From assembly GCF_003610735.1 (NCBI RefSeq), contig NZ_RAQM01000013.1, forward strand, positions 1-64,000: a stretch of 64,000 nt of DNA, given 5' to 3'. The stretch is from Tenacibaculum lutimaris (GTDB lineage Bacteria > Bacteroidota > Bacteroidia > Flavobacteriales > Flavobacteriaceae). The notes below the pieces were generated by a model. That model worked only from the letters and a program-made list of their open reading frames with translations. It did not search any database and was not told the origin of the DNA. Numbering within the stretch: the first letter of the stretch is position 1; the number at the start of each line of letters is the position of its first letter. The position numbers and the translations under genes are program-made. Positions 1 to 64,000 of the stretch are shown here, in pieces.

Positions 1-82
1 TGACGAAATCTAGGTTTCAACGTATAACATAACCTTACTCTACGCTTTTTTCTTTCTGATTTATATTACTAAATTTAAACAA

Positions 83-222
83 TTGCTAACTTAAGCCGTA
101 TAAAATTAATTGCTAGTAAAAGCCATTTTACGAAAGTCCTCGCGGACTTTCTATCTGTGATTTATTTGCCAACTTTAGTGCTTAAAACACGCAACTAATC
201 TTATACAACAACGTTAGGCAAC
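83..222 (+). repeat. attC-like integron recombination site 1
   Basis: Imperfect palindrome of about 140 bp ending in the core GTTAGGC (213-219), which fits the integron R' consensus GTTRRRY. Inside it GTATAAAATTAATTGC (98-113) is the near reverse complement (14 of 16) of GCAACTAATCTTATAC (191-206). A central hairpin has GAAAGTCC (132-139), loop TCGC and GGACTTTC (144-151). The outer arm TTGCTAAC (83-90) pairs with the core with one bulge. The right half is visibly homologous to the second repeat at 930-1058. This matches the fold of an attC site. No integrase gene is in the window, so it would be a site without a local integrase, or a remnant. Confidence 0.55.
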
Positions 223-238
223 ATTAAAACCAAACATT

Positions 239-925
239 ATGAACTGTTACAACTGCGGAATTGAATTGACAGACGAAACTAACCACGTTGAACATATTCC
301 TGCCAAGAATTTATTTAGCACATATCCGCCAGAATACAAAGTTAATTTATTGACAGTTCCTGCTTGTTATGATTGCAACATTGGACTTTATTCGAAAATT
401 GACCAAGAAATAAGAGATGCTGTTGGAGTTTTAAATGAAAATGATGATTTGAAAAATGAAATGACGGCTAAAGCTGTGCGTTCAATAATGAGAAAAAGTA
501 ATTGGAAAGAAAGAGTTTTCAGTATTGATGAGGGAAAATCATTTGAAGTTAGTTTCAGTTATAATGACATTGAAAAATTACACGTTAAAAATTTCAAAGG
601 ATTATTTTATGCTAAATATGGACAACAAATATCAGATGAATATCAAATTAGAATAATTGCAGAAGGAGACGAAGAAAACGAAAAACTACAAAAGGTAAAT
701 GGATATTTTCGAGAATTTATTGACTACGAAACGGATTGGAGCCATATTGGACATCCCACTGTTTTTAAATATAAACTTAAGGCTATGATTCCTGGAGAAG
801 ATGATATGTTTTATGACGGAGAAAATATTGAAGACGCTATTGGATTTGTATGTACAATGGAATATCACGGAGCTTTGAAACCACTTGTTATTGCTCAATC
901 GAATGAGTTTATTACTGAAAAATAA
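239..925 (+). CDS. HNH-motif protein of unknown function carried as a cassette
   Basis: 228 aa with an N-terminal treble-clef pattern: C3-x2-C6, H16-x2-H19 in an EHIP context, and C43-x2-C46 followed by Asn. This resembles the metal-binding core of HNH endonucleases. Residues 60-228 match no domain I recognise. There is no signal peptide or membrane segment, so it is probably cytoplasmic. The gene starts 25 bp after the first attC-like core, ends a few bases before the second repeat, and is alone between them, as expected for an integron cassette. Nuclease activity is inference from the motif. It could be a defence gene, a toxin or an inactive zinc-binding protein. The start ATG is the first in frame after the core. 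Confidence 0.8.
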   Translation: MNCYNCGIELTDETNHVEHIPAKNLFSTYPPEYKVNLLTVPACYDCNIGLYSKIDQEIRDAVGVLNENDDLKNEMTAKAVRSIMRKSNWKERVFSIDEGKSFEVSFSYNDIEKLHVKNFKGLFYAKYGQQISDEYQIRIIAEGDEENEKLQKVNGYFREFIDYETDWSHIGHPTVFKYKLKAMIPGEDDMFYDGENIEDAIGFVCTMEYHGALKPLVIAQSNEFITEK

Positions 926-926
926 C

Positions 927-1058
927 GTTGCCTAACACCGGCTATAAATAATTGCTTGTTCTCGCCTACTTCTGAAAAACAGTAGTTTTCTTATTCAGTT
1001 CGTATTCATTAAATTAGAGCTTTAAAAACACAACTAATTTTATACGAATACGTTATGT
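927..1058 (+). repeat. attC-like integron recombination site 2
   Basis: Starts with GTTGCCTAAC (927-936), the exact reverse complement of GTTAGGCAAC (213-222) at the head of the same cassette; this is the R''/R' relation expected of one integron cassette. It ends in the core GTTATGT (1052-1058). The left arm TATAAATAATTG (943-954) can pair with the segment near 1031-1044, and CTACT/AGTAG (966-970, 981-985) form a central stem. The segment about 1015-1053 aligns with 175-214 of the first repeat. The length of about 130 bp is within the range of attC sites. Confidence 0.6.
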
Positions 1059-1711
1059 ATCTTTCTAAATACCAAACACTAAAACACTATTTAGGAGCAC
1101 TTTTTTTAATGCTAATTGTAACTTCCTGTAAAGGGCAAACACAAACAAACATAGAAAGAAATGTGGGTGGAGGTTGCCAAGACTGTAAGGCTTTATTGGA
1201 TTATAAAATGCTTAATATAAATCCTAAGTCAGTTGACACCCTGCCTGGTTTTCATGAAAATGAACCAAAACTAAAAATAACGGGTACTGCATTTAAAAAA
1301 GACGGAAAAACACCGGCTAAAAATGTTATACTCTACATTTATCACACAGACAGAAATGGAATTTACCAACCCAGTGACAAACCTGTAGGTTCGGAAAAAA
1401 GACACGGACAATATAGAAACTGGCTAAAAACAGGTAACGATGGAAAATTTACTTTTTACACATTCAGGCCAGCATCTTACCCAAATACACAAGAACCAGA
1501 GCACATTCATATTTATGTAAAAGAGCCCAATACCGTACCTTATTATATTGACAGCTATCAATTTGAAAGCGACCCTGCTCTTACTGAAGAAAAAAAGCAA
1601 TCAGAAAAAAACAGAGGTGGTTCTGGAATCATACAACTTAAAAAAGAAGATGGTATTTGGACTGCCAACAGAGATTTAATTTTAGGATTGAATATTCCTG
1701 ATTATGAGTAA
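1055..1711 (+). CDS. Intradiol ring-cleavage dioxygenase-like lipoprotein
   Basis: 218 aa. Residues 1-24 form a lipoprotein signal with lipobox VTSC and C25 as the lipidated Cys. The body matches the intradiol (protocatechuate 3,4-dioxygenase-like) beta-sandwich family, with LKITGTAF, ILYIYHTD, a Tyr in GIYQPSD, a Tyr in RHGQYRNW and the pair in PEHIHIY. Two Tyr and two His are the Fe(III) ligands of this family, so the metal site looks intact. The surface-lipoprotein subgroup has no established substrate, so catechol cleavage is only a possibility. The start ATG lies within the core of the second attC-like repeat, and no third repeat follows the gene. A later start would remove the charged end of the signal, so 1055 is preferred. 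Confidence 0.8.
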   Translation: MYLSKYQTLKHYLGALFLMLIVTSCKGQTQTNIERNVGGGCQDCKALLDYKMLNINPKSVDTLPGFHENEPKLKITGTAFKKDGKTPAKNVILYIYHTDRNGIYQPSDKPVGSEKRHGQYRNWLKTGNDGKFTFYTFRPASYPNTQEPEHIHIYVKEPNTVPYYIDSYQFESDPALTEEKKQSEKNRGGSGIIQLKKEDGIWTANRDLILGLNIPDYE

Positions 1712-1829
1712 AAAATCATCAATGATTACCTATTCTCCCTTACTTCAAAAACAATAAAACCTAAAAAATAAAACTACTGTATTCTCTTAGAACTGTATCT
1801 TTACAAAAAATAGAAGCAAGAAAAATACG

Positions 1830-2390
1830 ATGACTCTTTTTATCAAAAACATGGTTTGCAATCGCTGTATTATGGTAATTCAAAATGAATTAGACAAACT
1901 AGGTGTGGGTGTAAAGAATATTAAATTAGGTGAAGTTACACTTGAAAAAGAGCTTACTTCCGAAGAAAGAGAACATTTAAACAAAACCTTACTTAGCTTA
2001 GGGTTTGAGATTATTGACGATAAAAAAAGTCGCATTATTGAAAAGATTAAAAACCTAATCATCAACTTAGTGCATCATCAAGACAGTGAAACAAAAATCA
2101 ATTTATCTGAATTATTAAGCAACAAACTACATCACGATTACAACTACCTATCTAACCTTTTTTCTGAAGTAGAAGGCACTACTATTGAAAAGTATTTTAT
2201 TGCCCAAAAAATAGAAAAGGTAAAAGAGTTACTTGTTTACGATGAATTATCGTTGAGTGAAATTGCTTTCCGTTTGCACTATTCAAGCGTAGCATATTTA
2301 AGCAATCAGTTTAAAAAAGTAACAGGATTAACCCCGAGTCACTTCAAAAAAATCCGTAAAGACAAACGCACTCCGTTAGACGAGGTGTAA
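1830..2390 (+). CDS. AraC-family regulator with N-terminal metal-binding CxxC segment
   Basis: 186 aa. Residues 1-65 resemble a heavy-metal-associated (HMA) domain with MVCNRC, giving C10-x2-C13, and a short beta-alpha pattern. Residues about 85-180 are an AraC-type double helix-turn-helix (EKVKELLVYDELSLSEIAF, then YLSNQFKKVTGLTPSHFKK). The gene sits 86 bp upstream of copA on the same strand. Neighbourhood and the CxxC suggest a copper-sensing activator of copA and the downstream chaperone; this is inference. A -7-like TATCTTTAC (1796-1804) precedes it, and the shared 19-bp motif of its neighbours is not seen before this gene. Confidence 0.85.
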   Translation: MTLFIKNMVCNRCIMVIQNELDKLGVGVKNIKLGEVTLEKELTSEEREHLNKTLLSLGFEIIDDKKSRIIEKIKNLIINLVHHQDSETKINLSELLSNKLHHDYNYLSNLFSEVEGTTIEKYFIAQKIEKVKELLVYDELSLSEIAFRLHYSSVAYLSNQFKKVTGLTPSHFKKIRKDKRTPLDEV

Positions 2391-2405
2391 ATCTTATAAA
2401 TCAAT
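2387..2405 (+). promoter_or_regulatory. Candidate operator of the copper regulator, copA copy
   Basis: GTAAATCTTATAAATCAAT, identical in 18 of 19 positions to the motif at 4952-4970. It overlaps the stop codon of the AraC-type gene and lies 60 bp (start to start) before the -7-like TTTG at 2447-2450. The same 60-bp distance is found before the chaperone gene. Both promoters share TTTGTAGTAT and lack a clear -33 TTG, which suits activator-dependent promoters. Confidence 0.55.
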
Positions 2406-2476
2406 TACAAAATTCCACAATAAATTTTCTTTAACTTATAGCCAACTTTGTAGTATACAAATTCATACAAGAAAAA

Positions 2477-4891
2477 ATGGCAACAAATAATAAAGATATC
2501 ATTTACCTACCCTTAGAAGGTGTGGAAAGTGAACACTGTGCTTTAATCGTTGAAAAAGGCTTAGCACATGTTGAAGGAATTGAAACCCATAAAGTAGAAC
2601 TAAACAACCGAAGAGCTGCTATTACAGTTAGTAACGAAGAAGTTCTTGCTAATGCCGTTACTACTATAAAAGATTTGGGGTACGGTGTTACTACTGTTAA
2701 AAAAGTTTTTCCAGTATTAGGTATGACCTGCGCCTCTTGTGCAGGAAGCGCTGAAAGTATTGTTAGCTTTGAACCAGGCGTAGTAAATGCTTCAGTAAAT
2801 TTTGCTAGCGGAAACTTAACGGTAGAATACCTTCCTAATATGACCAATGCTACAAAACTGCAAAAAGCTGTACAAGGTGCGGGTTATGATTTGTTAATTG
2901 AAGACGAAACCAAACAGCAAGAAACCTTAGAAGCAATTCACGAAAAGAAATTCAACCAATTAAAAACTAAAACCATTTGGTCGGTAATACTCTCGTTACC
3001 TGTGGTTATTATTGGTATGTTTTTTATGAATATGCCCTATGCAAACCCTATAATGTGGGCCTTCACTACCCCAGTGTTGCTATGGTTTGGTAAAGACTTT
3101 TTTATCAATGCATGGAAACAAGCCAAACATCGTTCTGCAAATATGGATACCCTAGTAGCCTTAAGTACGGGTATAGCTTATATATTTAGTGTATTTAACA
3201 TGTTATTTCCTAAGTTTTGGGAATCTAGAGGATTAGAAGCACATGTATATTTTGAGGCTGCTTCAGTTATTATTGCATTTATTCTTTTAGGAAAATTATT
3301 GGAAGAAAAAGCTAAAGGAAATACCTCATCTGCCATTAAAAAATTGATGGGTTTACAACCTAAAACAGTTGTTGTGATACAACCTGACGGAACGGAAAAG
3401 CAAACTGCTATTGAAGAAGTGAACGTAGGTGATATTATTCTTGTAAAACCAGGAGAAAAAATTGCGGTAGATGGTATGGTTACTACAGGAAGCTCGTATG
3501 TAGATGAAAGCATGTTAAGTGGTGAACCTGTTCCTGTACTAAAAGAAGAAAATGAAAAAGTATTTGCAGGAACCATTAATCAGAAAGGAAGTTTTCAATT
3601 TAAAGCTGTTAAAGTTGGAAAAGAAACCATGCTTGCTCAGATTATTAAAATGGTACAAGATGCACAAGGTAGTAAGGCTCCTGTACAAAAATTAGTCGAT
3701 AAAATCGCCAGTATTTTCGTACCTGTAGTTATGAGTATTGCTGTTATTACATTTATTATATGGTTTGTTTTAGGTGGAGATAATGGAGTTATTCAAGGAT
3801 TATTAGCTGGTATTACGGTACTGGTTATTGCATGCCCTTGTGCTTTAGGACTTGCTACCCCTACTGCTATTATGGTGGGTGTGGGTAAAGGTGCTGAAAA
3901 CGGTATTTTAATTAAAGATGCTGAAAGCCTTGAATCTGCTAAAAAAGTAAACGCTATTATTTTAGACAAAACAGGAACTATTACCGAAGGAAAACCTGAA
4001 GTTACAGGTATATCTTGGCTACGTAATGATGATACTACTAAAAACATACTTTTAAGTATTGAGAAAAAATCTGAACACCCATTAGCAGAAGCTGTTGTAA
4101 AGTTTTTAGGAGATACTGCCACTACTCCACTAACAAATTTCGACAGTATTACAGGTAAAGGTGCTAAGGCTGATTATAATGAGGAAACCTTTTTTGTGGG
4201 TAATAAAAAGTTATTGGCTGAAAATAAGGTTACCATAGCGGAAGAACTTTTAAAACAGGCTAATGAATGGAGCAAACAAGCCAAAACAGTTATTTGGTTT
4301 GCTAATAATAAGGAAGCACTTTCTGTACTTGCTATTTCAGATAAAATAAAAGAGACCTCAGTACAAGCTATTAAGGAGCTACAGGCTATGGATATTGAGT
4401 TATATATGCTTACAGGTGATAACGAAGCTACTGCAAAATCTATCGCTGAAGAAACAGGTATTCAACATTATAAAGCTGAAGTATTACCACAACATAAAGC
4501 CGATTTTGTAAAAGAATTACAACAACAAGGAAAAACTGTTGCTATGGTAGGTGATGGTATTAACGATAGTACTGCGTTGGCTACTGCTGATGTTAGTATT
4601 GCCATGGGAAAAGGTAGTGATATTGCAATGGATGTTGCTAAAATGACCATTATATCATCCGATCTAAGTAAAATTCCGCAAGCCATAAAACTATCAAAAC
4701 AAACGGTGGCTACCATTAAACAAAACCTATTTTGGGCATTTATTTATAACCTTATTGGTATTCCTATTGCAGCTGGTATTTTATATCCAATTAATGGTTT
4801 CTTATTAAATCCTATGATTGCTGGTGCAGCTATGGCTATGAGTAGTGTTAGTGTGGTTAGCAATAGCTTACGATTAAAGTGGAAAAAGTAA
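2477..4891 (+). CDS. copA: Copper-translocating P1B-type ATPase
   Basis: 804 aa inner-membrane Cu(I) export pump. Order: degenerate HMA domain (residues 1-70, only C21 where CxxC is expected), true HMA domain with MTCASC (C85, C88), membrane helices, actuator loop with SGEP, membrane site C453-P-C455, phosphorylation motif DKTGT (D497), the P1B HP motif in SEHPLAEAV, and hinge GDGIND (from G692). All catalytic motifs are intact. CPC in this setting, with the flanking AraC/HMA regulator and the chaperone, points to Cu(I) or Ag(I). The hinge continues STAL where APAL is usual. The start ATG at 2477 is 27 bp after the conserved TTTG element. Confidence 0.95.
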   Translation: MATNNKDIIYLPLEGVESEHCALIVEKGLAHVEGIETHKVELNNRRAAITVSNEEVLANAVTTIKDLGYGVTTVKKVFPVLGMTCASCAGSAESIVSFEPGVVNASVNFASGNLTVEYLPNMTNATKLQKAVQGAGYDLLIEDETKQQETLEAIHEKKFNQLKTKTIWSVILSLPVVIIGMFFMNMPYANPIMWAFTTPVLLWFGKDFFINAWKQAKHRSANMDTLVALSTGIAYIFSVFNMLFPKFWESRGLEAHVYFEAASVIIAFILLGKLLEEKAKGNTSSAIKKLMGLQPKTVVVIQPDGTEKQTAIEEVNVGDIILVKPGEKIAVDGMVTTGSSYVDESMLSGEPVPVLKEENEKVFAGTINQKGSFQFKAVKVGKETMLAQIIKMVQDAQGSKAPVQKLVDKIASIFVPVVMSIAVITFIIWFVLGGDNGVIQGLLAGITVLVIACPCALGLATPTAIMVGVGKGAENGILIKDAESLESAKKVNAIILDKTGTITEGKPEVTGISWLRNDDTTKNILLSIEKKSEHPLAEAVVKFLGDTATTPLTNFDSITGKGAKADYNEETFFVGNKKLLAENKVTIAEELLKQANEWSKQAKTVIWFANNKEALSVLAISDKIKETSVQAIKELQAMDIELYMLTGDNEATAKSIAEETGIQHYKAEVLPQHKADFVKELQQQGKTVAMVGDGINDSTALATADVSIAMGKGSDIAMDVAKMTIISSDLSKIPQAIKLSKQTVATIKQNLFWAFIYNLIGIPIAAGILYPINGFLLNPMIAGAAMAMSSVSVVSNSLRLKWKK

Positions 4892-4951
4892 CAAGTATTT
4901 CTGCACTAGTTAGTGTCGGAATATTTCAAACCTTACTTAGTAAATAAATCT

Positions 4952-4970
4952 GTAAATCTCATAAATCAAT
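4952..4970 (+). promoter_or_regulatory. Candidate operator of the copper regulator, chaperone copy
   Basis: GTAAATCTCATAAATCAAT, one mismatch to the copy upstream of copA. It begins 60 bp before the -7-like TTTG (5012-5015), exactly as at copA, and the promoter-proximal TTTGTAGTATTCAA (5012-5025) matches the copA one in 13 of 14 positions. Conserved sequence and conserved spacing argue for one regulator acting at both promoters; the AraC-type protein at 1830 is the obvious candidate. Confidence 0.55.
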
Positions 4971-5047
4971 CTTTAAATTGTACAACAAAAAATAACGGTG
5001 TTGTGCTGAAATTTGTAGTATTCAATAACAAATAAATTTTTAATATA

Positions 5048-5269
5048 ATGGAAAGTAATAAAGAACTAAAATTTAAAACTAACCTTAACTGTGGAGGATG
5101 TGTATCAAAAGTACAAGCTGATTTAGATAATGCTGAAGGTATTTGCCATTGGAATGTAGATACTAATTTTGATGATAAAATTCTTACTGTAAGTTCTAAA
5201 GGAATTACTGCGGATGAAGTAATTGCTATTGTAAAAAGTAAAGGTTTTAAAGCAGAGCCTTTAGTATAA
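5048..5269 (+). CDS. Small heavy-metal-associated (copper chaperone-like) protein
   Basis: 73 aa made of a single HMA fold with NCGGC giving C15-x2-C18, the usual Cu(I)-binding pair. No signal peptide, so it should be cytoplasmic and could deliver copper to the HMA domain of the ATPase encoded just upstream. It has its own promoter with the same 19-bp motif and -7 region as copA, and an intrinsic terminator follows at 5356-5382. Copper specificity is inferred from context. Confidence 0.9.
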   Translation: MESNKELKFKTNLNCGGCVSKVQADLDNAEGICHWNVDTNFDDKILTVSSKGITADEVIAIVKSKGFKAEPLV

Positions 5270-5355
5270 AAAGCATTTATAATATTATGATGCGCTAAAG
5301 AACATCATAACTATTTCACAAGCTGTTAGCGTAACTTTCTTATAATTTTATACAT

Positions 5356-5386
5356 AAATACACTCTTCCTTGGAGTGTATTTTTCT
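5356..5386 (+). terminator. Intrinsic terminator after the copper chaperone
   Basis: Stem AAATACACTC (5356-5365) with GAGTGTATTT (5373-5382), followed by a T-rich stretch. Confidence 0.75.
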
Positions 5387-5519
5387 TTTATATTTGAAAG
5401 AATAAAATTGCAAAAACTACTTCGTTATTCTACTATAAAAAGAAATATATTAGTAAGTTTTTTTCTTTATAAACTAGTTACATATATTTTAGAGAATCTT
5501 TGAATGTTTTTAATTAATC

Positions 5520-5852
5520 ATGAAACAATTAAAATTTATATATAATCCAAAAATTACTTCAATTCTAATAATTGGAATTTGTTTAACAGGAATTTTATTA
5601 GGAAATTATATACAAATTTTCCGGGTTTCAAATTATAGATGGGCTTATCAATATGGTAATTACCTTAATTTTGTTATGGTTTTAAGCTCTGTTGGATGGT
5701 CTTTCTTTCATCCTCTAATAATTTTATCTGATCGAAAATCTCAGAATAAAACAAAATGGAAAGAACAATTTATATGGAGTTTAGTTGGATTCATACCATT
5801 CTTATATTTTTTAATCGGAATAATTATTTCTTCTATTAAAAAAAAAAATTGA
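5520..5852 (+). CDS. Small membrane protein of unknown function
   Basis: 110 aa with about three hydrophobic segments: residues 13-31, 47-70 with aromatic residues, and 86-106, then a Lys-rich end. No conserved motif that I recognise. It stands alone between the copper module terminator and the TetR gene. The hydrophobic pattern and clean reading frame support a real gene, but no function can be assigned. Start ATG at 5520 is the only sensible one. Confidence 0.6.
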   Translation: MKQLKFIYNPKITSILIIGICLTGILLGNYIQIFRVSNYRWAYQYGNYLNFVMVLSSVGWSFFHPLIILSDRKSQNKTKWKEQFIWSLVGFIPFLYFLIGIIISSIKKKN

Positions 5853-6009
5853 GTAAAACACATAATCTTATGATATATAGGTTTTACTTAAGATTCTGTG
5901 ACATTTCTGATGAATCTTATTTACCGTTAAACTTATAACAACTAATTTTTTAGAGTTGACACTCTATTAAACTTTATTTCATTCAAATCTTAAAATGTTA
6001 AAAATACAT

Positions 6010-6023
6010 ACAGACTTGTCTGT
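6010..6023 (+). promoter_or_regulatory. Palindromic TetR-type operator
   Basis: ACAGAC-TT-GTCTGT is a perfect inverted repeat of the AGAC/GTCT type bound by many TetR-family repressors. Its TTG (6016-6018) is at the right distance (20 nt) to be the -33 element of the promoter whose -7 is TAACTTTG at 6039-6046, so a bound repressor would block RNA polymerase. Confidence 0.7.
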
Positions 6024-6038
6024 TCTTTATTTGTTCTA

Positions 6039-6046
6039 TAACTTTG
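6039..6046 (+). promoter_or_regulatory. -7 promoter element of the tetR operon
   Basis: TAACTTTG fits the Bacteroidota TAnnTTTG consensus, with TTG 20 nt upstream inside the palindrome. It is 17 bp before the start codon of the TetR gene. Confidence 0.7.
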
Positions 6047-6062
6047 TCAAAAAATAAGAAAT

Positions 6063-6587
6063 ATGAGCAATCCTAAAGAACGAATATTAGAAACCGTTTC
6101 ATACCTATTTCATCAACAGGGTTATAATAGTACAGGAATCAATCAAGTTATTAAAGAAGCTAAGGTTGCAAAAGCTAGTTTTTACCAGCATTTTAAATCT
6201 AAAGATGCTTTATGTATTGAATTCTTAAACAACAGGCACGAGTATTGGTTTAAGGAGCTTTTTAAATTCACTTCAAAAGGTAAAAACTCAAAAGATAAAA
6301 TACTACTCGCTTTCGATTTTGTAATTCACATGAACACAAAAGAGAATTTTAGAGGCTGTAGTTTTCTTAATATTTTATCAGAGATTTCTAAAGAACAAGA
6401 AGCTATTTTAACTGTTATTCAACTACACAAAAAAGAGTTAAACTCATTTTTTTTACAACTAACCAATAATGATTTATTAGCTACTCATGTATACTTACTT
6501 TTTGAAAGCTCTATCATAGAAAGTCAACTGTTTAAATCAAACGAAATAATAGAAAAATCTAAAACAATTATAAACGAAATATTATAA
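6063..6587 (+). CDS. TetR/AcrR family transcriptional repressor
   Basis: 174 aa. Residues 5-52 carry the TetR helix-turn-helix ([22 protein letters not shown], then [16 protein letters not shown]). The C-terminal part is an all-helical ligand domain typical of the family, a little short (about 190-200 aa is usual). It is probably autoregulated through the palindrome at 6010-6023. It shares an operon with the NTF2-like gene that begins 7 bp after its stop. The ligand is unknown. Confidence 0.92.
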
Positions 6588-6594
6588 CATATTT

Positions 6595-7005
6595 ATGGAA
6601 CAAAAACACCCGCTTCCACCATTTACACTTGAAACAGCGAAACAAAAAATTCAAATGGCTGAAGATGCTTGGAATTCTCAAAACCCTGAAAAGATAGCAT
6701 TAGCTTACACTATTGATAGTGAATGGAGAAATAGAGACACCTTTGTAAATGGTAGAGAAGAAATTATTGGTTTCTTGGCTAAAAAATGGCATAATGAACT
6801 TAATTATAAACTAAAAAAAGACTATTGGTCACATAGTGAAAACAGAATTGCTGTACGCTTTGAATATGAATATCAAAACAAAGAAGGAAAATGGTTTAGA
6901 GCTTATGGCAATGAAAATTGGGAGTTTGACGAAAACGGATTAATGAAAAAAAGATATGCGAGTATTAATGATCTTGAAATAGAAGAGCACGACACCTATC
7001 TTTAA
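6595..7005 (+). CDS. DUF1348 / NTF2-like (SnoaL-like) protein
   Basis: 136 aa single cone-shaped NTF2-like domain. Family signatures are [28 protein letters not shown] and [16 protein letters not shown], which match the DUF1348 group. Such proteins bind small molecules or act as isomerases, but this group has no firm reaction. It is the likely target of the upstream TetR repressor because the two genes are co-directional and 7 bp apart. No signal peptide, so cytoplasmic. Confidence 0.88.
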
Positions 7006-7028
7006 AACACTTATTTAGCTTAATTATA

Positions 7029-7067
7029 ACAGCGACTTTGATACTCTTTCATAGTCGCTGTTGTATT
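7029..7067 (+). terminator. Hairpin closing the tetR operon
   Basis: Stem AACAGCGACT (7029-7038) and AGTCGCTGTT (7054-7063), perfect 10 bp. Only a weak T tract follows, so termination strength is uncertain. Confidence 0.55.
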
Positions 7068-7245
7068 TATTAGAATACAAGGTTAGAGAATTAAACTTAC
7101 AATAAAACTCATTGTGACCTATAAAATCTACTTTCATAAATTAAAGCAAAAAAACTACCTTTATCTAATTACATCTTCTACGAAGAATATGTAAGATATA
7201 TAGCGTCACCAAACACTAACCAAAACTTTTTATTAATTAATTTCT

Positions 7246-7833
7246 ATGGAAACAACTAACATTACTACCGATCGAATTAAATTACCTTTTAATTTTGATG
7301 TTGTTAAAATGCTTGAAGAAACTAAAATTTTACAATCAGGTAATTTTGAATACTATGATGTAATTCCTTTACGGTCACCTGCTCATTTAGTAGATACATC
7401 ATTACCTTTTCCTCCTCCTGCTGAAGATTATGCAGATGGTTCATGGACGGATTGGTTAGACACCTCAGCTTTAAATAAATCTCCTTACTTAACCAGTATT
7501 GTTAACTTTTTTAAAGAACATACAACTGTAAACCTTGTCAGACTGCTTAGGTTAGCCCCACATGCTACCGTTAAAGAACATACCGACCCTACTTTAGGTT
7601 TGGAGATTGAAAAATCAGTGATTCGTCTTACCATTCCTATTCTTAATAATGAAAATGTAACTTTCTACTTGAATAATACTCCTGTATTAATGAAACCTGG
7701 AGAATGTTGGTATATGCGTCTTACCGATCCTCATAAAGTTATAAACAACGGCAATGAAGAAAGAATAAACCTAACTATTGATATAATTCCTAATGACTGG
7801 ATTAAACAAGTTATTAAAGAAAGTGAATCATAA
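7246..7833 (+). CDS. Aspartyl/asparaginyl beta-hydroxylase-like 2OG-Fe(II) dioxygenase
   Basis: 195 aa. The core RLLRLAPHATVKEHTDPTL carries the H-x-D iron ligands, and PHKV further on supplies the distal His, with VIRLTIPI and MKPGECWYM between. This fits the aspartyl/asparaginyl beta-hydroxylase (AspH) cupin family, which uses 2-oxoglutarate and O2. An Arg or equivalent for 2-oxoglutarate binding is expected near the C-terminus (EERINLTID). The substrate is unknown; some relatives modify small molecules rather than proteins. It is a single-gene unit. Confidence 0.82.
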   Translation: METTNITTDRIKLPFNFDVVKMLEETKILQSGNFEYYDVIPLRSPAHLVDTSLPFPPPAEDYADGSWTDWLDTSALNKSPYLTSIVNFFKEHTTVNLVRLLRLAPHATVKEHTDPTLGLEIEKSVIRLTIPILNNENVTFYLNNTPVLMKPGECWYMRLTDPHKVINNGNEERINLTIDIIPNDWIKQVIKESES

Positions 7834-7911
7834 TTGTGTGTTTTTCTCCTTCTAGTTCTTAATTATTACTTCTTAATCTTATTATTTTTGTAAGATTATT
7901 TAATTAACTTA

Positions 7912-9474
7912 ATGATGTTTAAAAAAATTGCTTTAAAAATTATACTATTGTATACAGTTATTGGCGTAGCTCAACGAAAAGTACAGATTGATTTTTCTCC
8001 TAAACTGAATAAAAAATACGAATATAGTACACACACCCACAGTAAGGTGTCTTCCCAAAAAATTACTACTAAAATAAAAAATACCATTTTATTTTCTAAA
8101 GAGAAAGAAAGCTATAAAGTACTACAAGAATTTACCGATGTTCAATTAATTGAGGGTGATGATCTTCTTTTCTTTCTAAATCAACCTGCTGACTCCGTTA
8201 GAGACTACAAAACTTATTCCCTAAAAAAGTTTTTAACTGAAAAAAAACTTTCCTTTAAACTTGATAATAATGGAAACATTATTCAAAATAATAATGATAC
8301 TTTCTTTGAAGAAACTCCTTTTTTAAAAAGAAGAGAAAAAAAGTTTTTTAAAGAATTTCTTAATAACTCTAGTCTTAATACTTTCAATTACTTTTCTGGT
8401 AAAACTTTCACTGTAGGCGAGTCTTTTACGATAAAAACTATTAATCAATATCATTTTGATAAAAATCAATCGGTTCAAGCAAAATTATTAGCTGTAGTTG
8501 ATAATAAGGCCATTTTTAAACTCTATTCTGAACCTTATACATTGGCTGAAAATGAAAATAAAGATTCTAATGAAATGGTGGGTATCTTTGTAATTAACAC
8601 TAAAGATGGTATGCCTTTACAAATGAGACTGTTTTTAAAGAATCATTCTCTAATTCTTAGGTTAAAAGGAGAACCTGAAGTTGACGTCGTTCAATTAAGA
8701 AAATCACATCTTTCTAGTGGAGATTACGAAATTACTAAGGTCCCTGAATTGTTAAAAAAAACTAACCGAGATTCTTTAATAACCTTTTACAGTAAAATCC
8801 TTTTTGATTCAAAGAAAACAGCAAAAACTACCTTGCAAAACTTGCAACCTCTTAGCTTAAACTATACTAAAAACTGTATTCAACTTAACTTGAATACGTA
8901 TACTAATTCTGCGCCTGTATTTATTAAAATAAAAAATATAAGAGCCTATAATTCTTCAAAAGAATTGATTCTTGAACAAAATGTTCATTTAGATTTTAAT
9001 CTTACTAATTATGAAGACTCTTCTATAAAAGAGCTTCCTATTGGTTACGAACTTTGCAAACTCCCCATTTCTTTTTTAGAAGTTGACATAGAATTACTAG
9101 CTCCTTATGGTGATACACAAATAATTTCTTTAACCCGTAAAAACAGTAAAAAGTACGATATCGTACAATGGAACGACAAAGACATTCAAACTCGAAATTT
9201 TGGTGATTTTCACATGTTTTATGATGAACATAAAAATATAGTTCCTATTAAGAAAATTATAGTTAAGGGCTATTCCTCTTCGCTTCCATTTTTAAAAGAC
9301 ACTAAAGAGCGAGAAATGCTACTTCTTTACTATAATTTATTAGATAATAGTGTTGATAATAGAGGATTCCATTTATACTTTGACAAAGAGATAAAATATA
9401 TAGACAAAATAGCGCCCAAAGGAGAATTTAAAGTTTCTAAAACCATAAAATTATCTGTTAAACAAGAAGAATAA
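7912..9474 (+). CDS. Secreted protein of unknown function
   Basis: 520 aa with a Sec-type signal peptide (Met-Phe-Lys-Lys, hydrophobic residues 7-20, likely cleavage after GVAQ or VA). The rest is beta-rich with many Lys and Asn and no motif I recognise. No lipobox and no T9SS C-terminal sorting domain is evident, so it is probably periplasmic. Two ATG codons are adjacent (7912 and 7915) and either could start it. It converges on trxB across a strong bidirectional terminator. Confidence 0.8.
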   Translation: MMFKKIALKIILLYTVIGVAQRKVQIDFSPKLNKKYEYSTHTHSKVSSQKITTKIKNTILFSKEKESYKVLQEFTDVQLIEGDDLLFFLNQPADSVRDYKTYSLKKFLTEKKLSFKLDNNGNIIQNNNDTFFEETPFLKRREKKFFKEFLNNSSLNTFNYFSGKTFTVGESFTIKTINQYHFDKNQSVQAKLLAVVDNKAIFKLYSEPYTLAENENKDSNEMVGIFVINTKDGMPLQMRLFLKNHSLILRLKGEPEVDVVQLRKSHLSSGDYEITKVPELLKKTNRDSLITFYSKILFDSKKTAKTTLQNLQPLSLNYTKNCIQLNLNTYTNSAPVFIKIKNIRAYNSSKELILEQNVHLDFNLTNYEDSSIKELPIGYELCKLPISFLEVDIELLAPYGDTQIISLTRKNSKKYDIVQWNDKDIQTRNFGDFHMFYDEHKNIVPIKKIIVKGYSSSLPFLKDTKEREMLLLYYNLLDNSVDNRGFHLYFDKEIKYIDKIAPKGEFKVSKTIKLSVKQEE

Positions 9475-9492
9475 AAAATGGTATTTTTCCAT

Positions 9493-9530
9493 AAAAAAAA
9501 GAGCTCTTAAATTAAGAGCTCTTTTTTTTT
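9493..9530. terminator. Bidirectional terminator between the secreted protein and trxB
   Basis: AAGAGCTCTTAA and TTAAGAGCTCTT form a near-perfect palindrome (about 9499-9522) with an A run on the left and a T run on the right, so it can end transcripts from both sides. Confidence 0.85.
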
Positions 9531-9545
9531 CTTTTTTACTAGTTT

Positions 9546-10484
9546 TTATGCTAACGCACCTAAATAACGTTCTGCATCTAACGCAGCCATACAACCTGTA
9601 CCTGCTGCTGTTACAGCTTGACGGTACTCTTTATCTTGGACGTCACCAGCAGCAAAAACTCCTGGTAAATTCGTTTTTGTAGACTTTCCTTTAGTAATTA
9701 AATATCCTGTTTCATCCATATCTAACACTCCTTTAAATAATTCTGTGTTAGGTTTGTGTCCGATGGCAACAAACACTCCTGTTACAGGAATCTCAGTTTT
9801 CTCTCCTGTTTCATTGTTTACAGCACGAACACCTTCAACAACATTTTCTCCTAAAACTTCATCTATTTCAGTATTATACATTACTGTAATGTTTTCTGTT
9901 TTATTTACACGGTGCTGCATTGCCTTTGAAGCACGCATATGATCTTTACGTACTAACATAGTTACTTTACTACAAATATTCGCTAAATACGTTGCCTCTT
10001 CAGCAGCAGTATCTCCTGCTCCAACTACAACAACTTCTTGTCCTTTATAAAAGAAACCGTCACAAGTAGCACAAGCCGAAACCCCACCACCTATTAAACG
10101 TTGTTCACTTTCTAATCCTAAATATTTAGCAGTAGCCCCTGTAGAGATAATTACTGTTTGCGCTTCGATCTCTGTTGATTCATCTACGGTTACCTTATGA
10201 ACGCCTCCTTCTTTATCAGAGAACTCTACTTTAGTCACCATTCCAAAACGAACATCAGTTCCAAAACGCTCTGCTTGACTTTTTAAATCTTCCATCATTG
10301 CTGTACCATCAGTTCCTTTAGGGTATCCTGGAAAGTTATCAACTTCAGTTGTAGTTGTTAACTGACCTCCCATTTGCATTCCTGTATACATAACTGGTTT
10401 CATATCTGCTCTTGCTGCATAAATTGCTGCAGTATATCCTGCAGGACCAGATCCAATAATTAAACATTTAATTTTTTCTGCCAT
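9546..10484 (-). CDS. trxB: Thioredoxin reductase
   Basis: 312 aa flavoenzyme that passes electrons from NADPH to thioredoxin in the cytoplasm. FAD-binding GSGPAGYTAA is at residues 11-20, the redox-active disulfide CATC at C138-C141 is followed by DGFF, NADPH-binding GAGDTAAEEA lies after it, and the C-terminal FAD motif GVFAAGDV is present. Length is normal for the family. It is a single gene with its own promoter in the spacer before the tRNA-Pro region. Confidence 0.97.
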   Translation of the reverse strand: MAEKIKCLIIGSGPAGYTAAIYAARADMKPVMYTGMQMGGQLTTTTEVDNFPGYPKGTDGTAMMEDLKSQAERFGTDVRFGMVTKVEFSDKEGGVHKVTVDESTEIEAQTVIISTGATAKYLGLESEQRLIGGGVSACATCDGFFYKGQEVVVVGAGDTAAEEATYLANICSKVTMLVRKDHMRASKAMQHRVNKTENITVMYNTEIDEVLGENVVEGVRAVNNETGEKTEIPVTGVFVAIGHKPNTELFKGVLDMDETGYLITKGKSTKTNLPGVFAAGDVQDKEYRQAVTAAGTGCMAALDAERYLGALA

Positions 10485-10605
10485 TATCTTGAATTTTTGA
10501 AGTTACAAATGTAATTTTTTTTTATTTCTAGTTATCTGCTTTTAAATATATTTTAACTATCGTCTTATAAAATCAAATTATTTAATAAATATTTCATTTT
10601 TTTAT

Positions 10606-10634
10606 TTGTTGTTTGCTTTTTTTTTCTACATTTG
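10606..10634 (+). promoter_or_regulatory. Promoter of tRNA-Pro(TGG)
   Basis: TTG at 10606-10608, 18 nt spacer, then TACATTTG at 10627-10634, a close match to the Bacteroidota consensus, 15 bp before the tRNA. Confidence 0.7.
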
Positions 10635-10648
10635 CAGTCCCAATTATT

Positions 10649-10723
10649 CGGGGTGTAGCGTAGCCCGGTCATCGCGCCTGCTTTGGGAGCAGGAGGTCGC
10701 AGGTTCGAATCCTGCCACCCCGA
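10649..10723 (+). tRNA. tRNA-Pro, anticodon TGG
   Basis: 75-nt cloverleaf: acceptor CGGGGTG with CACCCCG, anticodon stem CCTGC/GCAGG around loop TTTGGGA (anticodon TGG at 10684-10686), T arm with GGTTCGAATCC, discriminator A. CCA is not encoded. A terminator follows directly. Confidence 0.96.
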
Positions 10724-10725
10724 CG

Positions 10726-10763
10726 AAAATCCTGTAAGTCTTATGATTTACAGGATTTTTTAT
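10726..10763 (+). terminator. Terminator of tRNA-Pro(TGG)
   Basis: AAAATCCTGTAA (10726-10737) pairs with TTACAGGATTTT (10748-10759), then T residues. Confidence 0.85.
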
Positions 10764-10850
10764 TTGACTAATTATTCTTTTTACTAAGCTTATTTTTCTT
10801 CTTCCTATTTTCTAATTAATTTCACGCAGTTTTAGTTCCATCATTATACC

Positions 10851-11714
10851 ATGAAAGCCATACCTGTAAGACATTTAAAAGCTTCTCAAAAAGAGCCAAA
10901 CCTATCTGGTGATTTTATGATTAAAAGCCTTCTAGAACTTCTTAACGGGAAAAATATGGTTCATAAACTTCATAGACACGATTTTTTCTTCTTTTTGGCT
11001 TTGAAAAAAGGTACAGGAAATCACGAAATAGATTTTGTTAATTATGATGTTACCGATTATACTATTTTTATAATCCGACCTGGTCAAGTTCACAAATTAG
11101 ATTTAGACAGTAATTGTGAAGGCTACATGATTCAGTTTAATACTGAATTTTACTATTCAATTCAAAAAGAGTTAAATTCTTTGTTGCAAAAAGCAAGTGC
11201 TATTAATTATTATCAATTAAAAAAAGATGATTTTTTAAAATTAAATCTATTACTAACATCTATTTTCACCGAATATAAAAACAAAGCTCTAGCATATAAA
11301 GAAGTTATAAAATCTAATCTTCATATTCTTTTTATAGAATTGATAAGGTTAAAAAACACCAACAACAAAACACTCAATACCAAAGACTTATATATTCAAG
11401 AGCGTCTTGAAGAGTTTTTGCATTCATTAGAAACTAATATTATAAAAATTAAGCAAGTGTCTCAATATGCAGACATGCTAAACTTATCTAACTATCAATT
11501 AAATACAATAACCAAACAAACTTTAGGTAAAACTGCATCCCAGCTTATTAACGAACAAATTATATTAGAATCTAAAAGATACCTTTTAGCATCTTCCAAT
11601 CAAATAAATCAAATAGCATATCATTTAGGCTATGAAGATGTTTCTTATTTTATACGTTTTTTTAAGAAACATACTGGTTACTCTCCTGAAGCTTTTAGAA
11701 AAAAGCTAAAATAA
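10851..11714 (+). CDS. AraC-family regulator with cupin sensor domain
   Basis: 287 aa. Residues 1-110 form a cupin-like sensing domain (HRHDFFFFLALKKGTGNHEIDF, then IFIIRPGQVHKL). Residues about 185-285 are an AraC double HTH ending in DVSYFIRFFKKHTGYSPEAFRK. The architecture matches one-component regulators responding to small molecules. The gene is followed 84 bp later by a methyltransferase gene on the same strand, which may be its target; this is inferred from position only. Confidence 0.92.
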   Translation: MKAIPVRHLKASQKEPNLSGDFMIKSLLELLNGKNMVHKLHRHDFFFFLALKKGTGNHEIDFVNYDVTDYTIFIIRPGQVHKLDLDSNCEGYMIQFNTEFYYSIQKELNSLLQKASAINYYQLKKDDFLKLNLLLTSIFTEYKNKALAYKEVIKSNLHILFIELIRLKNTNNKTLNTKDLYIQERLEEFLHSLETNIIKIKQVSQYADMLNLSNYQLNTITKQTLGKTASQLINEQIILESKRYLLASSNQINQIAYHLGYEDVSYFIRFFKKHTGYSPEAFRKKLK

Positions 11715-11798
11715 GTACAACACTATTTTGCATTTATCCTATCATTGAGGCTTGAACTCAATATACTTTTACATCGTATAAATTAAATTAAAAACACG

Positions 11799-12431
11799 AT
11801 GAAAAAAAGCGATTTAAAGTATATAGATTTTTGGAATGAAAGATATCAAGACCTTAACTTTGCCTATGGTAAAGAACCAAACTTATTTTTTAAAAAAGAG
11901 CTTCAAAAATTAAAAACAGGATCAATTTTATTACCTGCCGACGGAGAAGGTAGAAATGGTGTGTATGCTTCAAAATTAGGTTGGGATGTTACTGCCACAG
12001 ATTTAAGTACTGAAGGAAAAAGTAAAGCTCTAAAGTTAGCCAACGAGTTTGATACAAATTTAAAATATGTTGTAGGTGATATACAAGACCTTGAATTTCC
12101 TAAAGAATCTTTTGATGTTATTGGTTTAATCTACGCACATTTTACAGCTTGGAAAATTTCTGCAATTCATCAAAAATTAGTTACACTTCTTAAATCTGGA
12201 GGATACATCATATTCGAAGCGTTCAGTAAAAATCATTTAAAGTATCAGACTGACAATCCAAAAATAGGTGGACCAAAGGATATAAATATGCTTTTTTCCA
12301 TAGAACAAATACAACAAGATTTTACTGGATTTGAAATTCAAACTTTAGAAGAAAAAGAAGTCTTTTTAAATGAAGGAAACTCCCATAACGGCAAAGGAAG
12401 TGTGATTCGCTTTATAGGTAAAAAACTCTAG
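11799..12431 (+). CDS. Class I SAM-dependent methyltransferase (TehB-like)
   Basis: 210 aa. The start FWNERYQDLNFAYGKEPNLFF and SAM-binding LLPADGEGRNGVYASKLGWDVTATDLS match the TehB/thiopurine-methyltransferase-like group, in which the usual G-x-G of motif I is replaced by DGEGRN. Motif IV is DVIGLIYAH. The substrate is unknown; relatives methylate tellurite or small electrophiles. It has its own weak promoter and may be regulated by the upstream AraC protein. A tiny ORF begins 3 bp after its stop. Confidence 0.88.
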   Translation: MKKSDLKYIDFWNERYQDLNFAYGKEPNLFFKKELQKLKTGSILLPADGEGRNGVYASKLGWDVTATDLSTEGKSKALKLANEFDTNLKYVVGDIQDLEFPKESFDVIGLIYAHFTAWKISAIHQKLVTLLKSGGYIIFEAFSKNHLKYQTDNPKIGGPKDINMLFSIEQIQQDFTGFEIQTLEEKEVFLNEGNSHNGKGSVIRFIGKKL

Positions 12432-12434
12432 ACA

Positions 12435-12539
12435 ATGGTGAAAAAGTTGCTAGCTGTAGTTTTTGTATTTTCATTAATGTTAAGCTTATTATACAAAGTT
12501 GATTTTAGAAAGAAAAAGAAACCATTTAGTTTACTATAA
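12435..12539 (+). CDS. Possible 34-residue membrane peptide
   Basis: Short ORF from ATG at 12435 to TAA at 12537-12539. It encodes MVKKLLAVVFVF and so on: a Lys-flanked hydrophobic stretch of about 18 residues, then a strongly basic tail (FRKKKKPF). It begins 3 bp after the methyltransferase stop and ends just before an intrinsic terminator, so it lies on the same transcript. A single-span small membrane protein is plausible, but an ORF of this size could occur by chance. No homologue is known to me. Confidence 0.35.
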   Translation: MVKKLLAVVFVFSLMLSLLYKVDFRKKKKPFSLL

Positions 12540-12548
12540 TTTTTAGAA

Positions 12549-12589
12549 AAATAAACACAAACACCTTACATTTGTGTTTATTTTTTTTT
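12549..12589 (+). terminator. Terminator after the methyltransferase unit
   Basis: AAATAAACACAAA (12549-12561) pairs with TTTGTGTTTATTT (12571-12583), followed by a run of T. Confidence 0.85.
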
Positions 12590-12634
12590 ACAATTACTCA
12601 CTAGAAATAGTTCTAATAATAATACTTAATTAGT

Positions 12635-14302
12635 ATGATAATTAATTCCCTTATCTCAAAACTAAAAACTGTATATTACTTTATTTTCTGTGTATTATCA
12701 CTTTCTTCTTTTATTATCCAAGCTCAAGAGAATCAACCTTCACCTAACAACACCATAGCTAATATTGATTTAGCTAAAAAAAAGTGTAACTATTACCTAA
12801 ACCTCTCTCGAAAAGCCTATAATGAAGCTAATATTGAAGATTTTAAAAAATATAACGACTCTATTTTATTAATTACTCAAAATTCTGAAGAGTTAAAAGG
12901 TTTAGAAATAAAATCTATTATAAATCATGGTATCTACTATAATGTTACTGATTCCTATGAAAAAGCTCTTATAGAGTTCCTCAAAGCTCTTGATTTTAAT
13001 AAATCTAACTTCAACAACGAAGTTACTGAAATAAATATACTAGTTAATCTTGCTAATGTTTACAGTCAAATAGACAAGCCTGATAAAGTAATTACTTACA
13101 TGGAAAAAGTACTTGCTTTAGTTGAAAAAAATAATGTATCAGATATTATTAAACTAGCGGCATACAACGGACTAGGTAATAGCTATACTAAAAAAGAAAA
13201 TTACGAGAAAGCATTAACCTATTTACATAAAATGAAAACCTTAGCTGAAAGTATAAACAATGTTCAAGCTGTTAATACCGCTCTTGATAATATTGGATAT
13301 TCTTATATTCAACAAGAAAAGTGGGATGAGGTAATTAAAACAGCAGAAGAATCCTTGACTTACTCTGAAAAAAATGGATTAGCTAAAAGACCTGTTGCTC
13401 TCCTTAACTTGGGAATGTCTTACGTTAAAAAACAAGAAGCTAAAAAAGCCATACCTCTATTAAATGAAGTTGTAGTAATCGCTACTAATAGAAAAGATCT
13501 TGAACTAGAAAAAGAAGCTCACCTACACTTAGCTAAGGCTTATGAGTTATTAGGGAATTTTAAAAACTCTCATAAAGAACAGAAAAGTTATGCTGAAATA
13601 ATGAAGATTTTATTAAAAGAACAGTCAAATGCAGCCCTTCTTGATTTAAAACATGATTCCGATACAGAAAAAAAGGACATTGAGTCTAAATTAGATTCTC
13701 TTACTCATATAGATAATAAAAAAAGTAAAATACTTATAGGCAGTGGAGTTTCTATTATTTTTTTAAGTACTTTATTGTTTTTCTACATACGAAGAAAAAA
13801 GACTATTGAAGCTGATCGTGAATACTTTAAAAAAACAAACATATTACTTAAGGATGAAAATAAAGCTTTAAAAACAAAAATGACTGAATTTGCTGTTAAA
13901 AAACAACAAAACTCTAAAACTATACAATATAAAAACTCTTCTTTAACAGAAAAAGATAAAAACTACTACATGAAGCTTATTCTTGATTATATGGAAAAAA
14001 ATAAACCTTTCCTAGATTTTGATATTAATCAATCTGAATTAGCCTCTCAGCTTTCAATGAGCAAACACCACCTCTCTGAAGTTTTAAACATTTGTTTTGA
14101 TCAAAACTTTTACCAATTCATTAATCTTTACAGAGTAAATGAAGCTCAAAAAATAATGAAAAATCATGACTACAAAGATTATAAAATATTAGCTATTGCT
14201 TATGAAGCTGGTTTTAAAAGTAAAACTTCTTTTAATCGCGTTTTCAAAAACCATACTAAACTTACCCCTTCAGAATTTAGGAAACAGCTATTAAAGCCTT
14301 AG
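12635..14302 (+). CDS. TPR sensor fused through the membrane to an AraC-type HTH domain
   Basis: 555 aa. Order: signal-like hydrophobic segment (residues 11-30), about seven TPR-like helix pairs (residues 45-330, such as AAYNGLGNSYTKKENYEKALTYL), a transmembrane helix at about 365-385 (ILIGSGVSIIFLSTLLFFYI), a coiled coil, then an AraC HTH (about 444-555, ending KSKTSFNRVFKNHTKLTPSEFRKQ). The periplasmic TPR region presumably senses a protein or peptide and the cytoplasmic part binds DNA, a one-component design common in Flavobacteriia. It stands alone, with no adjacent kinase and no obvious target next door. Confidence 0.9.
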   Translation: MIINSLISKLKTVYYFIFCVLSLSSFIIQAQENQPSPNNTIANIDLAKKKCNYYLNLSRKAYNEANIEDFKKYNDSILLITQNSEELKGLEIKSIINHGIYYNVTDSYEKALIEFLKALDFNKSNFNNEVTEINILVNLANVYSQIDKPDKVITYMEKVLALVEKNNVSDIIKLAAYNGLGNSYTKKENYEKALTYLHKMKTLAESINNVQAVNTALDNIGYSYIQQEKWDEVIKTAEESLTYSEKNGLAKRPVALLNLGMSYVKKQEAKKAIPLLNEVVVIATNRKDLELEKEAHLHLAKAYELLGNFKNSHKEQKSYAEIMKILLKEQSNAALLDLKHDSDTEKKDIESKLDSLTHIDNKKSKILIGSGVSIIFLSTLLFFYIRRKKTIEADREYFKKTNILLKDENKALKTKMTEFAVKKQQNSKTIQYKNSSLTEKDKNYYMKLILDYMEKNKPFLDFDINQSELASQLSMSKHHLSEVLNICFDQNFYQFINLYRVNEAQKIMKNHDYKDYKILAIAYEAGFKSKTSFNRVFKNHTKLTPSEFRKQLLKP

Positions 14303-14368
14303 ACTTGTAAGTTATCAAATTATTATACTTATATTTTTTGTTAATTAAAATTTCTGTGGTAAAAACAG

Positions 14369-14396
14369 AAACCTTGGGATTCTCATCCCAAGGTTT
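14369..14396. terminator. Strong hairpin between convergent genes
   Basis: Perfect 12-bp stem AAACCTTGGGAT (14369-14380) and ATCCCAAGGTTT (14385-14396) with loop TCTC. It has no long T tract on either side but sits between two convergent genes, where it could end or protect transcripts. Confidence 0.6.
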
Positions 14397-14441
14397 ATCA
14401 ACTAAATCTACTAATCTAACAAACTTGCTTTCACAAGTATG

Positions 14442-14828
14442 TTATTCTTTTCTTAGAGCCTCTTCAAACAACTTATCTTTTAGTTGTTGGTAAGCCTCTA
14501 AATTATCTTTATAATTTTCTCGTAATCTATCATACTCTCCTAAATATGCCATATCACATTGAATGTCATCACATTCTGCAACATTAGTATACGTGATTGA
14601 ATATGGTAGCACTTTTTCGTAAAGCTCTTTGTTTAATTTTTTTCTTTCAGAGAAAAGTTCTTGTATTCCTGCTGGTATACTTTTTTCTCCTAAAGAGTTT
14701 GCATATAAACTTAAAAGGTTATCAATCTCTCTATCTATATACTGTAGTTGATCTACCCATCCTTTTAGTTCTACATGATTGTACTTGTGTACTACATCTA
14801 TATCGCTATCGTGATTATTAAGTGTCAT
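14442..14828 (-). CDS. Small coiled-coil protein of unknown function
   Basis: 128 aa, acidic N-terminus, mostly helical with heptad-like stretches (VDQLQYIDREIDNLLSLY, then ELFSERKKLNKELYEKVL) and a second helical block at 95-125. Two Cys in AECDDIQC. No domain that I recognise. It is the last gene of a minus-strand series gdhA, GreA/Rnk-like gene, this gene, with only 15 bp after the preceding stop, so it is probably co-transcribed with the transcription-factor-like gene. A protein-binding adaptor role would be speculation. Confidence 0.75.
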   Translation of the reverse strand: MTLNNHDSDIDVVHKYNHVELKGWVDQLQYIDREIDNLLSLYANSLGEKSIPAGIQELFSERKKLNKELYEKVLPYSITYTNVAECDDIQCDMAYLGEYDRLRENYKDNLEAYQQLKDKLFEEALRKE

Positions 14829-14843
14829 AACTTTTATAGTATT

Positions 14844-15263
14844 TTAAATTATGGAATTGATATTTTCACTTCCTACTTCTTGAGTAACCTTTAAGATTTT
14901 AACTTCCTTATTTCCTCCTGGAAACTCCCAATGAACAACATCGTTTAATGCATATCCAAATAGGGCTATTCCGATTGGAGTTAATATAGAAACCTTATTA
15001 TTTTTTAGGTCTTTCTCTGTTGGTTTTACAATCTTTATAGTTTTTTCCCAAACATCACCAGAAGCTACAGTAACCGTACTGTTTAAGCGTACTACATCAT
15101 CTAACATTTCTTCTTCATCTAAAATGATTGCTGTTTTTAATTCTTCAGCAAACTTTATTAATGATTTTTGAACTTGATGACCTTCAGAATGCTCTGAAAC
15201 ATTTAGTAAACTCTTAATATATACGTACTCTTTTTTCTCTAAAATTAAACTTCCGTGCTTCAT
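14844..15263 (-). CDS. GreA/GreB C-terminal domain (Rnk-like) protein
   Basis: 139 aa. The N-terminal half is helical (residues 5-50). The C-terminal half, with VRLNSTVTVASGDVWEKTIKIV, VSILTPIGIALFGYALNDVV and PGGNKEVKIL, is the FKBP-like fold of transcript cleavage factors and Rnk. It lacks the long acidic-tipped coiled coil of GreA, so it may bind RNA polymerase without stimulating cleavage, as Rnk does; this is inferred from family structure. It is separated by 12 bp from gdhA upstream and 15 bp from the small coiled-coil gene downstream. Confidence 0.85.
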   Translation of the reverse strand: MKHGSLILEKKEYVYIKSLLNVSEHSEGHQVQKSLIKFAEELKTAIILDEEEMLDDVVRLNSTVTVASGDVWEKTIKIVKPTEKDLKNNKVSILTPIGIALFGYALNDVVHWEFPGGNKEVKILKVTQEVGSENINSII

Positions 15264-15275
15264 TTGTAATACTCT

Positions 15276-16634
15276 TTATGGGAAAATTCCACGTTGAACA
15301 TAAGCCTTTTCTATTCGTTGAATAGCTATACAATATGCTGCTTTACGCATATCAATTCCTTCTAACTTAGCGTAATCAGAAACTTTTGTATATGACTCTT
15401 TTAACTTCTTATCTAATCTTTCAATTACTTCTTCCATGTTCCATAATTCACCGTTACGGTTTTGAAGCCACTCAAAGTAACTTGTAATAACTCCTCCTGA
15501 ATTACATAAAATATCTGGAATAATTGTCACCCCTTTTTCTAAAAGGATTTTCTCTCCTTCAACATTTATTGGACCGTTTGCTCCCTCAGCTATTAAGTTA
15601 GCTTTTATTAAGTGAGCATTTCCCTCAGTAATTTGATTTCCTAAAGCTGCTGGAATACAAATATCACAATCAAGTGCAAAGAAATCTTCCTTTTCCATAG
15701 CCTCAGACTCTGGGTAACCAACTAAGCTCCCGTTGTTAGCTTTTGTATAGTTGAAAAGATCTTCTACTTTAATTCCGTTACCATTCTTAATACTTCCATA
15801 AGCATCTTGAACTCCTATCATTTTAGCTCCTTCTTTTTCTAAGAAATAAGCTGCCCAGTATCCTACGTTTCCAAATCCTTGAACAATAAAAGTTTTACCT
15901 TCTAAAGTTTCATTATTTTCTTCTATCCAAAATTTGATAGTTAAGAAAACACCGTAACCAGTAGCTCTATCTCTTCCTTCAAGACCTCCACTACCTATTG
16001 GCTTTCCTGTAACTACGTGTTGGTTCATTGAACGCGCAGCAGGAGCTTTAGTACTCATATACGTATCAGCCATCCACGCCATTGTTTGCGCGTTTGTATT
16101 AACATCTGGCGCAGGAATATCGTGCTCTGGCCCAATGTTGTCTCCTAAAGCAAATGTGAAACGTCTAGTGATACGCTCTAATTCATCTTTAGAGTATTTA
16201 GAAGGATCTAATTGTATACCTCCTTTACCTCCTCCGTATGGTAAACCTGCTAATGAAGTTTTCCAAGTCATCCACATAGCTAAAGCTCTAGCTGCATCGA
16301 TATCTACCGTTGGGTGGTAACGTAAACCTCCTTTATAAGGTCCTAGTGCATTGTTGTGTTGTACACGGTATCCTTGAAAAATTTCAACGTCTCCGTTATC
16401 CATTTTTACAGGAAAGTTAACAATGACTTCGTTATTAGTAATACTTAATATTTTACGAATATTTGGGTGTAACCCTATTTGGTCTGATGCACTATTGAAT
16501 TGCTCTAGTACATTATCAACCATACCTCTAGCATTTTTAGGCTTCGCTGGTACTTTTAACTCTTTTGTTAATGTCATCTCTTTTGTATTTGAGTTCGATT
16601 CTCTATCTGAAATTTCACTTTTTGTATTCTTCAT
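15276..16634 (-). CDS. gdhA: Glutamate dehydrogenase (Glu/Leu/Phe/Val family)
   Basis: 452 aa cytoplasmic enzyme interconverting glutamate and 2-oxoglutarate plus ammonia. The catalytic Lys region YGGGKGGIQLDPSKYS, substrate-binding PYKGGLRYHP and coenzyme motif VQGFGNVGYWAA are intact. About 35 extra residues at the N-terminus, rich in Ser, Asn, Lys and Glu, precede the core. The coenzyme cannot be fixed from the sequence. The sequence is closest to the roughly 420-aa hexameric class, and with leucine-type dehydrogenases excluded by length, glutamate is the likely substrate. It leads the minus-strand unit with the Rnk-like gene. Confidence 0.92.
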   Translation of the reverse strand: MKNTKSEISDRESNSNTKEMTLTKELKVPAKPKNARGMVDNVLEQFNSASDQIGLHPNIRKILSITNNEVIVNFPVKMDNGDVEIFQGYRVQHNNALGPYKGGLRYHPTVDIDAARALAMWMTWKTSLAGLPYGGGKGGIQLDPSKYSKDELERITRRFTFALGDNIGPEHDIPAPDVNTNAQTMAWMADTYMSTKAPAARSMNQHVVTGKPIGSGGLEGRDRATGYGVFLTIKFWIEENNETLEGKTFIVQGFGNVGYWAAYFLEKEGAKMIGVQDAYGSIKNGNGIKVEDLFNYTKANNGSLVGYPESEAMEKEDFFALDCDICIPAALGNQITEGNAHLIKANLIAEGANGPINVEGEKILLEKGVTIIPDILCNSGGVITSYFEWLQNRNGELWNMEEVIERLDKKLKESYTKVSDYAKLEGIDMRKAAYCIAIQRIEKAYVQRGIFP

Positions 16635-16719
16635 ACATTCATAATTTAGTAAGTCTGTTTTTTAAGGCTGCTAAAGTAAAAAAACTGTTATTGAGTCTTT
16701 AACTTATTTTTTTTGTTTT

Positions 16720-16887
16720 TTACACTAATTCTACCTCTTTTTCAGTCATTACCTCTTTCTGAATATCTTCTTTGCATTCTACCTCATTATATTCACTACA
16801 TGACCAAACTTTTTCTTTTGATTTGGTCAATACACATGTGTTTAAATATGCACACGAGGGACAAATATTGAAAGGATTTGCATTCAT
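16720..16887 (-). CDS. Small cysteine-rich protein
   Basis: 55 aa from ATG at 16887. A longer frame to 16956 exists, but the internal Met gives a compact protein and the extra residues look like untranslated leader. Cys pattern C9-x2-C12-x5-C18-x11-C30-x7-C38, suitable for a zinc or iron-sulfur site, in ICPSCAYLNTCVL and WSCSEY. The acidic tail is rich in Glu and Lys. It lies between the gdhA unit and the sigma-54 activator genes. The family is not known to me. Confidence 0.65.
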   Translation of the reverse strand: MNANPFNICPSCAYLNTCVLTKSKEKVWSCSEYNEVECKEDIQKEVMTEKEVELV

Positions 16888-16959
16888 AAAATTGTTTCGT
16901 TTAATTTCTGTTCCATTAAAGGCAAATGATATGCCGTTAAATGTGCCAAAAAACACAAA

Positions 16960-16992
16960 AAAGCAAAAATCCCTTTAAAATAAAGGGATTGA
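16960..16992 (-). terminator. Terminator of the histidine kinase/sigma-54 activator operon
   Basis: ATCCCTTTA (16969-16977) and TAAAGGGAT (16981-16989) form the stem. On the minus strand it is followed by a T-rich run (plus-strand A tract at 16960-16968). Confidence 0.8.
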
Positions 16993-17074
16993 GATGTTCG
17001 ATGAAATTTATGATAAAATTTATACTGGGGAATTTTTCCTCGGGTGAGTAAAAAATCTCCATGAAGTTAACTTC

Positions 17075-18400
17075 TTATTCTTTGAGTTTTTCTCGTAAAG
17101 TTTTTCGATCAATTTGAAGAATTTTAGCTGCCTGTGTTTTATTATTATTAGTGGCATTTAAAACATGTTGTATATGTCGTTTCTCCATCTCTTTCAACGA
17201 AATTAATCCTTCTTCAGAAAAATTAACGTTATATTTTAATGAATCTGGCAAATGCTCTACCTCTACCACTCTATCACACATAATTACCGCACGCTGTATA
17301 ATGTTTTCTAACTCTCTAATATTACCTGGCCAATCATAACGCATTAAAACATCTAGGGCTTTCGGACTCATTTTTACAAATCTATCCTTATACTCAACTC
17401 CATATTTAAAAAGAAACTTTTCTGCCAACATTGAAATATCTTCTTTTCGTTCTCTTAATGGAGGTACTTCTATCTCAACTACTGTTAACCTATAAAACAA
17501 GTCTTCTCTGAAAGAACCTTCTTGAATCATTTCTTTTAAATTATTATTTGTTGCTGCAATGATCCTAACATCAACTTTCTCGGCTTTTTGCGCCCCTACT
17601 TTTACCACCTCTTTTTCCTGAAGTGCTCTTAACAATTTAGCCTGTACATTTAATGAGGCATTCCCTATTTCATCTAAAAAAATAGTTCCCCCATTTGCCG
17701 CCTGAAAAAAACCATCTCTATTTTTATCTGCTCCTGTAAAAGCTCCTTTTACATACCCAAACAATTCAGACTCTAACAAGTTCTCTGGAATTGCCCCGCA
17801 ATTCACTGCTATATAAGGTTCTTTTGAAAACTTCCCTTCATAATGTATTGCGCGAGCCACCAGCTCTTTACCTGTCCCGCTTTCTCCCCTAACAGAAACA
17901 GTTGCTTTGTTATTTTTAACACGATCGATAATCTGAAATATTTCATTAATTTTTTCAGAAGCTCCTATCATGTCTCCATAAAAATCTTTGTGTTCTTTTT
18001 TTTGTGTATTAGAATCTTGTACTGTTTTCGATTTTTTAAGAGCATCATCCATCGCATCTTTTAACTCACTTTTTGTAAAAGGCTTAGTTAAATAAGCTAC
18101 CACTCCAGATTTAATCGCTTCAAGAGAGTCTTGTACAGAAGGATATCCTGTTACAATAAGTTTAGGCAATTTAGGATAATGTTCAGAAACAAACTTTACA
18201 AGTTCGAAACCATCTACCTCTGGCATTTTTAAATCAGTAATTAATAAATCTATTGATGTATCTCTTAAAATCGCCACTGCTTCTTTCACTGAAACAGCCT
18301 TATAGGTGTGGTAATTCCAAGATTGTAAATGCCTGTGCAACAATTCTAGAATATGAATATCATCATCTACTATAAGTATATTTTCTTTTTTTAGTTGCAT
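17075..18400 (-). CDS. Sigma-54-dependent response regulator (NtrC/AtoC type)
   Basis: 441 aa. Receiver domain with phospho-acceptor D56 (LLITDLKMP), AAA+ domain with Walker A GESGTGKE, the sigma-54 contact loop GAFTGA, and Walker B region GTIFLDEIG, then a Fis-type HTH (EKRHIQHVLNATNNNKTQAAKIL). All motifs for ATP-driven opening of RpoN promoters are present. It is encoded 5 bp after the histidine kinase gene, so the two are a cognate pair. The regulon is unknown; rpoN is not in the window. Confidence 0.95.
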   Translation of the reverse strand: MQLKKENILIVDDDIHILELLHRHLQSWNYHTYKAVSVKEAVAILRDTSIDLLITDLKMPEVDGFELVKFVSEHYPKLPKLIVTGYPSVQDSLEAIKSGVVAYLTKPFTKSELKDAMDDALKKSKTVQDSNTQKKEHKDFYGDMIGASEKINEIFQIIDRVKNNKATVSVRGESGTGKELVARAIHYEGKFSKEPYIAVNCGAIPENLLESELFGYVKGAFTGADKNRDGFFQAANGGTIFLDEIGNASLNVQAKLLRALQEKEVVKVGAQKAEKVDVRIIAATNNNLKEMIQEGSFREDLFYRLTVVEIEVPPLRERKEDISMLAEKFLFKYGVEYKDRFVKMSPKALDVLMRYDWPGNIRELENIIQRAVIMCDRVVEVEHLPDSLKYNVNFSEEGLISLKEMEKRHIQHVLNATNNNKTQAAKILQIDRKTLREKLKE

Positions 18401-18405
18401 TTCTT

Positions 18406-19503
18406 CTATTTTGGTAACCTCACTTCAAAGATAGCACCTTTTTCGATGCCATTTTTAGCTGTTATGGTTCCTTTATGACTTGATACAATTCCATGCACAA
18501 CACTCAAGCCTAAACCAGTGCCTTCTCCCGTTGGCTTTGTAGTAAAGAAAGGTTGAAATACTTTTTCTAGAGCTTCTTGTGTAAGTCCTTTCCCTTCATC
18601 AGAAATTCTAAGAACTACTTCTTTATCTGTTTGAAATGTTTCTATAACAACCAACCCGTTTTTAGGCGAAAAATAAATTGCATTTATTGTAAGGTTAAAA
18701 ATTATTTGTGTTAATTGTACTGTATCTGCTCGTAATAACAATTCTTCATCTTCAACTTTTACAATATACTTAACTCCATGTTTTCTAAATGTAGCGTCTA
18801 ATAAATCTATAGCATCTTTTATACTAGGAACTATATTTACTTGTTTCATTTCATTTGGCATTTCACAAGCAAAATACATTAACTTTTTAACTACCTCTCT
18901 AGAGAAAATAGCGCTTTGAATAATTTTTTCTACATCTTCTAATGCCTTGTTATTTCCTTTTAAATCTGCTTTCAACAATTCTGAAAAACCTAAAATATTA
19001 GCCAAAGGGGTATTTAATTCATGAGCTATACCTGCTGTTAATTCTCCTAAAATAGATAATCGATCTGCGTGCTCCATCTTACGCCTCATCGATAGCTCAT
19101 TTTTCTTTATCTCTATTCGTTCTAAAAGTCCCCCAATTTTTATAGCTACCGAATCAAATAATTCTTGCTCTTCTTTTAAATATAAATTTTCTTTAAACTC
19201 TTTTCCTTTGATATAAGCCTCGATTTTACCTTTTGGTAAATTAAACACAGGAATATTACTCGAAATAATACAAATACTACCCTCTACCTTCTTATCTTCT
19301 ATAACATCACCTTCTATTTCAATAACCACCTCCGTATTTTCAGGAAATTGAAGTGCTTTTTTTAAACTATAGGCTATTGCTTTTAAAGTAATATCTATCT
19401 GCTCAAGATCTGCACTTATTATTAAAGAAGTTACTTTATAAAGACATGTTAACTCTTTAATACGTTCGTGTAATTCTGCTTCTGTAGTACTGGATACTCT
19501 CAT
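18406..19503 (-). CDS. Sensor histidine kinase partner of the sigma-54 activator
   Basis: 365 aa. The N-terminal region (residues 1-130) resembles a GAF-type sensor (ELTCLYKVTSLI) and has no membrane helix, so it looks like a cytoplasmic sensor. Then comes the dimerisation/phospho-acceptor helix with LTAGIAHELNTPLANILGF and an HATPase domain with an N box (IIFNLTINAIYFS), DEGKG and GTGLGLSVV. The gene is first in a two-gene operon with the response regulator. The signal is unknown; a redox, nitrogen or second-messenger ligand is possible. Confidence 0.93.
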   Translation of the reverse strand: MRVSSTTEAELHERIKELTCLYKVTSLIISADLEQIDITLKAIAYSLKKALQFPENTEVVIEIEGDVIEDKKVEGSICIISSNIPVFNLPKGKIEAYIKGKEFKENLYLKEEQELFDSVAIKIGGLLERIEIKKNELSMRRKMEHADRLSILGELTAGIAHELNTPLANILGFSELLKADLKGNNKALEDVEKIIQSAIFSREVVKKLMYFACEMPNEMKQVNIVPSIKDAIDLLDATFRKHGVKYIVKVEDEELLLRADTVQLTQIIFNLTINAIYFSPKNGLVVIETFQTDKEVVLRISDEGKGLTQEALEKVFQPFFTTKPTGEGTGLGLSVVHGIVSSHKGTITAKNGIEKGAIFEVRLPK

Positions 19504-19614
19504 CTATTTTTTAAGATTTTATTAAAACAACTATAAAACAATAGCCGTATAAAAATACAAAATTACTACCCAAGAGACATTCAACACTAATTCTTTTTAT
19601 GTAAATTCGTTGTT

Positions 19615-20226
19615 ATGGAATTACTATTTTTAGGTTTAGCAGGAGGCGCTATCATCTCCTATTACATTTTTAAAAAATTCACCTCAGTAAAAAGAAAAAA
19701 TTTAACCGAAAAACAATCAGTAGTATTGTTAGATAAAATTAAGAAAGTATCTAAATTAATTACTGTTGAAGGAGAGTTTGCTGAGATTTATCATCACGAA
19801 AACACCAAAGAGAAGTTTTTAGGACTTGTTACTAGCAAGAAAAAAGCCATTATTTTAATCAATGCCAAAGTACATATTGGTTTTGATTTCAGGAAAATAA
19901 AAATGCATACGGATACTAAGAAGAAAGTATTAGTTCTTTCTGAATTTCCGCAACCTGAAGTTTTTTCGATAGAACCTAACTTACGTTTTTATGATATTCA
20001 AAACGGATTACTTAACAAGTTTAATTCAGAAGATTTAACCGAAGTAAACAAGGAAGCGAAAGAACATATTCTTCAAAAAATACCTGAAAGCAACTTAATG
20101 CAAACCGCCAACAAAGAAGCTTTAGAAGCTGTTACTTTAATGCAAAATTTAGTGGAAACTATTGGATGGAAACTAGATTATTCTGCTTTAGAAATACCTG
20201 AAGTTGAACAAAATTTGATTAATTAA
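19615..20226 (+). CDS. DUF4230 membrane-anchored protein
   Basis: 203 aa. N-terminal hydrophobic anchor (residues 3-20) and then the DUF4230 core (LITVEGEFAEIYHHE, AIILINAKVHIGFDFRKI, VLSEFPQPEVFSIEP). The function of the family is unknown; the beta-rich core probably sits outside the inner membrane. It is the first gene of a plus-strand series reaching the formyl-THF ligase, with 7 bp to the next gene. Confidence 0.85.
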   Translation: MELLFLGLAGGAIISYYIFKKFTSVKRKNLTEKQSVVLLDKIKKVSKLITVEGEFAEIYHHENTKEKFLGLVTSKKKAIILINAKVHIGFDFRKIKMHTDTKKKVLVLSEFPQPEVFSIEPNLRFYDIQNGLLNKFNSEDLTEVNKEAKEHILQKIPESNLMQTANKEALEAVTLMQNLVETIGWKLDYSALEIPEVEQNLIN

Positions 20227-20233
20227 ATTATAT

Positions 20234-20476
20234 ATGAATTATTCTAAGACCTTAAAACTGACATTGCTTTCTTTAATTTCATGGCTATTATATTTTTGGA
20301 TAGAAAATGCAAAAATTATTGAAAACTTTTCAGATAAACTAGATCGAGTTTATTCAACAAGGGGTTTAGGAATTTTGATTTTCATGTATTTAGGAAAATA
20401 TTTCTTATTTCTTTTAGCAGTGATATCGATTATATTTCTTTTTAAAGTTTTTTTAACTAAAAAAACTATTAACTAA
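20234..20476 (+). CDS. Small two-span membrane protein
   Basis: 80 aa with hydrophobic segments at about residues 8-23 and 46-72 and a short polar loop between. No recognised domain. Its stop codon overlaps the start of the next gene by one base (TAATG), so the two are translationally coupled. It is also close (7 bp) to the DUF4230 gene. Confidence 0.65.
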   Translation: MNYSKTLKLTLLSLISWLLYFWIENAKIIENFSDKLDRVYSTRGLGILIFMYLGKYFLFLLAVISIIFLFKVFLTKKTIN

Positions 20477-20841
20477 TGCACATAGAAAATTACCGAGAAT
20501 ATTGCTTACAAAAAAAAGGTGTAACTGAACACTTCCCTTTTGATGATAATGTATTAGTTTTTAAAGTAATGAATAAAATGTTCGCTTTATCGGGTTTAGA
20601 TAGTTGGGAACAACAAGAGCCTAAGGTTAATTTAAAATGTGATCCTGAACGTGCTTTAGAATTAAGAGCTGAGTATGAAAGTATTAATCCAGGATTTCAC
20701 ATGAGTAAGAAACATTGGAATACAGTTACTTTAAACAATGATGTTTCTGATACTTTTGCTTATGAGCTAATTGATCATTCCTACGAACTTATAGTGAAAG
20801 GACTAACAAAAAAACTGCAAGAAGAACTAAAATCAATGTAA
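20476..20841 (+). CDS. MmcQ/YjbR family protein
   Basis: 121 aa single domain. Signatures are EYCLQKKGVTEHFPFDDNVLVFKVMNKMFAL, NLKCDPERALELR, GFHMSKKHWNTVTL and ELIDHSYELIVKGL. The family adopts a CyaY-like/double-wing fold and has been proposed to bind DNA; no firm role is known. It is coupled to the upstream membrane gene by a one-base overlap and lies 6 bp before the cyclo-ligase gene. Confidence 0.9.
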   Translation: MHIENYREYCLQKKGVTEHFPFDDNVLVFKVMNKMFALSGLDSWEQQEPKVNLKCDPERALELRAEYESINPGFHMSKKHWNTVTLNNDVSDTFAYELIDHSYELIVKGLTKKLQEELKSM

Positions 20842-20847
20842 TTAAAC

Positions 20848-21396
20848 ATGCTGAAATCAGAACTTAGAAAACTATATAAACAAAAAAGAAATGCTCTTAC
20901 AATAACTGAAAAAGAAAAATTACAAGAGAGTATTTACCAACAAATATTCGAGTTAGAAACTGATAATATTAGTACTGTACATTTGTTTTTATCCATGCGA
21001 AAGTTTAATGAAATAGACACACTTCCAATTATCAATTTCTTTAGAGAAAAAGGAAAAAGAATTATTGTAAGTCGCTGTAATTTTGAAGATGACACCCTTT
21101 CTCATTTCTATTTCGACAAAGACACACAATTAGAACTCAATAAATTTGGAGTACCTGAACCAGTTAATGCAGAAGAAGCAAATGTAAAAGATATCGACTT
21201 GGTTTTTGTACCTATGTTAATTTCTGATGAGGAAAACTATCGAGTTGGTTACGGTAAAGGGTTTTATGATCGATTTTTATCAGAATGTAGAGAAGACACT
21301 CAAACTATCGGACTCAACTTCTTTTCTCCTATCAAAAAGATAAAAGATACCCATGAATTTGATGTCCCACTAAATTCTGTGATATATCCAAAATAA
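20848..21396 (+). CDS. 5-formyltetrahydrofolate cyclo-ligase
   Basis: 182 aa ATP-dependent enzyme converting 5-formyl-THF to 5,10-methenyl-THF in the cytoplasm. The N-terminal KSELRKLYKQKRNAL supplies the basic ATP-binding residues, and the C-terminal VGYGKGFYDRFL is the conserved nucleotide and magnesium motif. Length fits the family. It is the last gene of a compact plus-strand operon closed by a strong terminator shared with rho. Confidence 0.94.
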   Translation: MLKSELRKLYKQKRNALTITEKEKLQESIYQQIFELETDNISTVHLFLSMRKFNEIDTLPIINFFREKGKRIIVSRCNFEDDTLSHFYFDKDTQLELNKFGVPEPVNAEEANVKDIDLVFVPMLISDEENYRVGYGKGFYDRFLSECREDTQTIGLNFFSPIKKIKDTHEFDVPLNSVIYPK

Positions 21397-21397
21397 A

Positions 21398-21424
21398 AAA
21401 TCCCGCTCTTAGCGGGATTTTTTA
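21398..21424. terminator. Bidirectional terminator between the cyclo-ligase gene and rho
   Basis: AAATCCCGCT (21398-21407) pairs with AGCGGGATTT (21411-21420). A and T tracts on either side let it act in both directions. Confidence 0.88.
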
Positions 21425-21441
21425 TTTTATATAACTAACGA

Positions 21442-23055
21442 TTATCCATTCATTGAAATTAGGAACTCATCGTTATTTAATGATCTTTTAATTCTGTCTT
21501 GAATAAACTCCATTGCTTCAATAGGGTTCATATCTGCTAAATACTTACGTAATACCCACATACGTTGTACTGTCTTTTCATCTAATAATAAATCATCACG
21601 ACGTGTACTCGATTTAATTAAATCAATAGCAGGATAAATTCTACGATTGGCAATATTACGTTCTAATTGTAACTCCATGTTACCTGTTCCTTTGAATTCT
21701 TCAAAGATAACTTCATCCATTTTCGAACCAGTTTCGGTAAGTGCAGTAGCAATAATAGTTAACGAACCACCATTTTCAATGTTACGAGCTGCACCAAAGA
21801 AACGTTTTGGTTTATGTAATGCATTCGCATCGATACCTCCTGATAAAATTTTACCAGATGCAGGAGCAACTGTGTTATAGGCTCTTGCTAAACGAGTAAT
21901 TGAATCTAACAAAATCACAACATCGTGTCCACATTCTACTAAACGTTTTGCTTTTTCTAAAACAATATTAGCTACACGAACATGTTTATCAGCTGGCTCA
22001 TCAAAAGTAGACGCTACAACTTCACCACGCACACTACGTTGCATATCGGTAACTTCTTCAGGACGCTCATCAATTAATAAAACAATTTGATAAACTTCTG
22101 GATGATTTGCTGCTATTGCATTAGCTACATCCTTTAACAACATTGTTTTACCTGTTTTAGGCTGTGCTACAATCATACCACGTTGTCCTTTACCTATTGG
22201 AGAAAACAAATCGATGATTCTTGTAGAAAGAGAACTTCCTTTTTCTGCTAAGTTGAATTTTTCATCAGCAAAAAGTGGAGTTAAATGTTCAAAAGACACT
22301 CTATCTCTTACTATATTCGGATTTAATCCATTGATTTTTGATACTCTAATTAACGGAAAGTATTTTTCACCTTCTTTTGGTGGACGTACATTACCACGAA
22401 CAGTATCTCCTGTTTTTAACCCAAATAATTTAATTTGAGATTGAGATACGTAAATATCATCAGGTGATGATAAATAGTTATAGTCAGAAGAACGTAAGAA
22501 ACCATATCCGTCAGGCATCATTTCTAACACACCTTCACTTTCAATAATTCCATCAAATTCAAAATCAGGATCACGATACTTGTTTCCACTTTTATGATGC
22601 TGTTTAGATGTATTTTGATTTTGATTTTGGTTCTTATTACTCTTATTACCTCTATTTTGGTTTTTAGTATGTTGTTTTTGAGGTTGCTGTTGTTTTTTAT
22701 CCTCATTAGACTGACTTTGTGGATACTGTTTTTTGTCTTCAACCTTTTTTACGGGGTTATTAACTACAGTCTCAGTCTTTTCTACCTCTTCTTTAGCCTC
22801 TACCTTTTTTACAGGATTATTATCTTGCTGTTGCTTTGAAGTATCTCTAGGGGCATCATCTTTAGCTATTCTTTTTCTTTTAGGTTTTTCTGCCTTTGGC
22901 TTAGCTTCATTAGCACTTGCTTCGGCTTGCGCATCTAAAATTTTATATACTAAATCTAATTTCTTTAACTGACTAAACTTAGTTAATCCTATAGTTTTGG
23001 CAATAACCTGTAAATCAGCTAATTTTTTAGTTTTTAATTCCGAAATTTCGAACAT
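21442..23055 (-). CDS. rho: Transcription termination factor Rho with long disordered insert
   Basis: 537 aa, about 120 longer than E. coli Rho. Order: N-terminal Rho_N helix bundle (residues 1-43); a low-complexity insert (about 45-160) rich in Lys, Gln, Asn and Glu with the octamer NNPVKKVE repeated at 79-86 and 99-106; the RNA-binding cold-shock-like domain ([15 protein letters not shown]); and the ATPase with P-loop [10 protein letters not shown] (about 297-306) and [13 protein letters not shown]. The ring helicase releases RNA polymerase from untranslated transcripts. Bacteroidota Rho proteins are known to carry such inserts, and a phase-separation role has been described in Bacteroides. 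Confidence 0.96.
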
Positions 23056-23132
23056 TCGTTAAATAGTTAAGTTACTTAAAATTCTCTGTGTGTAAAGAAT
23101 TGATTTTGTATTAAGTTTTGTTTTGAGTGCTA

Positions 23133-23153
23133 ATTATATAGGGGCTATATAAT
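23133..23153 (-). promoter_or_regulatory. Hairpin in the rho leader
   Basis: ATTATATAG (23133-23141) and CTATATAAT (23145-23153) form a perfect 9-bp stem with a 3-nt loop. A minus-strand -7 element TATATTTG at 23178-23185 suggests a leader of about 115 nt in which this hairpin would lie. Rho often controls its own leader, so a regulatory role is possible but unproven. Confidence 0.4.
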
Positions 23154-23256
23154 AATCTTGTGCGGTTACATACAAGGCAAATATATACAAATATTTTAAC
23201 TTCTAATATTTCTTTTTAAAAAAAGAAGTATTACATTTGCTTCCCGATAAAAAATT

Positions 23257-23694
23257 ATGATACAAAGAATACAATCTATATACTTATTAGTTGCTGGAAT
23301 TATTTCTGGAGGCTTAACTCTATTAGTTAACCTTTGGAGTACTTCTAATGCAAACTTACCAGTATTTATTCTAGATTTATTTTCGAGCAATTCTTTACTT
23401 GAAAAATCAATTCCTGTATTATTTTTTTCTTCCGCATTAATATCAATTGTAGCTATCTTTTTATTTAATAATCGTCAGTTACAATTTGTAATTAATCGCT
23501 TAAACATATTGATAAACCTTTTTTTATTAGGAATATTGATATATTTATCACAAACGTTATCTGGAGAAGCTTCGGTTTCTGAGAAAGGTATTGGGATGTT
23601 CTTTCCTGTCATTGTTATTTTGCTTTTATTTTTAGCAAATAGAGCCATTAAGAAGGATGAAGATCTTGTAAAATCTGTTGATAGATTACGATAA
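23257..23694 (+). CDS. DUF4293 membrane protein
   Basis: 145 aa with four hydrophobic segments (about residues 8-28, 51-71, 80-98 and 110-128), starting with the family hallmark MIQRIQSIYLL. DUF4293 is a Bacteroidota-specific inner-membrane family regularly found divergent from rho, as here. Function unknown. A strong terminator follows. Confidence 0.88.
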   Translation: MIQRIQSIYLLVAGIISGGLTLLVNLWSTSNANLPVFILDLFSSNSLLEKSIPVLFFSSALISIVAIFLFNNRQLQFVINRLNILINLFLLGILIYLSQTLSGEASVSEKGIGMFFPVIVILLLFLANRAIKKDEDLVKSVDRLR

Positions 23695-23722
23695 GCCTAA
23701 CATCTTAGTATATTTAGTGCGA

Positions 23723-23752
23723 AAAAACCGAGATTTAAATCTCGGTTTTTTA
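23723..23752 (+). terminator. Terminator after the DUF4293 gene
   Basis: Perfect palindrome AAAACCGAGATTT / AAATCTCGGTTTT at 23724-23749, followed by T residues. Confidence 0.88.
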
Positions 23753-23824
23753 TTTTTGAAAAACTCTGTATTTACTTAGCCTTTAAACTAAAATGTTAAA
23801 GAAATGTTAAAGAAAACTCAGGGT

Positions 23825-23858
23825 TATCCCTATATTCAAAATGAAACAAATAGGGATA
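23825..23858 (+). promoter_or_regulatory. Inverted repeat upstream of the NarL-type regulator gene
   Basis: TATCCCTAT (23825-23833) and ATAGGGATA (23850-23858), a 9-bp perfect dyad with a 16-nt spacer, 54 bp before the response regulator start. It could be an operator, perhaps for autoregulation, or a hairpin. Other C-run elements occur after the same gene. Confidence 0.4.
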
Positions 23859-23911
23859 CTGTGTATTGCACACACTTGTTTTATACTATAGATTTGTAAC
23901 TGTAAACGACC

Positions 23912-24565
23912 ATGAATTACAAGATTAAAGTTCACATAGCAGATGACCACAAGATATTAATAGACGGAGTCATTGCTTTATTAAATACTGAAGATGACAT
24001 TGAAGTTGAAGGATTCTCTTTAACAGGAAGGCAAGTCGTTAATTGGTCCTCAAACAATACAGCTGATGTATTAGTTTTAGACATTAACATGCCAGAAATG
24101 GATGGTATAGAAGTTTTAAAAACGTTTAAAAAGCGTAACACAAAAGTTAAAACTATCATACTCTCTAGTTTAAGCGACCCTAAACTTGTACAAGAAATGA
24201 TAGCATTAGGAGCTAATGGTTTTGTAGATAAAAGTCGTGCTAATGAACAAATAATTGATGCCATAAAAGTTGTTCACAACGGCATACAATACATTAGTGA
24301 AGACATAAAAGTAAAACTATTAGACTTATATGCTACAGATGCAAAAGAAATTGAAGAGCCAAAATTTATCCAAGAAGATTTAACAGAGCGAGAAATTGCT
24401 GTATTAAAATTAATTGCGGAAGAAAAAAGCTCTTATGAGATTGCCGAAAAATTAAATGTTAGCTTAAAAACAGTAGAAACATATAGAAGTAATTTATATA
24501 AAAAATTAAAAGTAAAAAACGTAGTAGGTTTAGCGATGTATGCTGTGAGAAACAAAATAGTGTAA
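23912..24565 (+). CDS. NarL/LuxR-type response regulator
   Basis: 217 aa. Receiver domain with acidic pocket ADD (residues 10-12), phospho-acceptor D57 (VLVLDINMPEMDG) and a conserved Lys in FVDKSRA, then a LuxR-type HTH (about 150-217: LTEREIAVLKLIAEEKSSYEIAEKL). Probable partner of the TPR histidine kinase at 25531, with a lipoprotein gene between them. The gap on either side of the gene carries inverted repeats that may be its binding sites. Confidence 0.94.
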   Translation: MNYKIKVHIADDHKILIDGVIALLNTEDDIEVEGFSLTGRQVVNWSSNNTADVLVLDINMPEMDGIEVLKTFKKRNTKVKTIILSSLSDPKLVQEMIALGANGFVDKSRANEQIIDAIKVVHNGIQYISEDIKVKLLDLYATDAKEIEEPKFIQEDLTEREIAVLKLIAEEKSSYEIAEKLNVSLKTVETYRSNLYKKLKVKNVVGLAMYAVRNKIV

Positions 24566-24835
24566 AGATATTATCAACCCTTCAATTTTTCTTTAGTCCC
24601 CCAGATTAAGAAGAAGCCCCCCGAGTCTATACATTATCATACATCGCTTAACAACTACTACAAATGAAAACAATAGCGATGTACGCGTTATTAAACATAG
24701 TATAGAAAACCCCTTCATTTTGTTTTCTTTTATATCCCCTAAGAGATATGATCCCCCGTCTCTTAATACCTATCCTAAGTACATCGCTATTTTATAAAAC
24801 ATTAACATAAAATAGTATAATTTATAAATTTAGTC
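24566..24835. promoter_or_regulatory. C-run-rich intergenic region with inverted repeats
   Basis: 270-bp gap. It holds five runs of 4-6 C on the plus strand (starting near 24599, 24617, 24711, 24737 and 24753), unusual in such AT-rich DNA. TACATCGCT occurs at 24640-24648 and 24780-24788, and its inverse AGCGATGTA at 24675-24683. The 11-mer ATAGCGATGTA (24673-24683) is exactly inverted at 24780-24790. TAGCGATGTA also occurs in the 3' end of the preceding gene (24531-24540). No convincing gene is present. It is probably the promoter region of the lipoprotein gene, or holds a structured RNA. Confidence 0.45.
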
Positions 24836-25516
24836 ATGAAAAAAATCACTCCTTATTTCCTTGCTTTAAGTTTAAGTTTTTTATTTGCATCTTGTTCATC
24901 AAACGAAACAGAGGTGGTTGAAGGTACTCCTGAAAACTTATTACAATCGTATACTCTTAAAAGAGACGCTACTGGTGCTTACTCTATTGATTTTAACACA
25001 ACTAATAATACAGATGTGACCACTGTAACTAATGCAGATAATTCAAAAGAAATTATATTAGCTGAGGTTGCTCAAAAAACAGCCACTAAACATAGTAATG
25101 ATTTCTCAATAGAAAACGATCAGTTAAAAATCGGTTTTTTAGAAGCTAACAGAGGGAGAACAACTAAAATATATGTTGAAGACGATAATATCACCTTCGC
25201 AAAAGGAGTCACCGAGTTTTTAAATTCTTATAGCATTACAGCAAATGGAGATGGAACATATCAATTAAACTTTACAGTTAATGATAATGTAATTACTGAT
25301 TTTGTTTACAATGAAAATATAGAAACTTATGAAGTACATTTGTCAAATGGAGAAACTCAACAAAAAATATTTTCTAGACAACTAGAAAAAAACTCTAGTA
25401 AAACTTTAAACATTAATTTTGTTAACCATAAACAACTGTTAAACAAAGGAGAAAGTATTGAAAGCCTAGTCACTACAAGGCCTATTATAATTCTTGACGA
25501 CCCTACTATTCTCTAA
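24836..25516 (+). CDS. Lipoprotein of unknown function in the NarL-type locus
   Basis: 226 aa with signal peptide and lipobox FASC (C20), Ser/Asn-rich linker, then a beta-rich body with two related halves: SYTLKRDATGAYSIDFNTTN near residue 40 and SYSITANGDGTYQLNFTVND near residue 135. This suggests an internal duplication. No known domain. It is 14 bp upstream of the TPR histidine kinase and could be a periplasmic signalling partner; this is inferred from position only. Confidence 0.75.
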   Translation: MKKITPYFLALSLSFLFASCSSNETEVVEGTPENLLQSYTLKRDATGAYSIDFNTTNNTDVTTVTNADNSKEIILAEVAQKTATKHSNDFSIENDQLKIGFLEANRGRTTKIYVEDDNITFAKGVTEFLNSYSITANGDGTYQLNFTVNDNVITDFVYNENIETYEVHLSNGETQQKIFSRQLEKNSSKTLNINFVNHKQLLNKGESIESLVTTRPIIILDDPTIL

Positions 25517-25530
25517 ATAATTTTTATCAA

Positions 25531-27327
25531 ATGGCTTATAAGCTTTCTATTATTTTTATTTTTTCTTTTTCACACCTCTTCTTTTACCCTAATGAATCCG
25601 TTAAAGAAAAAGAAGAAGTGTACTTTCAAAAAGATAAAGACTCTATTTTGAAGTCTAAATATAATTATTGCTACAAGCTTTATAAAAGTGAAGATTATGC
25701 AAAGGCTCTTCAAGAAACTCTAAAATTCCTTGAACATGTTAAAAATCAAGAACATAATGAATATATAACTTCTTCTCATATACTTATTGCTAAAATATTC
25801 TCTAGTTTTAATAATAATGAAAAAGCCATTTATCATTTTAAAAAGGCCTTACAAACAATAGACTCAAAAAAAAACATAGATAAACTAAACTCAATAAACT
25901 TAAGTTTTGATTATGCTGAAATCCTTTTAGGTTTAGGAACTAAATACCAGCTAATAAAAAAAATAGACAGCGCTGAATACTTTTATAATAAAATAGCTTC
26001 TATAAACTCCCTAAACCCCAAAATTCAATCTATTAGAGCCAAATCTTATAATAACCTTGCTGGTATATACATTGATAAGTCCGATTTTAAAACAGCTAAA
26101 AACTATACTGAAAAAGCAATTGAAATACATCAAAAAACAAACAACAAAGTATCTGAAGCTTCTTCTTTAAATAATTTAGCTAGTATTTACCTTTTAGAAA
26201 AAAACTACCTAAAAGCAAAACAGACATACTTTGAGGGTATTAGGTTAATTGAAAAGAATGATAATTACAAAGCCATAAAGTTTAAAAAAGATTTATATTT
26301 AAACATAGCATATATATTATACCTTGAAAAAGATTATAAAGCTTATGATTACCAAGAAAAATCTTACATCATTAAAGATAGTTTAAGAGATAAAGAATTT
26401 AGAGCTGTGATGGAACAAATTTATGTTCAACATAAAGTAGACATTCAAAAAGAAAAAGCAAACTTAATTAAAGAACAACGTAAATTAGAGGAAGCTCAAG
26501 AAGCCAAAACTTCGTTGCTTTTTGGAACTCTGAGTTTCTTAGTTTTAATTGTTTCAGGAGTAATCATCTACAACTATAAATTACGTCAAAAAAACCTTCA
26601 CCTCAAACTATCTGAAAGCAAACTTATTCAGCAACAAAGCATTGAAAAATTAAAATCTGAAGCACAAATAAAAATATTAAACGCTACAATAGATGGGAAG
26701 GAGACCGAACGCAAACTCATAGCAGAAATACTACACGATAATGTTAGCGCTTTACTATCTTCTGCTAACATGCATTTAACAGCTACCAAGAAACAATTCA
26801 ATGGGGATACTCCTCAAGAAATTGATAAAACTCAAGCTATCATTTCTGAGGCCTCGCAAAAAGTAAGAGACTTATCACACAACCTAGTATCGTCTATCTT
26901 ATTAAAGTTTGGATTAGAATACGCTATTAAAGACGTTACTAAGAAATATTCTAATAGCCAACTTAAGTTTGAAGTTTCTGCTCAAAATATCAATCGATAT
27001 AATCAAGAATTTGAAATAAAAATATTTAATGTTATTCAGGAACTTATTAACAACATTTTAAAGCATAGTAAAGCTCAACATGCCGAAATAATATTGAAAG
27101 AGGAAGAGGATCAACTAACCGTTCTCGTTAAAGATGATGGGGTAGGTTTTTCTACCTCATCTTCTTCTTTTTCAGATGGTATTGGTCTAAATCAAATTGA
27201 GGCAAGAATTCACATCATGAGTGGGAAATTAACTATTAATTCAAAAGAAAATATTGGAACTTCTATTTATATTTCTGTACCTATTTTAAAACAACAAAAA
27301 AACTTTAAATTAACTTCTGTTAGCTAG
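25531..27327 (+). CDS. TPR-containing sensor histidine kinase (NarX/DesK-like)
   Basis: 598 aa. Signal-like N-terminus (residues 4-18), TPR repeats over about 30-290 (KSYNNLAGIYIDKSDFKTAKNYT), a transmembrane helix about 329-348, a coiled coil, HisKA_3 phospho-acceptor H402 in EILHDNVSALL, and HATPase with QELINNILKHSKA and DDGVGF. This kinase class pairs with NarL/LuxR regulators, so the regulator at 23912 is the likely partner. The periplasmic TPR domain probably senses a protein-level signal. Its 3' end overlaps yfcE on the other strand by 18 bp. Confidence 0.92.
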   Translation: MAYKLSIIFIFSFSHLFFYPNESVKEKEEVYFQKDKDSILKSKYNYCYKLYKSEDYAKALQETLKFLEHVKNQEHNEYITSSHILIAKIFSSFNNNEKAIYHFKKALQTIDSKKNIDKLNSINLSFDYAEILLGLGTKYQLIKKIDSAEYFYNKIASINSLNPKIQSIRAKSYNNLAGIYIDKSDFKTAKNYTEKAIEIHQKTNNKVSEASSLNNLASIYLLEKNYLKAKQTYFEGIRLIEKNDNYKAIKFKKDLYLNIAYILYLEKDYKAYDYQEKSYIIKDSLRDKEFRAVMEQIYVQHKVDIQKEKANLIKEQRKLEEAQEAKTSLLFGTLSFLVLIVSGVIIYNYKLRQKNLHLKLSESKLIQQQSIEKLKSEAQIKILNATIDGKETERKLIAEILHDNVSALLSSANMHLTATKKQFNGDTPQEIDKTQAIISEASQKVRDLSHNLVSSILLKFGLEYAIKDVTKKYSNSQLKFEVSAQNINRYNQEFEIKIFNVIQELINNILKHSKAQHAEIILKEEEDQLTVLVKDDGVGFSTSSSSFSDGIGLNQIEARIHIMSGKLTINSKENIGTSIYISVPILKQQKNFKLTSVS

Positions 27328-27810
27328 TTCAATTATTTCCATTTTTTTTATTTCTCCTTTATCTATTTCAAAGCGAAGCATCGTTCTAACCTTATGGAAA
27401 CCATGTTTTCCCGCTGCTCCAGGGTTTAGGTGAAGTAAATTCAGTTTTTCATCATACTGAACTTTTAAAATATGCGAATGTCCACAAATAAATAATTTAG
27501 GAGGGTTTCTTTTTAATTCTTCCTGAACTCTATAATTATATTTATTAGGATACCCTCCAATATGTGTAATCCAAACTGACACCCCCTCAATTAAAAATCT
27601 ATTATCTAGCGGGAACTCTGCTCTAGCATTATTATCATCGATATTTCCATAAACTGCCCTTAGTGGTTTAATATCTTTTATCATATCAGTAACGTGCAAA
27701 TCACCAATATCACCTGCATGCCAAACTTCATCCGCTTGCTTTACAAACTTTAAAATTTGAGCATCAATAAAACTATGTGTATCTGAAAGGAGCAAAATTT
27801 TCTTCATCAA
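27310..27810 (-). CDS. YfcE/MJ0936-type metallophosphoesterase
   Basis: 166 aa. Calcineurin-like fold with the metal-binding motifs LLSDTHS, HAGDIGD, YGNIDDN, and GHSH near residue 110. The family hydrolyses phosphodiesters with divalent metal. The physiological substrate is unknown. It converges on the histidine kinase gene with an 18-bp overlap. An intrinsic terminator on its own strand lies about 25 bp upstream of its start (27834-27864), which is odd. Confidence 0.9.
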   Translation of the reverse strand: MMKKILLLSDTHSFIDAQILKFVKQADEVWHAGDIGDLHVTDMIKDIKPLRAVYGNIDDNNARAEFPLDNRFLIEGVSVWITHIGGYPNKYNYRVQEELKRNPPKLFICGHSHILKVQYDEKLNLLHLNPGAAGKHGFHKVRTMLRFEIDKGEIKKMEIIELANRS

Positions 27811-27833
27811 GACAAAACTAATGAATTACAAAC

Positions 27834-27864
27834 TAAAAAAATCCATAATTAAACATTATGGATT
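27834..27864 (-). terminator. Minus-strand terminator upstream of yfcE-like gene
   Basis: AATCCATAAT (27840-27849) and ATTATGGATT (27855-27864) form a perfect 10-bp stem with loop TAAAC. On the minus strand it is followed by a T run (plus-strand A run 27834-27839), then the yfcE start at 27810. This orientation ends transcripts before the gene, as in an attenuator or at the end of a small RNA. Confidence 0.65.
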
Positions 27865-27955
27865 CTTTAGAATAAGGGGTAATTAATGAAAGGGGAATTC
27901 ACTATTATTTAGATAATGAAATTTATGAGGGACTTCATTATTGTATTTTCGAAGG
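27834..27955 (-). ncRNA. Possible small RNA or attenuated leader
   Basis: A minus-strand -7-like element TAATTTTG (plus-strand 27959-27966) could start an RNA of about 120 nt ending at the terminator at 27834-27864. The RNA would contain several C runs (CCC, CCC, CCCC, CCCC) in AT-rich sequence and no obvious ORF. The -33 is weak (TTG only 15 nt upstream). This is a hypothesis only. Confidence 0.3.
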
Positions 27956-28088
27956 GAACAAAATTAAGACAAGTGTCCAAACAATCTATTAACATATGTT
28001 AATAAAACTCAAAAACATTATTTAATCTTTAGTATTTAACTTTTCAAGTCAGAATTTCATAATTTAGCTCTTTAAAATTTTTACATAT

Positions 28089-28823
28089 TTGAGGTACTTT
28101 ATTCAGTTAGCATACAACGGAAAAAATTATCATGGTTGGCAGATACAACCACATGCAATTTCGGTTCAAGAAGTAATAAACAAGGCTATTAGCACTATTT
28201 TACGACAAGAAATCAACATTGTTGGTGCTGGTAGAACAGATGCAGGTGTGCACGCTTCGCAAATGTTTGCTCATTTTGATGTTACATCACCTTTAAATGA
28301 TGATTTCACTTACAAACTCAATGCTATTTTACCCGATGACGTGGTAATATTTAACACCTTACTGGTGCACAAAGATGCTCATGCTCGTTTTGATGCTAAT
28401 AGTAGAAACTATGAGTATAAAATATGGTTAGGTAGAAATCCGTTTTTACTAGAAACTAGTTGGCAGTTGCATCATCAACAATTAAACATTGAGTTGATGA
28501 ATAAAGCTGCTGCTATTTTATATGAATACGAAGATTTTGAGTGTTTCTCAAAAGTAAAAACAGATGTTAACACATTTAATTGCACAGTAACCAATGCTGA
28601 GTGGATAAAAAAAGGTAACGAACTTACTTTTCATATTAGTGCTAATCGTTTTTTAAGAAACATGGTTCGCGCCATAGTAGGCACATTAATTGATGTTGGC
28701 CTTGAAAAAATTACTATTGATGATTTTAAAAAAATTATTGAAAGTAAAAACAGAAGTAAAGCTGGTGCTTCAGCTCCAGCAAAAGGTTTATTTTTAACAG
28801 CAGTAACATACGACTATATATAG
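28089..28823 (+). CDS. truA: tRNA pseudouridine(38-40) synthase
   Basis: 244 aa. TruA motifs: YNGKNYHGWQIQP at the N-terminus, catalytic Asp in AGRTDAGVHA, and RFLRNMVRAIVGTL at the C-terminus. It modifies U38-40 in the anticodon arm of many tRNAs. The start is TTG at 28089; no ATG gives the full domain. Its TAG stop shares a base with the GTG start of the ABC exporter gene, so the two are translationally coupled. Confidence 0.96.
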   Translation: MRYFIQLAYNGKNYHGWQIQPHAISVQEVINKAISTILRQEINIVGAGRTDAGVHASQMFAHFDVTSPLNDDFTYKLNAILPDDVVIFNTLLVHKDAHARFDANSRNYEYKIWLGRNPFLLETSWQLHHQQLNIELMNKAAAILYEYEDFECFSKVKTDVNTFNCTVTNAEWIKKGNELTFHISANRFLRNMVRAIVGTLIDVGLEKITIDDFKKIIESKNRSKAGASAPAKGLFLTAVTYDYI

Positions 28824-30589
28824 TGAGTAAAGCAACAGGAAAAGCATTTGATATTAAAATTTTTGCACGACTAATGAGTTTTGCAAAAAAATACCGCCTA
28901 CGTTTTATCGTTGCTGCGGCTTCAACAGTATTATTAGCAGGGTTTTCAGTTCTTACCCCTGTAATTTTAATGACTGCAATCGATGATTTTACAACAACTA
29001 AAAACGCGACAACACTATTGTATTTTACAATAGCCATGATCATTGTTTTATTAATTCAAGTCCTATTTCAGTTTAGCTTTATTTATAATGCCAATTGGGT
29101 AGGACAACATATCATAAGAGATATAAGAGCCAAAACTTTTAGAAAAATTCTAGAATTTAAAATGAGTTATTTTGACAACTCATCTGTAGGTAAACTAGTA
29201 ACTCGGGTAGTTTCTGACATAGAAACCATTTCAAACTTTTTCACCCAGGGGGTTTTTATGATAGTAAGTGATATTTTATTAATGCTTATTGTAATAGCTG
29301 TAATGTTTTATAAAAACTGGCAGCTTGCTTTAATTGCTCTTGCTACCTTACCTGTGCTAATTTATGCTACTAAATTATTTCAAATTGCCATAAAATCTAC
29401 CTTTCAAGATGTACGTAATCAAGTAGCTAATCTTAATAGTTTTGTGCAAGAAAGAGTTACAGGAATGAAAATTGTGCAGCTTTTTAATAGAGAACAAATT
29501 GAGTACAAAAACTTTATTGACATTAACAATAAACACAAAAAGGCACATATTAAAACTGTTTGGTACTACTCTATTTTCTTTCCTATTGCAGAAATACTTT
29601 CTTCAATAGCTATCGGATTAATTGTTTGGTATGGTGGACTACAAGTTATAGAAGATAGTACTGTTAGCCTAGGTGCTATTATCGGTTTTATAAAAATGGC
29701 TCAAATGCTTTTTAGACCGTTACGACAAATAGCAGACAAATTCAATCAATTACAAATGGGAATTGTTGCTGGTGAACGTGTTTTTAACGTAATTGACACA
29801 GACAGTTCAATAGATAAAAACGGAACTATTATAGCAGAAAACGTTAAAGGAAATATCAGTTTTAAAAATGTACATTTTAGTTATATAAAAGGAGAAGAAA
29901 TTTTAAAAGGAATCAGCTTTAATGTAGAAAAAGGGCAAACCGTAGCTATTGTTGGTGCTACAGGCGCTGGTAAATCAACTATTATAAACCTTATTAGTCG
30001 TTTTTATGAAATTGATAGCGGAGTTATTGCTATTGATAATATTCCTGTTCAAGATTATGAGATTTCTTCTTTACGACAAAAAGTAGCCGTAGTATTACAA
30101 GATGTCTTTTTATTTTCAGACACTATTTTAAATAACATTACCCTACGAAACGAAAACATCTCTTTAGATCAAGTTCAAAAAGCAGCTAAACAAATAGGGA
30201 TTCATGACTTTATTATGAGTTTACCTAATAACTATCACTACAACGTAAAAGAACGCGGAGGTATGCTTTCGTCTGGTCAACGTCAATTAATTGCTTTTTT
30301 ACGTGCCTATGTTAGCAACCCAAGTATCTTAATTTTAGATGAAGCTACTTCTTCTGTTGATGCCCACTCTGAACAAATGATCCAATATGCTACTGATGAG
30401 ATTACAAAAAACAGAACTTCAATAGTAATTGCACACCGTTTAGCAACCATTAAAAAGGCTGATATTATTATAGTTATGGATAAAGGTCGTATAGTTGAAA
30501 AAGGAAATCATACAGAATTATTAAAAAAACATGAGGGTTATTATAAGAATTTGTATGAAAAACAGTTTAATAGTGAAACAGTGATGTAA
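28823..30589 (+). CDS. ABC exporter, fused membrane and ATPase domains
   Basis: 588 aa half-transporter. Six-helix membrane domain (residues 15-310) with coupling segments such as SVGKLVTRVVSDIETISNFF, then the nucleotide-binding domain with Walker A GATGAGKST, signature LSSGQRQ, Walker B ILILDEATS and H-loop IVIAHRLATI. It works as a dimer, probably exporting lipid or a hydrophobic compound (MsbA/multidrug type). The substrate cannot be told. Start GTG at 28823 overlaps the truA stop. Confidence 0.95.
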   Translation: MSKATGKAFDIKIFARLMSFAKKYRLRFIVAAASTVLLAGFSVLTPVILMTAIDDFTTTKNATTLLYFTIAMIIVLLIQVLFQFSFIYNANWVGQHIIRDIRAKTFRKILEFKMSYFDNSSVGKLVTRVVSDIETISNFFTQGVFMIVSDILLMLIVIAVMFYKNWQLALIALATLPVLIYATKLFQIAIKSTFQDVRNQVANLNSFVQERVTGMKIVQLFNREQIEYKNFIDINNKHKKAHIKTVWYYSIFFPIAEILSSIAIGLIVWYGGLQVIEDSTVSLGAIIGFIKMAQMLFRPLRQIADKFNQLQMGIVAGERVFNVIDTDSSIDKNGTIIAENVKGNISFKNVHFSYIKGEEILKGISFNVEKGQTVAIVGATGAGKSTIINLISRFYEIDSGVIAIDNIPVQDYEISSLRQKVAVVLQDVFLFSDTILNNITLRNENISLDQVQKAAKQIGIHDFIMSLPNNYHYNVKERGGMLSSGQRQLIAFLRAYVSNPSILILDEATSSVDAHSEQMIQYATDEITKNRTSIVIAHRLATIKKADIIIVMDKGRIVEKGNHTELLKKHEGYYKNLYEKQFNSETVM

Positions 30590-30595
30590 ATAAAT

Positions 30596-30625
30596 TTGTT
30601 TACATCAATCAAAATATTACATTTG
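30596..30625 (+). promoter_or_regulatory. Strong consensus promoter of the LEA-like lipoprotein gene
   Basis: TTG (30596-30598), 19-nt spacer, TACATTTG (30618-30625): an almost ideal Bacteroidota promoter, ending 33 bp before the start codon. Confidence 0.75.
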
Positions 30626-30658
30626 TTATTCAATCTAAAAACTAAAAATCAATAAACG

Positions 30659-31126
30659 ATGAAAAAAGTAATTTTATCAGTATTTGTAGTTGGTGCTTTA
30701 TTAGCTACCTCTTGTAAAAACACTAAAGAAGATGCTAAAGACGCTACTAAAGATGCTGTTGAAGCTGTAGAAAATGCTACTGAAGAAGCTACAGACGCTG
30801 CTACTAAAGCAGTAGAAGAAACTACTGAAGCTGCTACTGAAGCAACAGAAGAGGCTGCTGAAGCAGTAAAATCTGCAATTGAAGGTATCGAAATTCCTGA
30901 ATTTGAAGATCCTAAAGTAGGTGAGTATTTACAAACTTATTCTCAATACGCTAAAGATTATATCGAAGCTAAAGGTGATGTTGTTAAAAATACTGAATTA
31001 GCTAAAAAAGGTGTTGAATTAGCTACTCAAGCTAAAGAGATCGTTGCTAACTTAGATGAAGCTGCTGCTGAAAAATTCAATAGCGTTATGACTGCTATTC
31101 AATCTAAAATGGCTCCTGCTCAATAA
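30659..31126 (+). CDS. Ala/Glu-rich LEA-like lipoprotein
   Basis: 155 aa. Lipoprotein signal with lipobox ATSC (C19). Residues 20-75 are almost only Ala, Glu, Thr, Lys and Asp in a roughly 11-residue periodicity (KDATKDAVEAVENATEEATD) typical of LEA-like amphipathic helices. A second helical domain runs from about 80 to 150 (VGEYLQTYSQYAKDYIEAKGD). It has a strong promoter and its own terminator, and A/T-ending codons are used uniformly, which suggests high expression. A stress or envelope-spacer role is possible but not shown. Confidence 0.85.
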   Translation: MKKVILSVFVVGALLATSCKNTKEDAKDATKDAVEAVENATEEATDAATKAVEETTEAATEATEEAAEAVKSAIEGIEIPEFEDPKVGEYLQTYSQYAKDYIEAKGDVVKNTELAKKGVELATQAKEIVANLDEAAAEKFNSVMTAIQSKMAPAQ

Positions 31127-31150
31127 TTTTTTGACACGGAATACAATAAA

Positions 31151-31179
31151 AAAAGGCTCGCAATTTGCGAGCTTTTTTA
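31151..31179. terminator. Bidirectional terminator between the LEA-like gene and cdaA
   Basis: GCTCGC (31156-31161) and GCGAGC (31167-31172) with loop AATTT, A run before and T run after. Confidence 0.88.
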
Positions 31180-31180
31180 T

Positions 31181-31963
31181 TTATGCCATTACATCTTTTT
31201 CTAGTTTTTTATGAAGTTCTTCGAGTGATTTATACAATACAAACTCTCCATCTTTAATATACGAAATTTCACCTGTTTCTTCTGAGACCAGCAAACAAAT
31301 TGCATCTGTTTTTTCAGAAACTCCAATCGCAGCACGATGACGTAAACCAAAACGTGCAGGTATTTTTGCACTGTCAGAAACTGGTAAAATCACGCGAGTT
31401 GCAATAATGTAGTTATCTCTAATAATTGTCGCTCCATCATGTAGCGGACTATTCTTATAAAAAATACTTTCAATTATAGCTTCATTTACTAAAGCATTCA
31501 TTTTATCACCAGTATTCACTAAAAAATCAAGATTATTTGTTTTTTCTATTACTAATAATGCTCCTGTTTGCGTTCTAGACAAGTTAGTGCAAGCTCTTAA
31601 TATAGTTTCTATATCTATTTCTGAATGAATCTCAGATTTTAAAAATTTTAATTGATTTAAAAAACCTCTTTTAGCAGAAAAATTGGTAGTTCCTATCATT
31701 AATAAAAACTTCCTGATTTCTTGTTGAAATACAATAATCAGCGCGATTACCCCTCCTGAAAGTAAATACCCCAAAATACCACTTAACATCTCCATGTTTA
31801 GAGCTTGAGTAACTTTCCATATTAAAAAGATAAAAGCTATTCCAACTACAATATTAATTGCTACCGTTCCTTTTAATAATTTATAGATATAAAAAAGTAG
31901 CATAGCTACTAAAAAAATATCTAGCACATCCAAAAACGAAAAGTCGATAAAATCTAGGTTCAT
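31181..31963 (-). CDS. cdaA: Diadenylate cyclase CdaA
   Basis: 260 aa. Three membrane helices (residues 11-31, 36-55 and 60-82) and a DAC (DisA_N) domain with both catalytic motifs, DGA (176-178) and RHR (208-210). It makes cyclic di-AMP from two ATP at the inner membrane; c-di-AMP usually controls potassium and osmolyte balance. The CdaR and GlmM partners found in Firmicutes are not adjacent; instead folP is just upstream on the same strand, 61 bp away. Confidence 0.96.
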   Translation of the reverse strand: MNLDFIDFSFLDVLDIFLVAMLLFYIYKLLKGTVAINIVVGIAFIFLIWKVTQALNMEMLSGILGYLLSGGVIALIIVFQQEIRKFLLMIGTTNFSAKRGFLNQLKFLKSEIHSEIDIETILRACTNLSRTQTGALLVIEKTNNLDFLVNTGDKMNALVNEAIIESIFYKNSPLHDGATIIRDNYIIATRVILPVSDSAKIPARFGLRHRAAIGVSEKTDAICLLVSEETGEISYIKDGEFVLYKSLEELHKKLEKDVMA

Positions 31964-32024
31964 TAATTTTCTTGAAGTTTTTTAATGTTTAAAATAATCT
32001 AAACAAGTAAATGTAAGCATTTTA

Positions 32025-32843
32025 TTATAACTGATTTACAATCGTTACAGCCTCAACTGCTTCTTTTACATCATGTACTCTTAAAATATGCGTTCCGTTT
32101 AACAAAGCGATAGTGTTGGCTACCGTAGTTGCATTTAAAGCTTCTTGAGCCGAAGTCCCTAATATTTTATACAACATCGATTTTCTTGAAACTCCTGTTA
32201 AAATAGGAGCATCTAAATTTTTAAATAATGATAAGTTTTTAAGCAATTCATAATTTTGATCAACAGTTTTTCCAAAACCAAAACCTACATCAATAATTAC
32301 ATCATTTACTTTTAATTGACGAAGTTTAAAAAGCTGTTCTGCAAAAAAAGAAATTACTTCAGTAACTACATTTTCATACTGCGGATTTTGCTGCATATTT
32401 TGTGGTGTACCTTGCATGTGCATCATTATATACGGTACTTGCAATTTTGCCACAGTTTCAAACATTCTCTCATCCATCTTTCCTCCAGAAATATCATTTA
32501 TTATTGCAGCTCCGGCATTAATAGACTCTTCTACTACCCTGCTCCTAAAGGAATCAATTGAAATAAAAATTTCAGGAAAGTTTTTCACCAACAACTCAAC
32601 CACAGGCAACATTCTTTGCAATTCTTCTTCTTCAGAAATATGCTTCGCTCCCGGTCTTGAAGAATACGCTCCAACATCAATAAAAGTAGCTCCTTCATTC
32701 AACATCTTTTCTGTTTGAGTTAAAAAATCATGTTTATTTTTATACTTTCCTCCATCAAAAAAAGAATCAGGAGTTACATTTAAAATCCCCATAACCTTAG
32801 GTGTCGTTAAATCTACCAAGGTTCCTTTACAATTAATTGTCAT
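32025..32843 (-). CDS. folP: Dihydropteroate synthase
   Basis: 272 aa TIM barrel making dihydropteroate from p-aminobenzoate and the pterin pyrophosphate. Motifs: MGILNVTPDSFFDGGKY, IDVGAYSSRPGA, IINDISGG, MMHMQGTPQ, DVGFGFGKT and GVSRKSMLY. The length is standard. It lies upstream of cdaA on the minus strand, an arrangement common in Bacteroidota, and is divergent from the DUF1599 gene. Confidence 0.96.
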   Translation of the reverse strand: MTINCKGTLVDLTTPKVMGILNVTPDSFFDGGKYKNKHDFLTQTEKMLNEGATFIDVGAYSSRPGAKHISEEEELQRMLPVVELLVKNFPEIFISIDSFRSRVVEESINAGAAIINDISGGKMDERMFETVAKLQVPYIMMHMQGTPQNMQQNPQYENVVTEVISFFAEQLFKLRQLKVNDVIIDVGFGFGKTVDQNYELLKNLSLFKNLDAPILTGVSRKSMLYKILGTSAQEALNATTVANTIALLNGTHILRVHDVKEAVEAVTIVNQL

Positions 32844-32923
32844 TACACTAAATTTCTAAGTAAAAATAAATGAAAAGCTTGTAATATTTACTATTTTTGG
32901 TCGAATACTTTTAAATAGGAAAG

Positions 32924-33469
32924 ATGCAAGACACCTCAAAACAGTATGATACTGTAGTTGAAGAATGTAAAAGTTTATTTATCAAAAAAATGAGCGATTA
33001 TGGTAGTGCTTGGAGGATTTTAAGACTCCCATCACTAACCGATCAAATATTTATTAAAGCACAACGCATTCGTCAATTACAAGAAAATACTGAACGAAAA
33101 GTTGATGAAGGAGAAAAATCAGAGTTTATTGGCATTATCAATTATTCTGTAATGGCATTAATTCAAATAGAATTAGGCGTTGTTGAACAACCTGATTTAA
33201 CTACAGATCAAGCAACTGAATTATATAACAAACACATAAAAATCACCAAAGAGTTAATGGAAAATAAAAACCACGACTATGGTGAAGCATGGAGAGACAT
33301 GAGAGTTTCATCGCTAACTGATTTAATTCTACAAAAACTACTTCGTGTAAAACAAATTGAAGACAATCAAGGTAAAACTTTAGTTTCTGAAGGAATTGAT
33401 GCTAATTATCAAGATATGATTAATTATGCTATTTTTGCCATGATTCACCTTTCTGAATCAGAAAATTAA
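32924..33469 (+). CDS. DUF1599 protein with an internal duplication
   Basis: 181 aa built of two similar all-helical halves. Each has a DYG-x-AWR segment followed by SLTD (residues 25-41, SDYGSAWRILRLPSLTD; about 119-135, HDYGEAWRDMRVSSLTD) and ends in an INYxxxAxI helix. The conserved acidic residues recall all-alpha NTP pyrophosphohydrolases, but I cannot confirm the metal motif. Function unknown. It is followed 18 bp later by the DoxX-like gene on the same strand. Confidence 0.88.
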   Translation: MQDTSKQYDTVVEECKSLFIKKMSDYGSAWRILRLPSLTDQIFIKAQRIRQLQENTERKVDEGEKSEFIGIINYSVMALIQIELGVVEQPDLTTDQATELYNKHIKITKELMENKNHDYGEAWRDMRVSSLTDLILQKLLRVKQIEDNQGKTLVSEGIDANYQDMINYAIFAMIHLSESEN

Positions 33470-33487
33470 CCTAAAACAACCCCTAAT

Positions 33488-34459
33488 ATGATTTTAAAAT
33501 TATTGACTCATATTTCAAGAGTACTAGTAGGATTACTATTTATCTATTCTGGATTTGTAAAATTGGTAGACCCTATTGGATCTCAATACAAGTTTGAAGA
33601 ATATTTTAGTGCTGGTGTACTAAACTTAGAGTTCTTAATACCATTTGCTTTACCTTTTTCTATCCTTTTAATTGTTACCGAATTAGTTTTAGGTATTATG
33701 CTTTTAGTTGGTTACAAAGCAAAATTCACCGTTTGGAGTTTATTTGGTATTAACCTTATATTTTTATTTTTAACTTGGTATTCTTACACTTATAACAAGG
33801 TTACTGATTGTGGTTGCTTTGGAGATGCTTTAAAACTTACACCAAAAGAAACGTTTTACAAAAATGTTGTGTTTATGGTATTTATTATAATCCTAATTTT
33901 AGGAGTTAAACACATAAAACCTTTCATTTCTAGTAAAATTGCTTCCATAACAACTTTCACTTCAGTTTTTTTATCACTTCTAGTAACGTATTACGTACTA
34001 CAACACTTACCGATTATTGATTTCAGGGCTTATTCTGTAGGAACTGATATTGCTGAAGGAATGAAGTACCAAGAAGGAAGCGATGACATCCCTCCTATTC
34101 ATGATTTTATGATTGAAACTGACGAAGGCGATAAATTAGAAGAAATGCTAGCTAAAGAAAAAGCAATGCTAATCGTTATGTCTAATTTTGATAAAACTGA
34201 GGAAGAAGGAATTTCAAAAGTTTCAGAAGTAGCAAAACAAGCTAGCGAACAAGGTTATGAAGTTTATGTATTAACTGCTTCTTATATTGAAGATTTAGCA
34301 GCTACCCAACAAAAATATGGGCTACCATACACTTTCGGATTCTGTGATGAAACTGCCTTAAAAACTGTTATCAGAGCCAACCCTGGTATCTTAACTGTTA
34401 AAAATGGAATAATTACTGGAAAGTGGAACTGGACAGACGCTGATGATGTAGAACTATAA
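33488..34459 (+). CDS. BT_3928-type DoxX/MauE-like membrane protein
   Basis: 323 aa. Residues 1-150 have four membrane helices of the DoxX/MauE type with VLVGLLFIYSGFVKLVDPIGS and a pair of Cys in TDCGCFGD. A fifth hydrophobic stretch (about 155-172) leads to a soluble domain resembling a thioredoxin fold without CxxC. The membrane Cys pair suggests thiol or quinone redox transfer, as in MauE-like proteins. It is in an operon with the DUF1599 gene and closed by a terminator. Confidence 0.85.
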   Translation: MILKLLTHISRVLVGLLFIYSGFVKLVDPIGSQYKFEEYFSAGVLNLEFLIPFALPFSILLIVTELVLGIMLLVGYKAKFTVWSLFGINLIFLFLTWYSYTYNKVTDCGCFGDALKLTPKETFYKNVVFMVFIIILILGVKHIKPFISSKIASITTFTSVFLSLLVTYYVLQHLPIIDFRAYSVGTDIAEGMKYQEGSDDIPPIHDFMIETDEGDKLEEMLAKEKAMLIVMSNFDKTEEEGISKVSEVAKQASEQGYEVYVLTASYIEDLAATQQKYGLPYTFGFCDETALKTVIRANPGILTVKNGIITGKWNWTDADDVEL

Positions 34460-34484
34460 ACCGCTACATAATTTATATATAAGC

Positions 34485-34513
34485 AAAACCTCACAAATTT
34501 GTGAGGTTTTCTT
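34485..34513 (+). terminator. Terminator after the DoxX-like gene
   Basis: AAAACCTCAC (34485-34494) and GTGAGGTTTT (34501-34510), loop AAATTT. Confidence 0.88.
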
Positions 34514-34598
34514 ATTTTAGCACATACAGAAAACCGATTAGAACTACTTTAAAGTTCTCTTACAGGTTATTATCAAGCTTTAATTTAGAAATATTTTT

Positions 34599-34991
34599 GT
34601 GAAACAATTTTTATTAGTTTTTTTAGGCGGCGGAATAGGAAGCGTATTACGATACATCATTGGAAAAGCATTAAACAGCTCACAAACAGGAATTCCTTAC
34701 GGAACTTTTACTGCTAACATTTTAGGAAGCCTACTTATCGGAATTATTTTAGGATTAGCTGCTAAAAACCAAACTTTAACACAAAACCACACTTTATTAT
34801 TAGCTACTGGTTTTTGTGGTGGTTTTACCACTTTTTCAACCTTTGCTTACGAAAACCATGTCTTCTTAAAATCAGGTGATTTTAGCAGTTTTGCTCTATA
34901 CACTATTGCTAGTTTTATTATTGGTTTTTTGGCTGTTTTTGCAGGAATTTTCTTAGTAAGTTACCTTTGGGGAAACCCACAAAATCTTTAA
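34599..34991 (+). CDS. crcB: Fluoride channel CrcB/Fluc
   Basis: 130 aa with four membrane helices. Hallmarks are GGGIGSVLRY at the N-terminus, PYGTFTANILGSLLIG with the pore Asn, and GFCGGFTTFSTFAYE with the Phe-box region. It forms an antiparallel dimer that lets fluoride leave the cell. Start is GTG at 34599, the only start giving the complete first helix. I looked for a crcB-type fluoride riboswitch in the roughly 90-bp leader and saw no convincing one. Confidence 0.94.
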   Translation: MKQFLLVFLGGGIGSVLRYIIGKALNSSQTGIPYGTFTANILGSLLIGIILGLAAKNQTLTQNHTLLLATGFCGGFTTFSTFAYENHVFLKSGDFSSFALYTIASFIIGFLAVFAGIFLVSYLWGNPQNL

Positions 34992-35061
34992 TTAAAAACA
35001 TTTAAATTGAAGAATTACTCTAAAAAACAACCCTCAATCATCAAAAAAATTCACTTAACAA

Positions 35062-35766
35062 ATGAACGAAATTATACAATACACCTCGGCAGATAACCAT
35101 GTAATGATAACAATTACAAACGGTAAAGCCAATGCAATTTCTCATGAAGTAATTGACGCTTTAAATACTGCCTTTGATAACGCCGAAAAAGAAGAAAAAC
35201 CAGTAATCTTAACTGGGCTACCAGGAATTTTCTCTGCTGGTTACGACTTGAAAAGCATGACACAGTCTGCTGATTCTGCTTTAGAATTAGTTACCAAAGG
35301 TTCGCAATTATCGCACAGAATGTTATCTTTTCCTTACCCTATAATTGCTGCTTGTTCAGGACACGCTGTTGCTAAGGGTGCTTTTTTACTTCTTTCTGTA
35401 GATTACAGATTAGGTATTGAAGGAGATTTTAAAATTGGATTGAACGAGGTTATGATTGGAATGACCATGCACAATGCAGGTATCGAAATTGCTAAAGCTC
35501 GTCTTTCTCCTATTTATTTTGAGAGAAGCGTAAGTTGTTCGGAAATATACAATCCGAAAGAAGCTGTTACTGCAGGATTTTTAGATAAAATCGTTCCACA
35601 AGAACACTTACTACCCACCGCTTTTAAAATTGCTGAAATGTTTACCAAGCTAAACAAAAAAGCACATAAAGAAACAAAATTAAAGGTTAGAAAACCCTAT
35701 TTAGATTTACTAGCTAAAGCTATTGAACAAGACACTAAAGAAGGGTTAACCCCTCCTTCAAAATAA
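35062..35766 (+). CDS. Enoyl-CoA hydratase/isomerase family protein
   Basis: 234 aa crotonase fold, slightly short for the family (about 255-260). The first oxyanion-hole segment is GIFSAGYDLKSM and the second AACSGHAVAKGAFLLLSVDYRLG. The catalytic Glu pair of classical hydratases is not evident (NEVMIGMTMHNAG), so it may be an isomerase, a hydrolase or an enzyme of other specificity. It is a single gene with a terminator shared with the convergent DUF1684 gene. Confidence 0.88.
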   Translation: MNEIIQYTSADNHVMITITNGKANAISHEVIDALNTAFDNAEKEEKPVILTGLPGIFSAGYDLKSMTQSADSALELVTKGSQLSHRMLSFPYPIIAACSGHAVAKGAFLLLSVDYRLGIEGDFKIGLNEVMIGMTMHNAGIEIAKARLSPIYFERSVSCSEIYNPKEAVTAGFLDKIVPQEHLLPTAFKIAEMFTKLNKKAHKETKLKVRKPYLDLLAKAIEQDTKEGLTPPSK

Positions 35767-35797
35767 AAAAATCCTGCGCTTGCAGGATTTTTTTTAT
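35766..35797. terminator. Bidirectional terminator after the crotonase-family gene
   Basis: AAATCCTGC (35769-35777) and GCAGGATTT (35782-35790), loop GCTT, with A and T tracts. Confidence 0.88.
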
Positions 35798-35800
35798 TGA

Positions 35801-36409
35801 TTACGGTTTTTTATAAGCCATTACTCCAGCTTTAATTTCTATGTCTAAATAATTCTCTTGAGGAGTAATAGGACACGAATAACGATCGCTGTACGCACAA
35901 TACGGGTTATACGCTTTATTAAAGTCAATTATAACGGTTCCGTCTTTCTTTATATCTGTGGTGTATACATCTATATAACGTCCTCCTTTATAAGAAGTGT
36001 TACCATTCGTGTTATCTAAAAATGGTAAAAATAAATGATTAATATATTCAGGGTCAGGGTTTATATCTTGATAAATAGCTAGCTCAAAATCTTTTCCATC
36101 TATAGAAAAAGATAACACTCCATATTTTCTATACAATACTACTCTATCTGTTGTTGTAGGAAAATTAAAAACAGGCGCATCTGGTAATAACTCCAATTTA
36201 GCATTTACAGTATATTCATCATCAATCGGAAAAAAATCTAACCCTTTAAACTCTTTTAATCCTTTTTTTGTTAAAGGTGATTTTGAAGCATCTTTAAATT
36301 TGGTATTCATTTCTATCTGGAAATCAGACTCTCCTAAAACTGCTCTTTTTCCCTGACTCTTGCATGACAAAAACACAAAAGCAAAAACTATTAAAATTAT
36401 TTTTTTCAT
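35801..36409 (-). CDS. DUF1684 lipoprotein
   Basis: 202 aa. Lipoprotein signal with lipobox FLSC (C16). The body matches DUF1684: FQIEMNTKFKDASKSPL, GLDFFPIDDEYTVNA, GGRYIDVY and the highly conserved IDFNKAYNPYCAYSDRYSCP with two Cys. The family is widespread but has no assigned activity. It stands alone on the minus strand. Confidence 0.88.
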   Translation of the reverse strand: MKKIILIVFAFVFLSCKSQGKRAVLGESDFQIEMNTKFKDASKSPLTKKGLKEFKGLDFFPIDDEYTVNAKLELLPDAPVFNFPTTTDRVVLYRKYGVLSFSIDGKDFELAIYQDINPDPEYINHLFLPFLDNTNGNTSYKGGRYIDVYTTDIKKDGTVIIDFNKAYNPYCAYSDRYSCPITPQENYLDIEIKAGVMAYKKP

Positions 36410-36770
36410 TTTGTAATTATTTTTTCTAACATAAACAAAAATACTGTATTCTCACTAAAACACTACAATTCCTTAACAAATCATTAAATGAATAGTCAAA
36501 AATTGTTAATATTCTGCTAATAATTTGACATAACAAATAAAAACTACTATATTTATCTTTATAGATTATGTCTATAATTGATATAAAAAGATTTTTGGGC
36601 TCTATAAGAAAAATTTATAAACCTATAAAGTAAATTGATAAGTTTACCTATAGTAAACATAAAGTTTCTTCTAAATTTGTCGCCCCAGTTATTTTAGGGG
36701 TTATTTTTTTAACCAAATCAATTACCAGACAAACCTAAAAGAAAATTTTAAATTAAAATTGGTAGATTTT
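36410..36770. promoter_or_regulatory. Intergenic region with promoter and structured leader
   Basis: About 360 bp without a gene. The left part is featureless AT-rich DNA that must hold the DUF1684 promoter. A plus-strand -7 element TAAATTTG lies at 36672-36679, giving a leader of about 90 nt for the next gene; in that leader CCCC (36683-36686) can pair with GGGG (36697-36700). No ORF or RNA gene recognised. Confidence 0.4.
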
Positions 36771-37001
36771 ATGAAATCAGAATTAATCAATAAGGCAGAA
36801 GAGTTTGAAAACAGAAAATTCAAATTTGTGACTACTAGCGATAGAATTTTAGCTGCTAGAGAAGCAAAAGCTCTAATTTTAGAGATTAACGAGGTATACA
36901 AAAAAACAAAAGACACTACGTTAATGGACATCATGAAACGTTTAACAGCTGTAAAACAACGAATTGAAAAACGTTTAAAAGGTAAACCTTTAACTGCCTA
37001 A
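36771..37001 (+). CDS. Small conserved helical protein
   Basis: 76 aa from ATG at 36771; an in-frame TTG at 36759 is less likely. All-helical and basic toward the end (MKRLTAVKQRIEKRLKGKP), with no membrane segment. I recognise no domain. A strong 15-bp palindromic terminator follows, and a tRNA cluster comes next. The basic tail could bind nucleic acid, but this is only suggested by composition. Confidence 0.7.
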   Translation: MKSELINKAEEFENRKFKFVTTSDRILAAREAKALILEINEVYKKTKDTTLMDIMKRLTAVKQRIEKRLKGKPLTA

Positions 37002-37092
37002 ACAATAAACAGTGTTTTAACGCGTTAACAATATATACATAAGAATTGTAGTTATATTAACTACTACTCTCATTATAATATTTATTCTTGAT

Positions 37093-37128
37093 AAAGTTCT
37101 AAGTAAATTTACTTAGAACTTTTTCTTT
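37093..37128 (+). terminator. Terminator of the 76-aa gene
   Basis: AAAGTTCTAAGTAAA (37093-37107) and TTTACTTAGAACTTT (37108-37122), perfect 15-bp palindrome, then T-rich. Confidence 0.85.
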
Positions 37129-37133
37129 TTAAA

Positions 37134-37141
37134 TATATTTG
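37134..37141 (+). promoter_or_regulatory. -7 element of the tRNA-Pro(GGG) promoter
   Basis: TATATTTG ends 8 bp before the tRNA. The upstream spacer is occupied by the terminator of the preceding gene, so the -33 is poor. Confidence 0.55.
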
Positions 37142-37148
37142 TACTCAT

Positions 37149-37223
37149 CGGGATGTAGCTTAGTCCGGTTAAAGTGCTGGTCTGGGGGACCAGAGATCGG
37201 TGGTTCGAATCCACTCATCCCGA
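37149..37223 (+). tRNA. tRNA-Pro, anticodon GGG
   Basis: 75-nt cloverleaf: acceptor CGGGATG/CATCCCG, anticodon stem CTGGT/ACCAG around loop CTGGGGG (anticodon GGG), T arm GGTTCGAATCC, discriminator A. It complements the tRNA-Pro(TGG) found earlier in the window. Confidence 0.95.
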
Positions 37224-37326
37224 CTTCTTATTTTTTTCTTCACTTTTTTTTACCCCAAAACAAACTAACTTTCAAACACTTAAAAAAAACATCAAAAAAA
37301 AGTCACCTAAAAAATAAAAAAAGTTT

Positions 37327-37355
37327 TTGCAGTATCAAAAAACGTTATATATTTG
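37327..37355 (+). promoter_or_regulatory. Promoter of tRNA-Thr(TGT)
   Basis: TTG (37327-37329), 18-nt spacer, TATATTTG (37348-37355), 20 bp before the tRNA. Confidence 0.7.
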
Positions 37356-37374
37356 CCACGCTTTAAAGGAAAAC

Positions 37375-37448
37375 GCCGATGTAGCTCAGCTGGCTAGAGC
37401 AGCTGATTTGTAATCAGCAGGTCGTGGGTTCGAGTCCCTCCATCGGCT
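37375..37448 (+). tRNA. tRNA-Thr, anticodon TGT
   Basis: 74-nt cloverleaf: acceptor GCCGATG/CATCGGC, D arm GCTCAGCTGGCTAGAGC, anticodon stem GCTGA/TCAGC around loop TTTGTAA (anticodon TGT), T arm GGTTCGAGTCC, discriminator T. It has its own promoter and terminator. Confidence 0.96.
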
Positions 37449-37457
37449 CAAAAGTCA

Positions 37458-37487
37458 AAAGCGCTAACAAAAGTTAGCGCTTTTTTT
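37458..37487 (+). terminator. Terminator of the tRNA cluster
   Basis: AAAGCGCTAAC (37458-37468) and GTTAGCGCTTT (37473-37483), loop AAAA, then T run. Confidence 0.9.
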
Positions 37488-37537
37488 ATGCGCTTATTTT
37501 ACTAAATTTGTCATAACTCTATTTTTACAAAGATTTA

Positions 37538-38152
37538 ATGAAAAACATATTTGTTATTGGTATTGCAGGAGGAACAGGAAGTGGAAAAACTACTGTAGTA
37601 AATCAAATTATTAATGAGCTCCCTGCTGATGAAGTATGTGTTATCTCTCAAGACTCTTACTACAAGCAAACTGATAGCCTTACTTACGAAGAACGTACCA
37701 AAATAAACTTCGATCATCCAAGAGCCATTGATTTCGAACTAATGGTTCAACACTTAACTGAGTTAAAAAATGGAGAGATTATTGAACAACCAGTATATTC
37801 GTTTGTAGCACATAACAGAACTAAAGACACCATAAAAACACATCCTAGAAAGGTTATTATTATTGAAGGAATTTTAATCTTTAATAGCGAAGATCTTCGT
37901 AACTTGTGTGACATTAAAGTTTTTGTACATGCTGATGCAGACGAACGTTTAATTAGGCGAGTTAGAAGAGATATTAAAGAGCGTGGTAGAGATGTTAATG
38001 AAGTTTTAAACCGTTACCAAACTACCTTAAAACCAATGCATCAACAATTTATTGAACCCACAAAAAATTACGCTGATATTATTATACCAAATGATCGATA
38101 TAATACTGTAGCTATTGATATTGTAAGAACCGTAATTAACGATCGCTTATAA
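37538..38152 (+). CDS. udk: Uridine kinase
   Basis: 204 aa. P-loop GIAGGTGSGKTTV at residues 7-19, substrate motif ISQDSYYK, FDHPRAIDFELM, and the lid/Arg-rich VHADADERLIRRVRRD. It phosphorylates uridine and cytidine in pyrimidine salvage. Length fits. The following DivIC-like gene starts 1 bp after its stop, and the operon continues into the mutase genes. Confidence 0.96.
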   Translation: MKNIFVIGIAGGTGSGKTTVVNQIINELPADEVCVISQDSYYKQTDSLTYEERTKINFDHPRAIDFELMVQHLTELKNGEIIEQPVYSFVAHNRTKDTIKTHPRKVIIIEGILIFNSEDLRNLCDIKVFVHADADERLIRRVRRDIKERGRDVNEVLNRYQTTLKPMHQQFIEPTKNYADIIIPNDRYNTVAIDIVRTVINDRL

Positions 38153-38153
38153 C

Positions 38154-38477
38154 ATGAATTTCAAATCAATTAAAAACAAACCATCCTTTAAAATCGCCAC
38201 TAATATTTACGTAATTATACTTACTGTATTTGTAGTTTGGATGCTTTTTTTTGACGAAAATTCGTACCTTACACATAGAGAGTTTAATTCCGAAATTAAG
38301 GAACTGAAAAGCTGGATTGAGTATCATGAAAAGAAAATCAAAAAAGACAAGCAAACGATACAACAACTTCAAGACTCTCTTCAACTAGAACGCTACGCTA
38401 GAGAAAAATATTTAATGAAGAAAGATGATGAAGATATTTATATTATTGAATTTGACACCATAAAAAGTAATGAGTGA
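38154..38477 (+). CDS. FtsB/DivIC-like septum formation initiator
   Basis: 107 aa single-span membrane protein: cytoplasmic Lys-rich N-terminus, helix at about residues 15-32, periplasmic coiled coil (about 38-85, SEIKELKSWIEYHEKKIKKDKQTIQ), then the conserved end ARE-KYLMKKDDEDIYIIEFD characteristic of FtsB/DivIC. It takes part in the divisome with FtsL and FtsQ. It is tightly coupled: 1 bp after udk and overlapping the mutase small-subunit gene by 8 bp. Confidence 0.9.
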   Translation: MNFKSIKNKPSFKIATNIYVIILTVFVVWMLFFDENSYLTHREFNSEIKELKSWIEYHEKKIKKDKQTIQQLQDSLQLERYAREKYLMKKDDEDIYIIEFDTIKSNE

Positions 38478-39816
38478 TTATTTATTTGAAGATTTTAACG
38501 GAGTTAACCCCGCTGAATGGAAACAACAAATACAAGTAGACCTTAAAGGAGCCGATTATAACGAAACCTTATTATGGAAAACAGAAGAAGGAATTACTGT
38601 AAAACCTTTTTATACTAAAGAAGACAGAACAAACACAAAGGTCAATATCCCTAAAGAAGGTTTCAATATTTGTCAGTCAATTTTTATTAACGACGAAGAA
38701 AAGGCAAATACGTTTGCTATTGATTCACTTCAAAGAGGTGCTTCGTCAATCCAATTTTTAGCTAAAAAAGAGTTTGATTACAAAATATTATTAAAAGGAA
38801 TTGACACAGAAAATATCACAATCTATTTTTCATTAGATTTCTTATCCTCAGACTTTATTAAAGATGTATCCTCTTTTATAAACTCTGAAAAATGTTACTT
38901 TAATACAGATATTATTGGTCATTTAGCAAGTTCAGGAAACTGGTATTCAAACCTTAAAAGTGACCACGATCAACTTGAAGAAATAGTAAACAATTCACAA
39001 AATGCTATTTGCGTTAATACTTCAATTTATCAAAATGCTGGAGCAACAATTACACAGCAACTAGCTTATGCTTTAGCACATGCTAACGAATACTTAAATC
39101 ACTTCGGAAGCTCAGTTGCAAACAACATTCATTTCAATTTTGCTGTAGGTAGCAATTACTTTTTTGAAATTGCCAAACTAAGAGCTTTTAGAATTTTATG
39201 GGATTCTTTATTAAGCGAATACAACACCAAAGCTACTGCTCATATTTTTGCTCAACCAAGTTTACGAAACAAAACCATATACGACTATAATGTAAACATG
39301 CTTCGTACAACTTCTGAATGTATGAGCGCTATTTTAGGAGGAGCAAATACAGTTAGTAATAATTCATACGATAAAATATTCCATCAACCGAATGAATTTG
39401 GTGAGCGCATTTCAAGAAATCAGTTGTTAATTTTACAACAAGAAAGCCAGCTTGCTGAAGCACAAAACATTGCAGATGGAACATATTATATTGAAACCAT
39501 CACTCAACAACTCGCACAAAAAGCACTTGAAGTTTTCAAACAAATAGAACAAGGTGGTGGCTTTTTAAAACAACTGAAAGAAGGCGTTATTCAACGAAAA
39601 ATAAAAGAATCCGCTAAAAAAGAACAAGACTTATTTGATTCTGGAAAACTAGTATTACTAGGCACCAACAAAATCCAGAATGAAAATGATAAAATGAAAC
39701 AAGACCTAGAAGTTTCTCCCTTCTTAGAGGTACGTAACGAAAAAACCTTGATTCAACCAATTATTCAAAAACGATTAGCTGAAAAGCTTGAACAAGAACG
39801 TTTAAAAAATGAGTAG
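38470..39816 (+). CDS. mutA: Methylmalonyl-CoA mutase small subunit
   Basis: 448 aa. TIM-barrel homologue of the large subunit that lacks the B12-binding domain and most active-site residues; the paired structure is typical of the heterodimeric enzyme. Recognisable parts are [57 protein letters not shown] and [16 protein letters not shown]. It supports the catalytic subunit encoded directly after it (8-bp overlap). It is shorter than actinobacterial MutA (about 600 aa) because the C-terminal cobalamin-like domain is missing, which is usual in Bacteroidota. Confidence 0.94.
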
Positions 39817-41872
39817 AAAAGATATATCAAACATACAATTACCTAAAAAACAAGCAGCAGTAAACAACTCTTTCAAACATGAAGATTTTGTTGCTGGTAT
39901 TGCTCCAAACTTACGCGGCCCCTACTCTACCATGTATGTTCGTAGACCTTGGACAATTCGTCAATATGCAGGTTTTTCTACAGCAGAAGAAAGTAATGCT
40001 TTTTACCGTAGAAATTTAGCTGCGGGGCAAAAAGGATTATCAGTTGCTTTTGATTTAGCTACACACCGAGGGTACGACTCAGACCATGAACGTGTACAAG
40101 GTGATGTTGGAAAAGCTGGGGTTGCTATTGATTCTGTTGAAGACATGAAGGTCTTGTTCGATCAAATTCCACTAGATAAAATGTCGGTTTCCATGACCAT
40201 GAACGGAGCCGTTTTACCAATTTTGGCATTTTATATTGTAGCAGCCGAAGAACAAGGTGTAGCTCCTGAATTATTATCAGGAACTATTCAAAATGATATA
40301 TTAAAAGAGTTTATGGTGCGTAACACTTACATTTACCCACCTACTCCATCAATGAAAATTATTGCTGATATTTTTAGATATACTTCTGAAAATATGCCTA
40401 GGTTTAATTCAATTTCTATTTCTGGGTACCACATGCAAGAAGCTGGTGCTACAGCAGAAATTGAATTAGCATACACTTTAGCTGACGGATTAGAATACAT
40501 AAAAAAAGGATTGGAAGCAGGAATGGATATCGACACCTTTGCTCCTCGCCTATCTTTTTTCTGGGCTATCGGAATGAATCATTTTATGGAAATTGCCAAA
40601 ATGCGTGCAGGTAGAATGTTATGGGCTAAATTAGTAAAGCAATTCAACCCTAAAAACCCAAAATCGCTAGCATTAAGAACTCACTGCCAAACTAGTGGAT
40701 GGAGTTTAACTGAGCAAGATCCTTTTAACAATGTAGCCCGCACCGCAATTGAAGCTATGGCTGCTGCCTTTGGCGGTACACAAAGTTTACATACCAATGC
40801 TTTAGATGAAGCAATTGCCTTACCTACCGATTTTTCAGCACGTATTGCTCGTAACACACAAATATATTTACAACAAGAAACCCATATTACAAAAACGGTT
40901 GATCCTTGGGCGGGTAGTTATCATGTAGAAAAACTTACCGAAGAAATTGCAAACAAAGCTTGGGAGCTAATTCAAGAAGTTGAAGAATTAGGAGGAATGA
41001 CCAAAGCTATTGAAAAAGGGATTCCTAAAATGCGTATCGAAGAAGCTGCTGCGATAAAACAAGCCAAAATTGACAGTAGTCAAGATATAATTGTTGGTGT
41101 TAATAAATATCAGCTAGAACAAGAAGACCCTTTACATATTTTAGAAGTTGATAACGAAGCCGTTCGTCAATCTCAAATTGATAGACTAAACGATTTAAAA
41201 TCAAAAAGAAATCAAGCTGAAGTTGATAAAACATTGAGCGATTTAACTGAATCTGCTAAAACAGGTAAAGGAAATTTATTAGATTTAGCAGTAAAAGCTG
41301 CAAGAAACAGAGCCACATTAGGTGAAATTTCTGACGCCCTTGAAACTATTTTCGGACGTCATAAAGCAGTGCATAAAACCATATCTGGCGTGTATAGTAA
41401 AGAAATAAAAGATGACGAGTTATTTAAAAAGGCTACTGAACTAGCTGATAAATTTGCTGAGTTAGAAGGACGTCGTCCACGTATTATGATTGCTAAATTA
41501 GGACAAGATGGCCACGATCGTGGTGCTAAAGTAGTAGCTACAGGATATGCTGACTTAGGTTTTGATGTAGATATAGGCCCTTTATTCCAAACTCCGCAAG
41601 AAGCTACCAAACAGGCTATAGAAAATGATGTACATATTTTAGGTATCTCATCATTAGCTGCAGGACACAAAACCTTAGTTCCTCAAGTTATTGCTGAACT
41701 TAAAAAATATGGCCGTGAAGATATTATGGTTATTGTTGGTGGTGTAATTCCTGCACAAGACTACCAATTCTTGTTTGATGCTGGTGCTGTAGGTGTTTTT
41801 GGCCCTGGAACTAAAATTGCACAAGCTGCTATTGACATGTTAACTATTTTGATTGATAGTACTGAAGATTAA
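39809..41872 (+). CDS. mutB: Methylmalonyl-CoA mutase large (catalytic) subunit
   Basis: 687 aa, adenosylcobalamin-dependent interconversion of methylmalonyl-CoA and succinyl-CoA. N-terminal barrel with [34 protein letters not shown] and [12 protein letters not shown]-terminal B12 domain with GQDGHDRG (axial ligand H569) and GISSLAAGH. All expected residues are present. It overlaps mutA by 8 bp and is followed 5 bp later by psd, so the whole block from udk is probably co-transcribed. It links propionate, branched-chain and odd-chain catabolism to the TCA cycle. Confidence 0.97.
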
Positions 41873-41877
41873 CGGTT

Positions 41878-42756
41878 ATGAAAATAAAATTCATTGATAG
41901 AAAAACAGGTAAAATAATTACCGAAACCCCTCCTGGTGAAGGGTACTTAAAATTGCTATACAACAATCCGTTTGGTAAAATGGCTTTATTGCTATTGGTT
42001 AAACGTAAATTTTTATCATCATGGTACGGTAAGCTCATGAACAAACCTAACTCTATTAACAAAATAAACAGTTTTGTTAGAGAGCTTCAAATTGACATGA
42101 ACGAAGCTGAAAGACCTTCAGAAGATTATATTTCTTTTAATGATTTTTTCTATCGAAAATTAAAACCTGACGCTCGTCCTATTGAAGAAGGTTTTGTTTC
42201 TCCTGGTGATGGAAAAATGTTAGCATTTAAAAATATTTCAGATATTCAAAACTTCTTTGTTAAAGGACGAAAATTCACCTTAGAAGAATTTTTAGGCAAC
42301 AAAGAACTAGCCACAAAGCATAAAGACGATTCTTTAATTATACTTCGATTGGCACCTAACGATTATCATCGTTACCACTTCCCTTACGATGGAATTCCTT
42401 CTGAAGTAACAAAAATTAAAGGACGTTATTTTTCAGTATCACCTTATGCTTTAGCTTCAAACTTTACCAAAGTATTTTGTGAAAACAAAAGAGAATTCTG
42501 CACTTTAAAAACACAGAATAAAGGAGATATTATCATTGCTCCAGTAGGCGCTACGATGGTTGGAAGTATTATTGAAACTTACACCCCAAATACAAAGGTT
42601 AAAAAAGGCGATGAGATGGGATATTTTGCTTTTGGAGGGTCTACTATTGTGTTATTAGTTGATAGCTCAAAAATCACTATTGACGAAGATATTTTAGCTA
42701 ACACTAAAAACAAAATGGAAACCTTTGTTAAAATGGGAGAACAAATAGGAAAATAA
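41878..42756 (+). CDS. psd: Phosphatidylserine decarboxylase proenzyme
   Basis: 292 aa membrane-associated enzyme making phosphatidylethanolamine. SFNDFFYRKLKPDARPI is the N-terminal family signature, LAPNDYHRYHFPYDG carries the catalytic-region His, and FGGSTIVLL contains the self-cleavage Gly-Ser (G254-S255) that yields the pyruvoyl group. It is 5 bp after mutB. Confidence 0.95.
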   Translation: MKIKFIDRKTGKIITETPPGEGYLKLLYNNPFGKMALLLLVKRKFLSSWYGKLMNKPNSINKINSFVRELQIDMNEAERPSEDYISFNDFFYRKLKPDARPIEEGFVSPGDGKMLAFKNISDIQNFFVKGRKFTLEEFLGNKELATKHKDDSLIILRLAPNDYHRYHFPYDGIPSEVTKIKGRYFSVSPYALASNFTKVFCENKREFCTLKTQNKGDIIIAPVGATMVGSIIETYTPNTKVKKGDEMGYFAFGGSTIVLLVDSSKITIDEDILANTKNKMETFVKMGEQIGK

Positions 42757-42861
42757 CCTACATAACTTTAACATTTTACATTTTAAAAATGATTAATTTC
42801 TTAGGGTGATTAGAGCTTTAATCCGTAAATTTGCGTCGTTTTATACTTAGCAGATTTACTG

Positions 42862-45800
42862 ATGAAAAAAATCTTAGACACCCTCTACTCTACCCGTTTA
42901 ATGGCCATATTATTTTTTGCTTTTGCCATTGCCATGGGAGTTGCCACTTTTATTGAAAATGACTACGGAACACAAACCTCAAAAGCATTAGTGTATAACA
43001 CTTGGTGGTTTGAGTTAATCATGGTATTTTTTGTAATCAACTTTTTTGGAAACATTTTCAGGTACCGATTATATAAAAAAGAAAAGTGGGCTGTATTATT
43101 ATTTCATGTGTCTTTCCTTTTAATTTTAATTGGAGCAGGTATTACAAGATACATCAGTTATGAAGGTTTAATGGTTATTGATGAAGGAGAAACCACTAAT
43201 CAATTCTATTCAGAACACACTTATTTAAATGTGATTATTGATAATAGCGAGTTTCAAAAAACTACCGCTAATAAATTACTACTCTCTGCATGGGGCAAAA
43301 ACTCAGCTACTTTTACAGAAAACTTCAAACCTCAAAAAGATGGAAAAAATCATGAAGTTACTTTTAATTTAGTTGATTATATTCCTTGGTCTGAGACTAA
43401 AATGATACCCGATGAAAACGGAACAGAACACTTGTTTTTTGTTGAGAGCTCTGATGGAACTAGACATGAACACTATGTTAAAAAGGGTACTATAGAAAAC
43501 ATTCATAATATTTTAGTTGGTTTTGAAGCTGAAGATAGAAACGCTGCCTCAATTAACTTCTTCTATGAAGATGGTAGTTTAAAAATGACTTCAAAAAATG
43601 ATGGTGATTGGCTTAGAATGGCTGATCAAAAAAAGGGATTAATAGTTAAAGATAGCACACAACACTTCCAGTTTTTAACACTTCATAACATAAATGGATT
43701 ACAATTCGTTGTTCCAAAATCACCTGAAAAAGGAGAAATTAAAACGGTAAGAGGTAAAAAAGACGATCAAAAGTACGACACCGTTATTTTTGATATTACT
43801 ACTAATGGAGAAACTGAACGTGTAGAGTTTTATGGAGGTAAATTTAACGTGGCTAATCAGCAAGAATTTAGCGTTGGTGGTTTAAACTTCAGAGCTTGGT
43901 ATGGTTCTAAATTATTACAAACTCCTTTTAGTATAAAATTAAATGACTTTCAGTTAGAAAAGTACCCTGGTTCAGAAAGTGCTGCTGCCTATGCTAGTGA
44001 AGTTACAGTAATTTCTCCTGAAGAAACTTTTGATTATAGAATTTACATGAACCATATTTTAGATTATAAAGGGTATAAATTCTTCCAATCTAGCTATAAA
44101 ATCGAAGGTGAACACGAACAAACACATCTATCAGTAAACCACGATTTTTGGGGAACTTGGATTACTTATATCGGTTACTTTTTATTATTCTTTGGTATGA
44201 CTGCTATATTATTTGTAAAAGGAACTCGTTTTTATGACTTAAAACAATCACTAGTTAAAATCCGTAATAAAAAAGCCAAATTATCAGTAATCGCTTTATT
44301 TATTTCTTTAGCTGGTTTTAGTCAACACAAACAACATGAACCTAAACAAATTACTGAAGCTCAAATTGATTCTATTTTAATCGCAAACAAAGTAAACAAC
44401 AAACACGCTGATTTATTCAGTTCTTTAGTTATTCAAGATGCTGGAGGACGTATGAAGCCTGCTCATACTTTTGCTTCGGAATTAGTTAGAAAAGTAGCAC
44501 ATGTCGATAAATTTAAAGACATGGATCCTAGCCAAATTTTACTATCTATTACAGAAAACCCAATGCTTTGGTTAAATGTTCCTTTTGTGTATCTAGAAAA
44601 AGGAAACACACAAATTAGAGAAATTTTAGGTCTTCCAGAAGACACAGAATATGCTCGTTTTATTGATTTTTACAATCCTGACGGTTCTTCTAAAATTAGT
44701 AAGCTTGTTGTTGAAGCTGAAAAGAAAAGAATTCAAAATAAATTTGAACAAGACGCTATTAAAATTGAAAGAAGAGTTTGGTTATTATCGCAAGCCTTAG
44801 GAGGCGGTATTTTACGTATTTACCCAATCCCTAACGACGAAAACAACAAATGGGTTTCGCAACCAGAAACACTACAAGCTAATTTTAAAGGAACAGACTC
44901 TGTTTTTGTGCGTCAGTCATTACCTGTATACTTACAGTTGTTACAAGCTTCAAAAAAATCGGGAGATTATACTGAAACCAACAAGGTTTTAGAGGGAATT
45001 AAGAAATTCCAACAAAAATTTGGTTCAGAAGTAATTCCTTCTAAAGACAAAATCAATTTAGAAATAGCTTACAACAAACTAAATATTTTTGTAAAGCTTT
45101 CTAAATATTACGGATATGCAAGTTTACTTTTAATTGTATTTGTTTTCTTTCAAATTTTCAACAACAAACCATGGATTAGTAGTGTTGTGAAAGCATTGAT
45201 AGGTGTTGTAATTTTCTTATTTATTTTTCATCTATTAGGATTAACAGCTAGATGGTACATTAGTGGTAATGCTCCATGGAGTAATGCTTATGAGTCTATT
45301 ATTTTTGTTGGATTAGCAACTATGTTGTTTGGATTAATCTTAGGAAAAAAATCTTCATTAACAATTGCAGCATCAACATTTTTAGTCTCAATAATTTTAG
45401 CTTTTGCTCACCAAAACTGGTTAGATCCTGAAATTGCCAACTTACAACCAGTATTAAACTCTTGGTGGTTATATGTACACGTTTCTATAATTGTTGCCGC
45501 TTACGGACCTTTCTTTTTGGGAATGATTCTTGGAATATTTGCTTTATTCTTAATCATTTTCACAAACAAAAAGAATAAAAAGAAAATGGATTTACACATT
45601 AAAGAGTTAACAATTATCAATGAAATGGCGTTGACTGTTGGATTGGTAATGTTTACTATAGGTAACTTTTTAGGAGGAATGTGGGCAAATGAAAGTTGGG
45701 GACGTTATTGGGGCTGGGACCCTAAGGAGACTTGGGCTTTAGTTTCTATAATGATATATTCTTTTGTATTGCACATGCGATTAATACCTGGTTTACGAGG

Positions 45801-46008
45801 AAGATATACATTTAACTTAGCTTCTATCATTGCTATTGCTTCTATTATGATGACTTATTTTGGGGTAAACTTCTACTTATCAGGACTGCATTCATACGCT
45901 AGTGGAGATAAAGTAATTACTCCAACATCTGTATATTATTCTGTAGCATTTGTAGCCATTTTAGGAATTGCCGCTTGGATAAAAAACAAAAAGTATTACA
46001 AGAAATAA
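42862..46008 (+). CDS. ccsBA: Fused cytochrome c maturation protein CcsBA
   Basis: 1048 aa. The N-terminal half (residues 1-470) is ResB/CcsB-like, with membrane helices and a large periplasmic domain (YEGLMVIDEGETTNQFYSEHTYL). After a second periplasmic part, the C-terminal third is the CcsA/ResC heme-handling protein with the tryptophan-rich motif WGRYWGWDPKETWALV and conserved His in helices. The fusion is the system II synthase that exports heme and attaches it to CXXCH apocytochromes. A -7 TAAATTTG (42826-42833) marks its own promoter after psd. Confidence 0.94.
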   Translation: MKKILDTLYSTRLMAILFFAFAIAMGVATFIENDYGTQTSKALVYNTWWFELIMVFFVINFFGNIFRYRLYKKEKWAVLLFHVSFLLILIGAGITRYISYEGLMVIDEGETTNQFYSEHTYLNVIIDNSEFQKTTANKLLLSAWGKNSATFTENFKPQKDGKNHEVTFNLVDYIPWSETKMIPDENGTEHLFFVESSDGTRHEHYVKKGTIENIHNILVGFEAEDRNAASINFFYEDGSLKMTSKNDGDWLRMADQKKGLIVKDSTQHFQFLTLHNINGLQFVVPKSPEKGEIKTVRGKKDDQKYDTVIFDITTNGETERVEFYGGKFNVANQQEFSVGGLNFRAWYGSKLLQTPFSIKLNDFQLEKYPGSESAAAYASEVTVISPEETFDYRIYMNHILDYKGYKFFQSSYKIEGEHEQTHLSVNHDFWGTWITYIGYFLLFFGMTAILFVKGTRFYDLKQSLVKIRNKKAKLSVIALFISLAGFSQHKQHEPKQITEAQIDSILIANKVNNKHADLFSSLVIQDAGGRMKPAHTFASELVRKVAHVDKFKDMDPSQILLSITENPMLWLNVPFVYLEKGNTQIREILGLPEDTEYARFIDFYNPDGSSKISKLVVEAEKKRIQNKFEQDAIKIERRVWLLSQALGGGILRIYPIPNDENNKWVSQPETLQANFKGTDSVFVRQSLPVYLQLLQASKKSGDYTETNKVLEGIKKFQQKFGSEVIPSKDKINLEIAYNKLNIFVKLSKYYGYASLLLIVFVFFQIFNNKPWISSVVKALIGVVIFLFIFHLLGLTARWYISGNAPWSNAYESIIFVGLATMLFGLILGKKSSLTIAASTFLVSIILAFAHQNWLDPEIANLQPVLNSWWLYVHVSIIVAAYGPFFLGMILGIFALFLIIFTNKKNKKKMDLHIKELTIINEMALTVGLVMFTIGNFLGGMWANESWGRYWGWDPKETWALVSIMIYSFVLHMRLIPGLRGRYTFNLASIIAIASIMMTYFGVNFYLSGLHSYASGDKVITPTSVYYSVAFVAILGIAAWIKNKKYYKK

Positions 46009-46009
46009 G

Positions 46010-46043
46010 TTGACAGTTTTTCTGTTAAAAAAATGTATTTTTG
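46010..46043 (+). promoter_or_regulatory. Promoter of the TPR membrane protein gene
   Basis: TTG (46010-46012) and TATTTTTG (46036-46043). The spacer of 23 nt is longer than usual, so the -33 is uncertain. It lies right after the ccsBA stop. Confidence 0.5.
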
Positions 46044-46069
46044 CAAACCGACAAAAAGAAAAAACAATT

Positions 46070-46585
46070 ATGTTCAATAAAAATATAAAATTAGCTCTAG
46101 CTACATTAATAACTGTATGGTCTGTATATGAATTTACCCAAGGGCATATAATGAATGGAATATCAATACTTCTACTTGCTGGACTATTTATTTTATTTTA
46201 CTTCAAAAACGAATTTATTCTTTTAGCTTTTTTACAGCTACGTAAACAAAACTTTCCAGGGGCTCAAAAATGGCTAGGATATATTAAAAATCCTTCAGCA
46301 GCATTAACTAGAAAACAAGAAGGTTACTACAACTACTTACACGGAATTATGTTATCTCAAACGAACATAACTCAAGCTGAAAAGTATTTAAAGAAAGCTG
46401 TTAAATTAGGTTTAGCTATGGATCATGATTTAGCCATGGCTAAATTACAGTTAGCAGGAATAGCAATGACTAAACGTAGAAAAAGAGAAGCTACAAATTT
46501 AATGGCTGAAGCTAAAAAACTAGACAAGCATGGAATGCTTAAAGAGCAAATGCAAATGATGAAACAACAAATGAAGAAGATTTAA
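46070..46585 (+). CDS. TPR-like membrane protein of unknown function
   Basis: 171 aa from ATG at 46070. An in-frame TTG at 46010 would start inside the promoter and is rejected. Two hydrophobic segments at residues 8-23 and 30-45 are followed by a helical repeat region (NFPGAQKWLGYIKNPSAALTRKQEGYYNYLHGIM, then TQAEKYLKKAVKLGLAMDHDLA) and a Met/Lys-rich tail. A cytoplasmic TPR domain on a membrane anchor is likely. The protein it binds is unknown. Confidence 0.75.
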   Translation: MFNKNIKLALATLITVWSVYEFTQGHIMNGISILLLAGLFILFYFKNEFILLAFLQLRKQNFPGAQKWLGYIKNPSAALTRKQEGYYNYLHGIMLSQTNITQAEKYLKKAVKLGLAMDHDLAMAKLQLAGIAMTKRRKREATNLMAEAKKLDKHGMLKEQMQMMKQQMKKI

Positions 46586-46655
46586 TATTTCTTCGTTTTT
46601 TTGAGGTTTTTCTAATCTTATTTAATCATATATTTAGCTTATAAAAGTATAAAGA

Positions 46656-47507
46656 ATGATTTTAATTGCGGATGGCGGCTCTACAAAAGCTGATTGGATT
46701 GCTCTTAATGACCACAAAAAAGAAGTTTTTAGAACTACTTCTTTAGGTTTAAACCCTTCTGTACTCACAAAAGAAGAAATGCTTCGTACAATAAACAATA
46801 CAGAAGAATTACTTTCAATACAAAACGAGGTACAACAAATCCATTTCTATGGAGCAGGTTGTGGTAGCCCTAAAGCTGCTGAAAATTTACAACAAGTTTT
46901 AAAATCAATTTTTGAAAAAGCTACTGTTTTTGTTTCTGAAGATACTTTGGCTGCTGTATATGCTAGTTCTGGAAATAACCCTAGCATTGTGTGTATTTTA
47001 GGAACAGGCTCAAATAGCTGTTATTTTGATGGAAAAAAAATGACTACTACAGCTCCTTCTCTTGGTTACACTCTTATGGATGAAGCTAGCGGTAATTACT
47101 TCGGAAAACAACTCCTTCGTGACTATTACTATAAAAAAATGCCTAAAAAAATAGCTACAGCATTTGAAAGTTCTTTTGAATTGGATACGGATATCGTAAA
47201 AATGAACTTGTACAGAAAACCAAACGCTAATATGTATCTAGCTTCTTTTGCCCGTTTTATGTTTGAACATAAAGAAGAAAAATACATCAGAAAAATGATA
47301 AAAAAAGGATTACAAGATTTCTTTTATTATAGAGTTCTTCCTTTTAAGAAAGACATAAAGACACCTATTTACTTCATTGGGTCAGTTGCTTACTATTTCA
47401 GAGATATTTTAGAGAAAGTAGCTGCTAAAAACAATCTAGTTATTACTGATGTTATCCAACGCCCAATCGATAATTTAGTAGAATTTCATAGGAACAACAA
47501 CTTTTAA
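46656..47507 (+). CDS. BadF/BadG-type kinase, probable N-acetylglucosamine kinase
   Basis: 283 aa ASKHA-fold kinase. Phosphate-1 motif IADGGSTKADW (residues 3-13), phosphate-2 VCILGTGSNSCYF, and hinge GYTLMDEASGNYFGKQLL near residue 130. It resembles GlcNAc kinases of the BadF/BadG family used for amino-sugar recycling. The substrate is inferred from family and from murF next door, with which its 3' end overlaps by 4 bp (convergent). Confidence 0.85.
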   Translation: MILIADGGSTKADWIALNDHKKEVFRTTSLGLNPSVLTKEEMLRTINNTEELLSIQNEVQQIHFYGAGCGSPKAAENLQQVLKSIFEKATVFVSEDTLAAVYASSGNNPSIVCILGTGSNSCYFDGKKMTTTAPSLGYTLMDEASGNYFGKQLLRDYYYKKMPKKIATAFESSFELDTDIVKMNLYRKPNANMYLASFARFMFEHKEEKYIRKMIKKGLQDFFYYRVLPFKKDIKTPIYFIGSVAYYFRDILEKVAAKNNLVITDVIQRPIDNLVEFHRNNNF

Positions 47508-48757
47508 CAAAACTCAACTACTCTTTCAAGAGCCATTCCTCTTGATCCTTTTACTAAAATTGTACTTTTATTTATAGGGTTAAACTTCAGATACTCTGCT
47601 AACTCTGTAAAGTTTTTAAACTTTTTGAATTCAGTTGTAGTTTTGTAAAAGTTTTCTCCTACTAAAAACACGCTGTTGAAATTAAATTCCTGAACTATAT
47701 CTGCAATCTTTTGATGTTCTTTTGAACTGTACTCTCCTAATTCAAACATATCACCTATAATAATTGTTTTATGAGCTGATTTAAGTGCTTCAAAACTCTC
47801 TAAAGCAGCCTTCATACTTGTTGGATTTGCATTGTAAGCATCTAAAATTATCGTGTTTCTTTCCGTCTTTATAACTTGTGATCTATTATTCGACGGAATA
47901 TAGTTTTCAATTGCTTCTTTAATTTGTTCTGGAGTAACTTTAAAATAATTACCTATTGTAATAGCTGCAGAAATATTTGCAAAATTATATACTCCTATTA
48001 AATTACTTGTTATTATTTTTTCTTGATAAGAAAATCTAACTAACGGATCAGCATCTAAATACTTAATATCATTGCTAAACCATACACTATCCATACCTTT
48101 AGTATGCTCTATTTGTTTAGCATCATTAGGATTGACTATTACTTTTTTGTTATGTTTTCTAAGATATTCATACAGCTCAGATTTTGCTTTTACCACGCCT
48201 TCAAGCGAACCAAACCCTTCTAAGTGTGCGCTTCCAAAATTAGTTATATACCCATAATCAGGTCCTGCGATTTCAGATAAAAAAGCTATTTCTTTATGGT
48301 GATTGGCTCCCATTTCTACGATACCAATTTCAGTATCTCTATTCATTGACAATAAAGTCAATGGAACACCAATATGATTATTTAAATTTCCTACGGTAGC
48401 AGTTGTCTTATACTTTGTTGAAAGCACAGCATTGATTAGTTCTTTGGTTGTCGTTTTACCATTACTTCCTGTCAACGCTATAATAGGCAATCCTAATTGA
48501 TTACGATGGTAATTTGCTAGCTTTTGCAGCGTTTCTAAAACATTATCTACCAAGATAGTTTTTTCAGAAGTATTGTAAGCTTCTTCATCTACTACAGCAT
48601 AACTCGCTCCGTTGTCTATCGCTTCTTCAGCAAACTTATTTCCATTAAAATTTTCTCCTTTTAGGGCAAAGAAAATCGTGTTTTGTCTAATGTTTCTGGT
48701 ATCAGTATCAACTAATCCGTGAATGCTATATAACTGATATAAATCTTCTATCTTCAT
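47504..48757 (-). CDS. murF: UDP-MurNAc-tripeptide--D-Ala-D-Ala ligase
   Basis: 417 aa from ATG at 48757. A longer frame to 48781 begins inside the gldJ terminator stem and is rejected. Mur ligase with ATP-binding GSNGKTTTKEL, EMGANHHKEIAFLSEIAGPDYGYITNFGSAHLEGFG, and DAYNANPTSMKAAL in the C-terminal domain. It adds D-Ala-D-Ala to the peptidoglycan precursor in the cytoplasm. It follows gldJ on the minus strand, separated by a terminator. Confidence 0.95.
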   Translation of the reverse strand: MKIEDLYQLYSIHGLVDTDTRNIRQNTIFFALKGENFNGNKFAEEAIDNGASYAVVDEEAYNTSEKTILVDNVLETLQKLANYHRNQLGLPIIALTGSNGKTTTKELINAVLSTKYKTTATVGNLNNHIGVPLTLLSMNRDTEIGIVEMGANHHKEIAFLSEIAGPDYGYITNFGSAHLEGFGSLEGVVKAKSELYEYLRKHNKKVIVNPNDAKQIEHTKGMDSVWFSNDIKYLDADPLVRFSYQEKIITSNLIGVYNFANISAAITIGNYFKVTPEQIKEAIENYIPSNNRSQVIKTERNTIILDAYNANPTSMKAALESFEALKSAHKTIIIGDMFELGEYSSKEHQKIADIVQEFNFNSVFLVGENFYKTTTEFKKFKNFTELAEYLKFNPINKSTILVKGSRGMALERVVEFC

Positions 48758-48768
48758 CTTGTAAAAAT

Positions 48769-48802
48769 AAAAAAACCTCATTGAGATTCAATGAGGTTTT
48801 TT
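48769..48802 (-). terminator. Terminator between gldJ and murF
   Basis: AACCTCATTGA (48774-48784) and TCAATGAGGTT (48788-48798), with A and T tracts on both sides. Confidence 0.9.
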
Positions 48803-48820
48803 CTATAATTAAAACTGTAA

Positions 48821-50524
48821 TTATTTTACTTTATCTGGTGTTGCAGTCTTTCTTTTGTTTAACACCATTGGTCCCATTTTATCAGTAGCACATCTAAATC
48901 CGATGTAATTAGTTGCCATATACTCTGGGAAGTATCTTCTTTGTGCAGGATCTAACCAATATTCTCTATCAGCCCAAGAACCTCCTTTATACACTCTAGA
49001 TTTATCACTAATTAACGTAGTTCTTCTCTTATCGTCATATTTGTAATTCTCTATAGCATTTCCTAAAGAATCTACTTCAGCTTCTGGTTTTTGAGGAGAG
49101 TTATACATTCTAGACGAACGATCTAACTGATCCTTATCTAATCCGTAGAACTTAGAAGAGGCTTGGTCTCCATCACCTAAACTAGAGTTATTCGCTAAGT
49201 TATAGTTTCTTCTCATGTACGTATCTTCCTTAGTAATTGGAATATACTTCACACTTCCTGGTAAATCTTTTGCTACAATTCTACCATTTTCTAAAGTATC
49301 GTACTCCACTTCTCCGTCTCCAACGATCACAACTTTACCATCTTCGTTGATTAACTTTTTCGTGAAAATATTTCCTCTAAAATAGTTAAAGTCATTTGCT
49401 TCTGAATCGATAATTGGTCTGTATACATCCTCTACCCATTCAGCAACGTTACCCGACATATCGTATAAACCAAATGCATTAGGTGGATAACTTCTTACTG
49501 CGTTAGGAATATCAGAACCATCACTACTCCATCCAGCAATACCACTATAGTCTCCTTTTCCTTGTTTAAAGTTTGCTAACTGATCTCCTCTTCTACGCTT
49601 ATCTCTATCACGTGTATACTTTCCACTCCAAGCATATTTTTTTCTACCTCTAATGTTGTTATACTCACGGTTTTCAAAAATAGCTTTTGCTGCGTATTCC
49701 CATTCAACTTCTGTAGGAAGTCTAAATTTCTGTGCTAAAATACCATCTGAAGAAGTTACTTGTCTTCCTGTAAACGATCCTTTCGCTGGTTTTGGTTCTC
49801 CTTTAACTCTTGGTACAGGAATACCTTTTTTATAAATAGTCGAATCACCATCAAAAATTGCATATGGATCCGTTAAATACGTATCGGTATCAAAATTATT
49901 TTGTCCTTTAAAACTTAATGAATCGTCTTTAAAGATGTTTTTAATTACACCTTTATCCATTAAAATCTTTAAGTTTAATGCATTTGTACGCCACTTACAG
50001 TATTTATTAGCTTGAATCCAGCTAACACCAACCACAGGATATTCTGCATACGATGGGTGACGTAAGTAACTCTCCGATAATAAGTTTGTATTTCCTAAAC
50101 CTTTTCTCCAAACTAAGGTGTCTGGTAAAATAGAAGGATAAATATTTTTAAACTGTGGATCTTCTGGAGGGAACACATCTTTAGTATATTGCATAAATAA
50201 ACCATATTCTGCATTAGTTACCTCTACTTCATCCATATAAAAAGAACGTACGTGCATTTTTTGAGGGGTCGTGTTCCAATCAAACATTACGTCATCTTGT
50301 ACTAGTCCCATAGTAAAGGTACCACCTTCAATATGAACCATTCCAGGGGGAACATTTTTACCTTCTTTGTACTTCCCTTTTAAATAACCACCATAACTAG
50401 GATCATTAAAGTTCCAACCAGTTAGAGAGGATTTACTTGAACCACTTCCTCCATTACTCTTACAAGAAGTAATCAGCAAGCCAGTGATCGCCAATAAACT
50501 AAATAATTTTAACGTACTTTTCAT
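48821..50524 (-). CDS. gldJ: Gliding motility lipoprotein GldJ
   Basis: 567 aa. Lipoprotein signal with lipobox ITSC (C21). The body has the formylglycine-generating-enzyme/sulfatase-modifying fold (GMVHIEGGTFTMGL, FYMDEVEVTNAEYGLFM, FRLPTEVEWEYAA, AFGLYDMSGNVAEWVED, YKGGSWADREYWLDPAQRRY). It is a helical-track lipoprotein required for gliding and for stability of GldK and the type IX secretion system in Flavobacterium. The full length and conserved C-terminus suggest a functional copy. murF lies downstream and porV divergently upstream. Confidence 0.95.
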   Translation of the reverse strand: MKSTLKLFSLLAITGLLITSCKSNGGSGSSKSSLTGWNFNDPSYGGYLKGKYKEGKNVPPGMVHIEGGTFTMGLVQDDVMFDWNTTPQKMHVRSFYMDEVEVTNAEYGLFMQYTKDVFPPEDPQFKNIYPSILPDTLVWRKGLGNTNLLSESYLRHPSYAEYPVVGVSWIQANKYCKWRTNALNLKILMDKGVIKNIFKDDSLSFKGQNNFDTDTYLTDPYAIFDGDSTIYKKGIPVPRVKGEPKPAKGSFTGRQVTSSDGILAQKFRLPTEVEWEYAAKAIFENREYNNIRGRKKYAWSGKYTRDRDKRRRGDQLANFKQGKGDYSGIAGWSSDGSDIPNAVRSYPPNAFGLYDMSGNVAEWVEDVYRPIIDSEANDFNYFRGNIFTKKLINEDGKVVIVGDGEVEYDTLENGRIVAKDLPGSVKYIPITKEDTYMRRNYNLANNSSLGDGDQASSKFYGLDKDQLDRSSRMYNSPQKPEAEVDSLGNAIENYKYDDKRRTTLISDKSRVYKGGSWADREYWLDPAQRRYFPEYMATNYIGFRCATDKMGPMVLNKRKTATPDKVK

Positions 50525-50884
50525 GTATTTTAAACTGTTTTTTAAGGGTGTCGCAATTTACAATATTTCTAATTTCTTACAACTAATTTAACTACAAATT
50601 CTCTTTTTGCAACCTTAACCTTGCTAGATTACAAACGATACATTTTACACTTTAGTATTACGAATCTAAGAAAAAGATTAAAATAACCACCTTATAAAAT
50701 TTATTATTTCTAACATTATAAGAAGTAAATTAGAAACAACTATATAATATATTCTTTGTCTTATCGTTTATGTAATACAGAAAAGTAATCCAAAATAGTC
50801 AATTTAAACCCTAAGTATACATAAAACCCCGATAATCCTTCAATTAAAATTATATATTTGCTAAACAATTAATCAAATTTTTAC
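50525..50884. other. Intergenic gap between gldJ and porV
   Basis: 360 bp with no gene. It should carry the divergent promoters of gldJ and porV. I see no RNA gene and no remnant of porU, which in Flavobacterium johnsoniae lies at this place. Confidence 0.6.
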
Positions 50885-51985
50885 ATGAAAAAATTATCGA
50901 TCGTATTATTTTTTGTGTGCTTTACCCTTCAAAACAAAGTACAAGCCCAAAATGAAACATCAATAAACACAACGGCAATGCCATTTTTATTGATTACACC
51001 CGATGCTCGTGCTGGTGGTATGGGAGACATTGGTGTTGCAACATCTTCTGATGCTTTTGCAATTTTTCACAACCCTGCAAAAACTGCTTTTAATCAAAAT
51101 AGAATTAGCGTTGGTGTTAACTACACTCCTTGGCTTAGAAACCTTACTGACGATATTTTTGTTGGTGGAGGCTCATACGTTAATAGATACAGTGAGAAAT
51201 CTGCTTGGGGTATAGACTTAAAATATTTTTCTCTAGGAGAAGTAGCGTTATATGATCTAGGAGGTATTTCTAATGGTACAGAAAAACCAAACGAGCTAGC
51301 TATTACGGGAATTTATTCCTTAAAACTGAGCGAAACCTTCTCAATGGGTATTGGTTTAAAATATGTACACTCTAATTATAAAATTAGAAGTAATGATTCT
51401 AGTATAGATGCTGTTAACTCTTTTGCTGTTGATGTTTCTGGTTATTATCAATCAAAAGAAGCTAACTACGGAAGTTTTAACGGTCGTTACCGCTTAGGAT
51501 TTAACATTGCCAACATTGGGCCTAAAGTAGAGTATACTCCTGGTGTTCCTAACTTTATTCCAACCAATGCTAAAATTGGTGGTGGATTCGATTTTATTTT
51601 TGATGATATGAATATTTTCGGATTGAATTTAGAATTCACAAAACTATTGGTTCCTTCTAACCCCGATTCAGATAGAGGCTGGTTTGAAGGAATGTTTACT
51701 TCTTTAGGAGATAGAAGTTTTGAGGAAGAGTTACAAGAAACCACTTGGGCTTTAGGTGCTGAATATTTATACAATAATTCTTTTGCTTTAAGAACTGGAT
51801 ATTTCCATGAGAGCCCTAAAAAAGGACAACGTCAGTACTTTACTTTAGGAGCTGGTTTTGCTACCAAGGCATTTAATATTGACTTATCTTACTTAATCAA
51901 TACCGCAGAAGTAAACAACCCATTAGAAAACACCTTACGCTTTTCTCTTTCTTTTGATTTAGGAGAGCTTTATGAAATTTATTAA
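50885..51985 (+). CDS. porV: Type IX secretion outer-membrane protein PorV
   Basis: 366 aa. Sec signal peptide (residues 1-21, ending VQAQ) and a FadL-like beta-barrel with the PorV hallmark AMPFLLITPDARAGGMGDIGVATSSDAF at residues 32-59. Regularly spaced aromatic beta-strands end in LRFSLSFDLGELYEIY. PorV receives cargo from the translocon and hands it to the PorU sortase. A terminator and the cytidine deaminase gene follow, as in other Flavobacteriaceae. Confidence 0.95.
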   Translation: MKKLSIVLFFVCFTLQNKVQAQNETSINTTAMPFLLITPDARAGGMGDIGVATSSDAFAIFHNPAKTAFNQNRISVGVNYTPWLRNLTDDIFVGGGSYVNRYSEKSAWGIDLKYFSLGEVALYDLGGISNGTEKPNELAITGIYSLKLSETFSMGIGLKYVHSNYKIRSNDSSIDAVNSFAVDVSGYYQSKEANYGSFNGRYRLGFNIANIGPKVEYTPGVPNFIPTNAKIGGGFDFIFDDMNIFGLNLEFTKLLVPSNPDSDRGWFEGMFTSLGDRSFEEELQETTWALGAEYLYNNSFALRTGYFHESPKKGQRQYFTLGAGFATKAFNIDLSYLINTAEVNNPLENTLRFSLSFDLGELYEIY

Positions 51986-52021
51986 AACTCATATTTTTTT
52001 TATAAATTCGTGTCAGAATAT

Positions 52022-52050
52022 AAAAGCAGTCTAACCGACTGCTTTTTTTT
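52022..52050 (+). terminator. Terminator after porV
   Basis: AAAAGCAGTC (52022-52031) and GACTGCTTTT (52037-52046), then T run. It lies within an upstream in-frame extension of the deaminase, which helps fix the deaminase start at 52067. Confidence 0.88.
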
Positions 52051-52066
52051 GACTAATTTATTCATT

Positions 52067-52549
52067 ATGAAGAAAATTAATGTAACCACCTCCGCTATTG
52101 TTTTTGATAATATTTCTCAATTATCACCCGAAGACGCTTTTTTACTTGAAAAAGCAGTTGAAGCTAGACAAAAAGCCTATGCCCCTTACTCAAAATTTAA
52201 TGTAGGCGCTGCAATATTACTTGATAATGGAGAAGTTGTTTTAGGAAATAATCAAGAAAGTGCTGCTTATCCTTCTGGCATGTGTGCCGAACGTGTGGCT
52301 ATTTGGAAAGCTGGCTCTGAATATCCAACCATGAAAGTGCTAAAAATAGCTATTACAGCTTCTTCTGAAAACTCTAAGGTTGATAAACCTGTTGGCCCTT
52401 GTGGTGCTTGTCGCCAAACATTATCAGAATATGAAATCAATCAAAAACAACCGATTGAAATCCTATTTATGGGAGAAGTTGGACAAATTGTAAAAACAGA
52501 GTCGTTACTTTCATTATTACCATTTTCTTTTGACAGCTCTTATTTATAA
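52067..52549 (+). CDS. cdd: Cytidine deaminase
   Basis: 160 aa from ATG at 52067; an in-frame GTG at 52010 precedes the terminator and is rejected. Zinc-binding CAERVAIWKAG (with catalytic Glu) and PCGACRQTL, plus YAPYSKFNVGAAIL at the substrate pocket. It converts cytidine to uridine in pyrimidine salvage. The gene follows porV, a conserved neighbourhood in the family. Confidence 0.95.
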   Translation: MKKINVTTSAIVFDNISQLSPEDAFLLEKAVEARQKAYAPYSKFNVGAAILLDNGEVVLGNNQESAAYPSGMCAERVAIWKAGSEYPTMKVLKIAITASSENSKVDKPVGPCGACRQTLSEYEINQKQPIEILFMGEVGQIVKTESLLSLLPFSFDSSYL

Positions 52550-52722
52550 AGTACCTAAACATCAAAATCATAAAAAAGGTGATTGCTAATTTCTAAAAAA
52601 ATAATTTAACCTCCTTTTTTTAAGAATCTAACAAATCTTTAAAATTGACTGTAAATAAAAAGGTTATTGTCAATAAAAATGTTTTATTTGTAATTACTCA
52701 ATCCTAAAAATCATTTACTTTA

Positions 52723-53787
52723 ATGAAACTATCAGTAATTACAGGAACAGGTTCCTTCATTCCATCTATCAAAAAAGAGAATGCAAACTTTAATAATCAT
52801 GTATTTTTAAATGCAGACGGAACCTCTTTTGATAACCCCAACCCTATAATTATTGAAAAATTTAAATCCATTACCGGTATTGAAGAGCGTCGTTATGCAA
52901 AAGAAGAATATAAAGCTTCCGATTTAGGTTATTTTGCAGCAAAAAAAGCTATTGAAGATGCTAATATTAATCCAGAGGAGTTAGATTATATCATTTTTGC
53001 ACATAATTTTGGTGATGTAAAAAAGGATGCTATTCAAAGTGATATTCTTCCAAGCTTAGCCACTCGTGTAAAGTATTTACTCCAAATTGAAAATCCAAAT
53101 TGTGTAGCTTACGATATTTTATTTGGATGTCCTGGTTGGATTGAGGGAGTTATTCAAGCACAAGCTTTTATCAAAGCAGGAATCGCAAAAAAATGTTTGG
53201 TTATTGGTGGAGAAACTTTGTCGAGAGTAGTTGACATCAATGACCGTGACTCTATGATTTATAGCGACGGTGCAGGTGCTTGTATTGTAGAAGCTACTGA
53301 CAAAAACGACAGTGGAATTTTAAGTCACGCTTCACAAACTTTTACTAAAGATGAAGCTTATTATTTATTCTTCGGAAACTCAAACGATAAAAGCAAAGAC
53401 AAAGACGTTCGTTATATTAAAATGCACGGACGAAAAATTTACGAATTTGCCTTAACCAACGTTCCTAAAGCTATGCAAACTGCTTTAGACAAAAGCGGAG
53501 TTTCTATTGATGATGTTAAAAAAGTTTTCATTCATCAAGCAAATGAAAAAATGGATGAAGCTATTATCAAACGCTTTTATCGCTTATATAAAAAACCTAT
53601 TCCAGAAGGAGTAATGCCTATGAGCATTCATAAATTAGGAAATAGTTCTGTAGCAACCGTCCCCACCCTACTCGATTTAGTTTTAAAAGGAAACATTGAA
53701 AACCAAGAAGTAAATAAAGGTGATGTAATTATTCTTGCTTCTGTCGGAGCAGGTATGAATATTAACGCAATTGTTTACAAGTATTAA
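52723..53787 (+). CDS. FabH-like 3-oxoacyl-ACP synthase III
   Basis: 354 aa thiolase fold. Catalytic Cys in LFGCPGWIEG, His in FIHQANEKMD and Asn in KLGNSSVATVPTLL form the KAS III triad. ITGIEERR is the usual N-terminal signature. It could start fatty-acid synthesis or serve a specialised lipid or pigment pathway. The single-copy position here does not distinguish them, so no symbol is given. Single-gene unit. Confidence 0.9.
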   Translation: MKLSVITGTGSFIPSIKKENANFNNHVFLNADGTSFDNPNPIIIEKFKSITGIEERRYAKEEYKASDLGYFAAKKAIEDANINPEELDYIIFAHNFGDVKKDAIQSDILPSLATRVKYLLQIENPNCVAYDILFGCPGWIEGVIQAQAFIKAGIAKKCLVIGGETLSRVVDINDRDSMIYSDGAGACIVEATDKNDSGILSHASQTFTKDEAYYLFFGNSNDKSKDKDVRYIKMHGRKIYEFALTNVPKAMQTALDKSGVSIDDVKKVFIHQANEKMDEAIIKRFYRLYKKPIPEGVMPMSIHKLGNSSVATVPTLLDLVLKGNIENQEVNKGDVIILASVGAGMNINAIVYKY

Positions 53788-53847
53788 AGTTTCTTAAATA
53801 GGAAGAATTTCTTGTTAAATATTCTCGCAAATCTAAAATGTAAGTAC

Positions 53848-53855
53848 TATTTTTG
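53848..53855 (+). promoter_or_regulatory. -7-like element at the guaA start
   Basis: TATTTTTG fits TAnnTTTG and ends 3 bp before the guaA ATG. No good -33 TTG is seen at 19-21 nt. If used, the mRNA would be nearly leaderless. Confidence 0.3.
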
Positions 53856-53858
53856 CGC

Positions 53859-55394
53859 ATGCAACAACACAACGTACTTATATTAGATTTCGGATCGCAA
53901 TACACGCAGTTAATTGCGCGCCGCGTAAGAGAATTGAATATCTATTGTGAAATTCACCCTTACAACAAAATACCACAAAACTTAAACGATTTTAAAGCTG
54001 TAATCCTTTCTGGAAGTCCATCATCGGTTCGTTCAGAAGAAGCTCCACATCCAGATTTATCTGAAATTAGAGGTAAAAAACCTTTATTAGCGGTATGCTA
54101 CGGAGCGCAATACTTAGCGCATTTTTCTGGTGGATTGGTAGCTCCTTCAAATACTCGTGAGTATGGTAGAGCCAATTTATCTTTCATTAAAGAAGATGAA
54201 GAGTTTTTTAAAGGAATTTCTCAAGGAAGTCAAGTTTGGATGAGTCATTCAGACACTATCAAAGAATTACCTACTGGAGGGACCTTATTAGCAAGCACGC
54301 ACGATGTTGAAAATGCGGCTTATAAGATTGAAGGTGAAACTACCTATGCAATACAATTTCATCCAGAAGTATATCATTCTACTGACGGTAAACAATTATT
54401 ACAAAACTTTTTAGTTACTATAGCTGGAGTTGCTCAAACTTGGACACCAGATTCGTTTGTTGACGAAACCGTTGCTGAGTTAAAAGCAAAGATAGGTGAT
54501 GATAAAGTTGTTTTAGGATTATCTGGTGGTGTAGACTCTACCGTAGCTGCTGTTCTATTACACAAAGCTATCGGAAGCAATTTACATTGTATTTTCGTAA
54601 ACAACGGATTGTTACGTAAAAATGAATTTACCGATGTATTAAAGCAATACGAAGGTATGGGATTAAACGTTAAAGGTGTAGATGCTTCGGCACGCTTTTT
54701 GGGCGAATTAGCTGGATTAAGTGACCCTGAAGCGAAGCGTAAAGCCATTGGTAAAGTTTTTATCGATGTTTTTGACGATGAAGCACACCAAATAGAAGAT
54801 GCCAAATGGCTAGCACAAGGAACGATTTATCCGGATGTAATTGAATCAGTTTCTGTAAATGGTGGTCCTTCAGCAACTATTAAAAGTCACCATAACGTAG
54901 GTGGTTTACCAGATTTCATGAAGTTGAAAGTAGTAGAACCTTTACGTATGATTTTTAAAGACGAAGTACGTCGTGTAGGTGCTTCTATGGGAATTGATAA
55001 AGAATTATTAGGTCGTCACCCTTTCCCAGGTCCTGGTTTAGCTATCAGAATCTTAGGTGACATCACTGCTGAAAAAGTTCGTATTTTACAAGAAGTCGAT
55101 GCAGTGTTCATCAACGGATTAAAAGAAAGCGGACTGTACGATAAAGTATGGCAAGCAGGTGCTATTTTATTGCCAGTAAACTCTGTTGGGGTTATGGGTG
55201 ATGAGCGAACTTACGAAAAGGTAGTTGCTTTAAGAGCAGTTGAAAGTACCGATGGTATGACGGCTGATTGGGTAAATTTACCTTATGAGTTTTTACAAAA
55301 AACGTCAAATAAAATAATAAATAATGTAAAAGGTGTGAATAGAGTTGTGTATGACATCAGTTCTAAACCACCAGCAACAATTGAATGGGAATAA
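53859..55394 (+). CDS. guaA: GMP synthase (glutamine-hydrolysing)
   Basis: 511 aa from ATG at 53859 (an upstream TTG at 53853 is less likely). The class I glutaminase domain has [20 protein letters not shown], the nucleophile Cys in [13 protein letters not shown] and FHPEVYHS; the ATP pyrophosphatase domain has [11 protein letters not shown]; the dimerisation domain ends in KPPATIEWE. It makes GMP from XMP. Single gene with a LysM protein gene 33 bp downstream. Confidence 0.97.
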
Positions 55395-55427
55395 CCCTCA
55401 ATTAAATTAAAAATAAAAAAAGAGTAG

Positions 55428-57260
55428 ATGAAGAAATTACAGTTTTTACTATTAGTTTGTATTTTAACTTTCACCGTTTCTTGCGGACAGCAAAAACGTT
55501 ATGTATCGTATAAAGTTCAAGAAGGTGAAACCATGCGTGATATTGCTGATCGTTTGGATATGAAAACAAAAGATTTACTACGTTTAAATCCTGATGTTAG
55601 CAGACGTCCTGAAGCCAATACGGTAATTGTTATTCCTAATCCTAAACTTAAAAACAGTACTTCTACATCTACTCCTTCTTCAGAAAAAGAAAACGAAACG
55701 ATAACTTCTGACGCTATTAACGAAGAAATTACTCCTGAAACAAAAGAAGATGACACTGTTTTTCAGCAAACCATTGTAGAGTATGAAACTCATGAAGTTC
55801 AAAAAGGAGAAACCGTATACCGAATTACCAAACAATACGGAATTACTAAAGATGATTTAATTAAGTACAACCCTGAATACACTAATATTGAAAGTAATAA
55901 TTTGAGTATCGGTCAAGTACTAAAAGTTAAAGAAATTAAAAAAACAATTACTATTGACAAGGAAGAGGTTTTAGAAAAGTTTTTAACCCACACAGTTAAA
56001 AGCAAAGAAACCATGTATAGTTTAACTCGTTTTTACAACGTTTCAAAAGAAGATATTTTACGTTTAAATCCCGAATATCCTGATTTAGCAGATAACAAGC
56101 TATCAATAGGTCAGTTATTAAAAATAAAACCTATTGAAGAAGTAAACGAAGCTGAAAATTATACTTTTTACAAAGATTCTATAGAAGAAGACACATCTAT
56201 AAATTTAGCGATTTTACTACCTTTTAGAGCTGATGAGTATGTAGAAAAATCAAGCAAAGATATTTTTGAAAAAAATCAATTAGCTAATATGGTAACTGAT
56301 TTTTATATGGGTGCAGAAATTGCTATTGATTCTATCAAAAAACAAGGAGTAAACGTACATGTAAATGTTTTTGATACTGGTAATAGAGGAAAAAACATCG
56401 ATGTTATTTTAAACGAAAATAAATTAGAAAATACCGATGTTGTTATAGGTCCTTTCTATTCAGACAAAGCTGAAGTTGTTGCAAAAGGAGTAAATGTTCC
56501 TGTTATTTTTCCTCACTATTCTAATAACCAAGAAAAATTTACCTCTTCTAAATTGGTAAAAACAGCACCTGAAAAAAGTAGGTATGCAGACTATTTAGCT
56601 TCTTATTTAAAAGACAGTTATAAAGACCAAGAAATTTTTGTAGTTGGTGATGACAAGAGTGAATCTAATCGTTTGGTTTCTAAAATTGTTTCTGAGTTAA
56701 AACGACATGATAGCATCAATAACATCAATATCTTAAAACCTGAAAAAGGATATATTAAGAGAGAACGTTTTACAAGAAAAATGTCTTCCAAAAGGCATAA
56801 TTGGGTAATTATTGCTTCTGATGATAATGTTGTGGTTGCTGACGCTTTAAATAGCATGATTGGTTTACCTGATGAAATTAATGTTCAAGTGTTTTCTCCA
56901 AACAAAGGGGATGCTTATTATCGAATTGACAATAATAAACTTGCTACTATTAATTTCACCTATGTTTCTGATACTTTTACTGACGAAGACGCTATAGAAA
57001 CAAAAACGTTTACTGAAAAATATTTATTAAAAAACAACACCATTCCTTCTGATTATGCTATTAAAGGATTTGATATTACATATGATATATTAATGCGTTT
57101 AGCTTCTGGTGAAAATCTTGACAACACCTTTAAAAAAGGAGTTTCTTTACGCGTTGAAAGCAAATTTGATTACCATAAAAAAATATTTGGAAGCGGCAGT
57201 AATAATGGTTTATTTGTGATTAAATACAACAAAGACCTTAGCTTAAGTAGATTGAGATAA
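55428..57260 (+). CDS. LysM lipoprotein with periplasmic-binding-protein domain
   Basis: 610 aa. Signal peptide with Cys in TVSC (C19). Three LysM motifs lie at about residues 26-70 (VSYKVQEGETMRDIADRLDM), 120-168 (HEVQKGETVYRITKQYGITK) and 189-235 (HTVKSKETMYSLTRFYNVSK), separated by Glu/Thr-rich linkers. The C-terminal half (from about 255: NLAILLPFRADEY) is a type I periplasmic-binding fold. LysM modules bind peptidoglycan, so it is envelope-anchored. The ligand of the binding domain is unknown and it may be structural. The 3' terminator is strong. Confidence 0.88.
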   Translation: MKKLQFLLLVCILTFTVSCGQQKRYVSYKVQEGETMRDIADRLDMKTKDLLRLNPDVSRRPEANTVIVIPNPKLKNSTSTSTPSSEKENETITSDAINEEITPETKEDDTVFQQTIVEYETHEVQKGETVYRITKQYGITKDDLIKYNPEYTNIESNNLSIGQVLKVKEIKKTITIDKEEVLEKFLTHTVKSKETMYSLTRFYNVSKEDILRLNPEYPDLADNKLSIGQLLKIKPIEEVNEAENYTFYKDSIEEDTSINLAILLPFRADEYVEKSSKDIFEKNQLANMVTDFYMGAEIAIDSIKKQGVNVHVNVFDTGNRGKNIDVILNENKLENTDVVIGPFYSDKAEVVAKGVNVPVIFPHYSNNQEKFTSSKLVKTAPEKSRYADYLASYLKDSYKDQEIFVVGDDKSESNRLVSKIVSELKRHDSINNINILKPEKGYIKRERFTRKMSSKRHNWVIIASDDNVVVADALNSMIGLPDEINVQVFSPNKGDAYYRIDNNKLATINFTYVSDTFTDEDAIETKTFTEKYLLKNNTIPSDYAIKGFDITYDILMRLASGENLDNTFKKGVSLRVESKFDYHKKIFGSGSNNGLFVIKYNKDLSLSRLR

Positions 57261-57280
57261 ACTTAAGATTATACTAAATA

Positions 57281-57312
57281 AAAAACCGAAACTAATTAGT
57301 TTCGGTTTTTTA
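57281..57312. terminator. Bidirectional terminator between the LysM gene and the rfb operon
   Basis: Perfect 30-bp palindrome at 57281-57310 with arms AAAAACCGAAACTAA and TTAGTTTCGGTTTTT. Confidence 0.9.
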
Positions 57313-57402
57313 TTTACTGGTTGTTTTATAAGTAGGTCAACTTATCTTCAAAATACACTCTGTATCTCCGTTAGCTATTACGTTCTTAAAACCATCTTTT
57401 TA

Positions 57403-58449
57403 TTACTCATACATTTGTTGATAGTACTTTTGATACTCACCACTGGTAACATTTTTTACCCAATCTTCATTTTCTAAATACCATTTTACAGTTTTTTCTA
57501 TTCCTTCTTCAAATTGTAAAGAGGGTTCCCAACCCAACTCATTCTTCAATTTTGAAGAATCTATAGCGTAACGGTAATCATGTCCTGCTCTATCTGTTAC
57601 ATACGTTATTAGCTTCTCTGAAGTTCCTTCTTCTCTTCCTAAAAACTTGTCTACGGTTTTTATCAACACCTTTATTAAATCTATATTCTTCCATTCGTTG
57701 AATCCTCCAATATTGTAAGTATCACCTAATTTTCCTTTATGAAAAATTACATCAATTGCTCTAGCATGATCGTTTACAAACAACCAGTCTCTTACATTAT
57801 CTCCTTTTCCATACACAGGTAATGCTTTGTTGTTACAAATATTATTAATAAACAACGGAATTAACTTTTCTGGAAATTGATATGAACCATAATTATTTGA
57901 ACAGTTTGAAATTACAACTGGCAAACCATATGTATCATGAAAAGCTCTTACAAAATGATCTGACGAAGCCTTTGAAGCTGAATAAGGAGAATGTGGATCA
58001 TACGCAGTGGTTTCTAAAAAGAAACCTTCATCACCTAAAGAACCGTAAACCTCATCAGTAGACACATGATAAAATAATTTACCTTCAAAATTGCCTCCCC
58101 AATAGTTTTTAGCTGCCTGTAATAAACTCAAGGTTCCCATTACATTCGTTCTTGCAAAAGAGAAAGGATCTTTTATCGAACGATCTACATGTGATTCAGC
58201 CGCTAAATGAATTACCCCGTCTATCTTGTATTTTGAAAAAATATCGGCCACAGTATCATAATCACAAATATCTGCCTTGATAAACGTATAATTTGGTTTA
58301 CCTTCAATATCTTTTAAATTCTCAAGGTTTCCTGCATATGTAAGAATATCTAAGTTGATGATATTATACTCAGGATAGTTATTTACGAACAATCTAATCA
58401 CATGTGACCCAATAAAACCTGCTCCTCCTGTAACTACTATGTTTTTCAT
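57403..58449 (-). CDS. rfbB: dTDP-glucose 4,6-dehydratase
   Basis: 348 aa extended SDR enzyme, second step of dTDP-L-rhamnose synthesis. NAD-binding GGAGFIGSHV at residues 8-17, HLAAESHVDRSI, active-site YSASKASSDH (YxxxK) and STDEVYG. It is the last gene of the minus-strand rfbACDB operon, 1 bp after rfbD. Confidence 0.97.
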   Translation of the reverse strand: MKNIVVTGGAGFIGSHVIRLFVNNYPEYNIINLDILTYAGNLENLKDIEGKPNYTFIKADICDYDTVADIFSKYKIDGVIHLAAESHVDRSIKDPFSFARTNVMGTLSLLQAAKNYWGGNFEGKLFYHVSTDEVYGSLGDEGFFLETTAYDPHSPYSASKASSDHFVRAFHDTYGLPVVISNCSNNYGSYQFPEKLIPLFINNICNNKALPVYGKGDNVRDWLFVNDHARAIDVIFHKGKLGDTYNIGGFNEWKNIDLIKVLIKTVDKFLGREEGTSEKLITYVTDRAGHDYRYAIDSSKLKNELGWEPSLQFEEGIEKTVKWYLENEDWVKNVTSGEYQKYYQQMYE

Positions 58450-58450
58450 C

Positions 58451-59320
58451 TTACTTTTCTTTTTTAATATTCAATATACATTTTTTTAAAGAGTCTCTCC
58501 AATAAGGAATGTTTATGGTAAAATCGCTTTTAATTTTTTGCTTGTTCAAAACTGAATAATGTGGTCGTTTAGCCAGTGTTTTATAATCTTTAGCTTCTAT
58601 TGGGTTAATTACACATGATATGTTACCAAACTCCATAATTGCTTTTGCAAAATCATACCATGAAGCAACACCTTCATTTGAAAAATGATATATTTTTGAA
58701 TCTCTATCTATCTTCCGATTTAAAGAAATAATATGCAAACAAACTTTCGCCAAATCTCTAGCATAGGTTGGTGTTCCTATTTGATCATAAATAACACCAA
58801 GTGATTCCTTCTCTTCTCCTAACCTCATCATCGTTTTCACAAAATTATTTCCATAAGAGGAATATACCCAAGAAGTTCTAATTACTATAGCTTCAATAAG
58901 TGAAGACTCTACAATCTCTTCACCTCTTCTTTTAGTATTGCCATACACTCCTAAAGGAGCTACGTTGTCTTCTTCTTTATAAGGCAAAAAACTTTCCCCA
59001 TTAAATACATAATCCGTAGAAATATGAATTAATTTCCCTCCTCTACTTTTTATTGAGTTAACTAAATTTTCAACTCCAAAAACATTTACCTTTTCAGCCT
59101 CTTCAAGAGCCTCTTCAGCTTCATCTACGTTAGTATATGCTGCACAATTGATAACTCTATCAATCTTATTTTTTTCTATATAATTAGCAACAAGATCAGC
59201 ATTCGTAATATCTAAGCTTTTTGAGTCTTCAAAAAAGAACTTAAAACTAGTATAGTTTAAAGACAATTCTTTTATTTCTGAACCTAGTTGCCCACTAGCT
59301 CCTGTAACTAATATATTCAT
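58451..59320 (-). CDS. rfbD: dTDP-4-dehydrorhamnose reductase
   Basis: 289 aa SDR enzyme, last step of dTDP-L-rhamnose synthesis. GASGQLGSEI near the N-terminus, STDYVFNGE, and YGNTKRRGEE (catalytic Tyr-Lys), with VIRTSWVYSSYGNNF. The order of the genes (rfbA, rfbC, rfbD, rfbB) and spacings of 1-6 bp show one operon. Confidence 0.96.
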   Translation of the reverse strand: MNILVTGASGQLGSEIKELSLNYTSFKFFFEDSKSLDITNADLVANYIEKNKIDRVINCAAYTNVDEAEEALEEAEKVNVFGVENLVNSIKSRGGKLIHISTDYVFNGESFLPYKEEDNVAPLGVYGNTKRRGEEIVESSLIEAIVIRTSWVYSSYGNNFVKTMMRLGEEKESLGVIYDQIGTPTYARDLAKVCLHIISLNRKIDRDSKIYHFSNEGVASWYDFAKAIMEFGNISCVINPIEAKDYKTLAKRPHYSVLNKQKIKSDFTINIPYWRDSLKKCILNIKKEK

Positions 59321-59326
59321 TATTGC

Positions 59327-59878
59327 TTATATAAAAGGATTTTCTAACTCTTCTAACATTGGTAACTTTTGGTCTTTTTCAGATAACCTTACCTCACTTT
59401 CACTAATAGTCCAATCGATATTTAACATACTGTCGTTCCAAGCAATTCCAGCATCATATTCAGGAGCATACCGATTATCTACTTTGTACGAAAAAATAGC
59501 TTCATCAGACACTACCACAAAACCATGGGCAAAGCCTCTAGGCACGAATAATTGTCTTTTATTCTCTTCTGACAGTTCTACAACGACATACTTTCCATAG
59601 GTAGGTGATTTTTTTCTGATATCAACCGCAACATCTAACACTTTTCCTTTGATACACCTCACTAACTTTGCTTGAGTATACGGTGGTTTTTGAAAATGCA
59701 ATCCTCTCAATACACCAAAAGAAGATTTTGATTCATTATCCTGCACAAAATTTATCTTTCCAATATTTTCTTCAAACTCTTTTTGGTTATAAGACTCAAA
59801 AAAATAACCTCTATAGTCACCAAACACTTTTGGTTCAATGATGACTACTTCTGGAATAGCTGTTTTTATAAAATTCAT
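59327..59878 (-). CDS. rfbC: dTDP-4-dehydrorhamnose 3,5-epimerase
   Basis: 183 aa cupin epimerase. Signatures are VFGDYRGYFFESYNQKEFEE, NESKSSFGVLRGLHFQKPP (catalytic His), and FVPRGFAHGFVVVSDEAIFSYK. It lies between rfbA and rfbD in the operon. Confidence 0.97.
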   Translation of the reverse strand: MNFIKTAIPEVVIIEPKVFGDYRGYFFESYNQKEFEENIGKINFVQDNESKSSFGVLRGLHFQKPPYTQAKLVRCIKGKVLDVAVDIRKKSPTYGKYVVVELSEENKRQLFVPRGFAHGFVVVSDEAIFSYKVDNRYAPEYDAGIAWNDSMLNIDWTISESEVRLSEKDQKLPMLEELENPFI

Positions 59879-59882
59879 TCTT

Positions 59883-60755
59883 TTATTTTACAAGATTTAA
59901 AAGATATTGTCCGTAATTATTTTTCTTTAATGGCTCTGCTAATCTTTTTATTTGTGCTTCATCTATATACCCCATACGTAATGCTATTTCCTCTAAACAA
60001 GCTACTTTTAATCCTTGACGCTTTTCAATGGTTTCTATAAACTGACCTGCTTCCATTAACGAATCATGTGTTCCTGTATCTAACCAAGCAAAACCTCTTC
60101 CCATTAATTCTACTTTTAACTGCTCCTTTTCTAAATAATGTTGATTTACAGATGTGATTTCTAATTCTCCTCTTTGGGAAGGCTTTACATTTTTAGCCAC
60201 TTGAATTACGTCATTTGGATAAAAATACAGCCCTACAACAGCATAGTTTGACTGAGGATTGTTTGGTTTTTCTATGATTGAAATCGCATTTCCTTGCGTA
60301 TCAAAATCTACCACACCATAACGTTCAGGATCATTAACATAATACCCAAATACTGTTGCTTTGTTTTCTTGATCTACATTTAACCTAGCACTTTCTAACA
60401 TCTTTGTTAAGCCATGACCATAAAAGATATTGTCTCCTAACACTAAACACACATTATCATCCCCTATAAATTCTTCTCCTATTATAAAAGCTTGTGCTAG
60501 TCCGTCTGGTGAAGGTTGTTCAGCATAACTCAACTGAATTCCTATATCAGTACCATCTCCTAGTAATTTTTGAAAACTTGGTAAATCATTAGGTGTAGAA
60601 ATGATTAAAACTTCTCTAATTCCTGCCAACATTAATACCGATAAAGGATAATAAATCATTGGTTTATCGTATATCGGAAGTAATTGTTTAGATACTCCTT
60701 TTGTGATAGGATATAAGCGTGTACCTGACCCACCTGCTAGTATGATACCTTTCAT
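59883..60755 (-). CDS. rfbA: Glucose-1-phosphate thymidylyltransferase
   Basis: 290 aa nucleotidyltransferase that makes dTDP-glucose. [13 protein letters not shown] at residues 6-18, [28 protein letters not shown], and [13 protein letters not shown]. First gene of rfbACDB; its promoter must be between 60756 and the repeat island. Confidence 0.97.
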
Positions 60756-60909
60756 ATAGTAACTTTTAAATCGTTTGCTAATTTATAGAAAAAATAAAGC
60801 ATTAGCAGTTTTGATGTTTTAATTTTTAATTTTGAGTGAGTGATTCAAACAAAGTGGTGAAGAATTTCAAAAACCTTTAGTTCGATATAAAATTTGCTAC
60901 GATTAACCT

Positions 60910-61730
60910 AAAGATTTCTCTCTACGGTCGAAATGACGTGATTTTCTTTTATGTTGTTCATTTTTCCATTGATGAAAAAAGGAACCAAAAAAATCTAGAC
61001 TTATTTTCCTTTTTTTGAATTCTACGTTGTATTCAGTATTCGAATCCAGACCGTAAACTCTTTGGATTCTCTTGTACTCCATAACCTTGAATTCTACTAA
61101 AAGGAAAATAGGTCGGGTTGGTTTTGCGTTCTTATGCATGAGATTGCTTCTCCCGAAGTGTCGGGATCGCAATGACGTGATTTTCTTTTATGTTGTTCAT
61201 TTTTCCATTGATGAAAAAAGGAACCAAAAAAATCTAGACTTATTTTCCTTTTTTTGAATTCTACGTTGTATTCAGTATTCGAATCCAGACCGTAAACTCT
61301 TTGGATTCTCTTATACTTCATAACCTTGAATTCTACTAAAACGAAAATAGGTCGGGTTTGTTTTTTCGTTCTTATTCGTGTGGTTGCTTCTCCCGAAGTG
61401 TCGGGGTCGCAATAACAGTTTTTTATTTTTATCCTCCATTCATTTTTTGCTTGTCTAAAAAACGAATCAAAAAAGGATACTTTTTCAATATGATTTTTTG
61501 CTGTGCAGAACCGTACGCAAAACTTCGCGGTGTTTCACGACTGAATCTCGAAGCTTTTGCATACTATTCTTTGAAAAAGGGGATTTCTCCTTGCAGTCGA
61601 AATGACAAATAAAACATCATTTCGAACTGAGTTGTAACGAATACGAGAAATCTTATTAAAAGGAGTAACTCACGATTTTAAGATTTAACTACGCTGAACT
61701 TAAAGATTTCTCCCTACAGTCGCAATGACG
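60910..61730. repeat. Island of tandem and inverted intergenic repeats
   Basis: No intact gene in about 980 bp between rfbA and galE. A 239-bp unit occurs twice in tandem (60932-61170 and 61171-61410) with high identity. Short palindrome-like units of the GATTTCTC...GTCGAAATGACG or GATTGCTTC...TCGCAATGACG type occur at 60910-60938, 61140-61177, 61380-61417 (degenerate), 61580-61607, 61616-61656 (inverted) and 61702-61730. Short ORFs here are translations of these repeats. It resembles the CGTCATTGCGA...AAGCAATCTC type dispersed repeats of bacterial genomes. Confidence 0.8.
60932..61410. repeat. 239-bp direct tandem duplication
   Basis: Copy 1 at 60932-61170 and copy 2 at 61171-61410, both starting AATGACGTGATTTT and ending in a TCGGGxTCGC block. 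They differ at only a handful of positions, clustered in the last third. Confidence 0.85.
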
Positions 61731-61737
61731 TTTTAAA

Positions 61738-62748
61738 TTATGATTGTTTCTGTTGCCATTTCCACGCGGAAAGCAAGGCTTCTTCTAGTGTTTCTTCTGG
61801 TTTCCAACCTAGCACTTCATTTGCTTTGGTAGTATCAGCGTACGCTGCTGTAATATCTCCTTTTCTTCTCTCAGCAATTTTATAATTTAACGACTGTTGC
61901 GTCACATTTTCAAAGGAATGAATAATTTCCATTACAGAGCTTCCCTTTCCTGTTCCTACATTGAAAAATTCAAAATTCTCTTTATTTTGTTTGTCTAACA
62001 AACGTTGTAAAGCTTTCACATGCGCTTTTGCTAAATCAACCACATGGATATAATCACGAATTGCAGTACCATCTGGAGTTGGATAATCATCTCCAAAAAC
62101 TGCTAGTTCTTCTCTAATTCCTGCCGCTGTTTGTGTGATAAATGGAATCAAATTTTGTGGTATACTTAAAGGCAACTCTCCTATTTTAACAGATTTGTGT
62201 GCTCCTATAGGATTGAAATATCGTAAAGCTATGGCATTCATATTATATGCCTTACAACTATCTTTTATAATTTCTTCTCCTATCTGTTTTGTATTACCAT
62301 AAGGAGATTCAGCAATCTTTACTGGAGCGTCTTCTGTAATAGGTAACTCGTCTGCTTGTCCATAAACCGTACATGATGAGCTAAAAATAAAATGATCAAT
62401 ATTCCTATTTTTCATTTCTTGTAACAGATAAACTAAGGCGTTGATATTATTCTCGTAATAATCCAATGGCTTTTGAACACTTTCTCCTACAGCCTTAAAA
62501 GCAGCAAAATGTATTACTCCATCAATTGTACTATCATTAAAAAAGCTACGTACTGCTTTTTTATCTCGTAAGTCTATCTGATAAAAGTCTGGTTTAATAT
62601 TGGATATTTTAGTAATTTGTTCTAATACATCTATTTTAGAATTAGATAAATCATCGATAATCACTACCTCAAAACCTGAGTTTTGTAACTCTACTACGAC
62701 ATGAGATCCTATAAAGCCTAAACCGCCTGTTACTAGTATTTTTTTCAT
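61738..62748 (-). CDS. galE: UDP-glucose 4-epimerase
   Basis: 336 aa extended SDR. NAD-binding GGLGFIGSHV at residues 8-17, active-site YGNTKQIGEE (Tyr-Lys), SSSCTVYGQ, HFAAFKAVGESVQKPLDYYENN, and the GalE C-terminal substrate region. It provides UDP-galactose or UDP-GalNAc for the surface polysaccharide. It belongs to the same minus-strand polysaccharide locus as rfbACDB, but the repeat island probably separates their transcription. Confidence 0.96.
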   Translation of the reverse strand: MKKILVTGGLGFIGSHVVVELQNSGFEVVIIDDLSNSKIDVLEQITKISNIKPDFYQIDLRDKKAVRSFFNDSTIDGVIHFAAFKAVGESVQKPLDYYENNINALVYLLQEMKNRNIDHFIFSSSCTVYGQADELPITEDAPVKIAESPYGNTKQIGEEIIKDSCKAYNMNAIALRYFNPIGAHKSVKIGELPLSIPQNLIPFITQTAAGIREELAVFGDDYPTPDGTAIRDYIHVVDLAKAHVKALQRLLDKQNKENFEFFNVGTGKGSSVMEIIHSFENVTQQSLNYKIAERRKGDITAAYADTTKANEVLGWKPEETLEEALLSAWKWQQKQS

Positions 62749-62787
62749 TTCTTAATCTTGATGTTATAACTACTTTTTAGAAACTAT

Positions 62788-63720
62788 TTAATGACTATTC
62801 ATTGTGAAAACAATCTTTATAGTCTTTAATAAAATTTTAACATCTAATTTCCAAGAATACCTTTTGATATAAAACAAATCATATTCCAATTTTTTAAGAC
62901 TTTCTTCAGGAGTTGCTTTAGGTAAGTGTATTTGTGCCCAACCAGAAACACCAGGTCGTATCATATGCCTTAAATTAAAAAATGGATTTTCTTGACTATA
63001 CTCCTCTACATATTTTGGTTGTTCTGGTCTTGGTCCTATCAAACTCATGTCACCTTTTAAAATATTATATAACTGAGGTAACTCATCTATTTTAGAGAAT
63101 CGCAAAAATTTACCCACTGGAGTAATTCTATTATCGTTAGCCACCGTATACCCTCCATTGTTTGTCTTCATGGTTCGTATTTTATAAATTTTGAAAGGCT
63201 TCCCTCCTCTACCTACTCTTATTTGAGAGTAAAACATCGTTCCTCTTGAAGTAAGCTTGGTAAAAAAACAACCAATTATTGTTAATGGTAACGCAATAGG
63301 AAAAAGAATTAGGAAAAATAAAATATCAAATCCTCTTTTAAAGAATAATAATCTACGTTTACGTCTTAAACTAAAAATCTCATCAGAAAAATATTGATTG
63401 TCCTGTGTTTTTATAATTGGTACTCTTTTATTTATACATTCATAAAAGTCTTCAGAATCGTGAATTTCAACACCTGATAACCTCAATTTTATTAATTCAT
63501 TAACTTGTTTCTTAGAAAGTTCATTTAATTGTGAATTTTCAAAAACTACAACTTTTATATCGTTTTCCTTTATATAGTTTGTGAATGTTTTTTCTGACGG
63601 CTCTAATTCTTTATAAAAGACAATTTCATATTTATCTGCAATTTTACTACTAGACAACAGTTTGTCTAGTGACTTGCTAACATTAACAAACAGACATTTT
63701 TCCTTTTTTCTTTTTATCAT
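62788..63720 (-). CDS. Sugar-phosphate transferase initiating polysaccharide synthesis
   Basis: 310 aa bacterial sugar transferase (WcaJ/PglC superfamily). One membrane segment at about 135-155 (FDILFFLILFPIALPLTIIGCFF), then the catalytic core with IRTMK, RFSKIDELPQLYNILKGDMSLIGPRP and GVSGWAQIHL. The N-terminal part (1-125) is soluble and lacks the usual four-helix block of WcaJ. The enzyme transfers a sugar phosphate to undecaprenyl phosphate at the inner membrane. Donor sugar unknown. Confidence 0.92.
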   Translation of the reverse strand: MIKRKKEKCLFVNVSKSLDKLLSSSKIADKYEIVFYKELEPSEKTFTNYIKENDIKVVVFENSQLNELSKKQVNELIKLRLSGVEIHDSEDFYECINKRVPIIKTQDNQYFSDEIFSLRRKRRLLFFKRGFDILFFLILFPIALPLTIIGCFFTKLTSRGTMFYSQIRVGRGGKPFKIYKIRTMKTNNGGYTVANDNRITPVGKFLRFSKIDELPQLYNILKGDMSLIGPRPEQPKYVEEYSQENPFFNLRHMIRPGVSGWAQIHLPKATPEESLKKLEYDLFYIKRYSWKLDVKILLKTIKIVFTMNSH

Positions 63721-63894
63721 TATTTCATATTAAAAAGTGAACACTTAAGAATAGAAGTATTAAATCTCTAATATGTAATCACCTTTTCAGTTCACTACGC
63801 AATATTAAGAATTTTTTAAGAATTTTTAGCTTCTAAGCTATATAAAGACTCTTTTCTCGTTTTCAACTTTGAACAAAGCTAATTTATTACCAAA

Positions 63895-64000
63895 TTATTT
63901 TTTTTTAATACTACTTTTTTTTCTAAAAATAGTATTGTAAACTATAGAAATAATTGCTGATGGGAGTAATCTTCCTGGTGGTTTCAGAGAAATATATTTT
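63895..64000 (-). CDS. C-terminal end of a gene running off the right edge
   Basis: Minus-strand frame open from the window edge to a TAA whose complement is at 63895-63897. It translates to about 34 residues ending in hydrophobic then Lys-rich sequence (KPPGRLLPSAIISIVYNTIF, RKKSS). The protein-like composition and its place upstream of the sugar transferase suggest a polysaccharide enzyme such as a glycosyltransferase, but no domain is visible. Confidence 0.45.
   Translation of the reverse strand, partial: KYISLKPPGRLLPSAIISIVYNTIFRKKSSIKKK

Follow-up and report, generated by a model that had tools for sequence, protein, structure and literature searches.

What occupies the 982 bp between an rfbA-like and a galE-like gene of Tenacibaculum lutimaris, and does it serve the sugar genes on either side? 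The window analysed here, a stretch of 64,000 nt, comes from contig C8 of a 2.87-Mb genome (14 contigs, 99.98% complete). A sequence-only reading had described six REP-like units in this gap and proposed that they were dispersed palindromic repeats moved by RAYT-type transposases, the cluster acting either as a recombination point for the exchange of surface-polysaccharide genes or as a transcription and mRNA-stability boundary. We find good support for describing this intergenic stretch as a mosaic of two non-coding hairpin repeat families (Table 1), which lies inside a run of co-directional genes, since rfbA and galE are both on the minus strand.

Table 1. Features of the rfbA-galE interval, in window positions. 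Both window copies of the structured repeat went into building model R1.
Feature	Position	Strand	Basis and remarks
rfbA-like nucleotidyl transferase	59883..60755	-	PF00483, E 1.1e-77; orthologues adjoin galE in G017, G022 and G055; conserved flank
CGTC-tagged unit 1, pair type T/A	60913..60938	+	strict pattern
Structured repeat (CTTGAY-type element), copy 1	60954..61131	+	R1 175.2 bits; ssDNA fold z -3.51
CGTC-tagged unit 2, G/C, inner 6-bp stem	61142..61177	+	strict pattern; fold z -3.11
Structured repeat, copy 2, tandem duplicate	61193..61370	+	R1 170 bits; 97% identity to copy 1 over 198 nt
CGTC-tagged unit 3, decayed, GGTTGC...GCAATAAC	61382..61416	+	sequence reading; repeat family D3; fold z -3.73
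Sister structured repeat, with a related leader of 36 nt and a body of its own	61439..61581	+	family D4, 78% over 36 nt; fold z -2.42
CGTC-tagged unit 4, T/A, tag TGTC	61582..61607	+	strict pattern
CGTC-tagged unit 5, inverted, tag decayed	61616..61652	-	sequence reading; orthologous copies in G017 and G055
Spacer, 52 nt, inverted to direct unit	61653..61704	.	sequence reading; length as in fetched dimers of another genus
CGTC-tagged unit 6, T/C, pair broken	61705..61730	+	strict pattern; T/A in the G017 copy
galE-like epimerase	61738..62748	-	PF16363 and PF01370; conserved flank

All six units are there, four as strict matches and two decayed, within 60913-61730, and the one said to lie inverted opposite a direct unit is likewise present at 61616-61652, in decayed form. 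The strict pattern, GATTNCTN{8,24}TCGNAATGAC, matches the window only four times, at 60913, 61142, 61582 and 61705, always on the plus strand, against an expectation of 0.00 from 100 dinucleotide shuffles of the window. At their tag ends, units 1, 2 and 6 read ...AATGACG and unit 4 reads ...AATGACA, the other two being decayed; seen from the other strand, the tag is CGTC or TGTC. Folded alone as DNA, the four GATTTCTC-type window units do no better than their shuffles (z 0.33, -0.34, 0.87 and 0.21), and the two GATTGC-type units fold beyond theirs (z -3.1 and -3.7). The units at 61582 and 61705 are 123 nt apart, a distance comparable with that of tandem unit arrays in two species (G036 and G038; loci L187 and L190), where the spacing is mostly 122-125 nt.

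In the whole T. lutimaris genome the strict pattern has 61 matches, against 0 when read backwards, and 47 of the 58 genus genomes, T. lutimaris counted among them, hold at least one unit, which bears out the claim of dispersed REP-like palindromic units; because many copies are tandem relatives, such counts overstate the number of independent events. Per-genome counts are whole, and the individual matches listed are a part of the total, for the units in the genus and the order and for the 5'-domain pattern of the second repeat (below) in Bacteroidota. Unit number rises with genome size (rho 0.50-0.59; 0.59 in all 58 genus genomes). One stem position changes in step with its partner: base N of GATTNC is complementary to N' of CGN'AATGAC in 56 of the 61 T. 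lutimaris units, the window unit at 61705 being one of the five exceptions, and all four pair types are present (GATTAC...CGTAATGAC, GATTGC...CGCAATGAC, GATTTC...CGAAATGAC and GATTCC...CGGAATGAC). Among fetched loci, complementarity at this position holds for 50 of 55 units in T. lutimaris and 162 of 170 in other genus genomes, where column composition alone predicts ~32% and ~38%, respectively. Viral contigs carry at least 120 stretches with a unit, and complementarity extends to 155 of 186 units among the matches listed from them.

CGTC units often stand in inverted pairs, and certain spacer lengths are preferred. Six genomes of another genus (G317, G267, G180, G204, G272 and G184) were chosen for showing this spacing: there, 12 of the 13 close minus/plus pairs among the matches listed have a 52-nt spacer (77 nt from start to start), and the remaining pair, in G180, has starts 54 nt apart. 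The 12 dimers fetched (L468-L479), each ~102 bp, sit in differing surroundings, and their arms are exact or near-exact reverse complements that co-vary between copies; one dimer of this other genus folds with z -11.9. The decayed dimer of the window, from the inverted unit ending at 61652 to the next unit starting at 61705, folds weakly (z -1.67). Among 59 minus/plus pairs in fetched T. lutimaris and genus loci, spacers of 26, 29 and 16 nt are commonest (9, 8 and 7 pairs), and a 52-nt spacer was seen four times.

The mover proposed for these units, a RAYT, fits the T. lutimaris genome poorly: PF01797 (Y1) has 0 matches there. Across the genus it matches in 30 of 58 genomes; among the 45 that are near-complete, 31 are unit-rich (at least 10 units), and a Y1 match in 20 of these speaks for RAYT mobilisation, as does the resemblance of the units to REPs and of the dimers to REPINs, whereas the other 11 have none. 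Genome G056 carries 11 Y1 matches and no units, and the reverse is seen in G021 (71 units) and G029 (67 units), neither of which has a Y1 match. Nor are Y1 genes flanked by units beyond chance, since the 33 Y1 loci read (29 distinct places) include three with a generic CGTC unit, chance-like by eye, and 27 of 400 random 2.4-kb windows contain one. Y1 and unit numbers show a weak positive correlation over all 58 genus genomes (Spearman 0.30, p 0.02; 0.24, p 0.11 in the 45 near-complete ones), weaker than the one between genome size and unit number. CGTC REPs were reported by Di Nocera et al. 2013 without transposase association, and in that naming paper their mover is left open (PMC3733652). 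For the T. lutimaris genome the RAYT reading is largely refuted, and we regard RAYT-mobilised REPs as a very unlikely account of the units; a RAYT may once have been present and later lost from this genome.

IS110-family (bridge-RNA) elements offer another account: they would recombine or land at the units, and such recombination would have built the mosaics. One relative, G029, has 14 IS110 matches, of which 13 copies were fetched (L512-L515 and L574-L581) and 11 have readable ends; in all 11 the right end adjoins the rest of a CGTC unit (junction TCA-TTNCGA...), and the abutted units include types G, T and A. With its first bases, GTCATCC, the left end is itself unit-like, so that the element apparently contributes the tag end of the unit. 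Judged from these junctions, CGTC units appear to be IS110 landing pads in this relative, and its insertions provide a direct test case for bridge-RNA targeting of CGTC units; IS110 members, including PivNM in Neisseria, have been reported in REPs (PMC1525189). Over the 58 genus genomes, having an IS110 match is associated with having at least 10 units (15/34 against 3/24, Fisher p 0.02; Spearman 0.29, p ~0.02), but the link fades in the 45 near-complete ones (14/31 against 3/14, p 0.19; Spearman 0.16, p 0.31), in G036, G040 and G013 the IS110 ends that were compared, all only roughly located, showed no unit, and G056 has at least 53 matches and no units. The T. lutimaris genome, with its 61 units, has no match to PF01548 (IS110), so IS110 landing does not explain how the units spread in such a genome, and we think it rather unlikely that units and mosaics in general are to be understood in this way. 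RAYT and IS110 were both rejected as movers in the T. lutimaris genome, as it matches neither profile, and the candidates are narrowed by this; the PF01797 and PF01548 searches, and the Y1 and IS110 loci themselves, yielded no mobilising enzyme.

The spacers between the units were overlooked by the sequence-only reading, and they hold the second family: they are copies of a structured repeat of ~150-200 nt. Overlooked too was a direct repeat of 198 nt, 97% identical and with 239-nt spacing (60928-61125 and 61167-61364), which belongs to this family. The sister repeat downstream has 12 nhmmer matches, nearly all in T. lutimaris and G017. In 59 distinct copies covering at least 140 model positions, taken from the window and fetched genus loci, the second repeat has sharp ends. 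Twenty-nine base pairs are predicted from 25 aligned copies, 16 of them with a double compensatory change, and 95.3% of cells are paired, a figure favoured by the structure having been derived from the same alignment; the covariation score is 0.399, where shuffled alignments average 0.125 (0 of 500 reach the observed value) and slid ones reach at most 0.092. The R1 model matches in 32 of 58 genus genomes, most often in G029 (24), G009 (18) and G047 (13), and in 21 of the 296 genomes of the order, stricter filters in searches over more than 40 genomes having lost weak members. There are three copies in the T. lutimaris genome, and the third (G000:C3:299578-299764) adjoins another unit array. 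Both window copies are hit by R1 on their opposite strand as well (44.3 and 42 bits), which is what near-palindromic DNA would give. The commonest form in the genus, the window included, has the loop CATTGAT and the partner ATCTAG, and the loop contact in this form is putative because, by our own reading, these two pair less well. Rfam 15 returned only tRNAs at gathering thresholds over the window; with relaxed thresholds, 60760-61737 yielded a single sub-threshold match (19.8 bits, E 0.3, at 61451-61492), and 11 distant loci yielded matches only in other parts of L429 and none to the second repeat, which was found neither in Rfam 15 nor in our literature searches.

Distant copies share a common plan: a hairpin with a CTTGAY loop (in most lineages), an A-rich linker, an RTCAAG sequence complementary to the loop, and then a rod. 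A pattern for the 5' domain, CTTGAYNNAAAAN{2,12}AAAARTCAAG, matches 65 of 395 Bacteroidota genomes with up to 50 copies (G367), and five genomes match its reversed control, once each. We scanned for elements with the last loop base left free and a perfect 5' hairpin required, so that the hairpin stem is itself no evidence, and compared that base with its partner in 92 distinct elements, many of them at loci fetched through the Y/R pattern and several from one genome: the two are complementary in 90 (T/A 72, C/G 16, A/T 2), the others being C/T and C/A, one each. Triplets in P2 agree as well (GGC/GCC 25, GAC/GTC 22, GTC/GAC 3), a count biased by an arm search that prefers matches and on which we do not rely. 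Single-strand folds of two distant copies give z -5.1 and -8.0. Among distant copies, those at L564 and L573 included, the apical part frequently has the form AACTCG-hairpin-CTCAAACAG or one akin to it, like a conserved internal loop. An autonomous, gene-bearing form was sought and rejected, as by our criterion a distant 3' partner occurs in 0 of the 92 elements, many at loci with only ~1.5 kb of flank; nor does any second repeat lie within the 52 IS110 and 33 Y1 loci, a set with some overlaps.

The two families often share sites. A generic CGTC unit lies within 300 bp of 37 of 58 second-repeat copies, compared with 72 of 600 random windows that were themselves drawn from loci picked for repeats or rfbA, and in near-complete genus genomes the families co-occur (24/31 against 4/14, p 0.003), an association that genome size confounds. 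They are separable nonetheless, since 21 genomes of the order have the second repeat and 11 of these lack a strict unit.

Position and base pairing bear on whether the repeats work as DNA or as RNA. Relative to their upstream and downstream genes, 55 copies of the second repeat are opposite/opposite in 20 cases, same/same in 16, same/opposite in 10 and opposite/same in 9, with none inside ORFs; at distant loci, two elements among 63, counted without de-duplication, fall within a predicted ORF, and orientation to genes is again inconsistent. In the alignment, G-U and A-C cells number 15 each once a single invariant G-U pair is set aside, and 40 against 15 with it, an excess of the kind that a role as RNA predicts. 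Inconsistent orientation, equal G-U and A-C cells and R1 matches to both strands favour a structure that would be maintained at the DNA level. A role as RNA, whether as terminators, mRNA stabilisers or small RNAs, would sit well with the strong structure of the second repeat, its invariant G-U pair, the folding of two of the six window units and a lean towards G-U among the N/N' mismatches of T. lutimaris and genus units, read on the CGTC-first strand (9 against 1); that lean is absent, however, in viral-contig units (5 against 6 among the matches listed), orientation to genes is not consistent, Rfam 15 gave no match to the repeats, and the single terminator-like match, near chance (shuffles 0.5, sd 0.8), sits inside the sister repeat and not in a unit. 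We consider such a role, and with it the proposed transcription and mRNA-stability boundary, unlikely.

To place the cluster in its gene neighbourhood, we fetched 20 loci around rfbA from 19 genomes. In T. lutimaris, G017, G022 and G055, the genes rfbB, rfbC, rfbA and galE are kept together with the outer lysM and guaA, so gene content is largely conserved on both sides and the suggested break point does not hold in these four genomes; the other 16 are uninformative on the cluster because they have neither galE on that side of rfbA nor strict units in the stretch fetched. The rfbA-galE gap itself is filled in T. lutimaris and in G017 (~990 bp), holds a three-unit remnant in G055 (~370 bp) and is without repeats in G022 (~80 bp). 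The same modules occupy two further gaps in G017: ~715 bp between rfbC and rfbD (L254, ~8791-9506), where T. lutimaris has 6 bp, and ~480 bp between rfbB and lysM (L254, 11418-11902), where it has 142 bp. Elsewhere, locus L254 contains a CCTTCGACTACGCTCAGG repeat and a unit whose stem is of a different type, GATCCTGA...TCAGGATGAC. By protein identity G017 is closest at most of these genes and not at galE, so the difference could reflect a gain in the T. lutimaris/G017 line as well as a loss in G022, the latter because the relatives compared are different species.

Could the cluster nevertheless be a recombination point for surface-polysaccharide genes, as proposed for repeat arrays in Neisseria, where arrays of dRS3 and RS have been suggested to raise exchange at surface genes (PMC3898611)? 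It does stand in an rfb locus, gene content beyond galE differs between genomes, and, beside copies of the second repeat in distant genomes, glycosyltransferases and nucleotide-sugar epimerases account for 4 of 10 neighbour proteins scanned (L564, L569 and L570). But both immediate flanks are conserved in the four genomes with and without repeats, and capsule-type proteins make up only 2 of 20 genus neighbours scanned, both beside L285; we hold an exchange point here to be extremely unlikely. The other genus neighbours include a helicase, a HAD hydrolase, a photolyase, a histidine kinase, a TonB receptor and methylases, among others, and a general link to polysaccharide genes was rejected on this variety, which is smaller in the few distant loci scanned. 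The nearest named records to galE are from Tenacibaculum agarivorans (77%) and a Polaribacter (76%), and 80 named galE loci contain 0 strict CGTC units. For the rfbA/galE pair itself the cluster looks incidental.

The explanation that we think probable is that two families of non-autonomous, DNA-level hairpin repeats settled between conserved genes and were spread in trans by an enzyme other than a RAYT. The CGTC-tagged REP-like units, found elsewhere as inverted dimers with preferred spacers, would be one family, and the 150-200-nt element, with its 5' hairpin, A-rich linker, RTCAAG opposite the loop and long rod, would be the other. Their identity, copy number, covariation and tandem repetition, and their presence or absence at this site, rest on direct observation. 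How they spread we infer: both would move as DNA, probably through folded single strands, with an enzyme acting in trans that is not a RAYT, and arrays would then grow by tandem duplication, leaving repeats without a dedicated role for the sugar genes.

A wider reading, which we put forward tentatively and with some doubt, is that the second repeat is a Bacteroidota-wide mobile element in which a CTTGAY loop pairs with RTCAAG, as a pseudoknot or switch, next to a rod, that it moves as folded single-stranded DNA, and that it shares mosaics with the CGTC units on which IS110 elements land. If true, orphan CGTC REPs and CTTGAY elements would share an ecology based on single-stranded DNA. The larger repeat combines strong covariation with occurrence from genus to phylum, and annotation is likely to miss it, given its absence from Rfam 15 and from the literature found. 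What the analysis chiefly contributes is this unlisted repeat with its structure, together with the exclusion of the transposase that would have been expected.

Other dispersed structured repeats, MITEs among them, are short, non-coding, multi-copy and intergenic, with structured ends. The second repeat is like MITEs in each of these respects; it is unlike them in its conserved loop-partner complementarity and rod architecture, and our searches found neither a parent transposon nor an Rfam match. For the smaller units, a literature search for palindromic intergenic repeats in Tenacibaculum found none, searches with unit and repeat strings returned only seemingly unrelated content, and RepRanger 2025 gives REP counts for Flavobacterium (PMC12306157). 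The published description of CGTC-tagged REPs comprises four families with an unpaired CGTC, TGTC or CCTC tag at one end, a stem of 8-9 bp whose first two positions are a complementary AT, a loop of 4-5 nt and a 3-nt CCA tail (PMC3733652). Our units share with them the CGTC/TGTC tag, the terminal AT (GAT...ATGAC, present in strict matches by construction because the search pattern fixes it), intergenic position, inverted pairing, occurrence in Bacteroidetes and the lack of a dedicated transposase, there being no Y1 in the T. lutimaris genome. Unlike those families, they have a 5-bp stem (ATTNC/GNAAT), long variable loops, no CCA tail, frequent clusters and four pair types at one stem position, and because stem, loop and tail differ we regard them as a variant of the CGTC-tagged REP superfamily and not as a published family.

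Where they form inverted doublets with set spacers, as in the other genus, in which one dimer folds strongly into one long hairpin, the units also resemble REPINs as described with their RAYTs (Bertels and Rainey 2011, PMC3116915); the inverted pair of the window, which folds only weakly, may or may not be of this kind. From REPINs the units differ in their tag and in a T. lutimaris genome without a RAYT. The window mosaic (60913-61730) is similarly like the neisserial intergenic mosaic elements, in which short palindromes lie among repeats of 30-160 bp in arrays 200-2700 bp long (PMC3898611). Unlike dRS3, which reads ATTCCC(N8)GGGAAT in that account, the window units read ATTNC...GNAAT with other interiors, and unlike those of the neisserial arrays, the larger repeats here are highly structured.
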